Assembly: GCA_025454835.1 (NCBI GenBank)
Contig: JALONQ010000012.1
Span: 1 to 64,000 of the forward strand
Source: Bacteroidota bacterium
GTDB taxonomy: Bacteria > Bacteroidota > Ignavibacteria > UBA10030
Reading direction: 5' to 3'
DNA length: 64,000 nucleotides
Position numbers and translations under genes: made by a program. Under the pieces are notes generated by a model. That model made no database searches, was not told the DNA's origin, and saw nothing but the letters and a program-made list of their open reading frames with translations. Positions 1 through 64,000 of this stretch are shown here, in pieces. Each line of letters begins with the position of its first letter. The first letter of the stretch is position 1.

Positions 1-140
1 ACGATGAGGGACGCGCTCAGCGTGCCGCAGCTTCGTTCAAACGCACCCAACTCAACTCGAAGTTGGTAATCGACCATTTTTCAGCATCCTGCTAGTATCG
101 TGTCCCCAAGGTACCTTCCATAATTCCTCTCGAAGAGTAA

Positions 141-220
141 AACCGCGAATGCACGCCAATCAACGCGAATATCAGGTCCGTGGTCAAAGCAATTAGCGTT
201 CATTCGCGTCAATTCGCGGT
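141..220. repeat. 10-bp-periodic inverted repeat (cgcgaat type)
   Basis: The left arm (141-170) consists of three 10-bp units, each ending in a form of cg[cg][cg]aat, and the right arm (191-220) is its imperfect reverse complement; the spacer is 20 bp. It lies downstream of the GH43 gene. It has the same architecture as the inverted repeats at 2691, 6406, 22289/22801, 36768 and 52667. The rest of 1-292 shows no gene. Confidence 0.75.
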
Positions 221-292
221 CGGTCTTTGTCAAAGTATCTCCGGAACCCGGCACGAGTAGATGCCACAACGTACACATCGATCACGCGAGAA

Positions 293-1921
293 TCATCTGG
301 GGACGACCAGGAATCGATCGATGAGCGCTCGACCGCGTACGGTCGTCGAGATGGGTGCCTGAGCGGTGAGGCCGACCTTCGCGCCGATCCACCGGCCGCG
401 GGAGATCAGGAACGACCGGTCGATCAGCCTCCATGAAGTTGAAGCGGTGCGATAACTAAAGTTGACGACACCGCCATAGATGACATCGGCCCGCAGCTCG
501 ATCGATGTCTCAGTTTGATCACCGTGTCGGAACAATTCCTCGATCCCGCCCTTGTCGGCCTGGCGACATCCGACCGTTCCGATGATCGCACCGTACTCCG
601 TGCGCTCTACAACGAGAGCAGCATAGTCCATTCCCATCACGACCAGCGAAAGTCGCTCGCCGGGCCGAAGGTGCGCCACATCGACGTCAGTCGTTGCGGT
701 GAAGGCGCTTGCCGAAAATTTCTGCAGCAACAGGTGCGGCGTCTTCCAGAGGTTGAATCCGCCTCCGTCGATCGTTTGAGCGCTGAGATCCAATCTTCCC
801 TGATGCAGCTTCGCCCACGAAGGGTCTGGATTCGCGTGCCACTGCCACTGCAGCCCGAGCGAACGGCCTGAGAATTCGTCGGAGGTCGGAATGAAGGCAT
901 GCGTGCCGATGCGTCGGGCCGGCGTCGTGTGCCGCATCACCGGTTTCCCCGTGCCGCCGCCGTCCGGATCGTCGCCGATGACGGGCCAGTCGTCCACCCA
1001 TCGCATCGGTTGAAGATGCACGACGCGGCCCAGAGTGCCGCGATCCTGAAAATGCAGGAACCACGACGTGCCGTCGGGCATCTCAACCCACGCTCCCTGA
1101 TGCGGGCCGTTCACGGCCGTCGCGCCTTGGCGCATGACGATCCGGTCATCATACGGACCGAACACGTTGCGCGACCGCAACACCGTCTGCCAACCCGTGG
1201 CGACGCCGCCCGCTGGAGCGAAGATGTAGTACCAGCCGTTCCGCTTGTAGAATTTCGGTCCTTCGATCGTAGGGTGCTTACCTGCCTGCCGAGCAGAGTT
1301 CGGCGCAGGCAGGTCGCCGCCGTAGAAGACGTTGACGCTATCGTCGAGGATACGGGTTCCGTCCGGGGACATACGACGGACCGTCAACACGGCGTTGAAG
1401 CCGACGCGGCTCTTCGCCCACGCGTGCACCAGGTACGCGTTGCCATCGTCATCCCAGAATGGACACGGGTCGATCCACCCCTTCGCCGAACGGACGATGA
1501 TCGGCTCTTCCCACGGACCTTCGGCCTTCTCGCCGCGTACGAGCACAATGCCGACGTCCGGGTCCCCGTAGAAGACGTGGAAGCGTCCCTGACGCATCCT
1601 GAGAGCAGGCGCCCACACCCCCTCACCGTGTCGCGGAATACGGTATCGCTCGACCGGTGGGATGGCCGTCAGCGCATGTCCGACCAACGACCACTCGACG
1701 AGGTTGGTCGAGGTGAGGATGGGAAGGCCGGGGACGCAGTTGAAGCTGGACGAGGTGAGGAAGAATCGATCTCCGACGCGAATGGCGTCCGGGTCGGAGT
1801 AGTCACCAAGGATGACGGGGTTCGTGTAGGTCCGGTCGACCTTCTGAGCCGACAGCGTTGTCGGAAGAACCAACGACAGACAGCCCACGGTCAGGGCGAA
1901 AACATGTTGTCGAACAATCAT
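293..1921 (-). CDS. Glycoside hydrolase family 43 (beta-xylosidase / arabinofuranosidase-like), secreted
   Basis: Predicted 542-aa secreted glycosidase. A cleavable signal peptide (about residues 1-25, ending TLSA) precedes a five-bladed GH43 propeller: YSDPDA near residue 43 carries the catalytic base, GWIDPCPFWDDDG the pKa-modulating Asp, and TIEGPKFYKR the general acid Glu. A C-terminal beta-sandwich follows, as in the GH43_12-like xylan/arabinan enzymes. I chose the ATG at 1921 because the longer frame runs back into the neighbouring esterase gene. Just before TIEGPK an insert of about 12 residues (LPAPNSARQAG) is encoded by a 35-bp palindrome at 1280-1314 that looks like a mobile repeat carried in frame. 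The exact substrate cannot be told from sequence. Confidence 0.9.
   Translation of the reverse strand: MIVRQHVFALTVGCLSLVLPTTLSAQKVDRTYTNPVILGDYSDPDAIRVGDRFFLTSSSFNCVPGLPILTSTNLVEWSLVGHALTAIPPVERYRIPRHGEGVWAPALRMRQGRFHVFYGDPDVGIVLVRGEKAEGPWEEPIIVRSAKGWIDPCPFWDDDGNAYLVHAWAKSRVGFNAVLTVRRMSPDGTRILDDSVNVFYGGDLPAPNSARQAGKHPTIEGPKFYKRNGWYYIFAPAGGVATGWQTVLRSRNVFGPYDDRIVMRQGATAVNGPHQGAWVEMPDGTSWFLHFQDRGTLGRVVHLQPMRWVDDWPVIGDDPDGGGTGKPVMRHTTPARRIGTHAFIPTSDEFSGRSLGLQWQWHANPDPSWAKLHQGRLDLSAQTIDGGGFNLWKTPHLLLQKFSASAFTATTDVDVAHLRPGERLSLVVMGMDYAALVVERTEYGAIIGTVGCRQADKGGIEELFRHGDQTETSIELRADVIYGGVVNFSYRTASTSWRLIDRSFLISRGRWIGAKVGLTAQAPISTTVRGRALIDRFLVVPR
1280..1314. repeat. Palindromic element inserted in frame within the GH43 gene
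   Basis: Ten-base arms acctgcctgc and gcaggcaggt enclose a second short dyad. The same cctgcctgcc word forms a palindrome in intergenic DNA at 4304-4335 and begins the insert in the third tRNA-Pro copy (56964). The GH43 reading frame passes through it without a stop. Confidence 0.7.
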
Positions 1922-1937
1922 CCTGTCGCTCTCAGGC

Positions 1938-2660
1938 CTAACGAAGGACCAGTGCTGCCAGGGCCGGATCGGCCACGCGCAATCCGTCCGCGAACAACCG
2001 GGCCACCGTCGCGGCGCCGAACTCGGAGAAGTGCGTGTCGTCGCGGCGGCCGTCGGGCAAGGACGCGTAGATCCCGGGGGGGATATGGAGGAACAGCTGC
2101 CTGGAGCCAACGGCTCCCAGGTCGCGCAGCAGTCGTTCCGAGGACCGATGCATGTCGACGAGGGGGACGGAGTGTGTGCGTGCGACCTCACGGGTCAGAT
2201 CCGGATACTCGCCGTGGACGTCGAAGAAAGTTCCGGTGCTGTCAAAGCGGCGCCGCACGATCGGCGTGCACAGGATCGGCTGAGCCCCCGCCGCGCGCGT
2301 CTCTTCGATGAACCGGACGAGATTGGCGCGAAACTGGTCCGGCGGCGTATAGCGATCGACCTTCTCGTGGCTCTGATCGTTGTGGCCGAACTGGATGACG
2401 ACGACGTCGCCGGGCTTCAGACGGGTCCGGACCGAGTCCCAACGATGCTCAGAAATGAACGTGCGCGTACTGCGCCCGTTGCGGGCGTGGTTCTCGACGC
2501 GGATCTCCGGCCGGAGGAATTCGTTGAGCCGCATCCCCCATCCGCGTTCAGGATTGTCGACGAGCGGCTTGTCGGCCATCGTCGAATCGCCGATCAGAAA
2601 GACGGTGACAGGCGGTGCGGACTGAAGCGAGAGGAGGAGAAGGATGACAAGTTGGCGCAT
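1938..2660 (-). CDS. SGNH/GDSL hydrolase, rhamnogalacturonan acetylesterase-like
   Basis: A 240-aa protein with an N-terminal signal peptide (about 1-15). SGNH blocks are clear: GDST at 24-27 with the nucleophilic Ser, QFGHND (block III Gly/Asn family), and DTHFSEFGA near the C-terminus with the catalytic Asp and His. Overall it resembles the RhgT/YesY acetylesterases that deacetylate pectin. It ends 16 bp upstream of the GH43 start on the same strand, so the two probably form an operon for plant cell-wall polysaccharide use. Confidence 0.88.
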   Translation of the reverse strand: MRQLVILLLLSLQSAPPVTVFLIGDSTMADKPLVDNPERGWGMRLNEFLRPEIRVENHARNGRSTRTFISEHRWDSVRTRLKPGDVVVIQFGHNDQSHEKVDRYTPPDQFRANLVRFIEETRAAGAQPILCTPIVRRRFDSTGTFFDVHGEYPDLTREVARTHSVPLVDMHRSSERLLRDLGAVGSRQLFLHIPPGIYASLPDGRRDDTHFSEFGAATVARLFADGLRVADPALAALVLR

Positions 2661-2690
2661 GTTCGTTCGCGCGGGTGGAAAAGTGATTGA

Positions 2691-2788
2691 GCCACAAAGA
2701 ACACAAAGATCACATAGAGATATAGTGTCGAACCTCCGATTCCGTAACTTCTCTCGGGTTCTTTGAGTTCTCTGTGCTCTTTGTGGCC
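2691..2788. repeat. 10-bp-periodic inverted repeat (cacaaaga type)
   Basis: The left arm 2691-2720 reads as gccacaaaga / acacaaagat / cacatagaga, a clear 10-bp period. The right arm 2759-2788 is the imperfect reverse complement. The spacer is about 38 bp. It lies between plsC and the acetylesterase gene. Confidence 0.8.
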
Positions 2789-2809
2789 AATGTCACTCTT
2801 CCTGGGGGC

Positions 2810-3583
2810 CTACGCCGACGCCGGCTTGACCGTCCCATCTACGTCCGCCACCGTCACACCTCTCCACTCGGCCACCTGTTCCATGATCCTCGTGCGCACG
2901 AGTTCGCGCAGCTCTCCGACTCGATCGGTCGTGAATCCCGACGTGTCGATCGGGGGGAGCACTTTCAGCAAGATGTCCGACGGCTTGCCGAATTTCCAGG
3001 TGTGCTTGGGGATGCAGTCGAACGTGCCGTCGAGCGCGACGGGGAGAATGGGCACCTTCGCGCGTATCGCCAGGTGGAACGCCCCGTCGGCGAACGGACG
3101 CACGCGGCCGTCCATCGTGCGCGTTCCTTCCGGAAAGATCATGACTGAGCATTTCTGGGCGAGCACCTTCTGCGCGTGGATCAACGCGGCCGCGCCGCTG
3201 CGTGCGCTCTTCCGGTCCACCTTGATGTCGGCGGAGAGGTGCATCATCCATCCGACGAACGGCAGCTTGAAGAGCTCTTCCTTTCCCAGCCACTTCATCT
3301 CCCACGGGAGGTGACTGACGACCGGAATATCCGCCAGCGACTGATGATTGCTCACGACGACGTACGGATGGCGCGGATCCTCGACCTTCTCACCCAGGAC
3401 GCGGATACGCCAAGCCGGATTCACACGGGCGAGAGCGCGGCCCAGCTTGCGGAAGAGGTAGCCGGTGTGATACCGCACCGGGTCGCGATCGAACAGCCGG
3501 CGGATCGCCATGAGCGGGAGCCAGGCTCCGATCAGGCTGACGCTCAGGATCCAGACGCGAATGGAACGGAGGGCATCGATCAT
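2810..3583 (-). CDS. plsC: 1-acyl-sn-glycerol-3-phosphate acyltransferase (PlsC family)
   Basis: Predicted 257-aa inner-membrane acyltransferase that makes phosphatidic acid from lysophosphatidic acid. The NHxxxxD motif (NHQSLAD, H80 and D85) supplies the catalytic His/Asp, and FPEGTR (150-155) binds the glycerol-phosphate. A hydrophobic N-terminus (about 8-28) anchors it. The ATG at 3583 overlaps the stop of the upstream EamA gene as ATGA, which indicates translational coupling. The longer upstream frame is a shadow of that gene. Confidence 0.92.
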   Translation of the reverse strand: MIDALRSIRVWILSVSLIGAWLPLMAIRRLFDRDPVRYHTGYLFRKLGRALARVNPAWRIRVLGEKVEDPRHPYVVVSNHQSLADIPVVSHLPWEMKWLGKEELFKLPFVGWMMHLSADIKVDRKSARSGAAALIHAQKVLAQKCSVMIFPEGTRTMDGRVRPFADGAFHLAIRAKVPILPVALDGTFDCIPKHTWKFGKPSDILLKVLPPIDTSGFTTDRVGELRELVRTRIMEQVAEWRGVTVADVDGTVKPASA

Positions 3584-4035
3584 GATCGTGTCGGCGTGTG
3601 GCTGAGTTGGACGAGGACGATACCGGCGATAATGGCGATGAGCCCGAGGGCCAGCCGCAGGTCGATGTGCTGGTCGCCTTTGACGAGACCCACCACGGTG
3701 CCCGTTAATGGCGAGAAGGCGAACGCGAGCGCGAGCGTGACGCCAAGGTTCTCCGACAAGCTGAGCGACGAGTAGAAGCTCCACATGCCCAGGCTTCCCG
3801 CGATCACGCCGCCGCCGATGATGATCATGAGCCACGCCTTCGTGTCGGCGGGATTCACGATCGACTTCCAGGCCGGAAGCGACAAGAGCCCGAGAATGAC
3901 GAGTGCGACGAGCGTGCGAAGCGTGATACCGGCGATCGGTGGGATGCCCATGGCCCGCAGGCCGGCCTTCTCGAAATAGCCGCCGAATCCCCAGGCCACA
4001 CCGGCGAGGATCGCAAAGAGAACGTAGGGTTTCAT
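3580..4035 (-). CDS. Half-size EamA/DMT family transporter
   Basis: A 151-aa protein with about five hydrophobic helices and the EamA features WGFGGYFEKAGL near the N-terminus and EN-LGVTLALAFAFSPLTG in the last helix pair. Full DMT exporters have ten helices, so this one-domain form would have to work as a dimer. I chose the ATG at 4035 (MKPYVLF) because the frame upstream is not hydrophobic and crosses repeat DNA. Substrate unknown. It is coupled to plsC by a 4-base overlap. Confidence 0.85.
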   Translation of the reverse strand: MKPYVLFAILAGVAWGFGGYFEKAGLRAMGIPPIAGITLRTLVALVILGLLSLPAWKSIVNPADTKAWLMIIIGGGVIAGSLGMWSFYSSLSLSENLGVTLALAFAFSPLTGTVVGLVKGDQHIDLRLALGLIAIIAGIVLVQLSHTPTRS

Positions 4036-4394
4036 TGGATCTCTCAAGATGTCCTGTTTCAATAACGTACACAAGAAATCGCTCATTCGGGAGCCCACCC
4101 CCGAAAGAGCGGTTCTCTGCGTGCTTTTCGTTGTCAGCGCAACAAACTGTTCGTACCTTCTGGTTAGGCACACAACGAGATTCCGAATCCGCCTGCGAGA
4201 GAGATCAAAGGCAAAGCGCGGTTCGGAATGACATGGACGCGAGTCTTCCAACGTCATTCCGAACGGACCGTTTCCCATTTGACCTTCATCGAGAGGTTCG
4301 ATTCGCCTGCCTGCCGTGCCGGCAGGCGAGGCAGGGAATCTCGTTTTACGCCGGGCATCCGCAGTGTCGAACCCGGGGCTTCCAGAGTATAGGG
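4036..4394. other. Divergent intergenic region packed with nested repeats
   Basis: No gene. The region between the EamA gene (-) and the prenyltransferase gene (+) contains inverted copies of a REP-like word: ttcggaatgac at 4222-4232 and gtcattccgaac at 4253-4264, then gaatctcgtttt at 4335-4346 matched by aaaacgagattc at 4413-4424 inside the next gene. A palindrome of the cctgcctgcc family (4304-4335) sits inside it. Promoters for both flanking genes must lie here, but I cannot assign them. Confidence 0.6.
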
Positions 4395-5300
4395 ATGACC
4401 AACGTCATGACGGAAAACGAGATTCGGCCCACGAACGCCCCGGACCGCGAACGCGCCATCAGGGCCATCAAGATACTCCTGTTCAGCGCTTCGATCGTCC
4501 CCGCCATCGTCGGCGGGGCCATCGCCGCATCCACCGGCTCATTCGCATGGACGCCGTTCCTGTTGGCCGCGCTCGGCCTGTTCATCGGCCAGGCCGGAGG
4601 CGACTATCTTTACTACTACGGCACCCACTTCCACACCGACGCGCGTGACGCGCACACGAAGATCTTCGCCGGCTGGCGGCCCCTCTTTACGGGAACGCTC
4701 TTCGCCCCCGAGCGAACGGTCTGGGCCGGCGCACTGTGTCTGGCCGTCGATCTCGGCATCGCCGTGTACTTCTATCAGCTGATGGGGACGGCGATCCTCT
4801 GGTTCGCCCTGGCCGGAGGACTCATCGCCATCTTCTTCACGCCGCTGATGCTGCGGGGCTGGAAAGAGCCGGTCATCTTCGTCACATTCGGTCCGTTGTG
4901 CGTGGCGGGCATCGTTTTCGCGCTGACCGGAACGTTGAGTCAGGCGGCGATCGTCGCTTCCTTGCCCGTAGGCTTCTTCGTGACGGTCGTGGCCTACCTC
5001 AAGAGCGCGCGGTTCGACGTGGTCGACAGCGGGGGGGAGCAGGTGGTGCTGAAGCTGTCGCGGACGGTCATTCTCGTCCTGCTCGCGTTCGGCTACGTGT
5101 CGCTCGTTGCGGGTGTGGCGCTGTCGTACCTCCCGATGTGGTCGCTCGCCGGGCTTCTCTCGCTGCCGCTGGCCTGGAGCGTGGCGTCGATCGTTCGTCA
5201 GTCGAGCAGCAAGGTCTCGGAGTACTTGTGGGCGACCGTGCGGTCCATTGTCATCCTGGTCGTTGTGGGAGCGGGGTTGGCTGCGGGATTCCTCTTCTGA
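4395..5300 (+). CDS. UbiA-like prenyltransferase homologue with degenerate active site
   Basis: A 301-aa polytopic membrane protein with about nine helices, collinear with the UbiA/MenA-type protein encoded next to it. The first Asp-rich motif of the family (DDYFD in the neighbour) is replaced here by GDYLYYYGTHFHTD. The second (FDHNDDEKSGKRT) is reduced to FDVVDSGGEQVV. It may not transfer prenyl groups, or may act with the neighbour. The first ATG (4395) lies at the edge of a REP word; ATG 4407 (MTENEIRP) is an equally good start. Confidence 0.75.
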   Translation: MTNVMTENEIRPTNAPDRERAIRAIKILLFSASIVPAIVGGAIAASTGSFAWTPFLLAALGLFIGQAGGDYLYYYGTHFHTDARDAHTKIFAGWRPLFTGTLFAPERTVWAGALCLAVDLGIAVYFYQLMGTAILWFALAGGLIAIFFTPLMLRGWKEPVIFVTFGPLCVAGIVFALTGTLSQAAIVASLPVGFFVTVVAYLKSARFDVVDSGGEQVVLKLSRTVILVLLAFGYVSLVAGVALSYLPMWSLAGLLSLPLAWSVASIVRQSSSKVSEYLWATVRSIVILVVVGAGLAAGFLF

Positions 5301-5315
5301 CCAGAGGAATGCGCT

Positions 5316-5352
5316 GATAGGTTGTAGGAGGTAGGAGAGAGGTGGAGTGGAG
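5316..5352. repeat. Purine-rich ggtaggag word repeat
   Basis: Short low-complexity tract (gtaggaggtaggagagaggtgg). Similar tracts occur at 23925-23966 and, as the complementary tcctccatcctt words, at 10861-10892, 15984-16024 and 35220-35242. Confidence 0.5.
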
Positions 5353-5393
5353 GCTTCGCGGAAGACCGTTCCTACCATCGCTTTCCGATTGAC

Positions 5394-5477
5394 CATTCTC
5401 CATTCTCCATTCTCCATTCTCCATTCTCCATTCTCCATTCTCCATTCTCTATTCTCTATTCCCTATTCTCTATTCAC
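5394..5477 (+). repeat. 7-bp minisatellite, 12 units of cattctc
   Basis: Eight perfect cattctc units followed by four variants (tattctc, tattccc, tattctc, tattcac). It ends 16 bp before the start codon of the menA-like gene. The unit length is not a multiple of three. Copy-number changes could alter promoter spacing, or reading frame if translation began upstream. Confidence 0.95.
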
Positions 5478-5493
5478 TCCCAAAAGTTCTTCA

Positions 5494-6399
5494 ATGACCT
5501 TCAAAGAAACCCTGCTCATTTGGTTCAAAGCCGCACGCGCGCCGTTCCTCGTCGTCAGCTTCATTCCCTCCGTCCTCGGCGGACTCGTCGCCTGGTATCA
5601 CGGCAGCTTCGACGCACTCCTGTTCGGGCTCGTCACGCTCGGCGTCGTCATGGCGCATTCGGCCGCGGATTTCATCGACGACTACTTTGACTTCAAGAAG
5701 GGGAACCTGGGGAACAAGGAAAAGCAGTTCCATGACAGTCCGCTCATCGACGGCAAGGTGACGCCCGGGCAGGTGATGTTCGCCGCCCTGCTGTGCCTGG
5801 CCATTGCCGTCGCCACCGGCATCTACGCGTATCTGGCGGTCGGGATGCCGGTCATCTACATGATGGCGGTCGGAGCGTTCATCGTCTTCTTCTACACGTC
5901 GCCGCCGTTCATGCTCAACTACCGCGGCCTGGGCGAGACGGCTCTGTTCTTCGCATTCGGTCCGATGATCACGTTCGGCGTCTACTACGTCCTGCTTCCC
6001 GAATTCCACTGGGAGCCGGTGTTGCTCGGCATCCCGCTCGGCATCTTCACGATGAACATCGGCATCGTCAGCAACACGTTCGACCACAACGACGACGAGA
6101 AGTCGGGCAAGCGTACGCTCGCCCTGCGGCTCGGACAGGCGAACGCGGTGAAGTTCCTGGCGATCGTCTCGGTCGTTGCGTACGTCGTCCTCGTGGCGGC
6201 CGTCCTGGCCGGCCTTGCGACCCCCTGGTCGCTCCTCGCTCTCCTCGCCGCTCCGCTCGCGGTCGAGACGGTCCGCAAGACCTCGCTCTTCGCCGACACG
6301 TCGAACTATACGCTGGCGATGACGAAAGCCATCGCGTTGTCGTCCGTGACGGGCATCCTGCTCAGCATAGGGTACGCCGTGGCGATCTATCTCACCTGA
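5494..6399 (+). CDS. UbiA family prenyltransferase (MenA-like)
   Basis: A 301-aa membrane enzyme with about nine helices. Both Asp-rich motifs that bind Mg-prenyl diphosphate are present: DFIDDYFDFKKGN near 55-67 and NTFDHNDDEKSGKRT near 190. This fits attachment of a polyprenyl tail to an aromatic or quinone precursor, most like 1,4-dihydroxy-2-naphthoate polyprenyltransferase. The start at ATG 5494 (MTFKETLLIWFKAARAPF) matches the usual N-terminus; there is no strong Shine-Dalgarno, and the 7-bp minisatellite is immediately upstream. Another UbiA substrate such as a chlorin is possible. Confidence 0.85.
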   Translation: MTFKETLLIWFKAARAPFLVVSFIPSVLGGLVAWYHGSFDALLFGLVTLGVVMAHSAADFIDDYFDFKKGNLGNKEKQFHDSPLIDGKVTPGQVMFAALLCLAIAVATGIYAYLAVGMPVIYMMAVGAFIVFFYTSPPFMLNYRGLGETALFFAFGPMITFGVYYVLLPEFHWEPVLLGIPLGIFTMNIGIVSNTFDHNDDEKSGKRTLALRLGQANAVKFLAIVSVVAYVVLVAAVLAGLATPWSLLALLAAPLAVETVRKTSLFADTSNYTLAMTKAIALSSVTGILLSIGYAVAIYLT

Positions 6400-6405
6400 A
6401 GAAAC

Positions 6406-6486
6406 TTAGCCACAAAGAACACATAGAACACAAAGTGGAATTGAACTGATGCTTCTCTCTGTGCTCTTTGTGCTCTTTGTGGCTAA
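6406..6486. repeat. 10-bp-periodic inverted repeat (cacaaaga type)
   Basis: Arms 6406-6435 and 6457-6486 are about 85% complementary with a 21-bp spacer. It fills the gap between two convergent genes. The stop codon of the DUF1858 gene (TAG, 6483-6485) lies inside the right arm. Transcribed, it would form a long hairpin that could act as a bidirectional terminator. Confidence 0.8.
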
Positions 6487-6692
6487 TGTTCCTTGCTTGT
6501 GAGCGCACTAAGCTCACGCTCGAACCGCGCGATCTCCTCATCCCCAAATCCCTTCTCCTTCGCCGCGCTCTCCAGCGTCCCCCAGATCGGCTCGCCGCAC
6601 GCCAGGCATTTGATCCCGTTACGCATCATGTAGGTGACGGCTTCCGGGACCGCCTGAACCAAATCCTCGATGGTCATGGTCCGGGTGATCAT
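6483..6692 (-). CDS. DUF1858 domain protein (CxxC small protein)
   Basis: A 69-aa protein matching the DUF1858 (hybrid-cluster-associated disulfide) pattern: TIEDLVQAVPEAVTYMMRNGIKCLACGEP, then ETL-EEAA-like helix. The single KCLACGE motif could form a redox disulfide or bind metal. Start ATG 6692 has a strong AAGGAGG 11 bp upstream. It is divergent from the octaheme cytochrome gene, suggesting a redox or nitrogen-oxide link. Function of the family is not established. Confidence 0.8.
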   Translation of the reverse strand: MITRTMTIEDLVQAVPEAVTYMMRNGIKCLACGEPIWGTLESAAKEKGFGDEEIARFERELSALTSKEH

Positions 6693-6947
6693 ATCGATGG
6701 TTCCCTCCTTGGTCTCGTTTTGATGCCCGCAGCCTTCCCAAAGTTGCAGATTCGGAGGCATTCTTCGGAATCGATCAGGTCTCCGCACGCATCCATCCTG
6801 CGCCGCTGGATCTCTGCGCCCAAAAACCGGAATTTCATACTGATACGCACAGGAGAGCTTGGCCAAGACCGGTGAGCTTGTGGCACGGTGGTTGACAGAC
6901 GCGTGCTGTCGTTGATCCTGCCATTTCCACGATCGAAAGGTCACGCC

Positions 6948-8438
6948 ATGTCGACCGGCCTGCTGCGACGTCTCCTGCCAACGCTGATCCTTTGCTCCGC
7001 TCCTCTTTGGTCTCAACCGGCCGCGCCGGTCATCAGCGAGGAGACCAAGGCCTGTCTCGACTGCCATGCAACATTCCAACCCGGCGTGGTGGAGGACTGG
7101 CGGCACAGTCTCCACGCCGCGACGACCCCCACGCTCGGCATGTCGAAGCCGGCGCTCGAGCGTCGGATCAGCGCAACCGAAGTTCCCGAGGAGCTTCGGA
7201 ATGTCGTCATTGGTTGTTACGAGTGTCACAGCCGGAACACCGCTGCGCATCGTGACGCGTTCGACCACTTCGGCTACACGATCAACGTCGTCGTCTCGCC
7301 GAATGACTGCGCAACGTGTCACATCACCGAGCGCGAGCAGTACGCCCCGAGCAAGAAAGCGCATGCGCTCGACAACCTCGAGAAGAATCCGCTCTACCAC
7401 ACTCTCGTCCACTACCTGACGAGTCAGAAGAAAGTGGAGGGGTCGAAGCTCGTGCAACAGCCCGCTTCAGAAACGGCGATCGGCGGCGCCTGCTACGCCT
7501 GTCACGGTACCAAGGTCGAGGTCCTGGCGCTGCACACGGTGTCGACGGCGGCCGGCGACGTGGAGGTGCCGCTGTTGACGAACTGGCCCAACCAGGGGGT
7601 CGGCCGCGTCAATCCCGACGGGAGCCAGGGGGCGTGCACGTCGTGCCATCCACGGCACAGCTTCTCCATCGAAGTGGCCCGCAAGCCGCACACGTGCTCG
7701 CAGTGTCATCTCCAGCCGGATGTCCCTGCCTGGGACGTGTATGTCGAAAGCAAACACGGCAACATCATGATGTCGAAGGAGCGGGAGTACACGTGGGACC
7801 GCGTGCCGTGGTTGGTGGGCCGCGACTTCCGCGTTCCGACCTGCGCCTCGTGCCACAACAGCCTGCTGGCGACCCCTGACGGCAATGTCATCGCCGAACG
7901 GTCGCACGATTTCGGCTCCCGCCTGTGGGTGCGCATCTTCGGGTTGCCGTACGCCCATCCGCAGCCAAAGGACGGGGCGACGCACGTGATACGCAATGCC
8001 GACGGACAGCCCTTGCCGACGACCTTCGCAAACATTCCCGCTTCGTCGTTCCTGATCGATGCCGGCGAGCAGGCTCAGCGGCGTGAGACGATGGCGAACG
8101 TGTGTCGTTCGTGCCACTCGACGGATTGGACGCTCCAGCACTTTGCGGCCCTCGATACGGCTGTGGTCGAGACGAACGCGATGACGTTGGCCGCCACGCA
8201 GGTGCTGGGCGAAGGATGGAAGCTGAAGATGGCCGACCCGAAGAACCCGTTCGACGAGTCGCTTGAGCACGATTGGATGAAGCAGTGGATCTTCTACGCC
8301 AACTCGACCCGGTACGGCTATGCGATGATGGGTCAAGACTACGCGGCGTTCAAAAATGGTTGGTGGGACCTGAACCTGAACCTGCAGAAGATGCACGAGA
8401 CCGTACGAAAGGCGAAGTCGCCGCCGACCAAGCGATGA
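6948..8438 (+). CDS. Octaheme c-type cytochrome, hydroxylamine oxidoreductase-like
   Basis: A 496-aa periplasmic protein with a signal peptide (about 1-24) and exactly eight CxxCH motifs, at about residues 36, 90, 121, 182, 230, 250, 299 and 386. Number, spacing and the long helical C-terminus (EHDWMKQWIFYANSTRYGYAMMGQDY) resemble the HAO superfamily. Members oxidise hydroxylamine or, in nitrite-ammonifying bacteria, reduce nitrite or hydroxylamine. With nrfHA about 27 kb away a reductive role is more likely here, but sequence alone does not decide. Start ATG 6948 has GAAAGG upstream. Confidence 0.85.
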   Translation: MSTGLLRRLLPTLILCSAPLWSQPAAPVISEETKACLDCHATFQPGVVEDWRHSLHAATTPTLGMSKPALERRISATEVPEELRNVVIGCYECHSRNTAAHRDAFDHFGYTINVVVSPNDCATCHITEREQYAPSKKAHALDNLEKNPLYHTLVHYLTSQKKVEGSKLVQQPASETAIGGACYACHGTKVEVLALHTVSTAAGDVEVPLLTNWPNQGVGRVNPDGSQGACTSCHPRHSFSIEVARKPHTCSQCHLQPDVPAWDVYVESKHGNIMMSKEREYTWDRVPWLVGRDFRVPTCASCHNSLLATPDGNVIAERSHDFGSRLWVRIFGLPYAHPQPKDGATHVIRNADGQPLPTTFANIPASSFLIDAGEQAQRRETMANVCRSCHSTDWTLQHFAALDTAVVETNAMTLAATQVLGEGWKLKMADPKNPFDESLEHDWMKQWIFYANSTRYGYAMMGQDYAAFKNGWWDLNLNLQKMHETVRKAKSPPTKR

Positions 8439-8549
8439 CATAAAGAGGAGCGGGGAGGCTGGTGGACCCGGACGCATCTTCCGAACGGCATTTCCGTAGT
8501 ACCGGCCTGCAGTTCCGTGTCCCATCCTCTCCAACGGAAGGCGCGACCG

Positions 8550-9239
8550 ATGCGCAGCAAGACCGTCTGCATCGTCGGAGCATCGGGCAAGCTCGGACGA
8601 TACATGGTGCAGCAATGTCTGGACCGCGGGTACGTTGTCCATGGCGTTTGTCGTCCCAAGAGCGTCGTCAAGCTTGAGCCATTCAAGGATCGCATCAGCA
8701 TCTTTGCCGGGGCCACGAACGACCGGGAGGTGATCCAACGTGCGGTCGCCGGTTGCGACGGCGTGCTCACGGTGCTGGTACCGTGGGGACGGCAACACTA
8801 TGCCACGGGCACTGCCCAGGCCGTTCTCGACCTTGCCCGTCCGGACGCCCGATTGATCTTCTCGTGTGGGTGGCATATCACGCGTGATGGGCTGGACAAA
8901 TTCTCGAACCTGCTCCAGTGGCAGGAACGATTTGCGCGATGGATCGGCGCCGCCACGCGGATCATTGATATCGACGACCAGATCGAAGCGTGCCAGCGCA
9001 TCTTCAACAGCGACGCGCGCTGGACGGTCGTCCGCGGAAGCGATCTGGAGGAGGGGGAGAGCCAGGGCCTGCCAGTGTGGAGCCGTCACGTCGGTGACCC
9101 CATTCTTGAAAGCAATCGCACGCGCCGCATTGACTACGCCCTGTTCATGGTGGCGGCCCTCGAGAACGAGGACCTGGTCCATGAGGCCCCGGCCATCGTG
9201 GGGCGTCAAACACCTTCAGCACGGGCACACGCTGCGTGA
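8550..9239 (+). CDS. NAD(P)-binding NmrA/atypical SDR family protein
   Basis: A 229-aa Rossmann-fold protein. GASGKLG at residues 10-16 is the dinucleotide-binding glycine motif, followed by a conserved VCRPKS turn and a GCDGVLTVLVPW strand. There is no YxxxK catalytic pair, as usual for the NmrA/NAD(P)H-binding group, so the reaction is unknown. ATG 8550 is favoured over 8517 because GGAAGG lies about 10 bp upstream and the fold starts immediately. Confidence 0.8.
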   Translation: MRSKTVCIVGASGKLGRYMVQQCLDRGYVVHGVCRPKSVVKLEPFKDRISIFAGATNDREVIQRAVAGCDGVLTVLVPWGRQHYATGTAQAVLDLARPDARLIFSCGWHITRDGLDKFSNLLQWQERFARWIGAATRIIDIDDQIEACQRIFNSDARWTVVRGSDLEEGESQGLPVWSRHVGDPILESNRTRRIDYALFMVAALENEDLVHEAPAIVGRQTPSARAHAA

Positions 9240-9255
9240 CCTAAGGAGGACGAAC

Positions 9256-10203
9256 GTGAAGAGATGGTGGTGGATGTTGTTGCCGGCGGCCGTGGTCGTG
9301 GCGCAGAATGCCGACGCCGTCAAGGCGCCGTTCCGGGCAGGAAAGATCACGGAAGCCCGCCGAACGGCCGAGGAATGGCTCAAGAGCGAGCCCTCGAATC
9401 CCGACGCGCACTATTGGATGGCGGTCGTCCTGCAGCATCGCGAGGTCCGCGACCTCGAGACGGCCACGGAGCATATCGAAGAGGCCGTCGACCGTGTGCC
9501 CAACAATGCCGATTACCAGTTCATGCTCGGCGGCATCTACGGCCAGACCGCCCAATCGGCAGGAATGATCAAGCAAGCCTTGCTGGCGCCAAAGATCAAA
9601 CGGGCATTTGCCCGTGCGGTCGAGTTGAACCCGGAGCATGTCGAGGCGCGTATCGCCCTCGCACAGTACTACCTCATGGCCCCGGGATTCATGGGTGGAG
9701 ATGAGGACGAAGGGTTTCGCCAACTCGACGAAGCGGCGAAACGCAATGAACCACGCGGGCGCATGGCCAAAGCCGCCATGCTCGAACGGAAGAACCGGTT
9801 GGCCGAGTCTGAGAGCGAATGGAAGCTGCTGGCGACGAAATACCCCGAGGATTGGATCCCGCACAAGAACCTGGGCTACTTCCTGCTGCGCCGGAACCGG
9901 GCTGAAGAGGGGTTGAAACCGATGCAGAGGTACGTGGCGTTGCGTCCCGATACCGCGGATGCGTTCGACAGTCTGGGCGAACTGCAGCTGGCCGCTGGAC
10001 GGGTGGACGAGGCCATCACGACGCTCCGGAAGGGACTGGTGATTGACCCGACCTTTGGGTCATCCTGGTTCCTGCTCGGGCAGGCGCATGAACGGAAGAA
10101 GCAGCCGGCCGAAGCGAAAAGTGCTTATCTCAAGGTTGTCGAGAACGACCGCAATGAGCAACTCAAGAAGCAGGCGACGGAGCGACTGAAGCATCTGCCC
10201 TGA
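9256..10203 (+). CDS. TPR repeat protein, exported
   Basis: A 315-aa protein with a short hydrophobic N-terminus ending VVAQ (signal peptide) and at least six tetratricopeptide-like helical pairs, for example HYWMAVVLQH, DYQFMLGGIYGQTAQ, PHKNLGYFLLRRNRAEEGL and DAFDSLGELQLAAGRVDEAI. It probably serves as a periplasmic protein-protein scaffold. GTG start at 9256 is set by a perfect AAGGAGG six bases upstream; upstream frame overlaps the NmrA-like gene and is not real. Confidence 0.85.
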   Translation: MKRWWWMLLPAAVVVAQNADAVKAPFRAGKITEARRTAEEWLKSEPSNPDAHYWMAVVLQHREVRDLETATEHIEEAVDRVPNNADYQFMLGGIYGQTAQSAGMIKQALLAPKIKRAFARAVELNPEHVEARIALAQYYLMAPGFMGGDEDEGFRQLDEAAKRNEPRGRMAKAAMLERKNRLAESESEWKLLATKYPEDWIPHKNLGYFLLRRNRAEEGLKPMQRYVALRPDTADAFDSLGELQLAAGRVDEAITTLRKGLVIDPTFGSSWFLLGQAHERKKQPAEAKSAYLKVVENDRNEQLKKQATERLKHLP

Positions 10204-10240
10204 GCGATCGGTCCGAGTCCGGACCGCATGCAAGACAACG

Positions 10241-10270
10241 AAGCCCGACGGAACCGACTCCGCCGGGCTT
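10241..10270 (+). terminator. Hairpin terminator after TPR gene
   Basis: Stem aagcccgacgga / tccgccgggctt with a six-base loop, followed by tttgcg. Confidence 0.7.
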
Positions 10271-10380
10271 TGCGTTCGGTCGCGCGAGGAGAAAGACGCA
10301 CCCGCCTTCACGTCACCGGATGTAGCGGACCCACGTCCGATTGCGTATCTTGCCTCATCACTTCTCGACACTAAGCGCCG

Positions 10381-10749
10381 ATGGAAACCAATCCCTACCT
10401 CATCGCCGGCGTCGGGCTCGTGGCCGGCGTGTTCGCCGGGCTGCTCGGCATCGGCGGCGCCATCATCATCGTCCCCATCCTGGTCTTCGTCTTCGGCCTC
10501 ACGCAGCAACAAGCTCAGGGAACGACGACGGCTTTTCTCGTCCTCCCTGTGGGATTGCTCGGAGCGTGGGTCTACTACCAGCGTGGACTGGTCAACGTGA
10601 AGTGGTCGCTGCTCCTGGCCGCAGGGTTCTTCCTCGGAAGTTTTGCCGGTGCACGCCTGGCCATCTCGCTTTCGAACGACATTCTCCAGAAGCTGTTCGG
10701 CATCCTTCTGATCGCGGTCGGAGTGCGGATGACGTTCTTCGGCCGGTGA
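10381..10749 (+). CDS. Half-size TSUP (TauE/SafE) family permease
   Basis: A 122-aa membrane protein with four predicted helices. LVAGVFAGLLGIGGAIIIVPIL is the hallmark TSUP N-terminal repeat, and ANDILQKLFGILLIAVGVRM-like text forms the last helix. Full TSUP sulfite/sulfonate permeases are about 250 aa with two such repeats, so this one must dimerise or is a reduced form. ATG 10381 lacks a good Shine-Dalgarno; gtatctt at about 10345 is a possible promoter element. Confidence 0.85.
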   Translation: METNPYLIAGVGLVAGVFAGLLGIGGAIIIVPILVFVFGLTQQQAQGTTTAFLVLPVGLLGAWVYYQRGLVNVKWSLLLAAGFFLGSFAGARLAISLSNDILQKLFGILLIAVGVRMTFFGR

Positions 10750-10775
10750 TCGACCTCCGACATGTCAGAAACGCA

Positions 10776-10806
10776 GAAGGCGCGGTCTCCCGCGCCTTCG
10801 CTGTTT
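10776..10806 (+). terminator. Hairpin terminator after TSUP gene
   Basis: Stem gaaggcgcgg / ccgcgccttc followed by a run of five T. Confidence 0.75.
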
Positions 10807-10919
10807 TTGGGCCTTCCCTGCCTCCGACAAACCCTCGCCGGTTCCCATTTGAAACCTTCACCAAACCTCTCTCCTCCATCCTTCCTCCTTCCCACCCGGC
10901 TCCATCCCCCGCGCTCGTG

Positions 10920-11906
10920 CTACCATTCCTCCTTCGAAAACGCCGCTCCGACCTGCTTCGCGATCCGGCCAACGTCCTCCATCGCCACGGGATTGCCGCA
11001 CGTCATGATGATCGTCGACGACGGCTCCATGCGTTTCTGCAGATCGGCTTTGGACACGTACGAAGGCAGGGTGGGGCGTACCGCACGGGCCAGATCGGCC
11101 TCGACAACGATACGCGTCTTGTGATCGGAGCCGGCCTCTTTCATCAGCTCTTCCTCACGCATCGGCAGATCATAGATCAAACGAAGCAGATTGTTCCCGC
11201 GGCCCTTGCCCAGGTGAGGGTCGGAGAGGTCGGGCGATGACGGACGGCTGACGGTCGGGAGATACACAAAGTCCAGTTTGCCAGCTTCCATGATCGCGTG
11301 AAGCGCGGCATGATATCCCAGCTCCGGAGCGGTCCGGTTGGCATGAATGAGCGTGAACCGCGTGTTGGTGGTCCTGCCATGGACGGCTTCGTGATTCAGT
11401 TGCTTGATCATCGAAGCGAACGGCGCCAGACCGGTACCTGTGCCGATCATGAGCACATTCCGAAATCCTTGCGCTCGTTTCTCGAGCGTGAAATCGCCGG
11501 CGATCTTGGTGTAGTAGATGATCTCGTGGTCCTCGCCCGGTTCGATCTGGAACAGCGACTCCGTGAGACGACCGGGCCGGCCGGTCTCATTCCGCTCGAG
11601 GATGACATAGAACTCGAGCCACCCTTCCTGCTCGGTCTCGAACGGTGCAGAGGCGACGGAGTAGGAATGTGTCACGGGGCCGCGCTTCACCTCGCCGCGC
11701 TCGTCGAGGTCGGGCTCGTAGGCGAATCCGCCCTCCGGAACCGGCACGCGCTTCGTAAGCCGGCAATGATCGCGGCGCAGAGCGATGTACTGCCCTGCTT
11801 CGTAAGGAGGGAACGAGTCCCCGCGCTGCGGCACGAGCCGGAAGACGGCAAGATGAGGAACGAGATTGAACCGCAGAACCGCGGAACCGACGCGACGTTC
11901 AGCCAT
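10920..11906 (-). CDS. Ferredoxin--NADP reductase-like flavoprotein
   Basis: A 328-aa FAD/NAD(P)H oxidoreductase. An N-terminal beta-barrel carries the FAD motif THSYSVASAP near residue 100. The NADP-binding Rossmann domain has VLMIGTGTGLAPFASM near 180, and the C-terminal CGNPVAMEDV matches plant-type/bacterial FNRs. It would pass electrons between NADPH and ferredoxin or flavodoxin. ATG 11906 (MAERRVGS) gives the usual barrel start; the frame stays open to 12005. No obvious operon partner. Confidence 0.85.
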   Translation of the reverse strand: MAERRVGSAVLRFNLVPHLAVFRLVPQRGDSFPPYEAGQYIALRRDHCRLTKRVPVPEGGFAYEPDLDERGEVKRGPVTHSYSVASAPFETEQEGWLEFYVILERNETGRPGRLTESLFQIEPGEDHEIIYYTKIAGDFTLEKRAQGFRNVLMIGTGTGLAPFASMIKQLNHEAVHGRTTNTRFTLIHANRTAPELGYHAALHAIMEAGKLDFVYLPTVSRPSSPDLSDPHLGKGRGNNLLRLIYDLPMREEELMKEAGSDHKTRIVVEADLARAVRPTLPSYVSKADLQKRMEPSSTIIMTCGNPVAMEDVGRIAKQVGAAFSKEEW

Positions 11907-12109
11907 GGAATGGCGAATGATGATGATTCCATAATACACCCCGAATTCCGGAGATTCAACGCGCATGCACGGTTTGACCGGATCGCCGTGTGATGCCCGT
12001 CTCATGGTTCCTTAAACCTCACCGTTGCGGTCGTGTCTATCTCTTATCACATTACATCCAACGAACAGTCGAACGCAACGTCACTTCTCACTATCGAAGG
12101 AGCAACACC

Positions 12110-12970
12110 ATGAAGCATTCATGGATCTTTGTCATCATGGCGGTCCTGGTCTGGACCGGATGCGATAAGAGCACGGACCCGGTCGATCAGGCGGCGCTTG
12201 ATGAAGATGTGGCGACGGCCGTCGCCGGAGCGGTCGGAGAGGATGGCGGTGGTGCGGCCGACCAGGTCAACGACGCCGCGAGCCTTGCCTCAACGGGCGG
12301 AATTCCCGCCTCGGCGATGCTCATGAACGCCGCCTACGGGGCCGAAGGAGGCGCCGCGATCGACACCGTGTACGATGCGGCCACCGGATGGTGGACGGCC
12401 ACGCTGACCCGGACCCGACTGGCGCCCGGCGTGGGCTACGCCGCGTACGTCTACCGGGTCTATCAATATCAATTCCTTAATGCCGGCGGCACGGCACAGC
12501 GCCGCTACGTCGTCAGCGGCGACACGGCCCGGACCATCAACTTCAAGATCCTCCGGGGCATCGGATATCATCGGACGCCGCGTCGTGTCCATCGTCTTGA
12601 TTCGCTCGGCGGCAACTGGGTCGTGACGAACGCGCATCTGTCGACCGTCACCATCACCGGCTCGGCCGGTACCTATTATCGACGCGGGATCGATACACTC
12701 ACCACGTCCGCAGCCACCCGGACGCACGATAACACCCTCCGGATCACGAGCCTGTCCGTCACTCGGACGCGGGGGCTCTCGCCCACCGTCAGCGGAACGA
12801 TCTCGGGCACGTACGAAGCCACGATCACCTTCCTGCGCGGAGATGTCTACCGTGAGCGGTCGGTGTCGCGCGAATTCACGGTCACCTACACCGGCGATGA
12901 AACGCGCGTGGGCGTCGGTGGACGTAACTTCAGGTTCGACCGTCAGTTCGGCATCTCGCGCCCCGGCTGA
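12110..12970 (+). CDS. Lipoprotein of unknown function
   Basis: A 286-aa protein with a lipobox (VLVWTGC, lipidated Cys18). After an acidic/Ala-Gly segment (about 25-60) it is rich in Thr, Arg and beta-strand patterns, suggesting a beta-sandwich. I do not recognise a family. ATG 12110 is supported by GAAGGAG eight bases upstream. It is followed by a strong terminator, so it is monocistronic. Confidence 0.8.
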   Translation: MKHSWIFVIMAVLVWTGCDKSTDPVDQAALDEDVATAVAGAVGEDGGGAADQVNDAASLASTGGIPASAMLMNAAYGAEGGAAIDTVYDAATGWWTATLTRTRLAPGVGYAAYVYRVYQYQFLNAGGTAQRRYVVSGDTARTINFKILRGIGYHRTPRRVHRLDSLGGNWVVTNAHLSTVTITGSAGTYYRRGIDTLTTSAATRTHDNTLRITSLSVTRTRGLSPTVSGTISGTYEATITFLRGDVYRERSVSREFTVTYTGDETRVGVGGRNFRFDRQFGISRPG

Positions 12971-12991
12971 CCGCCGATTCTCATCTTCGCC

Positions 12992-13024
12992 ACGGCCTCG
13001 CCCTTCCGGCGGGGCCGTTTTGTT
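12992..13024 (+). terminator. Rho-independent terminator
   Basis: Stem acggcctcgcc / ggcggggccgt with a five-base loop, followed by a T-rich tail. Confidence 0.85.
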
Positions 13025-13106
13025 TGTACAAGCGTCATCGTGAAACACTTGCACTCGAAGCGACCTCTCTCTAGGTTCCTGCTACCATCCCGATGGAGGT
13101 CGCACC

Positions 13107-14615
13107 ATGGTCCGCCGCTCACTGCACGCCTATTCCACCCGCCGCCAATTCCTCCGTCAGGCCGGCATGGCCTCCGTGGGTCTGTTCCTGGCGGACGAAA
13201 TCCTCGCTCATCCATATCGCCCGGTCCACTGGCTGCTCGACGATGCGCGTCACGTGCGGGTGGCGGGTCGTGTGACGGTCGCAGGCTTGGGGATCAAGGG
13301 GGCCGTGGTCAGCGACGGCGTCTCCGTAGTGGCCACGGCCGCCGACGGGACCTACACCCTCCACTCGACCGATCGACAAGAGTTCGTCCACCTCTCCCTG
13401 CCGTCGGGGACCGATATCCCTCTCAATCCGACCGGGACGGCACGCTTCTATCATCCGATCGCAGCGACAGGCGGTGAGATGCAGGCTTCGTGGGATCTCA
13501 CGCGGCTGAAGGAGAACGACGACACCCATCGGTTCCTGGTCCTCGCCGACCCGCAGGTGCTCGACATGGACGACGTGAAGCGATTTCATGATGAGACGGT
13601 GCCGGACATCCGCGCGGTGGCGGGTGAAGGGGGCGGACCGGTCTTCTCCGTCGGATGCGGTGACCTGATGTTTGACCGGCTCAACCTGTTCCCGGAGTAC
13701 GAGAAAGCGGTCGAGTTGAGCGGAGTACCCACGTTCCAGGTGCTGGGCAATCACGATGTCGTCACGTCAGCGCTGTCGGATGAACCCTCAGCCCGGGTCT
13801 TCCGCAACCACTTCGGACCGACATGGTATTCCTTCAACCGTGGTGATATTCATTACGTGGTGCTCGACGATGTGCTGTGGCTCGGACGCGGCTACTTTGG
13901 CTACATCGACGACGTTCAGTTGAATTGGCTGCGTCAGGACCTGTCGTTCGTCGAGAAGGGGCGTACCGTCGTCGTGTTCCTCCACATTCCGGTCTATGAC
14001 AAGCAGCATGAGCGTAACGGAGAGAAGAAGCCGGAGAATGCATCGGTCGTGGTGAACCGGCAAGCGCTCTACAAGGTGCTGGAGGGCTACGACGCTCATT
14101 GCCTCGTGGGCCACATGCACGAATCGGAGCATTTGCGCGATGGTGGCGTACGCCATCATGTGTGCGGAGCCGTATGCGGCGCATGGTGGTCGGCTGACAT
14201 GTGTGGCGACGGGACGCCCAACGGCTACGCCGTCTACGAAGCGACCGGCAGTACGCTCCGATGGCGCTACCGCGGCACGGGCCGCCCGTGGGACGATCAG
14301 ATGGTCATTCACCCCCGCGGGGCCGATCCCAAGCGGCCGGAGGCTATCGTCGCGAACGTGTGGGACGCCGACGAAGCATGGGAGGTCCTATGGTATGAGG
14401 ACGGCATCCGGGCAGGGAAGATGGAGCGGTTCCTCGGCGCCGACCCGGCGGCCGTACGCTTGTTCGAAGGCAAGACGCTTCCGAAGAAGCACGCATGGGT
14501 CGAGCCGTATCAGACCGACCACCTCTTCAGCGTTGTGCCCGCGGCAAAGACCCGGGAGGTTGTCGTGGAGGCGCGGGACCGGTTCGGGCGCGTCTATCGG
14601 ACCGCTCTGAAGTAG
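13107..14615 (+). CDS. Tat-exported calcineurin-like phosphoesterase
   Basis: A 502-aa protein with a twin-arginine signal (RRQFLRQAGMASVGLF, about 12-28), an N-terminal beta domain (MetallophosN type), and a central metallophosphatase domain: DPQ, GDLMFD, GNHD, FLHIPV and GHMHESE supply the bimetal ligands. A C-terminal MetallophosC-type beta domain follows. It probably hydrolyses a phosphomonoester or diester in the periplasm; substrate unknown. ATG 13107 has GGAGG eight bases upstream. Confidence 0.88.
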   Translation: MVRRSLHAYSTRRQFLRQAGMASVGLFLADEILAHPYRPVHWLLDDARHVRVAGRVTVAGLGIKGAVVSDGVSVVATAADGTYTLHSTDRQEFVHLSLPSGTDIPLNPTGTARFYHPIAATGGEMQASWDLTRLKENDDTHRFLVLADPQVLDMDDVKRFHDETVPDIRAVAGEGGGPVFSVGCGDLMFDRLNLFPEYEKAVELSGVPTFQVLGNHDVVTSALSDEPSARVFRNHFGPTWYSFNRGDIHYVVLDDVLWLGRGYFGYIDDVQLNWLRQDLSFVEKGRTVVVFLHIPVYDKQHERNGEKKPENASVVVNRQALYKVLEGYDAHCLVGHMHESEHLRDGGVRHHVCGAVCGAWWSADMCGDGTPNGYAVYEATGSTLRWRYRGTGRPWDDQMVIHPRGADPKRPEAIVANVWDADEAWEVLWYEDGIRAGKMERFLGADPAAVRLFEGKTLPKKHAWVEPYQTDHLFSVVPAAKTREVVVEARDRFGRVYRTALK

Positions 14616-14636
14616 GACTGGTGAGCTCATCGTACG

Positions 14637-14670
14637 GCGCGGGAGGTCCTTCCTTCCGCGCTTTTTTTTT
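14637..14670 (+). terminator. Rho-independent terminator
   Basis: Stem based on gcgcgg / ccgcgc followed by nine T. Confidence 0.85.
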
Positions 14671-14729
14671 GGTACGTTAATGGCCGGTCTTTCACCATCG
14701 AACCGTTCGAATTCTCATCGAGGTATCCC

Positions 14730-15890
14730 ATGCGCATCGGCATTCTCACCGGCGGCGGCGACGTCCCCGGGCTCAATCCCTGCATCAAAGCCGTGGTCTA
14801 TCGAGCCCAGGACCAGGGCATTCAAGTGGTCGGCATCCGTCGCGGATGGGCCGGCTTGCTCAACTTCAACCCCGATGATCCGACGACGCGCGATGCGTGC
14901 GTGGTCGATCTCAACAAGATGAACACCCGTACGGTCGACCGGACCGGCGGCACGTTCCTCCATACGTCGCGGACCAATCCCCAGAAGGTCGTCGCCTCGG
15001 GCATTCCGGCGTTCCTTCGAACGAAGGAGCATGACGCTCTGAAGGAGGGGGACAAGGTCGATTTCACGCCCCATGTGCTACGGGTCATTGAGCATCTGAA
15101 GCTCGACGCCATCATCTCCATCGGCGGCGACGATACGCAGAGCTATGCACTCCGGTTGCACAAGGAGGGCTTTCCGATGATCTCGATCCCGAAGACGATG
15201 GACAACGACGTCTACGGGACCGACTACTGCATCGGGTTCTCGACGGCGGTCACGCGCAGCATCGACTTCATCACAGCCCTGCGCACCGTGGCAGGGTCGC
15301 ATGAGCGTATCGCCGTCGTCGAGCTCTTCGGCCGCAATTCGGGAGAGACGTCACTCATCACCGGCTATCTGGCCGGCGTCGACCGGGCGCTCATCTCCGA
15401 AGTGCCGTTCGATATGGACAAGCTGGCGGGCTATCTGATGGAGGACAAGAAGAACAATCCCTCCAACTATGCCATCGTGACCGTATCGGAAGGGGCACAC
15501 TTCAAGGACGGTACCGTGGTGGAATCGGGTCCGGAAGATGCCTACGGGCACCGCAAGCTCGGCGGTATCGGGGCGCTCGTGGAGGATCAGTTGAAGAAGC
15601 GGCTTGGGGCCCACACGGTGTACCAGCAGGTGGCGTATCTGATGCGCAGCGGCGAACCGGATGCGCTCGACCGCATGGTCGCCACGTCGTACGCCAACCT
15701 GGCGATCGACCTCATCTCGCGGAAGAAGTACGGAAAGATGGTCGCGCTGCGCGACGGCCGCTACACGTACGTTGCCATCGAGACCCTGTCGCAGGGACTC
15801 AAGCGAGTGGACGTCGGTGAACTGTACGACACGGAACAGTACCGGCCGAAAGTGGTGGATCTCCTGAACAAGCCGATGTTCTTGTACTGA
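14730..15890 (+). CDS. pfp: 6-phosphofructokinase, predicted pyrophosphate-dependent
   Basis: A 386-aa [12 protein letters not shown] at 8-16 is the phosphate-donor loop. Two positions distinguish PPi- from ATP-dependent enzymes: the residue after GGD is Asp (GGDDTQ, where ATP enzymes have GGDGS), and PKTMDND has Lys where ATP enzymes have Gly. Both are the PPi-type state, so reversible PPi-dependent phosphorylation of fructose 6-phosphate is predicted. Length and the C-terminus (NKPMFLY) are intact. Start ATG 14730 has GAGG upstream. Confidence 0.9.
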
Positions 15891-15945
15891 GGAGAACGAT
15901 TGAGAGGCGAGAGGGAGGAGGTGCGAAAATTTCAGAGATAACAGC

Positions 15946-15978
15946 AAAGGCGCGGAGCGATCCGCGCCTTTGCCTTTC
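15946..15978 (+). terminator. Hairpin terminator after pfp
   Basis: Stem aaaggcgcgga / tccgcgccttt with a short loop, then tgccttt. A ctccatcctt word repeat follows at 15984-16024. Confidence 0.8.
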
Positions 15979-16039
15979 TGATCCCTTCCCACCTCCTCTA
16001 TCCTACATCCTCCATCCTTCCTCTGCCATTCTCATTGGT

Positions 16040-16576
16040 TCATACCTTCGGTGCTTTTGCGATCGCCCTCGCCCTGAACAGGATGTCCTTCTGCTTCTTG
16101 TGGAATTCCACGGTCGCCGCATCGACACGACGGCTGTATTCGGCTTCAGCGGCCTCGACACGGTTCTGCGACACTAACGTTGCCACCAACCCGGCAAAGA
16201 GCGCAGCGATGGCAGCGGCAAGCTCGCCCAGGACGGCCCAGCACAACCCGCCGACGATGATGCTGATGGCGGCGATCAGACCCCACGGCATTTCGGCGAC
16301 GGGACGGCGGTCCACCACCAGTCGGCCGCGCTCGTCGAAAGCCACGCTCTTCATCAGCGTTTCCCACTCCTTCTCGAGGCACTTCAACTCCGCCAAACGC
16401 TCCTCCGAACCGGTACGCGTGAAGATCAGTCTCACCTCTCGCCGGGTCTCTCCGTCCTTCATGACCGCTTCGTTCTGCGATGAGGTGAGGATCCAGCCGA
16501 ACTCCTGGCGTCTTCGCACTTCGCTCTGCTGGCGTTCGGGCTTGACGCCGACGACAAGGGATTCAGCACGTTCCAT
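16040..16576 (-). CDS. Membrane protein of unknown function
   Basis: A 178-aa protein: a polar N-terminal part (1-95), two closely spaced transmembrane segments (about 97-117 and 119-138), and a charged helical C-terminus (140-178, likely coiled coil). I recognise no family. Its start lies 17 bp after the esterase gene on the same strand, with GAAGG upstream of ATG 16576, so it ends a three-gene operon with the M28 peptidase and the esterase. Confidence 0.7.
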   Translation of the reverse strand: MERAESLVVGVKPERQQSEVRRRQEFGWILTSSQNEAVMKDGETRREVRLIFTRTGSEERLAELKCLEKEWETLMKSVAFDERGRLVVDRRPVAEMPWGLIAAISIIVGGLCWAVLGELAAAIAALFAGLVATLVSQNRVEAAEAEYSRRVDAATVEFHKKQKDILFRARAIAKAPKV

Positions 16577-16593
16577 GATGGACCTTCACTGTC

Positions 16594-18984
16594 TCATTTC
16601 ATGAGCAAGATCTTGCGCGTGGCGGAAGAACCGCCGGCATGCAACCGCAGGAGATAGACCCCTGAGGCGAACCGCTCTGCATCCCACGCGACCACGTATT
16701 CTCCGGCTGCATGCACGCCGTCCGCCAGTGTCGCAACGTTTCGCCCGAGCAGGTCAACGACGACCAGGCTGGCACGGCTCTTCTCGGACAGCCGATACCG
16801 AACGTGCGTGCGCGCGTTGAACGGATTGGGAAACGCCGGATCGAGCGTCAGTTGAGTGGGATATTGGAAAGGTTCCCGGACGCTCAGGTACGTCGTGAAC
16901 GCAATGTACGAATCTCCATCTTCAGGCGGCTTCCGGATCCGCACCTGGAACACGTCTCCGACGGCCGGTGAAATGGTCTGTGAAGGGGATGTGAAGACCA
17001 CCCACCAGCCCAATTGGATCGGCTGCGTTGGACCCGAAGGGACGAAGTAGATCTCGTCACCGTGACTCAGCCCTCCTGAGCCGTCGGGGTCGAGAAAAAT
17101 GAATGATGGTCTGGCCTCCGTCCCGGGCGTTCGAACGGTGAACCGCACCGGCTGTTGAGGAAGGCCGAACGCTGCCATCGACGTATCGGACAGCCCGGAG
17201 GTGATGGTGATCAGATAGTCGTCGGGTGTCGGGATCCCGGCGTAGGCCACGTCGTCCACGGTCAGCGCGGGCAACGCCACGGCTCCAGAGACGTTCGAGT
17301 GACCCTGGACCCAACCGGTCCGTTCGGTCCACACTTCGGGCGTATCGACGATCGTGAAGGCAAGGCGCTTGCCCTCGAACAGCGGACCCTCCTCATCCGG
17401 CAACCCGATCGGTGTCGGCGGCACGAGCACCGAGTCGCCGGGGATCGAGCGTATGCTGTACCGCGTGTCGGACAGTGTCCGGTGGATCTGAATGCGGAAC
17501 GATGCGTTCCGTTCGGGGTCGTCGTACTGGGCAAACGCCCGCACCTCGACGTCTCCCCGCCCGGCAACGCGTTCGACGGCATACGACAACAGCTGGCGTT
17601 CGTTCGCAACCGAAAACTGTTCACTCGTCGTCTGTCCGACGGCCGACCCGTCGCTGGCCGTCAGCCGCAAACGGTATCGGGACCCGTTGGCTGCCGCGGT
17701 CGTCGCCCAGCTGACCGAATCTTGCGCACCTCGTCCAGAGGCCAGCGGCGTCCAGGACGCCCCGTCGTCGGAACTCACGTGGACCGACGTCGTCACGGGC
17801 GACCGTTCCGGGTCCGCGGCCAGCCAGCGCAGCATCACGGTCCCTGAGACCCTCACAGGCAACGGTTGGACGAGAGCGATCTCCGGCGTTCCGTTGCCAG
17901 GGTTGTCCACACGGAATGTGCGCTCGGTGCGCAGTTCACGGTAGCTTGTGTCGCCGGTCGCGATCAGTCGAATTTGGTAGCGCGTGCCGTCGGGGACGTC
18001 GGCTGTGTTCCAGACGATCGCCGAATCGGCGGAATGACTCACCGCAAGGTCGGCCCAGCGAAGGCCAGCATCCCCGGAGACCTGGAGAAACACTCGCAAT
18101 GACGGTGGCGGCGCGGGAACGCTCCAGGACAGGGCGACATTGCCCGTCACTGTCGTGTCGTTCGTCGGGAGCGCGGCGAAGACGGCCAGACGTTGCGGCG
18201 CTTCCGACATGCGCAGCGCATGACGGGGTAATGTGCGCGCCACGTGGAGGTCGGCGAAGTACCAGTTGTGCTGTGCACCGGGCATCAGGTGGAGATCATC
18301 GTAGCCATTGACGATGCCGTACTTCGCGAGCGTGTCGACGAACGCCCGGGTCGTCGATTGATTGCCCGATTGCCCCGGACCGGTCGTGGTGTAGAGGAAC
18401 TGCATCGCCGAAAACAGGTCAAGGCGTTCGGGCCGCCACAGCTGGAGCGATGCCGGGTCATAGAGGAAGAGCGATCCGTCGTATCCACCGGTGGAGATGA
18501 ACCGTTCAGGGGCTTGCGTGACGAGCATGGCCGAGCCCAACCCGCCGTACGAGAATCCGTCGACCGACCGATGCCAGCGTGTCGGAAGCGTCCGGTAACG
18601 GGCATCGACCCACGGGATCAACTCGTCGGCGATATACATCGCGTCCGCCCAGGTTGGGGGGCTGCCGATCCGCGGCATCAGCAGGATGGCCGGCGGCATC
18701 GCTCCCGAGCGCCACAGTGAGTCGGCCACGGTCATGATCGAACCGCGTCGCGCCGCATCCTGCCGTGGCGTGATCCACTCGGTCTCGACCCCGCGCAGGA
18801 GCACAACGATCGGATATCGCTCGGCCGTCGAGTCGTAGCCGGGCGGGAGGTAGAGGTAGAACGACCTGGTGCCCACCGTCCCGCTCGAGAACGTTCGTTG
18901 TTCCAATCTCGCCGGTTGGGCCGGGGCCGCCGCGGCGAGCGTCATCAGCAGACCGAACAGGAAGATCGGCACCCGTCGTTTCAT
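16594..18984 (-). CDS. Secreted esterase (esterase D/feruloyl-type) with T9SS sorting domain
   Basis: A predicted 796-aa exported hydrolase. Signal peptide (about 1-23), then an alpha/beta hydrolase domain of the esterase D type (LPPGYDSTAERYPIVVLLRG; nucleophile elbow GFSYGG near residue 146; GAQHNWYFA His). Several beta-sandwich domains follow, then a type A T9SS sorting domain (FPNPFNARTHVRYRL...LLRLHAG...ILLMK). It is probably exported through the outer membrane and anchored or released. ATG 18984 overlaps the stop of the upstream peptidase gene as ATGA. Confidence 0.87.
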   Translation of the reverse strand: MKRRVPIFLFGLLMTLAAAAPAQPARLEQRTFSSGTVGTRSFYLYLPPGYDSTAERYPIVVLLRGVETEWITPRQDAARRGSIMTVADSLWRSGAMPPAILLMPRIGSPPTWADAMYIADELIPWVDARYRTLPTRWHRSVDGFSYGGLGSAMLVTQAPERFISTGGYDGSLFLYDPASLQLWRPERLDLFSAMQFLYTTTGPGQSGNQSTTRAFVDTLAKYGIVNGYDDLHLMPGAQHNWYFADLHVARTLPRHALRMSEAPQRLAVFAALPTNDTTVTGNVALSWSVPAPPPSLRVFLQVSGDAGLRWADLAVSHSADSAIVWNTADVPDGTRYQIRLIATGDTSYRELRTERTFRVDNPGNGTPEIALVQPLPVRVSGTVMLRWLAADPERSPVTTSVHVSSDDGASWTPLASGRGAQDSVSWATTAAANGSRYRLRLTASDGSAVGQTTSEQFSVANERQLLSYAVERVAGRGDVEVRAFAQYDDPERNASFRIQIHRTLSDTRYSIRSIPGDSVLVPPTPIGLPDEEGPLFEGKRLAFTIVDTPEVWTERTGWVQGHSNVSGAVALPALTVDDVAYAGIPTPDDYLITITSGLSDTSMAAFGLPQQPVRFTVRTPGTEARPSFIFLDPDGSGGLSHGDEIYFVPSGPTQPIQLGWWVVFTSPSQTISPAVGDVFQVRIRKPPEDGDSYIAFTTYLSVREPFQYPTQLTLDPAFPNPFNARTHVRYRLSEKSRASLVVVDLLGRNVATLADGVHAAGEYVVAWDAERFASGVYLLRLHAGGSSATRKILLMK

Positions 18985-20630
18985 CGTTGCTTCATCGTCT
19001 CCAATCTCGCCGCTTCGAACTCGTCCCCCTTGTTCCATTCTGGAATGGGGACAGGTCCGGCGATCCTGAGGGTGAGGCGCGCGATCAGCTCTACCTGCTG
19101 CATTGCTCCGTCCAGCGTCCAGGGCCAGTCATCCGACAGTTGGTCTGACGGCTGATGATACCGGTTCTCGTTGTAGGCCTTGCCGACCTGCTCGGCGAAC
19201 TCCTTCGGCTTGCCGACAAAGTCCTTCCCTTCGCCCATCGACAACGGCGGAATGCCCACCTTGGCGAAATTGAAGTGATCGGAGCGATAGAAGTGTCCCT
19301 GCTCAGGGTGCTGGTCCGGCGTGATGGTCATGCCCATCGCCTTCGTGACCGATGCCAGGTCGGTGCCGAGCGATGATCGGTCATAGCCTTGGAACGACAC
19401 GTCGTTGGTCCTACCGTACACGTTGAACCCGTCGATATTGACATTCGCCGCGGCGTTGATGAGCGGAATGGGTAGATGCGTCGCGAGGTACGCTGAGCCC
19501 AGCAGGCCGAACTCCTCGGCCGTGACGAACGAGAAGAGAAGCGAGCGTGCGGGGCGCTGCGCCATGGACGAAAACGCGCGCGCTAACTCGAGGCTCATCG
19601 CGCATCCGCTGGCGTTGTCAAGCGCGCCGTTGTAGATCGAATCTCCCCTGACCGGCGTGCCGATGCCGAAGTGATCGTGGTGTGAAGAGAAGATGATCGC
19701 ATCCTTGCTCAGTTCGCGGTCGCGTCCGCGGACAAGGCCGAGGACGTTCACACCGTCGAACGTCCGTACAGACATCCGGATCGTGGCCGAGTACGTCGAC
19801 TTCAATCGCACCGGCCGGAAGTCGGGCTTGGCAGCTGCGGCCATGAGGTCTTCGAGCGTGAGGCCCGACATCGCCAGGATCTCGCGCGTGGCCGGCTCGG
19901 TGGTCCATGCCTTGACCTTGAGCGTGGATGTCGCGGCATCGCTGGCCAGCAACAGATTCTCGCCGCTGCGCGAATTGGCGACGACGGCCCAAGGGTAGCC
20001 GGCCGTCGAATCGGTGTGAATGACAATGGCTCCCGCGGCCCCTTTGCGCTGGGCGATGTCGTACTTGTACGTCCACCGACCGTACAACGTGCGCGCCTTG
20101 CCGCCGAAAACCTTCGGGTCGTCCGACGGAGGATCGTTGTTGAGAAACACGAGCATGGCTCCCCGTACGTCGACGTCCTTGAAATCATCCCAATTCTGTT
20201 CGGGCGCGACGACCCCGTAACCGACGAAGATCATGGGGACGTTCGCCAGCCGCAGTTCAGGAGTGGGCGTGCCACTCATCAAGGTCGTTTCCAGTAAGTT
20301 CCTCATCCTGAGGGTCTTGCCGCCGCCCCGGACCTCTGTGGTCGTCGTCGGAAGGATGCGGTGGGCGATCATCGTCACCTTCTGGAAATACGTGCCGTTC
20401 TCGCCCATCGGCTCGAGGCCGTATTCTTTGAGCCGGTCGGCGATATAGGCGGTGGCCTTCTGCTCGCCGAGCGTGCCTGGCGCGCGTCCGAGCAGCGAAT
20501 CGTGCGATAGAATGCGCACATGGCCCATCAGCGTTTCGGGCGTTACGGTGGCGAGGACGTGTTCGACGGGGTCCTGGGAACAGGAAGCGACCAGGATCGT
20601 TGACAGCAACAGCAACGATGCAGTTCTCAT
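18981..20630 (-). CDS. M28 family zinc aminopeptidase, lipoprotein
   Basis: A 549-aa protein with lipobox LVASC (Cys17). The M28 catalytic domain carries the zinc ligands SHHDHFG (near 316), GALDNASG, the catalytic pair AEEFG, an Asp in NIDGF, and RSDHFNF. A PA-type insert lies at about 130-250. It probably trims peptides in the periplasm. It is translationally coupled to the T9SS esterase downstream (4-base overlap). Confidence 0.9.
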   Translation of the reverse strand: MRTASLLLLSTILVASCSQDPVEHVLATVTPETLMGHVRILSHDSLLGRAPGTLGEQKATAYIADRLKEYGLEPMGENGTYFQKVTMIAHRILPTTTTEVRGGGKTLRMRNLLETTLMSGTPTPELRLANVPMIFVGYGVVAPEQNWDDFKDVDVRGAMLVFLNNDPPSDDPKVFGGKARTLYGRWTYKYDIAQRKGAAGAIVIHTDSTAGYPWAVVANSRSGENLLLASDAATSTLKVKAWTTEPATREILAMSGLTLEDLMAAAAKPDFRPVRLKSTYSATIRMSVRTFDGVNVLGLVRGRDRELSKDAIIFSSHHDHFGIGTPVRGDSIYNGALDNASGCAMSLELARAFSSMAQRPARSLLFSFVTAEEFGLLGSAYLATHLPIPLINAAANVNIDGFNVYGRTNDVSFQGYDRSSLGTDLASVTKAMGMTITPDQHPEQGHFYRSDHFNFAKVGIPPLSMGEGKDFVGKPKEFAEQVGKAYNENRYHQPSDQLSDDWPWTLDGAMQQVELIARLTLRIAGPVPIPEWNKGDEFEAARLETMKQR

Positions 20631-20854
20631 GGCGGTCCTATCGATTGACGTTGCAGGCTAGGGCGTCGGTGTTCGTCACGGTAGCAAGGACGAACTGCCG
20701 GAGGGTGTGCCTCCGGAGCATCTTGCCAGCAATATACTGAATTTGGCCGGGAGAATGATCGGAGTGCCAGGGGATGATTCTCGCCCTCAGGAATCACATA
20801 TTGCACCCGTTCCGTCACATCCACTTCCCCCATCATCACCACGGAGCAATACCC

Positions 20855-21268
20855 ATGAAGAAACTGCTGCTCGGCTGGCTGGCCGTGTTCGTCACGATCT
20901 CGGTCAGCAACTACGTCATCCATAACCTCATACTTGGCAGCACGTACGAGCAGATCAAGGAGGTATTCCGGCCCGACATGATGGACAAGATGTGGATCAT
21001 CAGTCTGGTCACGGCCATTCAGTCGTTCTTCTTGGTGCTCATCTTCTCGAAGGGATATCGGGGCACGGGAATCTTCGAAGGCGTCCGCTTCGGATTCTAC
21101 GCGGGCTTTTTGGTCGCGACGGGAATGGCCTACGGCAGCTATGCGACGTACGCCATTCCATATCCACTGGCGATGCAGTGGTTCGTCTATGGTGTCGCCC
21201 AGTATCTGCTCTCCGGCGTCGTCGCCGCCATCGTGTATGGCAAGAGCAGCTCACCGGCGGCCTCCTGA
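20855..21268 (+). CDS. Small integral membrane protein, unknown
   Basis: A 137-aa protein with four predicted transmembrane helices (about 3-22, 45-66, 76-100, 110-131). I recognise no family. ATG 20855 is preceded by acggag nine bases upstream; the longer frame adds a His-rich stretch that looks non-coding. A good terminator follows. Confidence 0.75.
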   Translation: MKKLLLGWLAVFVTISVSNYVIHNLILGSTYEQIKEVFRPDMMDKMWIISLVTAIQSFFLVLIFSKGYRGTGIFEGVRFGFYAGFLVATGMAYGSYATYAIPYPLAMQWFVYGVAQYLLSGVVAAIVYGKSSSPAAS

Positions 21269-21291
21269 ACAGGTCACGCCGGAGCATGTCG

Positions 21292-21325
21292 AAGACCGCC
21301 GGTCCCTCCTCCGGCGGTCTTTCTG
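21292..21325 (+). terminator. Rho-independent terminator
   Basis: Perfect 11-bp stem aagaccgccgg / ccggcggtctt followed by tctgtt. Confidence 0.85.
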
Positions 21326-21376
21326 TTCAGTCCATTTTTTGGTACGTTGCGTGCGATCAGACACGCTGGGTGATCT

Positions 21377-22333
21377 ATGAACACTCCTTCGTTTTACACG
21401 GTCGGCCTGGTGCAGATGGCCGTCAGCGCCGACCTGAAAGAGAACCTCCACCGCGCCGTTGGCTTCGTGCGCGACGCGGCGAAACGCGGCGCTCAGGTCA
21501 TCTGCCTTCCGGAGCTCTTCCGCTCTCCGTACTTCTGCCAGTCGGAAGATCCGGCGCTGTTCGACCTGGCCGAACCGGTCCCCGGTCCCTCGACCGACAC
21601 CTTCGGCTTGCTCGCCCGCGAATTGCAGGTGGCGATCGTCGTGCCGGTGTTCGAGAAGCGGTCGTTCGGGCTCTACCATAACAGCGCGGCCGTCATGGAC
21701 CGTGACGGTCAGATGGCCGGATTCTATCGCAAGATGCACATCCCCGACGACCCCGCGTACTACGAGAAGTACTACTTCACGCCGGGCGACCTCGGCTTCA
21801 AGGGCATCGACACGAGTTTCGGACGCGTCTCCGTCCTGATCTGCTGGGACCAGTGGTTTCCGGAAGGCGCGCGCTTGTCGGCGCTCACCGGCTCGTCGAT
21901 CCTTCTTTATCCCACCGCGATCGGTTGGCATCCGCACGAAAAGGCGCAGTACGGCGCCGCACAACGCGATGCGTGGCAGACGGTCCAGCGGGGACATGCC
22001 GTGGCGAACGGCATCTATGTGGCCGCTGTCAACCGCGTCGGACATGAGAAGCCGTTGCCAAACGGCGCCGGGATCGAGTTCTGGGGGACGTCGTTCATCG
22101 CCGACCCGCAAGGCGTTGTCCTGGCGCAGGCGTCGACCGACAAGGAAGAGATCCTCCTGGCTGACGTTAAACTTGCGCACCTCGAAGAGATCCGGCGCCA
22201 CTGGCCGTTCCTGAGAGACCGGCGGGTGGATGCGTTCGGGGACATCACCAAGAGATTCATTGATAAGGCGCCCGATGCGATGATGTCAACCGCCAAGGAC
22301 GCGAAGGACGCCAAGAACGCCAAGTTAAAGTGA
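21377..22333 (+). CDS. aguB: N-carbamoylputrescine amidase
   Basis: A 318-aa nitrilase-superfamily enzyme converting N-carbamoylputrescine to putrescine. The catalytic triad is visible: Glu46 in CLPELF, Lys119 in YRKMHIPDD, Cys156 in LICWDQWFPE. The partner gene aguA follows 520 bp downstream. The natural C-terminus should end near RRVDAFGDITKRFID. The last ~15 residues (STAKDAKDAKNAKLK) are encoded by the left arm of an inverted repeat at 22289-22324, so the repeat has invaded or extended the gene's 3' end. Confidence 0.93.
   Translation: MNTPSFYTVGLVQMAVSADLKENLHRAVGFVRDAAKRGAQVICLPELFRSPYFCQSEDPALFDLAEPVPGPSTDTFGLLARELQVAIVVPVFEKRSFGLYHNSAAVMDRDGQMAGFYRKMHIPDDPAYYEKYYFTPGDLGFKGIDTSFGRVSVLICWDQWFPEGARLSALTGSSILLYPTAIGWHPHEKAQYGAAQRDAWQTVQRGHAVANGIYVAAVNRVGHEKPLPNGAGIEFWGTSFIADPQGVVLAQASTDKEEILLADVKLAHLEEIRRHWPFLRDRRVDAFGDITKRFIDKAPDAMMSTAKDAKDAKNAKLK
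22289..22324 (+). repeat. Left inverted repeat of the GxxExxY element (9-bp units)
   Basis: Tandem 9-bp units cgccaagga / cgcgaagga / cgccaagaa / cgccaag. It pairs with the reverse complement at 22801-22838 on the other side of the nuclease gene, and overlaps the end of aguB. Confidence 0.85.
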
Positions 22334-22403
22334 GTTAGGGGACAGCATAGGGATAGGCTGTGCGCGAAGATTTGTTGTCTGTCAGAGAAAAAAGAGGGGG
22401 GAG

Positions 22404-22787
22404 ATGGAACCAGACGCCAAGGTTGATCACTGGGCGCGCGAGGTCATCGGGGCTGCGATCGAGATACATCGAATTCTCGGGCCGGGATTCCGCGAGTCTG
22501 TCTACGAAGAAGCTTTTGCGTATGAGCTCCGGCTCCGGAGCATCCCATACCAGCGGCGGCTGCGCATTCCGATACTGTACAAAGAGATCGCCGCCGGATT
22601 CGGCAGGTTGGATTTTCTCGTCGACGGCTGTCTCGTCGTCGACACCAAAGCATCGGAAGGCCTTCACCCGCTCTATACTTCGCAAGTGATTTCGTACCTC
22701 AAAGCGATGGACTTGCATCTTGGTCTTCTGATCAACTTCAATGAAACGCTGCTCAAGAATGGTGTTCGACGCGTTGTTCGAACCTAG
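22404..22787 (+). CDS. GxxExxY family protein (PDDEXK_3-type nuclease fold)
   Basis: A 127-aa full-length member of the GxxExxY family. The name motif is G28-F-R-E31-S-V-Y34. The PDDEXK core is visible as RLDFLV (Asp70) and LVVDTKAS (Asp80, Lys82), where Asp replaces the more common Glu. Biochemical function of the family is not established. ATG 22404 follows a G-rich Shine-Dalgarno. The gene is bracketed by imperfect inverted repeats (22289-22324, 22801-22838), giving a unit of about 550 bp that separates aguB from aguA. That layout suggests a small mobile element. Its codon use looks more A/T-relaxed than its neighbours, but I did not quantify this. Confidence 0.88.
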   Translation: MEPDAKVDHWAREVIGAAIEIHRILGPGFRESVYEEAFAYELRLRSIPYQRRLRIPILYKEIAAGFGRLDFLVDGCLVVDTKASEGLHPLYTSQVISYLKAMDLHLGLLINFNETLLKNGVRRVVRT

Positions 22788-22800
22788 GACATTCTCCTCC

Positions 22801-22838
22801 GTCTTGGCGTCCTTTGCGTTCTTGGCGCTCTTGGCGAT
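22801..22838 (-). repeat. Right inverted repeat of the GxxExxY element
   Basis: Reads cttggcgtcctttgcgtt then cttggcgctcttggcgat; its reverse complement matches the left arm units (cgccaag.., 9-bp period). A near-identical solo copy lies at 32749-32787. Confidence 0.85.
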
Positions 22839-22853
22839 CCACGTCTGAGACAC

Positions 22854-23918
22854 ATGAGTCATCATCCGACCAACACCTGGTCTTTCCCCGCCGAATGGGC
22901 TCCCCACGCCGCCACCTGGCTCGGCTGGCCACATAACACCTCCGACTGGCCCGGCCGGTTCGGGCCGATCCCCTGGGTCTTCTCCGAGATCGTACGTCAT
23001 CTCTCAGCCGGCGAGATCGTGCGGCTCTTGGTGCAAGACGCCGCGCATGAAGCGAAGGCTCGGAACATCCTCCGTCGTGTCGGCGTCGACCTGCAGCGCG
23101 TGGAGTTCCATCGATTCCCGACTGACCGCGGCTGGACGCGCGATTCCGGGCCGATGTTTGTTCGCTCACAGTCGGGCGACGAGACGGCCGTGGTACGGTT
23201 CCGTTTCAACGCATGGGCCAAGTATCCCAACTGGAAGCGCGACGTCAAGGTCCCCGAGCGGGCGGCGAAGACGCTGAAGAAGAAGCTCCTCCCGGTGGAG
23301 CACGCGGGTCGGCCGGTCGTACTGGAAGGCGGGTCGATCGACGTCAACGGGTCGGGCACGATCTTGACGACGGAAGAGTGCCTGCTCGACCCGAAGGTGC
23401 AGGTGCGCAATCCCGGCTTTACCGCGAAGGATTACGAGTCGGTGTTCGCAGGCCACCTCGGCGCTCGCAACACGATATGGCTGGGGAAAGGGATCGCGGG
23501 AGACGACACGCACGGTCATGTGGACGATCTCTGCCGGTTCGTCGATCGCACGACGATCGTGCTGGCCATGGAGCATCGTTCGAGCGACGACAACTACCGT
23601 CCGTTGCGCGAGAACAAAGAGCGTCTGCAGTCAGCGATGCTCGAGGACGGGACCCGGCCCACGGTCGTGGAGCTGCCGATGCCCTCGCCAGTGATCTTCG
23701 ACGGCCAGCGGTTGCCCGCGAGCTATGCCAACTTCTACATCGCCAACGCGGCCGTGCTCATTCCGACGTTCAACGATCCCAACGATCGGAAGGCCCTCGG
23801 CATCCTGTCGGAGCTGATCACCGACCGGCCCGTCGTCGGCATCCACGCCGTGGATCTGGTGTGGGGCCTGGGAACGCTTCACTGTCTGACGCAGCAGGAA
23901 CCGAATCCCCGGGGGTGA
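22854..23918 (+). CDS. aguA: Agmatine deiminase
   Basis: A 354-aa porphyromonas-type peptidyl-arginine deiminase family enzyme that hydrolyses agmatine to N-carbamoylputrescine and ammonia. Key residues: TRDSGP (Asp) near 97-102, DDTHGHVDD (His) near 220, and the C-terminal nucleophilic Cys in LGTLHCLTQQEP. It feeds the product to AguB, encoded just upstream. ATG 22854 starts 16 bp after the right inverted repeat, so its promoter, if separate from aguB, may be inside the GxxExxY unit. Confidence 0.93.
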   Translation: MSHHPTNTWSFPAEWAPHAATWLGWPHNTSDWPGRFGPIPWVFSEIVRHLSAGEIVRLLVQDAAHEAKARNILRRVGVDLQRVEFHRFPTDRGWTRDSGPMFVRSQSGDETAVVRFRFNAWAKYPNWKRDVKVPERAAKTLKKKLLPVEHAGRPVVLEGGSIDVNGSGTILTTEECLLDPKVQVRNPGFTAKDYESVFAGHLGARNTIWLGKGIAGDDTHGHVDDLCRFVDRTTIVLAMEHRSSDDNYRPLRENKERLQSAMLEDGTRPTVVELPMPSPVIFDGQRLPASYANFYIANAAVLIPTFNDPNDRKALGILSELITDRPVVGIHAVDLVWGLGTLHCLTQQEPNPRG

Positions 23919-23924
23919 AGCCTG

Positions 23925-24080
23925 GGGAGAGGTAGGAGGAGAGAGGTGGTAGGTGGTGTGGAGGTGCCTGTCGAAAACCGGCGTGAGATCCTGGCTGAGA
24001 TATCACGCGCAGTTTGGAGGTTTGGCCATTTGGAAGTTTGCCTGGACCTTGGAATGTTTGGCGTTTGGAACGTTTAGCCA
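23925..24080. repeat. Low-complexity word repeats
   Basis: 23925-23966 is a ggtaggaggagagagg purine tract; 24008-24080 repeats tttgga/gtttgg words. Both types recur elsewhere (5316, 54728-54850). No gene. Confidence 0.55.
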
Positions 24081-24090
24081 CTGACCTCTC

Positions 24091-25413
24091 ATGTTCTCCA
24101 TGGATTCCACGGTCTTCGGTGCCGTTCTTCTGGCCGTTCTCGCGATGGCATCGCTCATCGTTGGTGTAGCGGTGGGTCTCTTCCTCAAGCCGTCGCAGCG
24201 GACGAATGCCATCATCATGGCCTTCGGGACGGGCGCGCTGATCCAGGCGCTGGCGCTGGAACTCGCGTACGAAGGAGCTGAACGGCTCGTTCGTCAGGGT
24301 CACCCCAATGACCTGACCCCCTGGCTTTGGGTCGCATCGGGATTCCTTGTTGGCGGACTCATCTACTATGTGGTCAATCGCCTCCTTGACGAACGGGGTG
24401 CCGCGCTTCGTCATCCCGCGCTCGCCAAGCAGTATGTGCTGAAGAAGAAGCGGCAGGAATCCGAAGCGCTTCTGGAGCACCTCTCGAAGGTGGAGCTTCT
24501 GCGTTCGTTGCCCCCGGAGGAAATGGAAGATGTGCTTGTGTGCGTCTCGCCGCTTGACCTGCGGGCCGGCGAGACAGTGTTCCATCGCGGAGACGCGGGA
24601 AACGCCCTCTACTTGATCGATTCGGGATCCATCGAGATCCTCATCAACGAAGGGGATCGCGAACAGGTCCTTGCCACGCTCGAAGGAGGCCAGTCGTTCG
24701 GAGAGATGGCGCTCTTGACCGGCGAGCCGCGGACAGCAACGGCGAGGACGTCGAATGACACGAAGCTGCTTCGCATCGATAAGGAGCATTTCGACGAACT
24801 GCTCGAGCGATCACCACGTCTGCGGCAGGCGGTGGAGGACCTCAACTCACAGCGGCTCGCGCAGAACGTCGCCACTTCGCGCGGCACGATGGATGCGGAT
24901 CTGTGGCGCGAAGTTGCTGTCAAGAACATTCAGCGGCTTACGCGACTTGAAGAGATGGCCCTGATGCGCAAGCATGCCGCCGCCGGGGCACCGTTGGCCA
25001 TCTTTCTTGGTGCGATGATGGACGGCATCCCCGAGTCGGTCGTCATCGGGTCCAGCTATGTTTCGTTCGAGACTTTTCGGTTCACCTTCCTTGCCGCGGT
25101 ATTCCTGTCCAATCTTCCCGAAGCTATCGCCAGCGCTGTCGGCATGAAGCAGGCGGGCTTCAGCAACTTCAAGGTCTTCGGACTTTGGACAATGCTCGTC
25201 GTCGCGGGAGGCGTCGCGGCGGCCTTCGGCAATCTCTACCTGGCGGCAGCGTCGCCGACCCTGCTCACCTTCGTCGGTGCCGTCGCGGGAGGAGGCATCC
25301 TGGCCATGGTCTCGTCGGTGATGATGCCCGAGGCGTACGAAGACGGCGGCCCGGCCGTGGGACTGGCGACGATCGCCGGCTTCCTCGGAGCGTTCGCGTT
25401 CAATTTCCTGTGA
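24091..25413 (+). CDS. ZIP-type metal transporter with inserted cyclic nucleotide-binding domain
   Basis: A 440-aa fusion. Three N-terminal helices (about 5-30, 40-62, 78-98) are followed by a cytosolic cNMP-binding domain (about 130-250; FHRGDAGNALYLIDSGSIEIL, FGEMALLTGEPRTATART phosphate-binding cassette). ZIP helices IV-VIII follow: GAMMDGIPESVVIG and SNLPEAIASAVGM match the paired metal-binding helices of ZIP proteins. The domain replaces the His-rich loop normally between helices III and IV. Predicted to move a divalent metal under control of a ligand such as cAMP or c-di-GMP; neither is shown. Confidence 0.8.
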   Translation: MFSMDSTVFGAVLLAVLAMASLIVGVAVGLFLKPSQRTNAIIMAFGTGALIQALALELAYEGAERLVRQGHPNDLTPWLWVASGFLVGGLIYYVVNRLLDERGAALRHPALAKQYVLKKKRQESEALLEHLSKVELLRSLPPEEMEDVLVCVSPLDLRAGETVFHRGDAGNALYLIDSGSIEILINEGDREQVLATLEGGQSFGEMALLTGEPRTATARTSNDTKLLRIDKEHFDELLERSPRLRQAVEDLNSQRLAQNVATSRGTMDADLWREVAVKNIQRLTRLEEMALMRKHAAAGAPLAIFLGAMMDGIPESVVIGSSYVSFETFRFTFLAAVFLSNLPEAIASAVGMKQAGFSNFKVFGLWTMLVVAGGVAAAFGNLYLAAASPTLLTFVGAVAGGGILAMVSSVMMPEAYEDGGPAVGLATIAGFLGAFAFNFL

Positions 25414-25697
25414 GCAATCATCCAGCATAGCGGATCGAAGGGTCTGAGACGATTTCTTTGATAGATCATTGGGACTGTCCGACAAGTCGAATCTCGCGGC
25501 GACGCAACGACCGCAGCGAAATATAATGGTGGTCTTTGGACCGCTTTCAACCGTTGCGGACGCCGCGTCGTTGCGAGAGCATGGTCCTGAGACAACCCCA
25601 GGTAGAAGCGATAACGCTCCGCGTGTCCGACGGATCAGACCGCCCCTGCAACTGACCTCTGATCACTGACCTCAGTTACCCCTACCCCCGATCTCCC

Positions 25698-26462
25698 ATG
25701 AAGCCCTGGCGTCTTCAAGAGCTCACGCTGTCCCACACCCGCTCTCGCACCCCCGATGTTGCCCTCCTGCCGATCGGCTCGACCGAGGCTCACGGACCGC
25801 ACGTGCCTTACGGGTCCGACGCGTATCACAGCACCGCTATCGCGGACAAGGTATGTGAAGCGGCCACGGCGCGCGGCGCTTCGGTCGTGCTCCTCCCGAC
25901 GTTGCCGTACGGCGTACAGGGCAACACCATGGGATTCTCGATGACCATCGGCGTTGAGCAGACAACGCTCGACCAGATGGTGCGCGAGATCATCGGATCG
26001 CTCGAGCGGCAGAAGGTGCGCAAACTCGTGCTCGTCAACGGCCACGGCGGCAACGACCTCAAGCCGTTGCTCCGTTCGATCTACCCATCGACCGGCGTAT
26101 TCGTATGTCTGGTAGATTGGTGGAAGGTGGGATCGGACAAGGCGAGGGAGATCTTCGAGCATCCGGGCGAGCATGCTGACGAGATGGAGACGAGCGTCGG
26201 GCTCGCGCTCTTCGGCGACCTGATCCGACTGCCCGATGCCGGCGATGGGAGTGTGCATCGGTCACGATTCGAAGCGATCGAGAAGGGATGGGTCTCGATC
26301 GCACGGCCGTGGCACCTCGTCACGAACGATTCGACGCACGGCGACCCGCGGAAGGCGACGAAAGCGAAGGGGGAGGCATATGTTCAGTTGGTCGTCGAGC
26401 GGCTGACCGACTTCGTGGTGGAGTTGGGGAAGGAAAAGATGGAGGGGAGGTTCCCGTATTGA
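25698..26462 (+). CDS. Creatininase family amidohydrolase
   Basis: A 254-aa metalloenzyme of the creatininase/FAPy deformylase family. Metal ligands: Glu30 and His32 in GSTEAHGPH, Asp41 in GSDAYH, and ADEMETS near 160; NGHGGN is the signature loop. The family cleaves cyclic amides or formamides; the substrate here is unknown. The 284 bp upstream (25414-25697) show no gene. Confidence 0.88.
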   Translation: MKPWRLQELTLSHTRSRTPDVALLPIGSTEAHGPHVPYGSDAYHSTAIADKVCEAATARGASVVLLPTLPYGVQGNTMGFSMTIGVEQTTLDQMVREIIGSLERQKVRKLVLVNGHGGNDLKPLLRSIYPSTGVFVCLVDWWKVGSDKAREIFEHPGEHADEMETSVGLALFGDLIRLPDAGDGSVHRSRFEAIEKGWVSIARPWHLVTNDSTHGDPRKATKAKGEAYVQLVVERLTDFVVELGKEKMEGRFPY

Positions 26463-26520
26463 GGCGTGGTGAGAGGTGATGGGTGGTCGGTGTCGCGAGG
26501 GGAACACGTGTACAGATCGA

Positions 26521-26548
26521 AAGGCCGCGGGATGCGCTCCGCGGCCTT
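26521..26548. terminator. Bidirectional hairpin terminator between convergent genes
   Basis: Stem aaggccgcgg / ccgcggcctt with an eight-base interior. It serves the creatininase gene (+) and possibly the TonB receptor gene (-). Confidence 0.75.
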
Positions 26549-26626
26549 CGTGTTTGGTGGTCATGCAGCGACTCGTTGCCCGACTAGTGCCGCTTCCCGA
26601 AAGAAATCTTGCGTTGGAAGCGAGCA

Positions 26627-28471
26627 CTAGAGACCGACTCGGATCCCTCCCATGATCGTCCGCCCGGGCATCGGATAGAAGGCGTTGATCTCATACCGCT
26701 CGTCGAGCAGGTTCTCCAGGTTCGCGAACAGCTCGACCGCCGAGGTCACACGCGACGACGCCTCGAGCCCAAGAAGCGTGTATGACGCCGAGCGGCGGGG
26801 CGCGACGAGGGTCGTCAGGCCGCTGACCACGCGCACGTTCGCACTGACCGCCACCGGTCCCAACGGCATGCTCCCTTCGAGGAAGAGGTCGTGCTCGGGA
26901 GCTGCGGTCACCGGGGTGTTGACGGACAGATAGCTGTAGAGCGACCGCACCGAGAGCCCGTTCTCAAGAGACAGGCCGGCTTCAAGTTCGATGCCGCGGT
27001 GCGTGAACGCGCCCGTATTGATGTTCCTGACGTTCGGGGGAACGCCGGAGGGCTTGATGAGATTCTCCCCCTCCGCCAAGAACAGGGTGGCTTCGATCGA
27101 AAGCTGTCCATCGAACATCGTGTGCGACGCGCCCGCCTCGTAGTTCCACATCCGTTCCGGTTGGAGGTCGGGGTTCTTGGGGGGGAAGAGATACAGCTCC
27201 CGGATCGCCGGACTGCGATATCCTCTCGATACGGATGCGCGGGCGGTGGTGGCTTCGCTCAGGGCGTATGACGCCCCGGCCTGCGGCACCATTTCGGTGC
27301 CGTAGAGCGAGTGACGGTTTGCGCGGAGACCGCCGCTCACGATCAATTGCGGCGAGAATGAGTGCTGAACCGTCGCGTAGGCGGCAAGTTCACTGACCGA
27401 GAAGTCCTTCCGGGTACTGAACAGCGTCGCGCGCGCCGGCGCCGGCAAGCGCGGATTGTCTGCCGCTCCGCCGTACGACTTCACGTCGACGCCGACGGTC
27501 AACAGATTCGCCGAGCCGAGCGTGATGCCCTGGTACAGCATGAGGCCGAGGTCCCGGTCGTTCGATTCAAAACCGTCGTAGATCTTGTGAACGCCGTAGT
27601 TGACGAACAGATGCGCCGCGCCCTTCAACCCGTCGTGCCGATTCTCCACCTTCAACGAGGCCTTGCCCCTCCGGATGTCGACCCAATGGTCGGTGAAAGA
27701 GACGGCGAGGGTATCGGGTCCTGGGTCGAAGCTCTTGTAGAGAGCGAGGTTCGCGTCTCCGCTGACCGTCCATCGATCGTCGATGGGGATGCGCGCGCTC
27801 AGGTATCCGTTGTTCATCGAGAACGATGAGCCCCGCCGGTGCCCGTCCGTCCGATCATGATTCACGGACGCCGTGGTCGTGACTCTGTCGCCGCTCCAGC
27901 CTCCGCGGGCCGAGTACTTCTGCGTACCGTATGACCCCGCCAGCGCGCTGACCGACCCGGAGAACCCCGGAGACGCCTGCTTCCGCGTGATGATATTCAC
28001 CACGCCCCCCATCGCATTGGACCCGTAGAGGACCGAGGCCGGACCGCGGACCACTTCGACCCGCTGGGCGTCGGAAGCGGCGTACGCATCGGGTAGATGA
28101 TGACCCATGAGACCCATGATCTGCGGAGCGCCGTCGATGAGCATCAGCACTTGCGTCGTGGGATTCCCTCCGATACCGCGCATCGAGATCTGGCCGGCAG
28201 ACCCGGTGGCCACGCCGTAGCCGGTCACGCCCCGCTCGGTGACGAACATCCCCGGCACACGCCTGGCCACGAGACTCAGCAGTTGTTCCGTACGGCTGCG
28301 GTCGATCTCGTCTTCCGGTACCACCGAGACCGTAAGCGGCAGACTTTGCCGGGCCACTTCCAGGCGCGAACCCGTGACGACGACGGCGGGCGCGTGGTAG
28401 GTGCGGGTGGTGTCTTGGGCGAATGCGGCCATCGTGACGAGGCCGCCAAGGGCTATGAGGACACTGCGCAT
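26627..28471 (-). CDS. TonB-dependent outer-membrane receptor
   Basis: A 614-aa protein with a signal peptide (about 1-18), a plug domain (about 30-165; VVVTGSRLEV TonB-box region, SMRGIGGNPTTQVLMLIDGAP, VEVVRGPASVLYGSNAMGGVVNIITR) and a 22-strand barrel (YEINAFYPMPGRTIMGGIRVGL at the end). It is 10 bp downstream of the FmdE-like gene, which overlaps nikR. Together they form a probable nickel-responsive uptake operon, so nickel or a nickel chelate is the favoured cargo. Confidence 0.9.
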   Translation of the reverse strand: MRSVLIALGGLVTMAAFAQDTTRTYHAPAVVVTGSRLEVARQSLPLTVSVVPEDEIDRSRTEQLLSLVARRVPGMFVTERGVTGYGVATGSAGQISMRGIGGNPTTQVLMLIDGAPQIMGLMGHHLPDAYAASDAQRVEVVRGPASVLYGSNAMGGVVNIITRKQASPGFSGSVSALAGSYGTQKYSARGGWSGDRVTTTASVNHDRTDGHRRGSSFSMNNGYLSARIPIDDRWTVSGDANLALYKSFDPGPDTLAVSFTDHWVDIRRGKASLKVENRHDGLKGAAHLFVNYGVHKIYDGFESNDRDLGLMLYQGITLGSANLLTVGVDVKSYGGAADNPRLPAPARATLFSTRKDFSVSELAAYATVQHSFSPQLIVSGGLRANRHSLYGTEMVPQAGASYALSEATTARASVSRGYRSPAIRELYLFPPKNPDLQPERMWNYEAGASHTMFDGQLSIEATLFLAEGENLIKPSGVPPNVRNINTGAFTHRGIELEAGLSLENGLSVRSLYSYLSVNTPVTAAPEHDLFLEGSMPLGPVAVSANVRVVSGLTTLVAPRRSASYTLLGLEASSRVTSAVELFANLENLLDERYEINAFYPMPGRTIMGGIRVGL

Positions 28472-28481
28472 GTCAGATCGG

Positions 28482-29120
28482 TCATTGAAGGAAGCGTTCG
28501 ATGAAGATGGAAGAGCGGTCCCACTCGAGCCAGCGGCGCATCGACAATCCGCGGATCGCTTCGAAGTAGGCCGGTGTGGCGAAACCGTGGCGCTCGGTCA
28601 GGGCGCGGATGTCGGCGGCGACCGTCGCGATGATCTCGGGGCGGATCGTGAGCTCAAGCGTCCGGCCGTTTGCTGAGAATCGGGCTTGCGGGGCGGGACG
28701 ACCGTCGGAAACCCGGTAGAGCCCGCGGCCCAGACTTGCGCCGGTGGCGACCTGAAGTCCGTCGTGCAGGCAACTGAGGGGTTGATCGGTCCCCGCCTCA
28801 CATTCGACCCGCACCTGGTCGAACCCGGCTCCGAGGCGTTCCAGGGCGCGCACGCCCATCTTCACGCCGATGACGTTGTAGATGCCCAGGTGCCGGTGCA
28901 GCTCGTTCGTGAGCACGCCAGCTTCCCACTCGGAGCGACCATGCCTGACAATGATCGAGTCGACGAAGGAGCGCACGTCGTCTTGCATGAGCGCCGCATC
29001 GCCGGGAAAGCTCGTCCAGAGGACCTCCGACCGGTGTCCGGCGCCGGGTACGGAATCTGGCGGTGCGGGATCACCGACGCCGAGAACGGCGGAGAGGGTG
29101 AGAATGGCGGTGGTGACCAT
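28482..29120 (-). CDS. FmdE-like protein, exported
   Basis: A 212-aa protein with an N-terminal signal-like segment (about 1-16) and an FmdE (formylmethanofuran dehydrogenase subunit E) domain: NELHRHLGIYNVIGVKMGVRAL, then VECEAGTDQPLSCLHDGLQVATGASLGRG. The conserved His and Cys residues are the metal-binding type. In bacteria such genes often sit beside metal-uptake genes. The start overlaps the 3' end of nikR by 50 bp, indicating coupling. A periplasmic metal-binding role is inferred. Confidence 0.83.
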   Translation of the reverse strand: MVTTAILTLSAVLGVGDPAPPDSVPGAGHRSEVLWTSFPGDAALMQDDVRSFVDSIIVRHGRSEWEAGVLTNELHRHLGIYNVIGVKMGVRALERLGAGFDQVRVECEAGTDQPLSCLHDGLQVATGASLGRGLYRVSDGRPAPQARFSANGRTLELTIRPEIIATVAADIRALTERHGFATPAYFEAIRGLSMRRWLEWDRSSIFIERFLQ

Positions 29121-29568
29121 GGTCGTGCGAGTGGGTGTGCGTGTGCCCTGAACCTCGGGTCGGGTCGACCTGCGTCAGGAAGAGGTCGCCGTGCTTGACC
29201 CCTTTGACGGCGAGGACCTGGTCTCCGATCGCCCGCAAGCGTGCCGACGTACCTTTGAGGATGATCACCTCGAGGCAATGGGTGCGGTCGATGTGGACGT
29301 GCGTGGTGCTCACGATGGAGGTCACATGCCGATGCTGATAGTCGTTCAACCGGCGGTCGAGGTCGCGCGTGTGATGGTCGTACACGAACGACAGGACGCC
29401 GAACATCAATCCGCGCGAGCCGGCGGCTGCCTCGCGAACGAGCCGGTCGCGGACGATGTCGCGCACCGCCTCTGACCGATTGCGGGCTCCGCTACGGCCG
29501 CGCAGCTGGTCGAATGCTTTCAAGAGGTCGGGTGGGAGGGAGATGCCGATGCGGGAGAGGGTCTTCAT
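29071..29568 (-). CDS. nikR: Nickel-responsive regulator NikR
   Basis: A 165-aa ribbon-helix-helix regulator. The N-terminal RHH (RIGISLPPDLLKAFDQL...RSEAVRDIVRDRL) binds DNA. The C-terminal ACT-like domain has the high-affinity Ni ligands His79, His90, His92 and Cys98, with spacing identical to E. coli NikR (11-2-6). A His-rich tail (about 141-157) is extra and could store nickel. A perfect 26-bp dyad lies four bases upstream of the start, so autoregulation is likely. First gene of the nikR / FmdE-like / TonB receptor operon. Confidence 0.93.
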   Translation of the reverse strand: MKTLSRIGISLPPDLLKAFDQLRGRSGARNRSEAVRDIVRDRLVREAAAGSRGLMFGVLSFVYDHHTRDLDRRLNDYQHRHVTSIVSTTHVHIDRTHCLEVIILKGTSARLRAIGDQVLAVKGVKHGDLFLTQVDPTRGSGHTHTHSHDHGHHRHSHPLRRSRRR

Positions 29569-29572
29569 TGCA

Positions 29573-29598
29573 TGCTACGATGTTATACAATCGTAGCA
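29573..29598. promoter_or_regulatory. Predicted NikR operator (perfect dyad)
   Basis: tgctacgat-N8-atcgtagca, 9-bp perfect arms, total 26 bp, directly upstream of nikR. Outer half-site separation (6 bp, N14, 6 bp) is close to known NikR sites. It overlaps the predicted -10 box. Confidence 0.75.
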
Positions 29599-29618
29599 CT
29601 ATTTTTCCTGCGAGTCAA
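29590..29618 (-). promoter_or_regulatory. Predicted nikR promoter
   Basis: On the minus strand TTGACT (29618-29613), a 17-bp spacer, then TACGAT (29595-29590). The -10 lies inside the operator dyad, so a bound regulator would block RNA polymerase. Confidence 0.6.
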
Positions 29619-29644
29619 TGATCCGGCGGCCCGGACAGAGACAC

Positions 29645-29674
29645 CAAGGCCGCGGAGGGATCCTCTCGCGGCCT
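29645..29674 (-). terminator. Hairpin after the ferredoxin gene
   Basis: Stem aaggccgcg / cgcggcctt. It sits between the ferredoxin gene and the nikR promoter, both minus strand. No clear U tract on the minus strand. Confidence 0.5.
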
Positions 29675-29722
29675 TTCGCTTGGCATGGTCGCTGATCGGC
29701 GGCTCCGGAAGGCGGGGCGCGG

Positions 29723-30679
29723 TCAGGGCACCCCATCCTTCAGCAACGTACAGACCTCCAACGGCATTCCCCGTCTCTCGTCCCTCCTCAACGTGGCCGC
29801 GCCGTACGCGCAGTTCCCAACGCAGACGCCGCATCCCAGGCAGGCTTGCTCGTTGACAGTGGTAACGCCGCTAAGGGTCTCGAGCGCATGGAACTGGCAA
29901 CGGTGCACACAGTCGCCGCACGCGCTGCACAGCTCCTGATCGATCTCGCACACATATCCTGACGACGCCAGCATCGGCGTTCCGTGCTGATGCGCCTGCA
30001 TGGCCCCGCAACAGCAGGAGCAACAGTTGCAGATGGCGTAGAATCGGTTGAGGACGGCGTCCTTGAAGAACGCGTGATGCGCATGTCCGCGCTCGTCCTC
30101 GGCGCGCAGGATCTCGACGGCCTCGGCGGGCGTGATGCGGCGCGCATGACCGGGATGATGCTCGAGCGCGAAGCTCGCGAAAGGCTCGCCGACGACCAGG
30201 CAGACATCGAGCGGCAGGCATGGGTTCTTTCGCGCCATCCGGCAGGGACAATTAAGGACGACGATATGGTCCGGGTTCTTGAGGACGATGTCGCGAGCCC
30301 GTGTGTACGGAATGACCCGCTCGAGATCTCTGCGTTCGATGTCGCGGTCGACCGTCACCAGCCGGCTGGCCGTGTCCAGAGGCACCACTTTGCCGTGATA
30401 CGTGTCGGCGAACGCCCGTCGGGCCGGAGAGTTCTGGGCCGCCGGTTCGCCTCGATCCGAGTGGCGATTGCGGAAGAGGCCGCCCAAAGGCGCAAGCCAA
30501 CGCGCCAATCGGTGCTCACCGGTCGCGACGCCGATGTAGAGGTACGTGAACCGGAGGTACAGATAGCCATGTACCAGGTCGCGCAACGTGTAGCCCGGCG
30601 TCGACCGGGCCTCGGCAACGAAGCTCCGTGTGCTGGATGACATGAATCGGTTCAGGAAGGCGGGCAGGGTGACGGCCAC
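29723..30679 (-). CDS. 4Fe-4S dicluster ferredoxin-type protein
   Basis: A 318-aa protein. The C-terminal part holds two 4Fe-4S motifs (CSACGDCVHRC and CLGCGVCVGNC). Upstream is a Cys-rich region (LNCPCRMARKNPC about 155-168; ICNCCSCCCG about 225) that may bind further clusters. The function is unknown; it is probably cytosolic electron transfer. GTG start 30679 lies 3 bp after the PPK2 stop, and its AAGGAG is inside the end of the PPK2 gene, so the two are translationally coupled. Confidence 0.82.
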   Translation of the reverse strand: MAVTLPAFLNRFMSSSTRSFVAEARSTPGYTLRDLVHGYLYLRFTYLYIGVATGEHRLARWLAPLGGLFRNRHSDRGEPAAQNSPARRAFADTYHGKVVPLDTASRLVTVDRDIERRDLERVIPYTRARDIVLKNPDHIVVLNCPCRMARKNPCLPLDVCLVVGEPFASFALEHHPGHARRITPAEAVEILRAEDERGHAHHAFFKDAVLNRFYAICNCCSCCCGAMQAHQHGTPMLASSGYVCEIDQELCSACGDCVHRCQFHALETLSGVTTVNEQACLGCGVCVGNCAYGAATLRRDERRGMPLEVCTLLKDGVP

Positions 30680-30682
30680 GGC

Positions 30683-31552
30683 TCACTCCTTCTCGGCCAG
30701 AAGCATGGCCTTGGCCTTCTTGAGCTCGGCAAGGTGGGCTTTGCTCACGCTGGGATACGACATCTTGAGCGAACGCAGCTTCCAAAGAAGGATGTTGGCC
30801 ACGGCGGCACGCGTGAACCACTTGTGGTCGGCCGGGATCACATACCACGGAGCCCATCGCGTGCTCGTATGTTGGAAGACCTCTTCGTAGGCCTTCATAT
30901 ACTCGCTCCAATGCTGCCTCTCCCTGACGTCGCTGGTCGAGAACTTCCAGTTCTTCTCGGGCGTGTCGATGCGCTTCAAGAACCGGCGCTTCTGTTCCTC
31001 CTTGGAGACGTTCAGGAAAAACTTGAGGATGTGGATGCCGTTCTGGGCGAGATACCGCTCGAACGCGTTGATCTGCTGGAACCGGTCCTTCCACAGTCCG
31101 TCGCCGCTCTCCTGCGGCGGCAGTTTCTGGCCCCGGAGGATCTCGGGATGGACACGGACGACGAGGACCTCTTCGTAGTACGACCGGTTGAAGATCCCGA
31201 TGCGGCCCCGCTCCGGAAGGCTCCTCGACGACCGCCAGAGGTAATCGTGATCCAGCTCCTCCGCCGACGGAGCCTTGAAGCTGAAGACCTGACAGCCCTG
31301 CGGATTGACACCGCTCATCACATGCTTGATCGCGCCGTCCTTTCCGGCGGCGTCCATCGCCTGAAAGATCATCAGAATGGCATGCGTGTCGTGCGCGTAC
31401 AGAACATCCTGCCACTTCGCGACCTCTTCAATATCTTGGGCGAGCTTCTCTTCCGCGCGCTCCTTGTCCCGATACGGACCGGTGAAGGAGGGATCGAAGT
31501 CCTTGAGTCGAGCCCGGCGACCGGGACGTACGAGGAAATGCTTGCGGTTCAT
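30683..31552 (-). CDS. ppk2: Polyphosphate kinase 2 family protein
   Basis: A 289-aa PPK2 (class I-like): QAMDAAGKDG at 65-73 is the Walker A region, IFNRSYYEEVLVVRVHPE the Walker B/lid region, followed by FFLNVSKEEQKRRFLKRID and the APWYVIPADHKWF tail. It transfers phosphate between polyphosphate and nucleoside phosphates. ATG 31552 (MNRKHFLV) fits the family start. A run of eight G lies at 31556-31563, four bases upstream of the start codon, where a Shine-Dalgarno should be. Confidence 0.9.
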   Translation of the reverse strand: MNRKHFLVRPGRRARLKDFDPSFTGPYRDKERAEEKLAQDIEEVAKWQDVLYAHDTHAILMIFQAMDAAGKDGAIKHVMSGVNPQGCQVFSFKAPSAEELDHDYLWRSSRSLPERGRIGIFNRSYYEEVLVVRVHPEILRGQKLPPQESGDGLWKDRFQQINAFERYLAQNGIHILKFFLNVSKEEQKRRFLKRIDTPEKNWKFSTSDVRERQHWSEYMKAYEEVFQHTSTRWAPWYVIPADHKWFTRAAVANILLWKLRSLKMSYPSVSKAHLAELKKAKAMLLAEKE

Positions 31553-31714
31553 GGCGGGGGGGGACTTTCCGGGTCGGACGGCCGCAGCGGTCATTCTGGC
31601 AGCCAACGTACGGCATCAGTGAAGAGAATTCACACGACCGCGCCAGCCGATTCCCGGTTGCGCGGGAATAGATGCCCGGCCGGAACGTGGTGTGTGAAGA
31701 TCGTTCCGTGTATG

Positions 31715-32695
31715 TCAGCGATTCAACGCCTCGCGCAACAACCACTTCTTCCAATTCAATTCCCACTCATCCACGTTCGATCTGTCCACCCGAACCAGCG
31801 GCGCCTGAATGAGCGTCCGTTGCGGCGGGACCCCGTTGACGGCCTTGTCGAGGAGCACGATCACGGACGAATAGCCTAGCTGAAAAGCATTCACCCCTAC
31901 GAGCGACTGAACGTGCCCGGATTTGACGTAGGCCAGCTCCTCCGGAACCGCGTTGCCGGCGACCGCCTTGATCGTCCCTGGGGCCCACGACAAGCTGTTC
32001 TTCCGTTGCAGCGGCCACGATCCGATGAAAGCCCAGCCGTCGACATCCTTGCGCGTTCGCAACGTGCGGTTGATGATCTCGATCGCGGGCTCGTACGTCT
32101 GTGCATGCTCGAACGTGAGCTCCGGGGATATCAGCAGTTTCGGATGCTGGGCCGCCTCCTCCTTGATGCCCTGGAGTCGCAGGCGGAGGTTGAGCGACTG
32201 CTGGTTGCCGGCCAGGATGGCGACGGTGCCTTGTCCTCCCATCGCGTCCGACAGCTGCCGCATGATCGCGCGTCCGAATTCCACGTCGTCGACGCCGATG
32301 TAGGCGAGCCGTTTGCTCTTCGGCGCGTCCGAGTCGAAACAAACGACGGCAATGCCCGACTCGATCGCCTCGTCGATCGCCGGAGTGATCGAGACGGCAT
32401 CGGTCGCGGAAATGGCTATGCCGGAGACACCGGACTTCGCGAGCCGACGCACGGTTGCCGCCTGTTCCGCGGCGCTCTCCGTTTTGGGCGTCTGCCAGTC
32501 GATCGTCACCTGCACGCCAAATTTCTGTCCCGCCTCTTTGGCAGCCAGGCGCGCCCCGGCGTACGACGCCTGAAAGACGGGGTTGGATTCGATCTTGCCG
32601 ATGACGCCGATCGTGACGGTGCGCATTTGCGCGAGGGCCGGCTCGACCACCACGAGCAGTGCAGAAACGACCAACAAGCACAGTCCCCGTATCAT
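31715..32695 (-). CDS. Periplasmic sugar-binding protein (RbsB/LacI type)
   Basis: A 326-aa protein with a signal peptide (about 1-22, ending EPALAQ) and a periplasmic-binding fold: TVTIGVIGKIESNPVFQASYAGARLAA, GISATDAVSI-like loop, VVCFDSDAPKSKRLAYIGVDD and GVNAFQLGYSSV. It would capture a monosaccharide. No ABC permease or ATPase is adjacent, so it is either an orphan or a sensor partner. ATG 32695 has GAAAGGTAAC upstream. Confidence 0.85.
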   Translation of the reverse strand: MIRGLCLLVVSALLVVVEPALAQMRTVTIGVIGKIESNPVFQASYAGARLAAKEAGQKFGVQVTIDWQTPKTESAAEQAATVRRLAKSGVSGIAISATDAVSITPAIDEAIESGIAVVCFDSDAPKSKRLAYIGVDDVEFGRAIMRQLSDAMGGQGTVAILAGNQQSLNLRLRLQGIKEEAAQHPKLLISPELTFEHAQTYEPAIEIINRTLRTRKDVDGWAFIGSWPLQRKNSLSWAPGTIKAVAGNAVPEELAYVKSGHVQSLVGVNAFQLGYSSVIVLLDKAVNGVPPQRTLIQAPLVRVDRSNVDEWELNWKKWLLREALNR

Positions 32696-32748
32696 GTTGT
32701 TACCTTTCGAAAGCGGTCTGTCCGATCCGTGTCGTCTACCCAATTCCG

Positions 32749-32787
32749 ACTTCGCGTCCTTTGCGAGCTTGGCGCTCTTGGCGATCT
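32749..32787 (-). repeat. Solo copy of the GxxExxY-element right repeat
   Basis: Near-identical to 22801-22838 (ttggcgctcttggcgat is exact). No matching left arm and no nuclease gene is present here, so it is a solo or decayed end. Confidence 0.8.
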
Positions 32788-32799
32788 GTCTTCAGTTGC

Positions 32800-35016
32800 T
32801 CAAAGGTTCCGCTTCCAGAAGTCGCGCGTCAGTGTCTGCATGTGGCGCCGTCCCGCCGGGTCGCCCACGCCGTGTCCGCGCATCGGGTACACCATCAACT
32901 CAAAGACCTTGTTCGCCGTGATCAGCTCGTCGATGAAGCGCCAGATGTTCTGAATGTGCACGTTGTCGTCGTGCAGGCCGTGGATGAGGAGCAGCTTTCC
33001 GTGGAGGTCCTTCGCGTAGGTCAGGAGCGAGACCTTGTCAAATCCTGCCTTGTTCTCGGCCTCCGTCTGCATGAGCGCCTCGCCCCATTTGGAGTCGTAG
33101 AAACGGTAATCGATCAAGGTACCACCGGCGATGCCCGCTTTGAACTCGGTCGAGCGGGTCATGGCGAGAACCGTGTTCGTGCCCCCGCCACTCCAGCCGG
33201 TGAGTCCGAACCGGTCGGGATCGATACCGGGCTGCTGCTTCAGCCATCGGACGGCGTCGACGAGGTCATTCAACTCCACCTCGCCCGGTGTCTGCTTGTG
33301 GATGAGGTTCTCAAGGGTTTTGCTGATGCCCGTGGCGGCCCGGTTGTCCACCTTGAACGTCACGTAGCCGTCGTGCAACATGGCGTTCGCTTCCACCACG
33401 TCGAAGCCCCAGGAGTTCGCGACTGTCGGCGCCGATGGACCACCATAGACTTGCACGATCACAGGAAGCTTCTTGTTCGGGTCGGCGTTCTTCGGACGCA
33501 CGATGGAGGCGGGCACCTTGAACCCGTCGCGCATCGGGATCCACAGCAACTCCGGATAGACGACGTCATACTTCGCGAATCCGCCAAGGTTCGACGCACT
33601 CAACACGGTTCTCTTGTTCTTCGATGCATCGACGAGCGTCAGCGATGGAGGCGTGGTGATGCTCGAATGCCGGTCGAAGTAGGAACGAGCGTTCGGACTC
33701 ATCGTGATGGCGTGCGTTCCCTCGGTCTCCGAGAGCCGCGTCATCTTCGAGCCGTCCATCTTGATGCGGTAGAAGTGTCGCTCGACCGACGACCTCTCCA
33801 GTGCCGTGAAATAGACCCACCCATTGTCTTCGTCGATGCCGCTCACGGCCTGGCGCACCCAGAAGGCCCCGCCGCCCGAGGTCCGGACGGACCACGGTCC
33901 CTTGGTGATCTGGTTGACGAGCTCCCCTTGGATCGTGTAGCGATACAGATGTTCATGACCGTCACGCTCCGACGAGATGATCATGTGCTTCCCGTCCCTC
34001 AGGAAGAACAGGTCGTCGGACATGTTGATCCAGCCGTCGTTCGCGTCGGTCAGCAAGACGCTGGCCTTGCCCGAAGCGCGGTCGACCATCACGAAATCCA
34101 GCTTGGTCTGCAGCCGGTTGAGCGTCCGGACCATCACCCGCTTGTTGTCCGGCACCCAGTCGACGCGGATGATATATTCATACGACGACGGATCGATGTC
34201 GGCCCAGGTCACACTGCCGGTGCCGACCTCGGCGATGCCCACCTTCACCTCGGGGTTCGGCTCGCCCACCTTCGGATACCGTTGTTCGGTGACCGTCGGC
34301 GACCAAGGGGCGATATCGACGTAGCGCTGGAGCGTCACCTTCGACTCGTCGGTCCGGAGAAAGGCGAGCGCTTTTGAGTCTTTCGACCACCAGTAGCCGA
34401 TGTCGACGCGGCCAAAGATCTCCTCCCAGTAGACCCACGAGAGCGTCGCGTTCAAGATCGTCCCGCCGCCGTCGGAGGTGATGGCATGTTCTTTCTTGGC
34501 GGCCAGGTCGTACGCGTAGAGGTTCTTTTCGCGCACGTAGGAGACCCGCTGACCGTCGGGGGAGAAGTTCACGTTCTTCTCCAGTTCGGGAGTGGCGGTC
34601 ACACGGGTGAAGGTGAGGGATGGAACGTCGAGAACAACGATGTCTCCCTTGTCCATGTAGAGCGCACGCTTCCCGTCGGCGGAGAATTGACTCGGCACGG
34701 AGGGGAGCAGATGAGGCGCGCCGTCTCCGAACATCTGTTCGTACGCCGCTTTCGCCTTGGCCATGTCCATGAACGGCGTCCGCTTGCCTGTCGCTGGGTC
34801 GAGCCGCTCGAGCTGTCGCTCCGCGGCCGGCTTGGCCGGATCGAGCATGAGCGCCGTATTGTCGCTTAGCCACCACGTGCGAGGAACGGAGAATGATTGG
34901 AGCAGCGTCGCGTCACCGGCCGCATCACGGTTCAGAGGCGGCTTGACATCCTGAGCCGTCGCGAACGGGGCCGCAACGAGAAGGATCAAGAGGAGGCGAA
35001 GCAATTTCGTGCGCAT
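32800..35016 (-). CDS. S9 family peptidase (dipeptidyl-peptidase IV type)
   Basis: A 738-aa exported serine peptidase. Signal peptide about 1-22, then a DPP-IV N-terminal beta-propeller (about 80-500) and a prolyl-oligopeptidase catalytic domain. Nucleophile in GWSGGG (near 609), Asp in LHDDNVH (near 682), His in RGHGVGD (near 712). It releases dipeptides from periplasmic peptides. ATG 35016 is preceded by AGGAG; the longer frame enters the nrfA terminator. Confidence 0.92.
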   Translation of the reverse strand: MRTKLLRLLLILLVAAPFATAQDVKPPLNRDAAGDATLLQSFSVPRTWWLSDNTALMLDPAKPAAERQLERLDPATGKRTPFMDMAKAKAAYEQMFGDGAPHLLPSVPSQFSADGKRALYMDKGDIVVLDVPSLTFTRVTATPELEKNVNFSPDGQRVSYVREKNLYAYDLAAKKEHAITSDGGGTILNATLSWVYWEEIFGRVDIGYWWSKDSKALAFLRTDESKVTLQRYVDIAPWSPTVTEQRYPKVGEPNPEVKVGIAEVGTGSVTWADIDPSSYEYIIRVDWVPDNKRVMVRTLNRLQTKLDFVMVDRASGKASVLLTDANDGWINMSDDLFFLRDGKHMIISSERDGHEHLYRYTIQGELVNQITKGPWSVRTSGGGAFWVRQAVSGIDEDNGWVYFTALERSSVERHFYRIKMDGSKMTRLSETEGTHAITMSPNARSYFDRHSSITTPPSLTLVDASKNKRTVLSASNLGGFAKYDVVYPELLWIPMRDGFKVPASIVRPKNADPNKKLPVIVQVYGGPSAPTVANSWGFDVVEANAMLHDGYVTFKVDNRAATGISKTLENLIHKQTPGEVELNDLVDAVRWLKQQPGIDPDRFGLTGWSGGGTNTVLAMTRSTEFKAGIAGGTLIDYRFYDSKWGEALMQTEAENKAGFDKVSLLTYAKDLHGKLLLIHGLHDDNVHIQNIWRFIDELITANKVFELMVYPMRGHGVGDPAGRRHMQTLTRDFWKRNL

Positions 35017-35105
35017 GTGCGGGCTCCTGAGAGTTGTTGCGATAAAAGCCAATATACGAGCGAACTCCTCAACTTCCACAGGGAGTTGACTGTTCCATAA
35101 ATGCA

Positions 35106-35140
35106 AAAGCGCCGCAGGCAATCCAGCCCTGCAGCGCTTT
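35106..35140 (-). terminator. Rho-independent terminator of the nrf operon
   Basis: Stem aaagcgc..gcagg / cctgc.agcgcttt. On the minus strand it is followed by TTTTGCATTT. Confidence 0.75.
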
Positions 35141-35251
35141 CTGCGAAACCTTCCAAAATCCTCTCTCCGGCGGAGGCCCTGACGATCTCTCAGGCCCTCC
35201 AAGACACCTTCCACAAACCTTCATCCTCCTACCTTCCACCCATCAAGGGTC

Positions 35252-36727
35252 TCAATAGGATTCGAGGCTTCCCTGCCGCTTCTTCGCCGCCTCATCCCAC
35301 GCTGGCAACGTCTTCGCAGCCCATTCCTTCTTATCCGCCTCGAGTTTCTTCATGTCGAGGCCGATGTACTTCTGCGCCTTCTCCTTCGTCGATATATCGG
35401 GCAGGGGAATCCTGTCGGTGTAGCCCTTCTTCGCCAGCAACCGGACGATCTCAGCATGGGCCTCCTGTGACTTCTGGATGGATGTGCCGAGCGTGCGCAG
35501 TGCCACGTTGGGTGAATGGAACCCGACGCCGTTCGCCGCCGAGACCCAGTCCCACCGCCATTGCGCATGTCGAATGAGCTGAAGGATCGGCTTCATCTCA
35601 GCTTCCGTCGCCCCTTTCTCCCAAGCGAACTTTGCTTCGATGTGCGTGCGCGCCAGCGCATCTTCCGACAGGAGCAGGAGTTCCTTCACGCGGTCCTGAC
35701 GATCGTTCACGTTCTTCGTCAGCGTTGCCTCGCTCTCGCGATGGCAGACCTGGCACGAGCCGGCGATGTTCTCGAGCGGGCTGGCGATCTTGTGGTTCGT
35801 GAACTTGACGCCCCCTTCGCTCTTGTAGGGCATATGGCAATCGGCGCATGACACGCCCCGTTCGGCATGTGTCCCTGTCATGTACAGTTCATAGTCGGGG
35901 TGCTGCGCCTTCACGATGGGCGCCTTGCTGAGAGCGTGCACGAAGTCGACATGCTCGACCCCGTCGTAGTACGCCTCCATCTCGTCGGGCGAGAAGCCAT
36001 TGTCCCAAGGGAACGTCAGATACTTGCCGGGACCCTTGAAGTAGTATTCGACGTGACATTGCGCGCACACCAGCGAGCGCATCTCCTGGTGGGTGGCTTT
36101 CGTGATGTCCTTTCCCTGTCGCTCAAGGGCCTCGGCGAGCGCCGGACGCGTGATACGCAGGTTCATCGTCTTGGGGTCGTGGCAGTCCTGGCAACCGATC
36201 GGGTTCACGATCTCCGAGCCGAGGTCCTCCCATTTGCCCTTGTAGTAGTTTTCGATGCCGATCTTTGCCATCACGCGCGGCACGTCGGTGCTCTTGCAGG
36301 TCCAGCAGGTCGCCGGCTGGGGTACGTTCGTCCGGAGGGTGTTGCGGATATCGCGGATGGCGTGATAGTGTCCGCGGGCCTGGGCGTAGTCTCGGGAGAA
36401 CGCGTAGCCGGCCCACAGGATCACGTTCCGCGGATCGTCGGCAAGGATGTCGCGCCACGACGAGCCGGCATACTTGCTCCGAAAGGTCGTGTCGAGCGTG
36501 GCTTTATACGTCTCGAACTCGCGGGGGAAGTTCTCGCCCCAGACCTCGTTGCGCGGCTCCCATTCGGGGAGCGGCTTGGTCATTTGGTAGGCGATGCGCG
36601 CCTCGCCCCGGCGTTCCATGATGGAAGCGCCGAACAGGCCGACGAGGAACACGACGACGACCGTCGCGGCGAACAGCGCCCAGCCCAGCCAGGGGCGTTC
36701 CTGAATGAGATGGCGGATGGGTCTCAT
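35252..36727 (-). CDS. nrfA: Ammonia-forming cytochrome c nitrite reductase
   Basis: A 491-aa pentaheme enzyme reducing nitrite to ammonium with six electrons. The catalytic heme motif CWTCK (141-145, Lys ligand) is diagnostic. Four CxxCH follow at 179, 221, 294 and 325. The N-terminus has a hydrophobic segment (about 15-35) that may act as an uncleaved anchor. ATG 36727 has CGGAGAA upstream. It is downstream of nrfH on the same strand; a hairpin repeat lies between them. Confidence 0.95.
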   Translation of the reverse strand: MRPIRHLIQERPWLGWALFAATVVVVFLVGLFGASIMERRGEARIAYQMTKPLPEWEPRNEVWGENFPREFETYKATLDTTFRSKYAGSSWRDILADDPRNVILWAGYAFSRDYAQARGHYHAIRDIRNTLRTNVPQPATCWTCKSTDVPRVMAKIGIENYYKGKWEDLGSEIVNPIGCQDCHDPKTMNLRITRPALAEALERQGKDITKATHQEMRSLVCAQCHVEYYFKGPGKYLTFPWDNGFSPDEMEAYYDGVEHVDFVHALSKAPIVKAQHPDYELYMTGTHAERGVSCADCHMPYKSEGGVKFTNHKIASPLENIAGSCQVCHRESEATLTKNVNDRQDRVKELLLLSEDALARTHIEAKFAWEKGATEAEMKPILQLIRHAQWRWDWVSAANGVGFHSPNVALRTLGTSIQKSQEAHAEIVRLLAKKGYTDRIPLPDISTKEKAQKYIGLDMKKLEADKKEWAAKTLPAWDEAAKKRQGSLESY

Positions 36728-36767
36728 GAAATTCTCCGTGTGAAGTTTCTCGTTTGGAAGAAGATGA

Positions 36768-36841
36768 ACCGCCAAGACGCGAAGCCGCAAGGAAGATCAT
36801 GGATCCGATCATCTTGCTTAGCGCCTCCGCGCCTTCGCGGT
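36768..36841. repeat. Inverted repeat between nrfH and nrfA (9-bp-type arms)
   Basis: Left arm 36768-36793 (accgccaag / acgcgaag / ccgcaagga) and right arm 36817-36841, imperfectly complementary. It falls within the nrfHA operon leader of nrfA and could modulate differential expression of the two cistrons. Confidence 0.75.
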
Positions 36842-36848
36842 GCAAGTC

Positions 36849-37454
36849 TCATCGGTCCATCCTCAGGCTATCGGCCAGCGACGAGAGCACGGGTGAGAAG
36901 AGCGGGACCCGGGCATACGGGGTCGACGCGAGACTGTGCACCCGCCCGTGCGGCGTGCTGCGATGGCAATCCCAGCAGAGCTTTTCGCCGCCATGCCGGG
37001 CGACAGATTCTTTCGCGTTTATGGCGGTCACGCCGCCGACGAGATGCTCATGACAGCGGATGCAGTTCTCCTGCACGACCTCCCGCCCGGCCTCATGCAT
37101 GATGATCACCTGCGGCTCGAGCCGGAAGGTGAACATATAGGCATGCCGCGAACCGTCCTTCGCCTTGAAGGCGTAATGACGCACGAAGTTATCGTGCGGG
37201 ACGTGGCAGTCGTTGCACGTGGTGACCCGGCCGTGCGATCCCCGTTGCCATGAGGCGAACTCCGGGAACATGACGTGACAGTTCACGCAGGTCGCCGGAT
37301 CGTCCGACATATAAGAAGAGGCGCGCGATACGTGAAGGATCACGCCCCCGAGCCCGGCCAGTGCGCCCAACGTCACAATAACGGGCACGCGCCAGCCGAC
37401 CGGCGGAAGCACAAGATCAAGTAGACGTCGAAATCGGGAGTCAGGAGCCATCAT
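36849..37454 (-). CDS. nrfH: Tetraheme quinol dehydrogenase NrfH
   Basis: A NapC/NirT family membrane cytochrome of about 201 aa. One N-terminal helix (about 24-44), then four CxxCH motifs: CVNCHVM (the Met after the His is the heme-1 ligand seen in NrfH), CNDCH, CIRCH and CWDCH. It oxidises menaquinol and passes electrons to NrfA. GTG 37457, ATG 37454 and ATG 37451 are all possible starts; AAAGGA suits 37454. Confidence 0.93.
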   Translation of the reverse strand: MMAPDSRFRRLLDLVLPPVGWRVPVIVTLGALAGLGGVILHVSRASSYMSDDPATCVNCHVMFPEFASWQRGSHGRVTTCNDCHVPHDNFVRHYAFKAKDGSRHAYMFTFRLEPQVIIMHEAGREVVQENCIRCHEHLVGGVTAINAKESVARHGGEKLCWDCHRSTPHGRVHSLASTPYARVPLFSPVLSSLADSLRMDR

Positions 37455-37539
37455 CACATTTCCTTTCTCGCGGCGTGCGCTGCGACCTTGATCTTCGATG
37501 GCCGCCGCGTCGCCGCGCGAAACAGTTTTTCAAACTCCG

Positions 37540-38778
37540 TCAGAACGAGACCTGCGGCGACAGGTACATCCACACGCCGGGGTCTGACCCGCCGATGATG
37601 GTCTTCATCGCCCGGCCCGGAATGAATACGCCGGCGCCGAACTCGACGCTGAGCGCGGGTGAGTGCTTCCAGCGCGTGATCACGTCCACTTCCTGTCCGA
37701 GTTGCGTGGACGGCACGGCGACACTGAGACTGCGATGCAACTGAAAGTGATGGACGGTCACCTGCGTGCCGACCCGGTCAGACCATGCCAATTCGAGGCG
37801 TCCGTAGCCGTCGATGATGCCCCGGCCGGCGGTGTGGGCGGGAATCGATGTAAAGTAGTCCATGAACCCGAGGTTCTTGTGCCCGGCGCCGAAGCGCGGG
37901 TCGAAGACGCCGGCCGAGGTCGCCGAGATCGTTTGTCCGGAGTACACGTCGAGAGCGGCCGTCACAAAGGTGAAGGTGCGGTGACCGGTGGCATACGACA
38001 GGATCGCTCCCGCGTTGAACGCCGACACGTCCGCGCCGAACATCGAACCGGTCTGATACGAGGCGTCCGCCTCGTACGACCACGGCCCGGCGGCGCCTTT
38101 GACGAATCCGCCGAGCGAAGTGACGCCAAGACTGTCGCGGCCGAGTGCGTCGGCCTTCCCGATGCGATGATGCAGGGCGATGAGCTCGAGGCTGTGACCG
38201 GCCAGTGCCGTCGTGCGGGCCGCAGCGCCCGCGAGCAGGTCGCCGTTGTCGCGCACCCAGGCGAACTTCGACGATGCGCTCGGGGGCGGAGGTGTCTCGC
38301 GGGTGTTGAAGAGCATTCCGGTCACCGCGAGCGGGCCCGTCACAACCGCCATTGTCATGCCCGTCAACGTCCTCGGCACGTTGAGCCAGAGGTTGTTGCT
38401 GATCAGGCGGCCGTTGCCGATGTGCAGTTCCATCTTGCCGGCCTTGACCGAAAGACCGGGGAGAAGATCGCGAACCTCGAGCCAGGCCTGATGGACCTCC
38501 GCGGCGTTGAGACTGCTCGTCGGTGTCGGCTCTTCGCCGAAGCTGCGGGCATCCTGGATCTGCAGGAACACCGAGAGATCGGCGGAGGGCTGGGCCAGCA
38601 GGCCGATCCGGGCGCGCGAGAGTGTCGAAAGGTTCGGCGGAGTGTTGTTGCGCATGTCGCGGGCGTCAAACTCGGAGCGCAGACGTAATTCGCCGGACCA
38701 GGTGAACGGTATTGACTGCGCAGCCAAAGTCGTCGCGAGCGCGGCGATAACAGAGAGAAGGCCCAGGAGAGACTTCAT
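37540..38778 (-). CDS. Alginate-export-like outer-membrane beta-barrel protein
   Basis: A 412-aa protein with a signal peptide (about 1-20) and alternating amphipathic strands ending in Phe (LSPQVSF), as for outer-membrane barrels. It is like the alginate-export family porins (GELRLRSEFDARDMRNN, LSRARIGLLAQPSADLSVFLQIQDAR). It is the first gene before nrfH and nrfA, so it probably admits nitrite or another anion rather than a sugar. Confidence 0.8.
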   Translation of the reverse strand: MKSLLGLLSVIAALATTLAAQSIPFTWSGELRLRSEFDARDMRNNTPPNLSTLSRARIGLLAQPSADLSVFLQIQDARSFGEEPTPTSSLNAAEVHQAWLEVRDLLPGLSVKAGKMELHIGNGRLISNNLWLNVPRTLTGMTMAVVTGPLAVTGMLFNTRETPPPPSASSKFAWVRDNGDLLAGAAARTTALAGHSLELIALHHRIGKADALGRDSLGVTSLGGFVKGAAGPWSYEADASYQTGSMFGADVSAFNAGAILSYATGHRTFTFVTAALDVYSGQTISATSAGVFDPRFGAGHKNLGFMDYFTSIPAHTAGRGIIDGYGRLELAWSDRVGTQVTVHHFQLHRSLSVAVPSTQLGQEVDVITRWKHSPALSVEFGAGVFIPGRAMKTIIGGSDPGVWMYLSPQVSF

Positions 38779-38991
38779 ATCGAGACCGGCAGTTAAGAGT
38801 GATCAGACGGACAAATCAGACCAAACACTCTGAAATATACTGTGCTCACGATTCTGTCGCAAGTCATGAGGGGGTCGCCTCGACGTCATTCCACCCTGAG
38901 ACGATCGTCACAAGGCATGTTCCCAAACTTGAGAATCACCGCGAATTGTCTTATATCTCATCCCATTCAGTTCTTCTCGCTGGGAGAGTCC

Positions 38992-39438
38992 ATGCGGCAT
39001 CCTTTGTTCCTGCTGTTGACTGCGGCGTTGACCTCGTGTTCTTCATCGAACACAACGGCGCAGCGTGTCCCAAACGACCTCATCATCCGATACGCGGAGG
39101 GGGGAGGATTCACCGGCCGATGGACAGGGGTCGTGATCGCCGGCGATGGGAGTGCCCGCTCTTGGTCGCCCAGTGAGCGCGACTCCATGTCCACCACACT
39201 CGGCAGGATCCCGGCTTCCACGATGGAGGCTCTCTGGCATACCATCGAACGGGAAGGTCTGCTCAATGGCACAGGGGGGGGGGCACCGGGGAACATGACG
39301 CGCACCATTGCTCTTTCGATCGGAGGAAAGTCCGTCGAGGTCCGATGGCCCTACGGGGCCACGGTTGACGCACGGACACAACCGTATACAGCTCTGTATG
39401 AACAGTGTCGCAAGGCCGTCGAGGCCTTGAAGCGCTGA
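38992..39438 (+). CDS. Small lipoprotein with internal G10 tract
   Basis: A 148-aa protein with lipobox ALTSC (Cys16). The rest is a beta-rich domain I do not recognise. ATG 38992 has GGGAGAG upstream. A run of ten G at 39274-39283 lies in the coding sequence (GTGGGAPG). The current length is in frame; slippage by one base would truncate the protein. Confidence 0.78.
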   Translation: MRHPLFLLLTAALTSCSSSNTTAQRVPNDLIIRYAEGGGFTGRWTGVVIAGDGSARSWSPSERDSMSTTLGRIPASTMEALWHTIEREGLLNGTGGGAPGNMTRTIALSIGGKSVEVRWPYGATVDARTQPYTALYEQCRKAVEALKR

Positions 39439-39479
39439 TCTCAGATCGTCCAGTCCTCCCATTTCAGCAGGAGTCTCCG

Positions 39480-42400
39480 ATGCCCCGCCTCATCATCCTC
39501 TGGTTGTCTATTCTCATCGTCATCGCAAGTCTGCCTGTGGCCGCGCAGAAGATCGCGGGCACGTCGGCGGCAGATCCTTTTGCCCCTAAGCGGTCCGGCC
39601 GGACCTCGCCGACGCCCGAACGCCGCGCGCTCTTCGAGCAAGAGGCCCGGAGCCTGACCGCCCGCATTGCCGAAGCGCGACGACGGATGCCCGAGGCCAT
39701 GTCCGAACGGGCCGCAGCCCTGCGTCTCCTTTCGGAGATCAACGGTTCGGAGCCGCGCGTCGTTTGGAATGAAGACGGGTCCACGCCCATCTTCATCTCG
39801 GGCCGACGTCTGCAGTCGGTCGATGCGCCGGCGGCGCGAACGATCGCCTCCGCCGAGCTGCAATCGCGCGCGTTCCTTCGCGAGCAAGCAGCGCTTCTGC
39901 GCCTCCAGGAGCCCGACCTTGAGCTCCAACGCGCATCGGTCGAACGCGACGCGCTGGGCATGGTCCACATCCGCTACCGGCAGGTGTGGCGTGGGGTCGA
40001 GGTTTGGGCACGCGATGCGGTCGTGCACGTCGGCAACGATGGACATGTGCAGGGGATCAACGGACGATGGATCTCCAGCCCTCGGTCGATCGACCCGTCG
40101 GCGGCGTCCATCGACGAAGCGACGGCGACGACCAAAGCGCTCGAAGCGATCTCGGGACGCGGTGGCGTCGAACGGTCCGTTCCGATGATCCTTGACCTTC
40201 CGGGCGGGCCGCGGCTCACCTGGCTGGTGCAGGTTCGGGGTCGCCTCGACGAGAACTGGCACCTGTTCGTCGATGCGCAGACGGGAGCTGTGTTGAAGCG
40301 GTACAATCATATCACGCACGATGGACCTGTGGCAGGAAGCGGGACGGACCTGACGAATGCCACCCGCGCGCTCAACACGTACCAGATCGGCTCCACGTAC
40401 TACCTGATCGATGCCTCGAAGGCGATGTTCAAACCTGCCCAGTCGTCCTTCCCGAACGACGCCCGCGGGACCATCTACACGCTCGATGCCAGGAATGCCG
40501 ACAGCCTGCTCTATTTCGTGACCGCTGCCTCACCGACGGCATTCACGACCGCCAAGCCGGCGGTCTCGGCCGCGTTCTACGGCAGCAAGGTCTACGACTA
40601 TTTCAAGACAGCCCATAACCGCGACGCGATCGACGGCAAGGGCTCGACGATGAATATCGTGGTCAACTTCCGTCAGAACTTCAACAACGCCTTCTGGAAC
40701 GGTCAACTCATGGTCTTCGGCAACGGCGACGGAACGGCGTTCAGCGACCTTGCCGGCAGCCTCGACGTCATGGCCCATGAGATGACGCACGGCGTCGTGG
40801 AGAACTCGGCCAACCTCATCTACGAGAACCAGCCGGGGGCGCTCAACGAGTCGTTCGCGGATGTCTTCGGCGTGCTCTTCGAGTTCTACGTCAAGGGCGG
40901 CGGGGGAAATTGGCTGATCGGTGAGGACGTGACGACACCGACTGTCGCCGGCGATGCGCTCCGGAACATGCAAGACCCTGCCGCGGCCAACGTGGCGTTC
41001 GGCGGTCAACAGCCCGGCCATATGAACCAGTACCAGAACCTCCCAAACACCGACCAAGGGGACCATGGCGGGGTGCATATCAACAGCGGCATCCCGAACA
41101 AGGCGTTCTATCTCTTCGCGAACTCCTCGGGCGTCACGCTTGAACAGGCTGGTCAGGTCTACTACCGGGCTCTGACAAACTACCTGACGCGCAACGCGCA
41201 GTTCGTTGACTGCCGCCTCGCCGTCATCAAAGCCGCCGAAGACCTGTTCGGCGGGCCGGGCAATGCCAAAGCGGCCGCTGCCGCCGCGGCGTTCGACGCC
41301 GTCGGCATCTTGGGCGGTTCGTCCACTCCGCCTCCTCCGACCCAGAATCCCGTCACAGGGACATCGTATCTGGCCGTCCTCGGTCTCGGCGATGGCACGA
41401 TCTATCGCGCGAGCGCTGCCGGGCAATCGCCGACGGCGTTCACGGGCGCGGCAGCGGTTACGAGGCCGAGCGTCACCGATGACGGACAATACGTCTTCTA
41501 CGTCGACGGTTCGCACAACTTGCACGTGATCGGTTCGAACGGAACGGGGGACCAGACGCTCTCGTCATCGGGCGGGTTCAATAACGTCTCGATCTCGCCG
41601 AACGGCCGATACCTCGCGGCAACGACGACATTCCAAGAGTCCAAGATCTATGTCTTCGACCTGCAAAACTCCGCAGGCAACAAGGTGCTGCAGCTGTACA
41701 CGCCCACGTACAGCCAGGGGGTCACGGCGGGCACGATCAGGTATCCCGACCGCATCGACTGGATGTCGGACAATGCGACGATCATGTACGATGCACTGAA
41801 CGCCGGCACCTTGGCCTCGGGCGGCACGGTGGAGTACTGGGACATCAACTTCGTGCGCATTGCCGACGGGAACGTCATGCGACTGTTCCCCCCGCAGGCC
41901 GACGGCGTCAACATCGGCAACGCCGTCTTTGCCTCGAACACCGACAACATCATCGCCTTCGACTACTTCGCCGCCGGCGATTCGGTCCGCGTGTTCGCTG
42001 TCAACCTCAACACCGGCGACGTCGGACAGGTGACGAACAATGTCTTCTCTCTCGGCAGCCCGTCGTTCTCGTATGACGACCGCAAGGTCTACTATCATTA
42101 TATCGCCGACAACGGCGGCACGTTCACGTCGACCATCTGGGTCGTCGACCTGGCTGCCGATGGCGTCACCGGCGTCGGCAATGACGTGTCGATCGTGACC
42201 GGCGGCATCTATCCGGTGTCGTTCACGGTCGGAACGCGTCCGACCGACGTCGAGGTCTCCGAGCCAGACGTCCCGATGACGACGATGCTTGAGCAGAACT
42301 TTCCGAACCCGTTCAACCCGGAGACAAGGATAGGATGGAGGATGGAGGAGGGAGGATGGGTGAAGGTCTCCGTGTTCGACCTGCTTGGAAGAGAAGTGGC

Positions 42401-42554
42401 CGTGCTTGTCAATGGCGAGATGCCCGCTGGTCGGCATTCGGCGACCTGGCACGCCGCGTCGATGCCTTCGGGCATCTACATCGCCCGGATGGATGTTTCG
42501 TCCTCCGGCGGATCTCGCGCGGTCGCTTCCAGACGCATGGTGCTAATGAAGTAA
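39480..42554 (+). CDS. M4 family (thermolysin-like) metalloprotease with T9SS sorting domain
   Basis: A 1024-aa secreted zinc protease. Signal peptide 1-23, FTP/PepSY-type propeptide (about 60-270), catalytic domain with HEMTH near 433 and the third ligand in NESFADVFG near 456, and the M4 loop HINSGIPNKAF. Next is a PD40-like beta-propeller (about 660-930), then a type A sorting domain (QNFPNPFNPET...RRMVLMK). The linker DNA at 42328-42366 is a ggatggagg word repeat also found between genes. ATG 39480 has AGGAG upstream. Confidence 0.92.
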   Translation: MPRLIILWLSILIVIASLPVAAQKIAGTSAADPFAPKRSGRTSPTPERRALFEQEARSLTARIAEARRRMPEAMSERAAALRLLSEINGSEPRVVWNEDGSTPIFISGRRLQSVDAPAARTIASAELQSRAFLREQAALLRLQEPDLELQRASVERDALGMVHIRYRQVWRGVEVWARDAVVHVGNDGHVQGINGRWISSPRSIDPSAASIDEATATTKALEAISGRGGVERSVPMILDLPGGPRLTWLVQVRGRLDENWHLFVDAQTGAVLKRYNHITHDGPVAGSGTDLTNATRALNTYQIGSTYYLIDASKAMFKPAQSSFPNDARGTIYTLDARNADSLLYFVTAASPTAFTTAKPAVSAAFYGSKVYDYFKTAHNRDAIDGKGSTMNIVVNFRQNFNNAFWNGQLMVFGNGDGTAFSDLAGSLDVMAHEMTHGVVENSANLIYENQPGALNESFADVFGVLFEFYVKGGGGNWLIGEDVTTPTVAGDALRNMQDPAAANVAFGGQQPGHMNQYQNLPNTDQGDHGGVHINSGIPNKAFYLFANSSGVTLEQAGQVYYRALTNYLTRNAQFVDCRLAVIKAAEDLFGGPGNAKAAAAAAAFDAVGILGGSSTPPPPTQNPVTGTSYLAVLGLGDGTIYRASAAGQSPTAFTGAAAVTRPSVTDDGQYVFYVDGSHNLHVIGSNGTGDQTLSSSGGFNNVSISPNGRYLAATTTFQESKIYVFDLQNSAGNKVLQLYTPTYSQGVTAGTIRYPDRIDWMSDNATIMYDALNAGTLASGGTVEYWDINFVRIADGNVMRLFPPQADGVNIGNAVFASNTDNIIAFDYFAAGDSVRVFAVNLNTGDVGQVTNNVFSLGSPSFSYDDRKVYYHYIADNGGTFTSTIWVVDLAADGVTGVGNDVSIVTGGIYPVSFTVGTRPTDVEVSEPDVPMTTMLEQNFPNPFNPETRIGWRMEEGGWVKVSVFDLLGREVAVLVNGEMPAGRHSATWHAASMPSGIYIARMDVSSSGGSRAVASRRMVLMK

Positions 42555-42660
42555 CGAAGCCACCTCTAGCAAGTCCGGGCGTTCCGTGTCCGGACGTGTC
42601 GAAGAGCGACGGCGCATTGGACGGTCGCGCTGTCGGCCGGTCCCCGGCTGTGCAGAACCT

Positions 42661-42702
42661 TGAACGGCGAGGTCTTCTCATACGAGAGGGCCTCGCCGTT
42701 CA
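42661..42702 (+). terminator. Hairpin terminator after the M4 protease gene
   Basis: Stem tgaacggcgagg / cctcgccgttca with a 17-base interior. Confidence 0.75.
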
Positions 42703-42793
42703 GTTGTCTCACTATTGAGAACCTGTCATCCTGACAGAGGTAACTTCGTCTTCAGCGACTTCGTAGATTAGAGGCGTTTCTCGGAGGTCCATC

Positions 42794-45700
42794 ATGGGCT
42801 CCTTCCATCGCTACCGCCGCTTGTGCTTCGCATTCGGCCTCGCACTTGCTGTCGCTTCAGATCCCTCCCTCCTCGCTCAATCTTCATCCGCCGTGTTCCG
42901 CCGGATCTCGCTCGAGCAAGGCCTTTCGCAAAGCATCGTGAACGACATTCTCCACGACCGGAGCGGCTTTCTGTGGTTCGCGACGGAAGAGGGGATCAAC
43001 ATCTACGACGGCTACCGCTTCCGTGTCCTGCGGCACGAACCTGCCGATCCGACCTCGCTGTCGTACAATCAGATCGTCTCGTTGATGGAGGACCGGACCG
43101 GAGCGATCTGGGTCGGCACATTCGCGGCCGGTCTGAACGTCTATGATCCGACGACGGGTTCATTCCGCCGGCTCCGTCACGATCCGCTCGATACGGCCAC
43201 GCTCAGCAGCGATATCATCTTCTGCTTGGCGCAAGATCCGTCGGGCGCCGTGTGGGTCGGTTCGGACCGTGGACTCGATCGACTCACGCTTGCGAATGGG
43301 TCTCCGGTCGTGCAACGCGTCGTGTCGGTCGATGGAACGGACTATGGCCTGGCGGGCATCGTCCGGTGCCTGCTTGCGGCGCCCGATGGCCTCCTCTGGA
43401 TCGGCACATCGTCCGGACTCTATACCATGGCCTCTTCTCCGGAAGGAGATCTCGTACCACGAAAGGACCTGCGTCGACATGTGCGCGATCCGAAGGATCC
43501 CCTGTCGATCGGCAACGACAACGTGCGGTCGCTGCTCCTAGACCGCGGGACCAACGTCTGGGTGGGGACGGATGACGGGCTCTTCCGCGCGGTCGTCCGG
43601 CGTAGCGCCGATGGAGCGGAGCGAGTGCTCTTCAAGCGGATCAGCGTCGAAGGCGACCCGGCCCGTTCGCCTGTCCAACCGCAGATCTTCGCCCTCGCCG
43701 AGGACTTGGAAGGCTATATATGGGTCGGAACGAACGGCGGCCTCAGCCGATTCGACCGGACGAGATTCCAGTATGAACACTTCCGTCATGATCCGCGCGA
43801 TTCCCGCAGTCTGAGCTACAATGAGATCCGCTCATTGCACGAAGACCGCTCGGGCAATCTCTGGATCGGCACGTACGGCGGCGGCGTCTCACAGCTCGAT
43901 CGCGGGCGCAAGCGGTTCACGCATCTTCGTCACGATCCGGACAACCCCAACGGCCTGCGCCGGCCGATCGTCTGGTCGATCTACGAAGATGGCGAAGGGA
44001 TCCTCTGGATCGGAACGCATGGCGGAGGATTGAACCGGTACGACCGGCGAAACGGATCGTGGCGGGCGTACGTCCACGATCCGCGGGATCCGCGGTCCAT
44101 CAGCCACAATGTCGTGCGACTCGTCCTCGAGGACCGCCGCGGACGACTGTGGCTGGCCACCGACGGCGGAGGTCTCTGCGAGTTCGACCGTCGCACCGGC
44201 CGCTTTCGTCGTTTCGCACCCGAGCGCGACAACTCCGGAAGTCTCGGCGGCAACGTCGTCCGCATGTTGTATGAAGACCGCGCCGGCACGCTGTGGATCG
44301 GGTTTCAGGGCGCCGGTATGGACCGGCTGGTGCGCGACGACGACGGAGAGCCGCTTCGCTTCGAGCACTTCCGGCATCGTCCGGACGATCCCCGCTCCGT
44401 CGCCTCCGACCAAGTTCGATGGGCGCTCGAAGATCACGACGGAGTCTTCTGGGTAGCAACGCTCGGCGGAGGGCTTGATCGCATGGACCGTTCAACTGGA
44501 GCGTTCACGCATCTTCGCGCCGTCGAAGGATCGAGCGACGGATTGCCGAGCGATTTTCTGATGAGCGTCATGGAGGACACCCAGGGCCGGTTGTGGGCGG
44601 CCACGTGGGGCGCGGGTATCAGCATCCTCGACCGTGATCGGCAACACTGGCTGACGTACGACGAGTCCCACGGCCTGCCGAGCAACTCGATCTACGGCTT
44701 CCTCGAGGATGCGTCCGGACGGATGTGGATGAGCAGCAACAACGGCCTCATCCGATTCGACCCGCGTTCGCAGGCCTTCCGCAACTATGGGGTCGCCGAC
44801 GGCCTGCAGAGCATCGAATTCGACGCGGGGGCCTTCACGAAGACCCGCAAAGGGGAGATGATCTTCGGGGGGATCAACGGCATCAACATCTTCTATCCCG
44901 AGGAGATCACCGATAACGCGTATGTTCCTCCGGTCGTGCTCACTTCGGTCCGCGTCCTGAACGAAGAATGGCGCTTCGACCGTCCGGTCTGGGATGTCAC
45001 CCAGCTCGAACTCGGTCCGGGCGACAACGTCGTCGCGTTCCAATTCGCGGCGCTCGATTTCACGGCCCCGGAGCGGAATCGGTATCAGTACCGTATGGAG
45101 GGAGTGGACGAAGACTGGCTCACGGCCGACCCGCAGGTTCGGACGGCCCAATATACGACGCTTCCTCCCGGCCAGTACACGTTTCGCGTACGGGCGTCGA
45201 ACAACGACGGCCGGTGGAACGACGCCGGTCTGGTCCTCACGGTCGTCGTCCGGCCGCCCTGGTGGTCAACGCTGTGGTTCCGTTCGCTGATCGTCCTGAC
45301 CGCCCTCGCCGCCGGATTCGTCACGGTTCGAAGCCGGGTGCGTGACGCACGTATCGCGGCTGAGTTGCACGCCGCGCATGACGCTCAGATGTCGATCATG
45401 CCGCACGAGCCGCTGCGGTCCGCCGTGCTCGAGGTGGCCGGCCAATGCGTTCCGGCCAATGAGGTCGGCGGTGATTTCTTCGATTACCGGTGGATGGACC
45501 CGGACAAGACGCAGGCGGTCGTCATGGTGGGTGACGTCTCCGGCAAGGCGATGAAGGCGGCCATGACGGCTATCATGACGAGCGGCGCGCTGAGCGCCGA
45601 GGTGCTCAAAGAGAAGCCGGTCGCCGAGGTCTTGACGAATGTCAACCCGTTCGTGTTCGAGAAGACCGAGCGGAAGGTCTTCGTCGCCGCGAGTCTGGTG

Positions 45701-46093
45701 CAGATCGACGGCCGGAAAAAGACTCTGCGGTTCTCGAACGCCGGACTGATCGACCCGATGGTATGGCGTGAGGGGGTCGTGCGTTCGCTCAAGGCCACGG
45801 GCTTGCGGCATCCGCTCGGTATGGTGCGCGACACGGTGTACGAAGAACAGAAGTCGACGCTCCGGCCCGGAGACATCGTCGTACTCGTCTCCGACGGCGT
45901 AACGGAAGCGCGCCGTCGCGACGGCACTTTCTATGGCGAGGAGCGGCTGGTTGCGCTGCTGGAAAGAAAGGACCTTTCAGGACTTGGAGCTGCGGAGGTG
46001 GTCGCCATGATCCTGAAAGCCGTCCACGACTTCGCCGAGCGGACCGGCCAGCACGACGATATGACGGTCGTGGTGGCGAAGGTGGGAGGGTAG
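42794..46093 (+). CDS. Reg_prop beta-propeller sensor with SpoIIE phosphatase output
   Basis: A 1099-aa sensor. Signal peptide 1-28; two seven-bladed propellers of Reg_prop repeats (about 40-730; DRSGFLWFATEEGI, DRTGAIWVGTFAAG and similar), a Y_Y_Y domain (about 735-815), a transmembrane helix (about 820-842) and a cytosolic SpoIIE/PP2C-type phosphatase (about 858-1096; GGDFFDYRW, MVGDVSGKAM, VSDGVTEARR, HDDMTVV). The usual histidine kinase is absent, so output is Ser/Thr dephosphorylation, probably of an anti-sigma antagonist. GGAGG precedes ATG 42794. Confidence 0.92.
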   Translation: MGSFHRYRRLCFAFGLALAVASDPSLLAQSSSAVFRRISLEQGLSQSIVNDILHDRSGFLWFATEEGINIYDGYRFRVLRHEPADPTSLSYNQIVSLMEDRTGAIWVGTFAAGLNVYDPTTGSFRRLRHDPLDTATLSSDIIFCLAQDPSGAVWVGSDRGLDRLTLANGSPVVQRVVSVDGTDYGLAGIVRCLLAAPDGLLWIGTSSGLYTMASSPEGDLVPRKDLRRHVRDPKDPLSIGNDNVRSLLLDRGTNVWVGTDDGLFRAVVRRSADGAERVLFKRISVEGDPARSPVQPQIFALAEDLEGYIWVGTNGGLSRFDRTRFQYEHFRHDPRDSRSLSYNEIRSLHEDRSGNLWIGTYGGGVSQLDRGRKRFTHLRHDPDNPNGLRRPIVWSIYEDGEGILWIGTHGGGLNRYDRRNGSWRAYVHDPRDPRSISHNVVRLVLEDRRGRLWLATDGGGLCEFDRRTGRFRRFAPERDNSGSLGGNVVRMLYEDRAGTLWIGFQGAGMDRLVRDDDGEPLRFEHFRHRPDDPRSVASDQVRWALEDHDGVFWVATLGGGLDRMDRSTGAFTHLRAVEGSSDGLPSDFLMSVMEDTQGRLWAATWGAGISILDRDRQHWLTYDESHGLPSNSIYGFLEDASGRMWMSSNNGLIRFDPRSQAFRNYGVADGLQSIEFDAGAFTKTRKGEMIFGGINGINIFYPEEITDNAYVPPVVLTSVRVLNEEWRFDRPVWDVTQLELGPGDNVVAFQFAALDFTAPERNRYQYRMEGVDEDWLTADPQVRTAQYTTLPPGQYTFRVRASNNDGRWNDAGLVLTVVVRPPWWSTLWFRSLIVLTALAAGFVTVRSRVRDARIAAELHAAHDAQMSIMPHEPLRSAVLEVAGQCVPANEVGGDFFDYRWMDPDKTQAVVMVGDVSGKAMKAAMTAIMTSGALSAEVLKEKPVAEVLTNVNPFVFEKTERKVFVAASLVQIDGRKKTLRFSNAGLIDPMVWREGVVRSLKATGLRHPLGMVRDTVYEEQKSTLRPGDIVVLVSDGVTEARRRDGTFYGEERLVALLERKDLSGLGAAEVVAMILKAVHDFAERTGQHDDMTVVVAKVGG

Positions 46094-46139
46094 TCAGATT
46101 GTTTCGCCGGCCTTGCGGCAACATCAGCGAGTGCTGTCG

Positions 46140-46830
46140 CTACTGGCGTAGCCTTTGGCGCATGCGTGCTAGAAGCTCCACGCGTGAATGGACGCCAAAG
46201 GCTTCGAAGAGTGTCTTGAAGTGATCGATAACCGTGTGGTAACTCAAACCAAGCCGATCCGCGATCGATTGTGTATCAAGTCCTTCGAGCAGAAGCTCGG
46301 TGATCTGCGCTTGTCGCGGTGTGAGGTCTTTGACTCCTCGGGTCACGTATGGCGGTCGGGGGGGGGGGGGTAATATACCCGACCAACGTCGTCGATGCAG
46401 CTGCGTTGAGCGGGCGCAATCCGGCAACGGCATGTACCGCAGCGCTGACGAGTTCTTCAGCCGTGGCAGGCTTGACCAGGAACCCCGACGCTCCGTCTGC
46501 GAGTGCGTCGAGGAGCGTATGCGTATCATTCAGGGCCGAGCACATGACGATCCGGGTGCGATGACTCAACGACCGGATCTTGCGCAGAAGGGCCAGGCCA
46601 TTCATTTGATGCATGCGAATGTCGAGCGCCACGACGTCGGGAAGGGCAACGCACGACCTGAAGGCGTCGAGGAATTCCTTCGGGGAGGTGAACGTGCGGA
46701 CGTGGCTTAACCGTCGATCGGCACTCAGGCTGTCGCCAAGCAACTCAACCAGCGTCGCGTCGTCGTCGACGATCCATAAGGAGAATGGAGGCGGGATGGC
46801 CGCCCGCTTTTCGGCTGCCTGCGTTTTCAC
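46140..46830 (-). CDS. NarL/LuxR-type response regulator split by a C13 frameshift tract
   Basis: Two overlapping frames together make a normal response regulator. The N-terminal frame (46276-46830, GTG start) is a receiver: WIVDDD acidic pocket, ALDIRM phospho-Asp, CSAL, VKPA Lys. The C-terminal frame (46140 to about 46370) is a LuxR HTH: LTPRQAQITELLLEGLDTQSIADRLGLSYHTVIDHFKTLFEAFG. They meet at a run of 13 C on the coding strand (46358-46370). With 12 C the frames join; with 13 the product ends without its DNA-binding domain. Either a phase-variable switch or an assembly error. It follows the lipoprotein gene by 13 bp. Confidence 0.85.
46358..46370. repeat. Homopolymeric G13 (C13 on coding strand) tract
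   Basis: Longest homopolymer seen in the window. It lies exactly at the receiver/HTH junction of the response regulator gene. Confidence 0.95.
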
Positions 46831-46843
46831 ACCCGCACCATCT

Positions 46844-47926
46844 TCACTTGGGGATCCCGCGCGTAATGTAGGCCTTGAGGTTGAAACCGCGAGGGATGCC
46901 GAGTAAAAACACCTGGTCCCCCACCTGATAGGCGCGATAGTAGTACAAGTCGGTGCGGTTCAACGACGGGATCCTGAACCAGTCCTTGCCGTTGTAATGC
47001 ATGACCAGCTCGCCAGTCCTGAAATTGCCGACGGCAAGCAGGTCATTCTGACCGTAGACGGCCGTAGCCGCGAACGAACCAGGTGAGGTGGAATACATTG
47101 TCTCCCATGTTCCGGCCGACGTACGTCGCTGCACCTTGCCCGTCGCTGTGCTGACCAACCCGCCCTTATACCATGAGAAGAGTTCGGTGAAGGTTTCTGT
47201 GCCGAAGGTGGTCTCCGTCACGTCCAGTTGCGTCAGGTTTGTTCCGTTCCAGCGGTACAAGAAACTGAATAGACGACCCTGGCGAAGCGTCACACCTCCA
47301 ATATACGCTTCGTTGGGTGAGACGCCCACGATGTGGGCCTTGCTCACCGAATCGTCGTTCGAGACATTCGTCCAATGCTGTCCGTTGAAGTGATACAGTC
47401 CACCTTCAAACTCTCCCACCAGCACGTTGGAAGGAGAACTTCCCCAAATGGAGACCAGCAGATGGCTATTGGGGATCTCTGTGACGCCCCATGTGCCGTT
47501 GAGATAACGCAGAACAAAGCCCTGCTTGTCCGGGAGCGATTGCATGGCCGTATCGCGCCCGCCGACCACCCAGATGTCGTTGGCATCAAAGCCATGGATC
47601 GCCTGGGGCGCCCACGGATAAGTGACCAAACCTTTGGAGTTGTATGCGTCAGCATATACTTGAGAAATGTCGGTCCAGGTCTGTCCGTTGAAGCGCCACA
47701 GCTTGTTTCCCCACAGGTCTCCGTGCGGATTCACAAAATAGACGTTGGTGGGAGAACTTCCGTAGAGTCCGAGGGGAACGAATGTGGCATTCCCATCCCC
47801 GATAGAATCGCGCACCCAGGTGAAGTCGCGGGGGTTCAAGCCATCGACGGGGTCCGGAGGGTCCGTCGGGCAGCCGAGGAAGATGACCGAGGCCGCCATG
47901 GCCGCCAGAATGAAGGTCGTTTTCAT
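46844..47926 (-). CDS. Lipoprotein, predicted beta-propeller
   Basis: A 360-aa protein with lipobox IFLGC (Cys19). Repeating WRFNG-TWT-, YRWNGTNLTQL, IWGSSPSNV and VGGRDT motifs suggest a propeller of the kind found in surface lipoproteins. No precise family. It lies between the CHAP-like T9SS gene and the response regulator gene, all on the minus strand. ATG 47926 is chosen because the signal peptide starts there. Confidence 0.8.
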   Translation of the reverse strand: MKTTFILAAMAASVIFLGCPTDPPDPVDGLNPRDFTWVRDSIGDGNATFVPLGLYGSSPTNVYFVNPHGDLWGNKLWRFNGQTWTDISQVYADAYNSKGLVTYPWAPQAIHGFDANDIWVVGGRDTAMQSLPDKQGFVLRYLNGTWGVTEIPNSHLLVSIWGSSPSNVLVGEFEGGLYHFNGQHWTNVSNDDSVSKAHIVGVSPNEAYIGGVTLRQGRLFSFLYRWNGTNLTQLDVTETTFGTETFTELFSWYKGGLVSTATGKVQRRTSAGTWETMYSTSPGSFAATAVYGQNDLLAVGNFRTGELVMHYNGKDWFRIPSLNRTDLYYYRAYQVGDQVFLLGIPRGFNLKAYITRGIPK

Positions 47927-47979
47927 ACGAAGGACAGGTCGGAGGCAATGATCCGCCTCCGACCTTCCTGGCAAAGGGG

Positions 47980-49734
47980 TTATTTCGTAAGAATGAGTTT
48001 AAGCGATTGGCACCCCGCCGGACTGCCGTCCAAGGGACGGGCAACGACCCGGGCAAAGTACACACCGCTCACGAGAGTGCCCGTTCCGGTCGCCTGCGCG
48101 CTCCAGTCGAACGCATGCGTCCCGGCGTCGAGGATCCGGTCGGCCAACCGCGCTACCAAGCGACCTGCCATATCATACACCGCGATCTCCACATGCGCAA
48201 CGGAAGGGAGCGTGGCTGTGATCTTCGTCGCAGGGTTGAAGGGATTCGGATGTGCCGCTACAGAGAAGGCAACGTCCGGCGGCGCTTCGGCGCCGAATTC
48301 TTCATCGTCGCGACGAGCTTCCGGAATGTACTGCGCACCCATCGCAAAGACGTTGAACCAGGAGGGGTTTGACGTGACGTTACGGGACGGTGTGACATAC
48401 CGTGCGCGAATGTCGTAATCGACGAGATTGTGCGTATAACTCGAGGTCAAGGCATAGTCGCCGTCTTCATACATCGTCGTCGTGTTCGGCAATGTGGCCA
48501 GAAGCGTCGGACCCTGGACGTTCTTCACCTTTCGCCAAACCTCGATCTGCGTGACAAAAGGACTCGGATGGGCCGTCCAAGTGATCTTGATCGGCTCGCC
48601 GACCGGATTGTTGAAAGGGTAGATGTCGGCTGGCGGTAGGACTTCGATGAAGTGATAGTTCGCGATGTAGCTCCCAGGTGTTAGAAACGGACGCGAGAGA
48701 CTCGTGTTGCCGTCGTTCCATGATTGAAACTGATACGTAACGCGATTGCGGTAGATGTACTGATGCAATGAGCAGACAGCACCCGGAGCGAAGGGAGGAG
48801 TCGGCGCCGTTTGCGTCGCTCCGTTGACCTTGAGCACGCTCCCGATCGATTGGCCGTCGGAACGGATATCGAAATAGACTGAGTTGGACGGAGACGAAGG
48901 AGCAAACTGTGCGGTGTAAGTGTCTGAGCCCACGATCGTGATGTTTGCAACTGGAGTTGATGCCACCGTGACATTGTTGCTCTTTTTCCACGCGTTGTCG
49001 AACGAGAACCACTGCCCGGTCGTATGTTGCTGGGGAGTGTATGCGCGCACGGGCACGACGGCCAAATGCTCGAAGTGATCGAAGAAAGGAGATGGTCGCC
49101 CTACGTGTTCTCCGGTTCCATTGTCGAAGACCCCCACGCCGATCCGTCCGCTTCCAAAGCTGTTCGCGAAAGAGACGAAGTAATCCATGTAGTATTCACG
49201 AAGCCGATACACCCCCTTCATGACTTCCCCAACGTCCTCTCGAGTGGAGACAAGTGCAGCCAGAGTCAACTCTGTGTGCTCTTCCCCAGCGCCGCTCACT
49301 TCGTGCATGATGACCTGAGCATTGTCGACGACGGGGTCTTCATCGCGAACCTTGTACACTCCGAGCCCACGCGACCGTATCAAAGTGCCGTCTGGCTTGG
49401 AGTTTGATTCGCGGATCTCTGCCACGTACGACGCATGGCCGGTCAGACCCCCAAGGTCTTCTACCCGGCTGGTAGGGCTGCCGAAGACGATGATGTCTCC
49501 TACTTGAAAATTGGCGGCAGCGTGGAATGTAAAGTACTGTGCGTGGATCTTATCCGGGATCGGATACACGGAGGCTGCCTCTGAGGGGTTGCAGCCGAAC
49601 GCGCGTGCCTGCGCATATCCCCAACAGATCGAACCAGACGTGTATGAGAAGCCGGGCGGATAGTGGCATTGTTCCTGCGCGGCAACATTCGCGATCACGA
49701 AGGCCAAGCCTACCAAGAAGATGCGGGTGACCAT
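47980..49734 (-). CDS. Secreted CHAP-like protein with T9SS sorting domain
   Basis: A 584-aa exported protein. Signal peptide 1-19, then a domain resembling CHAP/papain-like amidases (GSICWGYAQARAFGC with a candidate nucleophilic Cys near 37, FQVGDIIVFG, GHASYVAEI His near 100). Beta-sandwich domains follow, one fibronectin-like, and a type A sorting domain (AHPNPFNPATKITATL...LKLILTK). Peptidoglycan or peptide cleavage is possible but unproven. ATG 49734 has GGGGAG upstream. Confidence 0.8.
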   Translation of the reverse strand: MVTRIFLVGLAFVIANVAAQEQCHYPPGFSYTSGSICWGYAQARAFGCNPSEAASVYPIPDKIHAQYFTFHAAANFQVGDIIVFGSPTSRVEDLGGLTGHASYVAEIRESNSKPDGTLIRSRGLGVYKVRDEDPVVDNAQVIMHEVSGAGEEHTELTLAALVSTREDVGEVMKGVYRLREYYMDYFVSFANSFGSGRIGVGVFDNGTGEHVGRPSPFFDHFEHLAVVPVRAYTPQQHTTGQWFSFDNAWKKSNNVTVASTPVANITIVGSDTYTAQFAPSSPSNSVYFDIRSDGQSIGSVLKVNGATQTAPTPPFAPGAVCSLHQYIYRNRVTYQFQSWNDGNTSLSRPFLTPGSYIANYHFIEVLPPADIYPFNNPVGEPIKITWTAHPSPFVTQIEVWRKVKNVQGPTLLATLPNTTTMYEDGDYALTSSYTHNLVDYDIRARYVTPSRNVTSNPSWFNVFAMGAQYIPEARRDDEEFGAEAPPDVAFSVAAHPNPFNPATKITATLPSVAHVEIAVYDMAGRLVARLADRILDAGTHAFDWSAQATGTGTLVSGVYFARVVARPLDGSPAGCQSLKLILTK

Positions 49735-50019
49735 GGGATGCTCCCCGCGATGTGGTGGACGAGTTCCGCGGCCGAACGCTCTTTGGCAGTCTCCAACAAG
49801 AATTCCGGCCTATCAATCCCCATTTTCTTGGGGGCGGCATTCCAAGACGTTGACGGACGATCGATTCGAATGGGCGTTTGCCACTCTTGGCCACATCGAA
49901 AGAAACTTCTACATTCCATTGGGCGTCACCGCCTGCGTCCGTGTCGTTTCTTTCTTGAGCCTTTGCGACCTGGCGGTGATCCTTCTCTTGCCCGAACCGA
50001 CCATCAACGTGAGGCCCTC

Positions 50020-51366
50020 ATGTCCCTCGACCGTCGCGACTTTCTCCGCATCGGCGCCGTCGGCGTCGGTTCCGTCCTCGCCCCGCATCTTGCGCATGCC
50101 GAACAACAGTATCGCCCCGAGAAGCAGCGGTCCATGATCGGCTACGCGGCCCCGCCGATCCCGCTCGTGCGCGTCGGCTACGTCGGCGTCGGGGGCATGG
50201 GGACGGCCCATGTCGAGAATCTGCTCAAGATCCCGAACTGCGAAGTACGCGCCGTCTGCGACATCGTGCCCAGCCGCGTCGAGCGGGCCCAGAAGATGTG
50301 CGTCGACGCCGGCAAGCCGAAGCCGGAAGGTTACACGGACGGACCGACCGACTACAAGAGGCTCTGCCGTCGCGACGACCTGGACCTCGTCTACATCGCC
50401 ACGCCGTGGGAATGGCACGTGCCGATGTGTCTCGAAGCGATGATCCGCGGAAAGCATGCGGCCGTGGAGGTCCCGGCGGCCCTGACCGTCAAAGAAGGCT
50501 GGTCGCTCGTCGACGCGTCCGAACGCACACAGCGACACTGCATCATGATGGAGAACTGCAACTACGACCGGGTCGAGATGATGATCCTGCGGATGGTGAA
50601 GGAGGGGGTACTCGGCGAGTTGCTGTATGCCGAATGCGGCTACCTGCACGATCTGCGCGAGGTCAAGCACGACATGGAAGGAGAGGGGGTCTGGCGGCGG
50701 GCGCATTCCATGAACCGCAACGGCGATCTGTATCCCACGCATGGACTCGGACCCGTGGCGCAGTGCTTCGACATCAACCGCGGCAACCGGATCGAGTCGC
50801 TCGTGTCCTTTGGCACCAAGTCGCGCGGCTTGCATCGCTACGCCGTCAAACAGTTCGGTGCCGACAGCGCGCAGGCGAAGGAGAAGTTCGTCCTGAGCGA
50901 CATCGTGACGACGATGCTCCGAACGACCCGGGGCGAGACGATCGTCGTCAAGCACGACACCAGCTCACCGCGTCCGTACAGCCGCGATATTCTGGTGCAA
51001 GGGACGAGCGGCCTCGTGCGTAAATACCCCGAGACGAAGGTCCACGTCGAGGGTGTGAGTCAGGCGCACCGGTGGGATCCGGGTGAGGAGTGGATGAAGA
51101 AGTATCAGCATCCGATCTGGACGCAGCTCGAAGAGCAGAGCAAGGGGGCGGGGCACGGAGGGATGGACTTCATCGAGGACTTCCGGCTGATCCGGGCACT
51201 CCACGAAGGTCTCGTCCCCGACATGGACGTTTACGACGGGGCGATGATGAGCGCCGTCACGGAGCTGAGCGCTCGCTCCATCAAGCAGGGGAATGCGCCT
51301 CAGCGCTTCCCCGATTTCACGCGCGGTGGGTGGAAGAAAGAGCGGGTGCTGCCAGTGATGGCCTGA
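50020..51366 (+). CDS. Gfo/Idh/MocA family oxidoreductase, GH109-like, Tat-exported
   Basis: A 448-aa protein with a twin-arginine signal (DRRDFLRIGAVGVGSVL) and an NAD-binding fold (VRVGYVGVGGMGTAHVENLL). The pattern matches GH109 alpha-N-acetylgalactosaminidases: EVPAALTVKEGW, MMENCNYDRVEMM, the GYLHDLR region and YPTHGLGPVAQ. These enzymes use tightly bound NAD+ for hydrolysis. ATG 50020 is supported by GAGG and the Tat signal. Confidence 0.88.
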   Translation: MSLDRRDFLRIGAVGVGSVLAPHLAHAEQQYRPEKQRSMIGYAAPPIPLVRVGYVGVGGMGTAHVENLLKIPNCEVRAVCDIVPSRVERAQKMCVDAGKPKPEGYTDGPTDYKRLCRRDDLDLVYIATPWEWHVPMCLEAMIRGKHAAVEVPAALTVKEGWSLVDASERTQRHCIMMENCNYDRVEMMILRMVKEGVLGELLYAECGYLHDLREVKHDMEGEGVWRRAHSMNRNGDLYPTHGLGPVAQCFDINRGNRIESLVSFGTKSRGLHRYAVKQFGADSAQAKEKFVLSDIVTTMLRTTRGETIVVKHDTSSPRPYSRDILVQGTSGLVRKYPETKVHVEGVSQAHRWDPGEEWMKKYQHPIWTQLEEQSKGAGHGGMDFIEDFRLIRALHEGLVPDMDVYDGAMMSAVTELSARSIKQGNAPQRFPDFTRGGWKKERVLPVMA

Positions 51367-51461
51367 ACGGGCGAAGGGAGAAGCTCATCCACGATAGGAC
51401 ACATAGTCAAACAAATATCAGCACGTCATTTCTTTCTTCTTCGCGTACATTCGCGGTTCCA

Positions 51462-52631
51462 CTATTTCCAGGGCAGCCCCACGGCCTCCTGATAGAATCT
51501 CTCCATGATCGCCTTCGCCAGTCGTCCATCGTTCTTCCTCAAGCCCTCATAGAAGAAGAACACCTCTCCCCGATAGCCCCGGTCGCGGTTGACCTGCATC
51601 GCCTGCAGGAGATGCTCTTCCTCGATCAGGTACGTCCCCACGTTCATCAAGATGCCCGGCACGATCGCCCGATAGGAGCCGGGGATCGCCAGACTGTCGT
51701 TCGACTGCGACGTCAACGCTTGCGTGTAGCGATCGATGGAGTATCGATAGACCTGCGGGATGACCAGATCGGCGTAGCCGCCGTTGATCCACGCGGGCCA
51801 ATCCTGCAGGTACTCTTCGAACGACCACGAGAAGATGCTCGGCGACCACGTCACGAGCACGTTTGGTTTGAGCCGCTTCACCTCGTCGTACAGCCTCTTG
51901 CCGAAGGCATTCAGCCTGTCGCCCCGCCACCGGAGCCACGAAGGGTCCTTTGGGTCATTCGGCGGCTGCGTGCCGTGGTGCTCCAGGGCATACAGCGAAC
52001 GCGTGTATGGATCGTATCCCCCTTCGGAAGGATTGGCCGGCAAACGGTCGTCGCCCTGCACGCCGTCCACGTCGTAGCGGCTCACCACCTCGCGCACGAG
52101 GGACAGAATGAACTCCTGTACCTCGGGATGGTACGGATTCATCCACTCGAAGCCGTTCTTCTTCAGCAGGTTGCCTTGGCCGTCGCGCGCGGACCAGTGC
52201 GGAAACTTCTTGAGTACCATGCCCCCCTTCTTGTTGAAGGAAGAGGAGAAGCCGTACTCGAACCAGGGGACCACGGCGATGCCCCGCGCATGTGCTTCTT
52301 CGATCACCTCCCGGAGCGGGTCGCGTCGCTTGTCGGTACGGATCTGTCGCGGGTCGATCGGCATGCCGAACACGGAGTCCATCACGCGGCTGCGATACAG
52401 CGTCTTCGCATCGTTCCAGACGACCGGGAAGACGACGTTGAAGTGATGCTCCTTGAGAAACTGCATCGCCTCCGCGATCGATGCGCGACTCTCCAGAACC
52501 TTGCTGTCGACGTTCGTCAGCCACACGCCCCGCACTTCGCCTTGACTCCAAGGTGTTTGCGCCGTAAGCGTCTGAGCAAACAGGACGAGCAGCGTGAACA
52601 ACAAACAGCACCGTTGTCGATTCGTGACCAT
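51462..52631 (-). CDS. GHL10 family (glycosyl hydrolase-like 10) secreted protein
   Basis: A 389-aa TIM-barrel protein with a signal peptide (about 1-24; MVTNRQRCCLLFTLLVLFAQ). GHL10/FenI signatures: EVRGVWLTNVDSKVL, FNVVFPVVWNDAKTLYRS, RGIAVVPWFEYGF, DGVQGDDRLP and ADLVIPQVYRYS. It probably acts on a carbohydrate, possibly in the envelope. ATG 52631 is chosen because upstream frame crosses an inverted repeat (52667-52768). Confidence 0.87.
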   Translation of the reverse strand: MVTNRQRCCLLFTLLVLFAQTLTAQTPWSQGEVRGVWLTNVDSKVLESRASIAEAMQFLKEHHFNVVFPVVWNDAKTLYRSRVMDSVFGMPIDPRQIRTDKRRDPLREVIEEAHARGIAVVPWFEYGFSSSFNKKGGMVLKKFPHWSARDGQGNLLKKNGFEWMNPYHPEVQEFILSLVREVVSRYDVDGVQGDDRLPANPSEGGYDPYTRSLYALEHHGTQPPNDPKDPSWLRWRGDRLNAFGKRLYDEVKRLKPNVLVTWSPSIFSWSFEEYLQDWPAWINGGYADLVIPQVYRYSIDRYTQALTSQSNDSLAIPGSYRAIVPGILMNVGTYLIEEEHLLQAMQVNRDRGYRGEVFFFYEGLRKNDGRLAKAIMERFYQEAVGLPWK

Positions 52632-52666
52632 GGCGATCGTTGTCCTTCCGGTATCGAAGCAATATG

Positions 52667-52768
52667 ACCGCAAAGGCGCAGAGACGCAGGGAGCCAGAGG
52701 CCCTATACATTGTTGCGAAGCAACTTTCAACTCTTCATCGGCGCTTCGCGCCTTAGCGTCTTCGCGGT
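52667..52768. repeat. Inverted repeat (accgcaaagg type)
   Basis: Left arm 52667-52691 (accgcaaag / gcgcagag / acgcaggg), right arm 52741-52768, spacer about 49 bp. It overlaps the 3' end of the deacetylase gene (stop at 52753), so that gene's last codons come from the repeat. Confidence 0.75.
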
Positions 52769-53547
52769 GAATCGTTCTTCATGGTACCGGCATCGATGCG
52801 CTCCCACCGGTAGCCGCGGCGCGTCAATTCCGTGATCAGCTCATCCAGTCGGCGGGCGAAACGATCCGTCCGCGACGGATGGACGCCGATGTGCAGCAGC
52901 AAGTGAAAGCCGTTCAATCCGGAAGGCCGCACCGACTCGTACCGGAGGATGCGTTCGAAGATCGTGTCCGTCGGCACGTATCTCGCCCCCATGTCGGGGG
53001 TCGTATAGTCGGCGTTGGAGTAGGTCCCCGGCGAGAAATTGACCAGCACGATCCCGGAATCGCGGCACCAGCCCGCGATCTCGCGGTTGTACCATTCGTA
53101 TGGTGGAAGAAAATGGCGGGCCTCGTGCGCCGTCACCCCGAACGGCCGCATGGCCTCGAAGTTGTCCCACAGGTCGCGCGTGAAGGTCGTCCGAGAGACG
53201 AGCGTGGAGTCTCGGCGCTCCCATGAAGCATACAGCAGGTGCTTGTCCGAGTGGGCGCCCAGGTAATGACCGTCTGCCCTCAAGCGTCGGATCAGCGGGC
53301 GCAACGCGGCCGCGCGGTAGAAGTCGCCGGTGAAGAAGAACGAGGCCTTGATGGCATGCCGGTGCAGGACCGAAGCGATCGTATCGCCGTCTCCGGCGAA
53401 CTCGTGCCCGGAAAAGAAGAGGTAGATGACCCTCTGTGTCGTGTCGCTCCGGACCACGCCGCCGTCGAGTTCCACCACGTGCTGGCGTGGCTGAGAGTGA
53501 CTCAGCGCGGCAGCGAGCAACATGAGGCTGAAGACGCCGAGTTTCAA
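52753..53547 (-). CDS. Polysaccharide deacetylase (NodB-like) family protein
   Basis: A 264-aa exported protein. TTG 53547 with GGAGAG five bases upstream gives a proper signal peptide (KLGVFSLMLLAAALSHS). The NodB domain has ASFFFTGDFYR and the zinc pair HSDKH; the first motif (TFDD in active enzymes) is FFSGHEFAGDG, so the catalytic Asp pair is altered as in one Bacteroidota subgroup. Activity uncertain. The C-terminal residues TMKNDSPRRR lie in an inverted repeat. Confidence 0.8.
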   Translation of the reverse strand: MKLGVFSLMLLAAALSHSQPRQHVVELDGGVVRSDTTQRVIYLFFSGHEFAGDGDTIASVLHRHAIKASFFFTGDFYRAAALRPLIRRLRADGHYLGAHSDKHLLYASWERRDSTLVSRTTFTRDLWDNFEAMRPFGVTAHEARHFLPPYEWYNREIAGWCRDSGIVLVNFSPGTYSNADYTTPDMGARYVPTDTIFERILRYESVRPSGLNGFHLLLHIGVHPSRTDRFARRLDELITELTRRGYRWERIDAGTMKNDSPRRR

Positions 53548-53654
53548 GACATCTCTCCAATGGAACTTGCGATCACCGGACTCCCCGACCCCGAATCCCG
53601 ATTCCCCGATCCCCACGAGCGTCCTCACCGCGCGCCGATCATTCTTCGATCTTC

Positions 53655-53702
53655 TGTCAAAAAGAAAGGGTGTGCAGGTTCTTTCGAACGCCGCACACCC
53701 GG
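53655..53702 (-). terminator. Rho-independent terminator of the tetraheme cytochrome gene
   Basis: Stem gggtgtgc / gcacaccc; minus-strand tail TTTCTTTTTG. Confidence 0.85.
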
Positions 53703-53723
53703 TTGAGATGCAATGGAAGCAGA

Positions 53724-54236
53724 TCAGCTCTTCTTGCCCGCGTGGGCGATCTTCTCCCAGTATTTTGCGTAGTCGAAGCCCTTGTAGGTGGGGCTCTTCT
53801 TGTTGTGGCAAGTCTCGCACGTCTTCTTCACGTCGTCGCCGAGGAGCAAGCCGGCCTTTGCCTTGGCGTCGTCTGTCGCATCCTTCTTGCTGTGCATCGC
53901 TTTGTAGCCCGAGCCAGCGCCGTGGCAGGCCTCGCAAGAAACACCCTCGTCCTTCACGTTTGTGCCAGTCACGTGGCAATCGAGGCACGCCTGCGTTTCA
54001 GCCGCCGGCTTGTCCGATCCCGCCTTCTTTGCGATCTCATCCGATTCCTTGGTCTTTAGAGTCGCAAAAGCCTTCGCATGCGGGGACTTCTCCCAGACAG
54101 TGTAGGAAACGCCGCCCAACTTCTCGTTCTTGTGGCACGGCATGCACTGCTTCACGCCGGTGTACTTGTTCTGACCGACGACCAGAATGGGCAAGGCGAT
54201 CAGCGCTGCGATGGTGCTGAGAATCAGCTTCTTCAT
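53724..54236 (-). CDS. Tetraheme cytochrome c (cytochrome c554-like)
   Basis: A 170-aa periplasmic protein with a signal peptide (about 1-20) and four CxxCH motifs: CMPCH, CLDCH, CEACH and CETCH. Composition is Lys-rich. It resembles the cytochrome c554 family and could carry electrons to the nitrite or hydroxylamine reductases of this genome. GGAGG precedes ATG 54236; its own terminator follows, so it is monocistronic. Confidence 0.88.
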   Translation of the reverse strand: MKKLILSTIAALIALPILVVGQNKYTGVKQCMPCHKNEKLGGVSYTVWEKSPHAKAFATLKTKESDEIAKKAGSDKPAAETQACLDCHVTGTNVKDEGVSCEACHGAGSGYKAMHSKKDATDDAKAKAGLLLGDDVKKTCETCHNKKSPTYKGFDYAKYWEKIAHAGKKS

Positions 54237-54857
54237 GTGCCAACCTCCGATTGGTGAATGACGTCTTGAAGAGTGTACAACCACGAAGGGAAGAATGCAA
54301 GCGCTATGCCACCCATCGTCGTATTCTTGAAGTTGGGAAACTTACGTTCTTTGTCGTATCCGCAGAATCTGCACGGCCGCGCAGTCCCGTCCGTTTCTCG
54401 TCGAGGGCCCTCGATCGATTCTCGCGTTGACCGTTGTTGGTGCCTGACGCTTGACAAACAAGTTTTGGAACGTCGTGTCCTATGCAGCGTCAAGAGCCAA
54501 CTCCAAATCCCAAGCGCCAGGAGATCGGTGTGCCCCCTACAGATGCCAAGCCCCGCGCGTGGCGGGGCCAATGTGGTGATGCAAGGTAGCCGAAACCGGT
54601 CTCAGTCTCAAGACACTCGAGGGCGTACGACCGATCGCAGTATCCGAATTCGGCGTTTGGAATTCCCGGCACGCTCGTGCCGCGACCTATTGACTTGGCC
54701 GGATCTCATCGTATCGCCAGATAGGACTTGAAGTTCGAATTTTGGAGTTTGGCGTTTCCGGCACGCTAGTGCCACCTGCTCTTGACTGTGGCGGAAGCTC
54801 CTTGTCAGGCTGGAGGCGCTTGGAGTTTGGCTTTTGTAGTTTGGCGTTTCCGGCACG
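54237..54857. other. Intergenic region with REP-like palindromes
   Basis: No convincing gene in 620 bp. It holds the promoter of the tetraheme cytochrome gene and at least three REP-like palindromes with the core cggcacgctagtgccg or cggcacgctcgtgccg (54665-54684, 54752-54773, and 54851-54866 which enters the next gene), each preceded by ttggagtttggcg words. Confidence 0.7.
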
Positions 54858-54866
54858 CTAGTGCCG
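54851..54866. repeat. REP-like palindrome containing a stop codon
   Basis: cggcacgctagtgccg, perfect 16-bp palindrome. Its central cta is the TAG stop of the glutamine synthetase-like gene. Confidence 0.85.
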
Positions 54867-56396
54867 GTGGAGGTCTTTATGCATGATCTTCCGCGTCTCA
54901 TGCAACCGGTCGTCGGCCGGCAGGTCCATCAGGCGGATGTTCATCCGGTCGTCATCCTCCTCGTTCAGCAGCTTGACGACGTAGTCGACGACGCTTGAAG
55001 GGAAGAGTCCGTCGCGTTCGTAGAGTTCTCGACGGTCCTGCAGAATGCGTCCGGAGGCCACACAGCTTGTCGGCAGCGTTCGAAGTTTCTTGAGCAGGTC
55101 TTCGTTCCGGAAGATATTGCCCGAGACGTAGTAGCGCTCGGCGATGCTCAACGATTCCGATTGCGTCAATCCCCAGTCGGCGGCCGTGGTGATGCCCGCG
55201 AGGAGCAGATGGGCCATCGCACTGCCGTCGGGCGAGCGGAGTTCGACCGTTTGCCGGCCGCCGAGATCATCGACCGGCATCGACGGCTGCGGGTTCACCT
55301 TCGCCGCAAGATCGTGCGTCCCCCCCCAGCCCAGCGGAACACGGATCATCGCGCTTCGATTCCGGTCGCTCCAGCAGATACGCGTCGGCGCCTCCTGGTT
55401 CGGCACGAGCCGCAGGTAGGCCGAGGAGACGGTGTTGCCGAACGCCGTGAGCGAGTCGGCGTACGTGCAGAGTCCGCCGATGAGTTGCCGCGCTTCGTTC
55501 CCCAGGCTGCCGCTCGCGGCCGTCATGATGTTCCGGCCGTTCTTGCGCAGCTCCATGTGAATGTGCATCCCGTTGCCGGCGATCCCTTCTTCGAGCTTCG
55601 GCGTGAACGTCGCCACGCAGCCGTGCCGGTAGGCGATGGTGCGGATCAGCCATCGCGCGATGACGAGGTGGTCGGCCGCATCTTCGACGGGCACCGGCAG
55701 GAATTCCACCTCGAGCTGTTCGCCCTGCCGCCCGGTGATCTCGGCTTCGTTGCTCCGGACGCTGTCGATGTACCCCACCTCGCTGTGTCCGTACTTCACG
55801 GCCCCCGTGATGAGGGCGATGTGTCGGACCATCTCGTTCAGGATCGCGCCGGACTTGGCGAACGGTCCGGAAGCGTGGTAGCCGCGCTGCTTGGGCGACC
55901 GATAGATCTGGTCTCCGGGAGGAGAAAGGAGGAAGAACTCCAGCTCGCCGAGCGCGTGCAGTTCGAGGCCCGTGTGCTTCCGAAAGAGCGCATGCGCATT
56001 CGCGAGGACGTTGTCGGGTGCGAACGGGGCGAGCGAGCCGTCGTGCGTCAAGTAGCGGCAGACGAGGTCGAGGCTCCCGGGCTCGAATGGATTCAGGAAG
56101 GCCGAGCGATAGACAGGAACGACGTAAAGGTCGGAGAGCGCCACGTCGACGAGACCCTTGAAAAGGGACGAGCCGTCGACCCGTTCGCCGTCGGTGAGCA
56201 CGCGCTCGACCTGGCGCCGGTTGGTGACGGGTATCTTGAGCTCCTTCAGCTTGCCGTCGAGCCCGGTGTAGTGGAAGGTGATACGCTCGATGTTGTTGGC
56301 GGCGATGACCTTCATCAGGTCTTCGCGCGTCAGGTCGGCTCGGTTCTTCGCGAGGAGCTTCGTGATGGGGTCGGTCAGTGCCAGCGTCGGTTCCAT
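54858..56396 (-). CDS. Glutamine synthetase-like protein (GlnA family)
   Basis: A 512-aa protein with the full GS fold: N-terminal beta-grasp (RITFHYTGLDGKLKEL, RVDGSSLF) and catalytic domain (LGELEFFLL, SEVGYIDS, NGMHIHMEL with the metal-binding His, NQEAPTRICWSDRNRSAMIRVP). It could make glutamine or ligate a related amine. With the agmatine/putrescine genes nearby a gamma-glutamylpolyamine synthetase role is possible but not shown. The last codons (CACCGGCAC) and TAG stop lie within a REP palindrome. Confidence 0.85.
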   Translation of the reverse strand: MEPTLALTDPITKLLAKNRADLTREDLMKVIAANNIERITFHYTGLDGKLKELKIPVTNRRQVERVLTDGERVDGSSLFKGLVDVALSDLYVVPVYRSAFLNPFEPGSLDLVCRYLTHDGSLAPFAPDNVLANAHALFRKHTGLELHALGELEFFLLSPPGDQIYRSPKQRGYHASGPFAKSGAILNEMVRHIALITGAVKYGHSEVGYIDSVRSNEAEITGRQGEQLEVEFLPVPVEDAADHLVIARWLIRTIAYRHGCVATFTPKLEEGIAGNGMHIHMELRKNGRNIMTAASGSLGNEARQLIGGLCTYADSLTAFGNTVSSAYLRLVPNQEAPTRICWSDRNRSAMIRVPLGWGGTHDLAAKVNPQPSMPVDDLGGRQTVELRSPDGSAMAHLLLAGITTAADWGLTQSESLSIAERYYVSGNIFRNEDLLKKLRTLPTSCVASGRILQDRRELYERDGLFPSSVVDYVVKLLNEEDDDRMNIRLMDLPADDRLHETRKIMHKDLHRH

Positions 56397-56649
56397 GGTC
56401 GTCTCGTGCGTTCGTCGGTCGTTACACATGTGCAACATACGCGACAATAGCCTGAGATAGAACGGTCCAACGTCCGAGAAATGGTAATCTCACAGAGAAT
56501 CCCGCGTGATGTGCCTGCCATGGCAAACCGTAGAAAAGACCGCCTCGGGTCGCTTTCCCCAAAACAACAAAGCCGACCCTTGCGAGCCGGCTTCAAGAAA
56601 GCACCATCCAACAATCTTCAATTTACATTCTACAATTTACGATGCTCCG

Positions 56650-56724
56650 TCGGGATGAGAGGATTCGAACCTCCGGCCTCTTGCGCCCAAGGCAAGCGCT
56701 CTAACCGGGCTGAGCTACATCCCG
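56650..56724 (-). tRNA. tRNA-Pro(TGG)
   Basis: Intact cloverleaf. Acceptor CGGGATG pairs fully with CATCCCG, discriminator A, anticodon stem CTTGC/GCAAG with loop CTTGGGC, anticodon TGG (reads CCA and probably CCN). T-arm GGAGGTTCGAATCCTC. CCA is not encoded. Confidence 0.95.
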
Positions 56725-56772
56725 AATGAGACTGCAACAACATCGAACAACGATACTAGCGCCGGCCTCTTG

Positions 56773-56836
56773 TCCGTCCCGTTCGTTGTACGAACGGGAC
56801 GAGATCTCGTCCCTTCGACTACGTCGAAGGGACGGA
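56773..56836. repeat. 64-bp twin-hairpin insert 1
   Basis: tccg - hairpin - agatct - hairpin - cgga. First stem cgtcccgttcg/cgaacgggacg, second cgtcccttcga/tcgaagggacg. Terminal 8-bp inverted repeat tccgtccc/gggacgga. Confidence 0.9.
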
Positions 56837-56849
56837 CGCCCAAGGCAAG

Positions 56850-56913
56850 TCCGTCCGTTCGCTGTTTGAACGGACGAGATCTCGGTCGCTCTGAGATAGT
56901 CGGAGCGACCGGA
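56850..56913. repeat. 64-bp twin-hairpin insert 2
   Basis: Same length and plan as insert 1 with different stem sequences: cgtccgttc/gaacggacg and cggtcgctc/gagcgaccg around agatct, ends tccg/cgga. Confidence 0.9.
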
Positions 56914-56955
56914 CGCTCTAACCGGGCTGAGCTACATCCCGAATGAACCTATTGT

Positions 56956-57013
56956 CCGGGCTGCCTGCCCCCCGAAGCTCCGTCAGGAGCGGAGGGGGGA
57001 GCTACATCCCGAA
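56956..57013 (-). pseudogene. Third tRNA-Pro 5' fragment with 36-bp hairpin insertion
   Basis: tRNA text ccgggctg (56956-56963) and agctacatcccgaa (57000-57013) are contiguous in the intact gene but separated here by a 36-bp GC-rich palindrome (56964-56999) inside the D-arm. The rest of the tRNA is absent. 57014-57151 shows no gene. Confidence 0.8.
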
Positions 57014-57151
57014 GACAAGGCAAAAGTGAGAAGGAAGAAGTGAAACGTGAAAAGATGATCGGATACCAGCTCAAGGCGAAGCAGTCTGCCGAAAAGCGAC
57101 CATCAGCACACATCAAGGTACGGAACGGCGGGAGGGAATGCAAAGCGCTGT

Positions 57152-58810
57152 CTATCGGGCCAAGACGGCGCGGACGACGTCCATCCGACCGCCGGCCGTC
57201 ATCTCGCAAAGATACAGGCCGCTCGCCACGCGGGGCGACCACGTGACATGATACGATCCCGCGGACCGCTCCTCGTCGACCAGACGCACGACCTCGCGTC
57301 CGAGGAGGTCGAGGATGCGAAGCCGCACGTGAGTCCGTGACGTCAGCGTGAACCGGAAGGTCGTCGTCGGGTTGAAGGGATTCGGGAAGTTCTGTTCGAG
57401 TTCGAAGGTCCGCGGCATTGCGTCGGGCGCGACATGGGTGGGGGCGAACGCCGCGTCGCGACTCGTCAACCGAAGGCCGTCGGCAACCACGTAGGTCGTC
57501 GCTTGTCCGGCGGTCGGCGATGCAGCGTCCGTGACGACCACGGAATCAGCATCGGTCCCCGTGAAGACGTAGGATCCCAACAGATTCCACTGACCTCCCC
57601 GCACGGTCTGATCGACCCTGACCGTGTCGACCTTGCCCGACGAGAAGACCATGAACGGAGCGTCCTTAGCGCGGTTGGTCGAAGCCACCCACCAGGCATG
57701 CAGGTCATACGTTGCCGCCTTCGGGACTCCAAGGCGGAACGCAGCGCGAGAGAGACCCGTGCCGATCGGATGAAGCCGCGCCGCCGCGCCGAATGAACCC
57801 GGATTCCCGGTGGCGCTCCAGCCGGCGGCATCCTCTCGGTACTCCTGTCCGCCGGTGTCGATCGTCTTCTCAAAGAGCGGCGGGCGGGGAGCTGGGAGGA
57901 CGGCGAAGGCCGAGGCCACCTGCCGTTCGACACCGTCCGACGGCGCATTCATCACCGCGCCGTTGACGACGAAGGCCGAAGATCCGCCTCCGTCCAGGTT
58001 GACCGCATCGACACATCCGAGCGACAGCATCGTCTGCGCGAGCTCCGCAAGACTGAGACCGACACTCTGCGTCGACCGTCCGTCGACCACGAACAAAATG
58101 ATCCGTCCGTCGGAGGTACGGCCGATCGCCGTTCGCGGATCGGCGGACGTTCCCACGCCCGATCCGAAGAATACCTCCTGGTCATACGTCACGTTGACCA
58201 CGCCGTTCTTCACGAGCGATGGTCCTCCACCGACCGCATCCACGATGCCCGTCCAAGCTGCCCCCGTACCGGCCGTCGTCGCCGAGGCCGGTGTCCCGTT
58301 TGCATTGGAGATCGGTGCGTTGAATCGGATGATGTCGGCCAGCGTGGTGCCGTTGTGCCCGATCCACCCGGTCTCGGTCGAACGGTCACGCCGTACGCCG
58401 AAGGCCGCACGGTACACGCCGTAGACCTGGGAATTCCTCGTCAGCGACGTGACCTGGCGGGAACGGAGCGTGCTGTCGGCAATGACCAGGCTGTAGCTGA
58501 CTGCCGGGTTCGTGCCGCCGTCGAAGTAGCCGGCGTTGATCGCCACGTGCGCTTGCGTTGCGGAGGCGATGGTGCTGACCAGTTCCTTGCCGTCGGCGTC
58601 GGTGCTCGCCAGTGCGCGGGGAATAATGAGCGTATCGTTGGCCCAGACCGACGCATACCAGGCGCGGACCGGTCCTGGAGCGGTCCCGGCGTAGATCTCG
58701 ACGGATGAAGGGAGCGGAGCATTGACGCGCGACCAGATGAAGGTCTGCGCGGTCGCGCTGGTTCCGATGGTCAGAACGAGAAGGGCGAGCGAGGTCGATA
58801 GGCGTTTCAT
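57152..58810 (-). CDS. Phosphodiester glycosidase (NAGPA) family protein with T9SS sorting domain
   Basis: A 552-aa exported protein. Signal peptide 1-21; NAGPA domain about 85-315 (AINAGYFDGG, DAVGGGPSLVKNG, RTAIGRTSDGRIILFVVDGR, DAVNLDGGGSSAFVVNG), a golvesin/xly-like beta domain (about 325-455), and a type A sorting domain (EQNFPNPFNPTTTFRFTL). It probably acts on an exopolysaccharide or GlcNAc-1-phosphodiester at the surface. Start lies 15 bp after the EnvC-like gene, same strand. Confidence 0.88.
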   Translation of the reverse strand: MKRLSTSLALLVLTIGTSATAQTFIWSRVNAPLPSSVEIYAGTAPGPVRAWYASVWANDTLIIPRALASTDADGKELVSTIASATQAHVAINAGYFDGGTNPAVSYSLVIADSTLRSRQVTSLTRNSQVYGVYRAAFGVRRDRSTETGWIGHNGTTLADIIRFNAPISNANGTPASATTAGTGAAWTGIVDAVGGGPSLVKNGVVNVTYDQEVFFGSGVGTSADPRTAIGRTSDGRIILFVVDGRSTQSVGLSLAELAQTMLSLGCVDAVNLDGGGSSAFVVNGAVMNAPSDGVERQVASAFAVLPAPRPPLFEKTIDTGGQEYREDAAGWSATGNPGSFGAAARLHPIGTGLSRAAFRLGVPKAATYDLHAWWVASTNRAKDAPFMVFSSGKVDTVRVDQTVRGGQWNLLGSYVFTGTDADSVVVTDAASPTAGQATTYVVADGLRLTSRDAAFAPTHVAPDAMPRTFELEQNFPNPFNPTTTFRFTLTSRTHVRLRILDLLGREVVRLVDEERSAGSYHVTWSPRVASGLYLCEMTAGGRMDVVRAVLAR

Positions 58811-58825
58811 GACAGGGGAAGAAGG

Positions 58826-60073
58826 CTAGCGCCGGGCTAGCCACGTCTCCGGGTTCTGCTTATCCTTCTCGTGCCAGATCTCGAAATGGAGCACCGAGCC
58901 GGAAACGGTCTCTCCGCTGCGGGCGATCTCCATCCCCTCCGTGATCCGCTGATCCTCCGCGACAAAGACGTCCGACAGATGGGCATAGACGGTCCGGTAA
59001 CCGTCATAGTGGTTGATGATGAGGACGTTGCCGAAGCCCGGAATGAACGACAGCACGGAGACCTCGCCGTCGGCGACGGCGTAGACCGTCGAGTTGGTGC
59101 CCGTGGCGATGTCAATGCCAGTGTTCTGCGTCACCGTCTTGAGTACCGGATGGGTCACGTTGCCGAACTTCGCCTGCACGCGGCCGCTCGTGACAGGCCA
59201 GCGCAGGCGCCCCTTGCGGTCTCCGAACGCCACGGCCGGCCTCACCTCCGGCGTGGGAAGCTTGGGCAGCGCCTTCGTCGTCTTCGGCGCCCGCGCGTCG
59301 GCGAGCGCCCGCTTCCGCCGCTCCTCCAGCTCACGCTCCTTCTTGACCCGCTCCGCCTCGATCAGATTGGCGATGAGTTGCTCGATGCGTTCCACGGCCT
59401 GCGTCCGCTTGGAGAGTTCCCGCGAAGACGCCGTCTTGTCCTTCCGCACTTGCCGAAGGACGGCGTGCCGCTCCGAGGTGGTGCGCTTGAGCCGCGATTC
59501 CTCCCGGGTCTTCTCGGCCAGCAACTGTCGCTCGGTCGCGAGTTTGGTCTGCAGCGCCTGGTTCTGCCGCTCAAGGTCGGACTTCTTCGTCGAGAGGTCC
59601 TGCAGGTCGCGCACACGCTGGTCGGCGAAGCGGCGTAGATACTGGATGCGGATGGACAACTGGTTGAGCGACTTCGATGAGAAGAGCAGCTCCAGGTCGT
59701 ACACGCGGCCGTTCATGTAGATGGAACGCACCCAGCCGGCATAATGCGTGGTGAGCTCGTTGACCTGCCGCTCGAGCCCGCCGATGTTCGTCCGCGCCTC
59801 ACGGATGTCCCCCGTGATCTGTTGCTCCTCGGCCCGAAGCTGACGCAGGAGTTGCGCCAGCAGCTTGCTTTGTTCCTCCAGGTCGTCGAGCCTTTGCAGC
59901 GTGGTTCGCTCGCGCCGCTCGCTGTCCCTGATCTTCTTCTCGAATGACGTGATCTCGTTCCGAAGCCGCTGCAGTTCCTGCTCGCGGCGCTGGAGCTCCG
60001 TCGGCTTTCGTTGGCCCGTAACCAACGTCACGGAGAGGAGCGTGAGCAACGCGATATGCCAGCGTCGGGTCAT
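58826..60073 (-). CDS. EnvC-like murein hydrolase activator (coiled coil plus LytM)
   Basis: A 415-aa periplasmic protein: signal peptide 1-20, long coiled coil (about 24-255) and a C-terminal M23/LytM domain (about 290-412). The LytM zinc motif HxxxD is NTGID here, so the His is missing; VLHFEIWH keeps the second motif. This degenerate site is typical of EnvC, which activates amidases during division rather than cutting peptidoglycan. It overlaps the DUF4292 gene by 4 bp. Confidence 0.88.
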   Translation of the reverse strand: MTRRWHIALLTLLSVTLVTGQRKPTELQRREQELQRLRNEITSFEKKIRDSERRERTTLQRLDDLEEQSKLLAQLLRQLRAEEQQITGDIREARTNIGGLERQVNELTTHYAGWVRSIYMNGRVYDLELLFSSKSLNQLSIRIQYLRRFADQRVRDLQDLSTKKSDLERQNQALQTKLATERQLLAEKTREESRLKRTTSERHAVLRQVRKDKTASSRELSKRTQAVERIEQLIANLIEAERVKKERELEERRKRALADARAPKTTKALPKLPTPEVRPAVAFGDRKGRLRWPVTSGRVQAKFGNVTHPVLKTVTQNTGIDIATGTNSTVYAVADGEVSVLSFIPGFGNVLIINHYDGYRTVYAHLSDVFVAEDQRITEGMEIARSGETVSGSVLHFEIWHEKDKQNPETWLARR

Positions 60074-60846
60074 TGGAGTTCGACACGCCGCGCGTTGCCG
60101 GGAGGGGAGAAGGGAAAGCGGAGGTCGCTGGGATTCGGCCGAAGACCGTCGTACCGCAACGTGATGATCTGCCGCCGCTGGGGAAGCGTCGCACGGGCGG
60201 TCTTGGGCATGGTCAGGCCGCCGACCGTGGTCAGGTCGGAGAAGGCCTGCTCGAACGTCATCGTTCCCTGGCCGTCGAGCACCTGGATCATGCGGATCAT
60301 CAGCGTCGCCGGATCGACGACATAGCGGCGTGAGCGTTCTCCGTCCTTGAACAGGAAGAAGGCGTCGCCGCCGTCGGCGCCGGCCGCATCAGGCCTGCGA
60401 CGGTCGGCCTCGAGCACGCGTCCGCCAGTGAACAACGCGAGAATATCGTCGAATTCCAGGTCGAGCCGGAGCGCTTTGCGGAGGTTCTCCGGATTCGTCT
60501 TCGCCACGTAGAGCTTGTTCTCGAGGGCGCTGTAGGCTTGGAACGACTCGCGCGTGATCAGCGCTTGGGCGACCCTGATGCCGAACGGTCCTTCGACCGT
60601 GATCTGGACGGTGTCAGGCTTTCGCAATGCGAGCTGGAACTCTCCGCTCTGAGAGAACGAGGGCGTCTCGATGCGGATGGTCCCGTCCGCGGACAGGCTT
60701 TCGAGCTGCTGCTGAATGCGGTCCGACCGTTCGACCGCATCTTCGAATGAGACGCTCGCCGTTCCGACGGCGACGGTGCGGGTGGAGGCACAGCCGGCCG
60801 CTCCAGCCGCGAGAAGCACGATGGCGAACAACGCGCGCTGGCTCAC
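60070..60846 (-). CDS. DUF4292 / LolB-like lipoprotein
   Basis: A 258-aa lipoprotein (lipobox GAAGC, Cys19). The beta-rich fold (GTIRIETPSFSQSGEFQLALRKPDTVQITVEGPFGIRVAQALIT) is like LolA/LolB-type lipoprotein carriers and DUF4292. It sits between a TPR lipoprotein gene and the EnvC-like gene with 4-base overlaps at both ends, a gene order I recognise as common in Bacteroidota. A role in outer-membrane lipoprotein handling is inferred. Confidence 0.82.
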   Translation of the reverse strand: MSQRALFAIVLLAAGAAGCASTRTVAVGTASVSFEDAVERSDRIQQQLESLSADGTIRIETPSFSQSGEFQLALRKPDTVQITVEGPFGIRVAQALITRESFQAYSALENKLYVAKTNPENLRKALRLDLEFDDILALFTGGRVLEADRRRPDAAGADGGDAFFLFKDGERSRRYVVDPATLMIRMIQVLDGQGTMTFEQAFSDLTTVGGLTMPKTARATLPQRRQIITLRYDGLRPNPSDLRFPFSPPGNARRVELQ

Positions 60847-62552
60847 AACGATCCCCGTTCCACTTTGGCCTTCAGTGTCTGGTTCGTCGGGGTCTGTTCA
60901 AGAGCCTTCTTCCACTGCAGGATCGCTTCCTCCTTCTTCCCAAGGCGATAATAGACGTCGCCAAGGTGCTCGAGCACGACGGCGCTCGCTTCGCCGCTGG
61001 CAACGGCCTTTTCGATATAGTCCCGCGCTTCCTCGTACTCGCCAAGCATGTACAGGATCCATCCATAGGTGTCGAGGTACGACGGATTGTTTGGCTCCGC
61101 CAGCAGGGATATTTCGGACATCCGCTTGGCCCGCTCGAGTTGCAGGCCCCGCTCTGACAGACTGTACGCGTAGTTATTCAGGATGAGCGCATTGGCCGAA
61201 TCGACCCTCAACGCCTCTTCATAGAGACGGTCGGATTCGGAGTGCCGCTTGAGGTTGTCGAGCGTCAGTGCGAGCGTGCTGAGGATGTTCAGGTCCTTCG
61301 AGTTCAGCTTATAGGCTCGCGTCAACTCGTCCACCGCCTGGTTCGGCTGCTCGAGGCGCGAATAGATGAGACCCTTCAGCAGATACACGCGGAAGTCGTT
61401 CGGTACCGACTGCCGCGCGCGGTCTGCCGTCTGCATCGCGCGCGTCAGGTCCCCGCGGTCAAGGTAGATGGATCCGACGAACCACCAGGCGTCGGCATTT
61501 TTGGGCTCAAGCCGCGTGACTTCCGAGAAGGAGGTTGCGGCCGCTGAGTCGTTCCGTGCGTTCAGGGCGAGGGCGCCGAGATACCAATGTGGCCTCCAGT
61601 CCGTGGGTTGTGCGGCGCGAAGCTCGTCGAACACCTCGCCGGCGAGCTGTCCCAGTGAGGTGTCGTGCTCTGATCGGCTGAAGTATGTCACGCCGATCCG
61701 CACCTTCACCTCGTGGTGCATCGACGGCATCGCGCGGACCCGCTCCAGCATGCGCACTGCCTTGTCCGGATCGCCTCGGTCGAAATACAGATCTCCCAAG
61801 ACGAGCGCCACCTCAGGATCGTCCGGATGCCGTTCGTGGATCTCTTCGAGGAGCGCCAGCGCCTCGTCAGCCCGTCCGGCCTTGATGTAGGTCTCGGCCA
61901 GTTGGCGCTGCAGCGCTCGGTTACTTGGATCGATGAGCAGCATCGAGCGGTAGTGCTCGGCCGCATGGTCATACTGTCCCAGCGAACCGTAGAGCTCCGC
62001 CGACTGGAGGAGCAACTCCCACGATTCGCCATCGCGGTCCATCAGCATCTCGTAGATCCGAAGCGCGCGGAGCGGTTTCTGCGGCTGCAGAAGACGGGCG
62101 AGCTGGTACCAGACCCGATTGTTCGACGAGTCCAGTTTCGTGATCGCCTCATACTCCGCGATGGCTGCGTCCGATTGAAAGGTTCCGGCGTAGATGCGCG
62201 CGAGTGTCTCGCGGTACGCCGCATTCGATGGTTCGAGACGGACGGCCTCGCGCGCAGACTCGGCTGCACGGGAGTACTTCTGCAGCTCGATGAAAGAGCG
62301 TGCGATCGCGTCGTGGATGGCGGCGTTCGCCGGGTCGTACCTCAATGCCTCTTGATACTCGAGAATGGCCTCGCCGTGTTGCTCTTTTGCCTCGAGGGCG
62401 GAACCTTCGATGAAATGAGAAATGGCGAGGTCGCGGCGAGCGTCGTCCGTCACGGCCGGTTTTGCGGTTGCCGGCTCGGTACCGGCGTTCTTCGACGCGC
62501 TGCATCCGCAAAGCAGGAGCGCGTAGACAGCGATCGTCAGGAGTTGCTTCAT
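60843..62552 (-). CDS. TPR lipoprotein
   Basis: A 569-aa protein with lipobox LLCGC (Cys17) and about 13 tetratricopeptide repeats over residues 40-560 (for example HGEAILEYQEALRYDPANAAIHDAIA, YDHAAEHYRSMLLIDPSNRAL, YEEARDYIEKAVASGEASAVVLEHLGDVYYRLGKKEEAI). Outer-membrane scaffold, first gene of the operon with the DUF4292, EnvC-like and NAGPA genes. Confidence 0.87.
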   Translation of the reverse strand: MKQLLTIAVYALLLCGCSASKNAGTEPATAKPAVTDDARRDLAISHFIEGSALEAKEQHGEAILEYQEALRYDPANAAIHDAIARSFIELQKYSRAAESAREAVRLEPSNAAYRETLARIYAGTFQSDAAIAEYEAITKLDSSNNRVWYQLARLLQPQKPLRALRIYEMLMDRDGESWELLLQSAELYGSLGQYDHAAEHYRSMLLIDPSNRALQRQLAETYIKAGRADEALALLEEIHERHPDDPEVALVLGDLYFDRGDPDKAVRMLERVRAMPSMHHEVKVRIGVTYFSRSEHDTSLGQLAGEVFDELRAAQPTDWRPHWYLGALALNARNDSAAATSFSEVTRLEPKNADAWWFVGSIYLDRGDLTRAMQTADRARQSVPNDFRVYLLKGLIYSRLEQPNQAVDELTRAYKLNSKDLNILSTLALTLDNLKRHSESDRLYEEALRVDSANALILNNYAYSLSERGLQLERAKRMSEISLLAEPNNPSYLDTYGWILYMLGEYEEARDYIEKAVASGEASAVVLEHLGDVYYRLGKKEEAILQWKKALEQTPTNQTLKAKVERGSL

Positions 62553-62634
62553 CTTTCCAATTTGTCAAAAAAGAGAAGGACTTACAAACTGTCGGCGCCG
62601 TTGCGCGGTCAGCGATGAGGCCTTACCTTAAGAC

Positions 62635-63576
62635 ATGCCACACGTTGACCTGCTCGTGACATGGACCTGGCCGCCTGATGAGCCGGCGATGCGCCTCATT
62701 GCATCCACCGCCGCTCGTCATGGCGTGACGTGCCGCCTCGTCGATGCGGCGGCGATCCATGACGTCACAGAAGAAGCGGTGGGCGGCCGGCTGACCTTCC
62801 GGTGGTTGTTGGACCGTGCATCGGACGAGAGCGCGGCATTCGTTCCGCTGGCACGCTGGGTGGACGGTCGGCCGGGGCCTGATCCGCGCGGACCGTATGC
62901 CATCAATCCCCACCGACGGCAACTCCGCGCCACGGACAAGGCGACGATGCATCTCGAGTTGATGTCCGCCGGGGTGCACGTGCCACATTCGATCATCCTC
63001 CCGCCGTTCGCGCTCGAGCCGAACGCTGCACCTAATGCCGAAGCGATCACGCAGATCGGATCGCCGTTTGTTGTCAAGCCGGCAAATACGACAGGAGGAG
63101 GCAACGGCGTACTGACCGGCGTGGCCGATATCGCCACGATCACCTCCGCCCGAGCCACCCATCCGCAGGACAAGTACCTGGTCCAGGAGACAATCCGACC
63201 GGCGTACGTTGGGGACTTCCGCGGTTGGTTCCGGTCATTCTATGTTTGCGGCCGGGTCCATCTGTGTTGGTGGGACGATCGAACGCACGTGTACGATCCC
63301 GTGGAGCCAGAGGATGAGCGATTCTTCGGATTGGGAATTCTGCGTTCGACAACGGCATCCATCGCCGAAGCCTGCGGCCTGCGCTTCTTTTCGACGGAGC
63401 TTGTCCTGACGGCGGAAGAGAAGGTGGTCGCGGTCGACTACGTAAATGAAATGTGCGATTTGCGCCTGCAATCCGTTACGCGGAACGGAGTTCCTGATGC
63501 GGTTGTCGGGGCGATGATGGAGGATCTCGTTGCCTTTGCCGGCACGAGGTCGGCGTGGCAAGGGGTTATCCCTTGA
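62635..63576 (+). CDS. ATP-grasp (RimK-like) family protein
   Basis: A 313-aa protein with an ATP-grasp core: GSPFVVKPANTTGGGNGV (phosphate-binding strand and glycine loop, about 141-158), KYLVQETIRPAYVGDFRGWFRSF, and VVAVDYVNEMCDLR near 265 with Mg ligands. It would join a carboxylate to an amine or thiol; substrate unknown. It is divergent from the TPR operon by 82 bp. No strong Shine-Dalgarno at ATG 62635. Confidence 0.8.
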   Translation: MPHVDLLVTWTWPPDEPAMRLIASTAARHGVTCRLVDAAAIHDVTEEAVGGRLTFRWLLDRASDESAAFVPLARWVDGRPGPDPRGPYAINPHRRQLRATDKATMHLELMSAGVHVPHSIILPPFALEPNAAPNAEAITQIGSPFVVKPANTTGGGNGVLTGVADIATITSARATHPQDKYLVQETIRPAYVGDFRGWFRSFYVCGRVHLCWWDDRTHVYDPVEPEDERFFGLGILRSTTASIAEACGLRFFSTELVLTAEEKVVAVDYVNEMCDLRLQSVTRNGVPDAVVGAMMEDLVAFAGTRSAWQGVIP

Positions 63577-63651
63577 TTTTCAACTAGGGGTTGAATACAT
63601 TAGCCGGAACGCAAGTAATCTCGTCGGACACTGCCTATACACGGAGGCCTT

Positions 63652-64000
63652 ATGAATACCGCATGGGTTCGCAACGGTTGGCAACTTTTCATCGTCGTGG
63701 TGGTAGTGTGTGGGTTGTCGCTGACCGGATGCGGCGGTTCTGAGGAGGCGATCGAAGAAGAAGGACAGACGCTGGGGGAAGAGCCGGCGCAGGAAGCCAG
63801 CGCTGACGATGCGGCGTTGACCTCCTTTGTTGGTGCCGCACCGAAGAAGGCCGAACCCGAGGCTCCGGTTCAAGCGGCGCCCGTCAACGGACAACTGGCC
63901 CAGTACGAGAAGCAGATAGAGGACCTTCGGACCGAGAATACCGGCTTGAAGCAGAAGATCGTCAAGTTGGAGCAGGACAATCGGTCGCTGAACACCATGA
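63652..64000 (+). CDS. Lipoprotein with coiled-coil region, truncated by window end
   Basis: ATG 63652 has GGAGG six bases upstream. The first 116 codons are open and run off the window. Signal with lipobox SLTGC (Cys27), then an acidic segment (EEAIEEEGQ), a Pro/Ala stretch, and a heptad-rich start of a coiled coil (LAQYEKQIEDLRTENTGLKQKIVKLEQD). Family unknown; it may be an envelope-spanning or OmpA-linked protein. Confidence 0.8.
   Translation, partial: MNTAWVRNGWQLFIVVVVVCGLSLTGCGGSEEAIEEEGQTLGEEPAQEASADDAALTSFVGAAPKKAEPEAPVQAAPVNGQLAQYEKQIEDLRTENTGLKQKIVKLEQDNRSLNTM

Follow-up and report, generated by a model that had tools for sequence, protein, structure and literature searches.

Small double-hairpin palindromes in interrupted tRNA gene copies of an Ignavibacteria order

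The locus described here raises the question of how truncated copies of a tRNA-Pro gene came to be split by hairpin-forming inserts, and what these inserts are. It lies in a window of 64,000 nucleotides (the whole stretch of DNA that was analysed) from a Bacteroidota bacterium, whose genome is referred to as G000. The first-pass annotation of this window had offered two readings, namely a palindromic element family that targets tRNA arms or a hairpin-containing array derived from a tRNA.

The interrupted tRNA-Pro copies

The intact gene and its interrupted copies, listed by position, are all read on the minus strand.

56568..56595, minus strand: terminator-like hairpin downstream of the intact tRNA (consensus scan only)
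56649..56724, minus strand: intact tRNA-Pro, anticodon TGG (ARAGORN; Rfam RF00005, 70 bits)
56725..56761, minus strand: 37-bp spacer from copy 2 to the intact tRNA, without tRNA similarity (from sequence)
56762..56772, minus strand: copy 2, tRNA nt 42-52, 11/11 identical to the intact gene
56773..56836, minus strand: family-1 insert of 64 bp at nt 41|42, a double hairpin (two stems of 12 bp, loops of 3 nt)
56837..56849, minus strand: copy 2, tRNA nt 29-41, 13/13 identical
56850..56913, minus strand: family-1 insert of 64 bp (double hairpin) at nt 28|29, with a counterpart of changed stems at the same tRNA position in genome G001
56914..56941, minus strand: copy 2, tRNA nt 1-28, 28/28 identical
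56942..56955, minus strand: 14-bp spacer from copy 3 to copy 2 (from sequence)
56956..56963, minus strand: copy 3, tRNA nt 13-20, 8/8 identical
56964..56998, minus strand: copy 3, D-arm insert of 35 bp, a single imperfect hairpin of a different family
56999..57011, minus strand: copy 3, tRNA nt 1-13, 13/13 identical

In the sense of the tRNA, copy 3 lies farthest away, followed by copy 2 and the intact tRNA-Pro(TGG), and both copies are truncated; the copies had been placed downstream of the tRNA, which holds on the plus strand only, as they are upstream in the tRNA's own sense. Removal of the inserts from copies 2 and 3 gives back the exact tRNA sequence, just as the annotation had stated. 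It was also right about the two 64-bp inserts in copy 2, which have length and plan in common and differ in stem sequence, and their placement on either side of the anticodon segment can be refined: one, at nt 28|29, precedes the anticodon stem, and the other, at nt 41|42, falls just within the 3′ strand of that stem. The D-arm insert of copy 3 had been given as 36 bp and measures 35 bp with one base ambiguous. The array folds much better than shuffled sequence (z = −7.3), and an Rfam scan of the window returned no family beyond the intact tRNA. Self-splicing introns were rejected on account of the size of the inserts, this Rfam result and the truncation of the interrupted copies.

Chance can be excluded as the source of the pattern, because many related genomes contain the plan TCCG-gap-CGAGATCTCG-gap-CGGA whereas its reversed control gives zero matches. 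An assembly error is unlikely, because the array lies in the interior of a 77.6-kb contig and the separately assembled congener G001 carries a family element with different stems at the same tRNA position. Low-complexity strings stand on either side of the array (56610-56640, caatttacattctacaattta; 57025-57045, cttcttccttctcactttt) and recur near tRNAs and at intergenic sites in this genome and its relatives.

Plan, pairing and range of the elements

Both 64-bp inserts follow the plan TC-[CG-stem1-CG]-AGATCT-[CG-stem2-CG]-GA, which defines family 1. The recurrence of these units in related genomes had been named as a check, and the forward plan found paired elements in many genomes of the order, compared with zero matches for the reversed plan in 61 genomes (matches without pairing, in coding sequence, were discarded by a pairing test). 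Thirty distinct family-1 elements were obtained, in which 57 of the 60 hairpins are distinct, and the arms of an element pair with each other at 97%, compared with 57% for swapped arms. The ends and the 10-nt centre, on the other hand, are identical in many genera and at many sites. The claim that the stems are kept paired was thereby borne out; as to its further claim that this happens by compensatory change, the data fit selection and arm-to-arm template correction alike.

The first stem of the G001 element at tRNA-Pro nt 28|29 keeps its outer letters, differs inside and stays paired. In the 3-kb tRNA-Pro locus of G001, neither of the genes that adjoin tRNA-Pro in the window was matched, and the case for orthology of the two inserts therefore consists only of their tRNA position and the stem letters they share. 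In G021, near-identical copies of one element were found on five contigs inside another palindrome, a copy number that is uncertain because several copies are at contig ends. A pattern search found no element-free copy of this host palindrome; a similar sequence without the element is visible among the contexts read. In G000, a tRNA-Phe 5′ remnant with an element is repeated at the starts of contigs C2 and C46 (L074 and L128), apparently fragments of a single array at which the assembly broke.

Related plans with other constant letters were found in tRNA remnants (CCCG..AGGCCT..CGGG, TCCCG..AGGATCC(T)..CGGGA and TGC..AGCATCCT..GGA). The outer letters are repeated in the centre, TC/GA occurring with A-GA-TC-T, CC/GG with A-GG-CC-T and TCC/GGA with A-GGA-TCC-T, and because of this repetition the unit is, judging from its letters, best taken as two hairpins that would each be closed by 2-3 base pairs and each carry a one-base bulge. 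A search of 98 genomes of the order for a minimal form of 30 nt, xyzGCCnnnGGCz′y′x′ twice, found it in 32 (reversed control, zero), and the same 30-nt element stands at unrelated sites in many genomes. Six IMG/VR viral contigs (L378-L383) match the 30-nt double-hairpin pattern. In G012, four tandem tRNA-Pro 3′ ends (L036:1040-1345) each carry a 30-nt double hairpin in the T-loop, and two T-stem alleles alternate among them. Downstream of tRNA-Val(TAC) on contig C3 of G000 (L132), a complete copy of tRNA-Val contains four inserts, 52-132 nt long, including one AGGCCT-core double hairpin.

The range of family 1 is narrow. A contig scan gave 17 stretches, nearly all from Ignavibacteria or Bacteroidota MAGs, and nearly all of the 30 distinct elements come from one Ignavibacteria order. 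The strict pattern was present in 4 of 197 genomes of the class, all four belonging to the order of the window, and was absent from the sampled genomes of the other orders of the class. One paired element was found in an Omnitrophota MAG (L116), a match in Terrimonas was unpaired and was set aside as chance, and no family-1 element was found in viral contigs.

Insertion sites and tRNA remnants

With the adjacent intact tRNA as the empty site, the inserts are exact and show no target-site duplication. Among 42 remnant inserts from four genomes, the base before the insert was G in 29 and the base after it was C in 20, and 23 of the 42 sites fell in tRNA loops (39% expected), which is a modest excess. 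Strict loop targeting was accordingly rejected, the preceding G being the stronger rule. The site rule is thus largely a short sequence, after G for these inserts and typically TTC^RAA for the 30-nt form.

Family-1 elements are strongly enriched in tRNA-derived DNA: of the 37 whose context was read, 18 are in remnants of tRNA genes (Pro, Ser, Met, Phe, Thr, Leu, Arg), among them all five in G000 (Pro twice, Ser, Met and Phe). A joined-flank test of 40 sites of the 30-nt form matched a nearby tRNA in 11, mostly in its T-loop. The proposed palindromic family with a fixed plan and hypervariable paired stems was therefore recovered, but tRNA arms are not its only target, since roughly half of family 1 and the majority of its 30-nt relatives are elsewhere, several in loops of other palindromes. 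The other reading offered at the outset, that one tRNA gave rise to a hairpin array, becomes superfluous, as remnants of Ser, Met, Phe, Thr, Leu, Arg, Gly and further tRNAs carry the same elements.

Such remnants are frequent in these genomes. Same-strand partial self-copies scoring 15 or more were found in 55 of 294 tRNA flanks of G000, G001, G014 and G007, a count that includes a few cross-matches between neighbouring related tRNAs, compared with 1 of 294 when flanks were swapped between tRNAs. Three further genomes from the order had remnants at 11 of their 50 tRNAs, compared with 1 of 42 tRNAs outside it; they are a trait of the lineage. Their geometry is mostly a 5′ part upstream and a 3′ part downstream, as would be left by a partial tandem duplication that spares one intact gene. 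Tandem units of element, tRNA piece and spacer occur three times in G004, twice at tRNA-His of G014 and four times at tRNA-Pro of G012; those in G004 (L277, contig C4) lie downstream of an intact tRNA-Gly and consist of double hairpin, tRNA-Gly 3′ half and spacer. Outside the order, a tRNA-Ser 3′ remnant (L317) is interrupted by a hairpin pair of about 60 nt, which suggests a similar process in another Bacteroidota lineage.

Origin of the elements and known analogues

These inserts are probably non-autonomous, REPIN- or DHE-like mobile palindromes that landed in tRNA copies which partial duplication had rendered dispensable. Partial tandem duplication of a tRNA locus, which occurs in these genomes, would supply dispensable and foldable landing sites, the intact tRNA keeping the cell alive while the truncated 5′ copies would be dead, and at the present locus two dead tRNA-Pro copies would have been invaded by very small non-autonomous palindromes. 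Each is a tandem hairpin pair whose short ends and centre are fixed (TC...AGATCT...GA) and whose stem sequence is free. Insertions lack a target-site duplication and fall usually between G and a pyrimidine, often in a loop or at a helix junction of a sequence that can fold, for instance a tRNA gene or a further palindrome. What we infer is movement of the palindrome in trans, by an enzyme that would recognise its folded single strand, and the above order of events; a change of position from one strain to a close relative was not seen. The stems would drift yet stay paired by compensatory change or arm-to-arm template correction. Nothing in the data indicates a cellular function, and we read the elements as selfish DNA.

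The first-pass annotation knew of no described bacterial system with this layout, but analogues exist, as PMC3733652 and PMC2800124 show for REP dimers or REPINs and for mitochondrial double-hairpin elements, respectively. In the RAYT-associated REP dimers and REPINs (PMC3733652, PMC3116915), an inverted pair of small hairpins forms one dispersed palindromic unit, and family 1 has the same organisation. Some dimers of the GTAG and CGTC families sit within other palindromes, and CGTC repeats are present in Chlorobi and Bacteroidetes (PMC3733652). Unlike REPINs, family 1 has hypervariable stems, only the ends and centre being fixed, and tRNA remnants are one of its main hosts. It also lacks a conserved REP hairpin with a GTAG/CGTC tag at the stem end, given the 57 distinct hairpins among 60, and the junction letters seen most often in it, CG-TC, are part of the paired stem, unlike the REP tag. 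Y1 transposase genes are present in most of these genomes, but a RAYT/REP origin was rejected, as the nine Y1 loci that were read adjoin other, conserved repeats without these elements; no transposase tied to the elements and no parental transposon was found in the search of Y1 genes. Loci L268-L276 contain RAYT-like Y1 genes flanked by their own conserved REP-like hairpins, which are unlike between loci.

The mitochondrial hairpin elements of Allomyces and sponges are described in PMC2800124 as short tandem-hairpin units, presumed mobile, some of them in structural RNA genes. As in family 1, two adjacent hairpins with variable paired stems are inserted at dispersed places. They are organellar, unlike the present elements, and the likeness is one of layout, both being too short and variable for homology. 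To our knowledge, the insertion rule and constant centre of family 1 are not shared by them. Elements of the IS1272/IS1182 type are directed by structure to palindromes and insert there without duplicating the target site (PMC5678879), but they are complete insertion sequences and take the place of the stem-loop they target, whereas the present elements are geneless, measure about 30-130 nt and leave the target in place, as the exact restoration of the tRNA upon their removal demonstrates. MITE-like features are the small size, non-coding content, terminal inverted repeats and dispersal; a target-site duplication, by contrast, is not seen against the adjacent intact tRNA. The excerpts of PMC3733652, PMC3116915, PMC2800124 and PMC5678879 describe neither elements in tRNA gene remnants nor double hairpins with fixed ends and free stems, and a search of the open-access literature found no relevant account of palindromes in tRNA remnants.

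A different and unlikely origin would be cassettes that carry a tRNA: a palindrome whose loop contains an intact tRNA would insert into a tRNA gene of the same identity, split it and supply a working copy, and repeated rounds would leave nested remnants, 5′ upstream and 3′ downstream. At tRNA-Trp of G007 (L227), upstream nt 1-35 and downstream nt 35-74 pair mutually (ACGTCAG/CTGACGT) and not with the intact gene between them (ACGTGAG/CTCACGT); at tRNA-Thr of the same genome (L156), a perfect 12-bp inverted repeat (TCCCGATGCCGC/GCGGCATCGGGA) with TC..GA ends encloses the intact tRNA within an older split tRNA-Thr; at tRNA-Pro of G001, one stem allele is common to the remnant halves and another is found in the intact gene; and tRNA-Met of G000 has remnant 1-58 upstream and 59-75 downstream. 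Split halves of an older tRNA around a younger intact one are unexplained by simple tandem duplication. However, a general inverted repeat around intact tRNAs had to be rejected, as there is no overall enrichment and pairing does not exceed that of shuffled sequence, which makes the cassettes a minority reading. Moreover, most loci have one-sided remnants, the 5′-upstream/3′-downstream geometry can also arise from partial tandem duplication without cassettes, and the window's own locus has no upstream/downstream remnant pair. We consider it rather unlikely that mobile palindromes with an intact tRNA in the loop renew the essential tRNA genes of the order from within, the double hairpins of remnants being the empty form of the same element. 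In L227 the intact tRNA-Trp is nested in the anticodon loop of the older split tRNA-Trp; the upstream split is at the same nucleotide in G000 (L130), and related remnants are present in G001 (L179).

It is quite improbable that the hairpins arose locally and without transposition, from slippage and template switching during replication of foldable tRNA genes, with arms homogenised by quasi-palindrome correction. Palindromes and tRNA genes are slippage hot spots, and the frequent tandem partial copies and sequence-free stems would agree with such an origin, but slippage at unrelated loci cannot yield identical constant letters, and the ends and 10-nt centre are shared by many genera and sites while the 30-nt element stands at unrelated ones. 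Still less credible is a functional tRNA-derived RNA, in which the interrupted copies would be transcribed as a structured leader that tolerates insertions as long as the fold is kept: upstream copies often retain the exact nt 1 and the arm order and the array out-folds its shuffles, but truncation points vary, copies lie on either side and are absent beside most tRNAs, Rfam recognises nothing but the intact tRNA, and equal elements occupy non-tRNA sites. An assembly artefact, or scars left by integrases whose attachment sites are tRNA 3′ ends, could account for some 3′ ends downstream of tRNAs and some loci at contig ends but is hardly tenable, given a contig-interior array, a pattern repeated in independent assemblies, and upstream 5′ halves and exact internal inserts that are unlike integrase products.

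Mobile palindromes in dispensable tRNA copies are thus the preferred explanation, and what emerges seems to be a family of tiny mobile palindromes, so far undescribed, at many tRNA genes of one order. Its novelty lies in a definition by structural grammar, not by sequence, across elements of about 30-130 nt, which similarity searches miss. The adjacent intact tRNA is a built-in empty site for each remnant insertion and therefore makes target choice and the order of duplication directly readable. Should the nested cases be cassettes, they would represent an unusual route for replacing essential tRNA genes.
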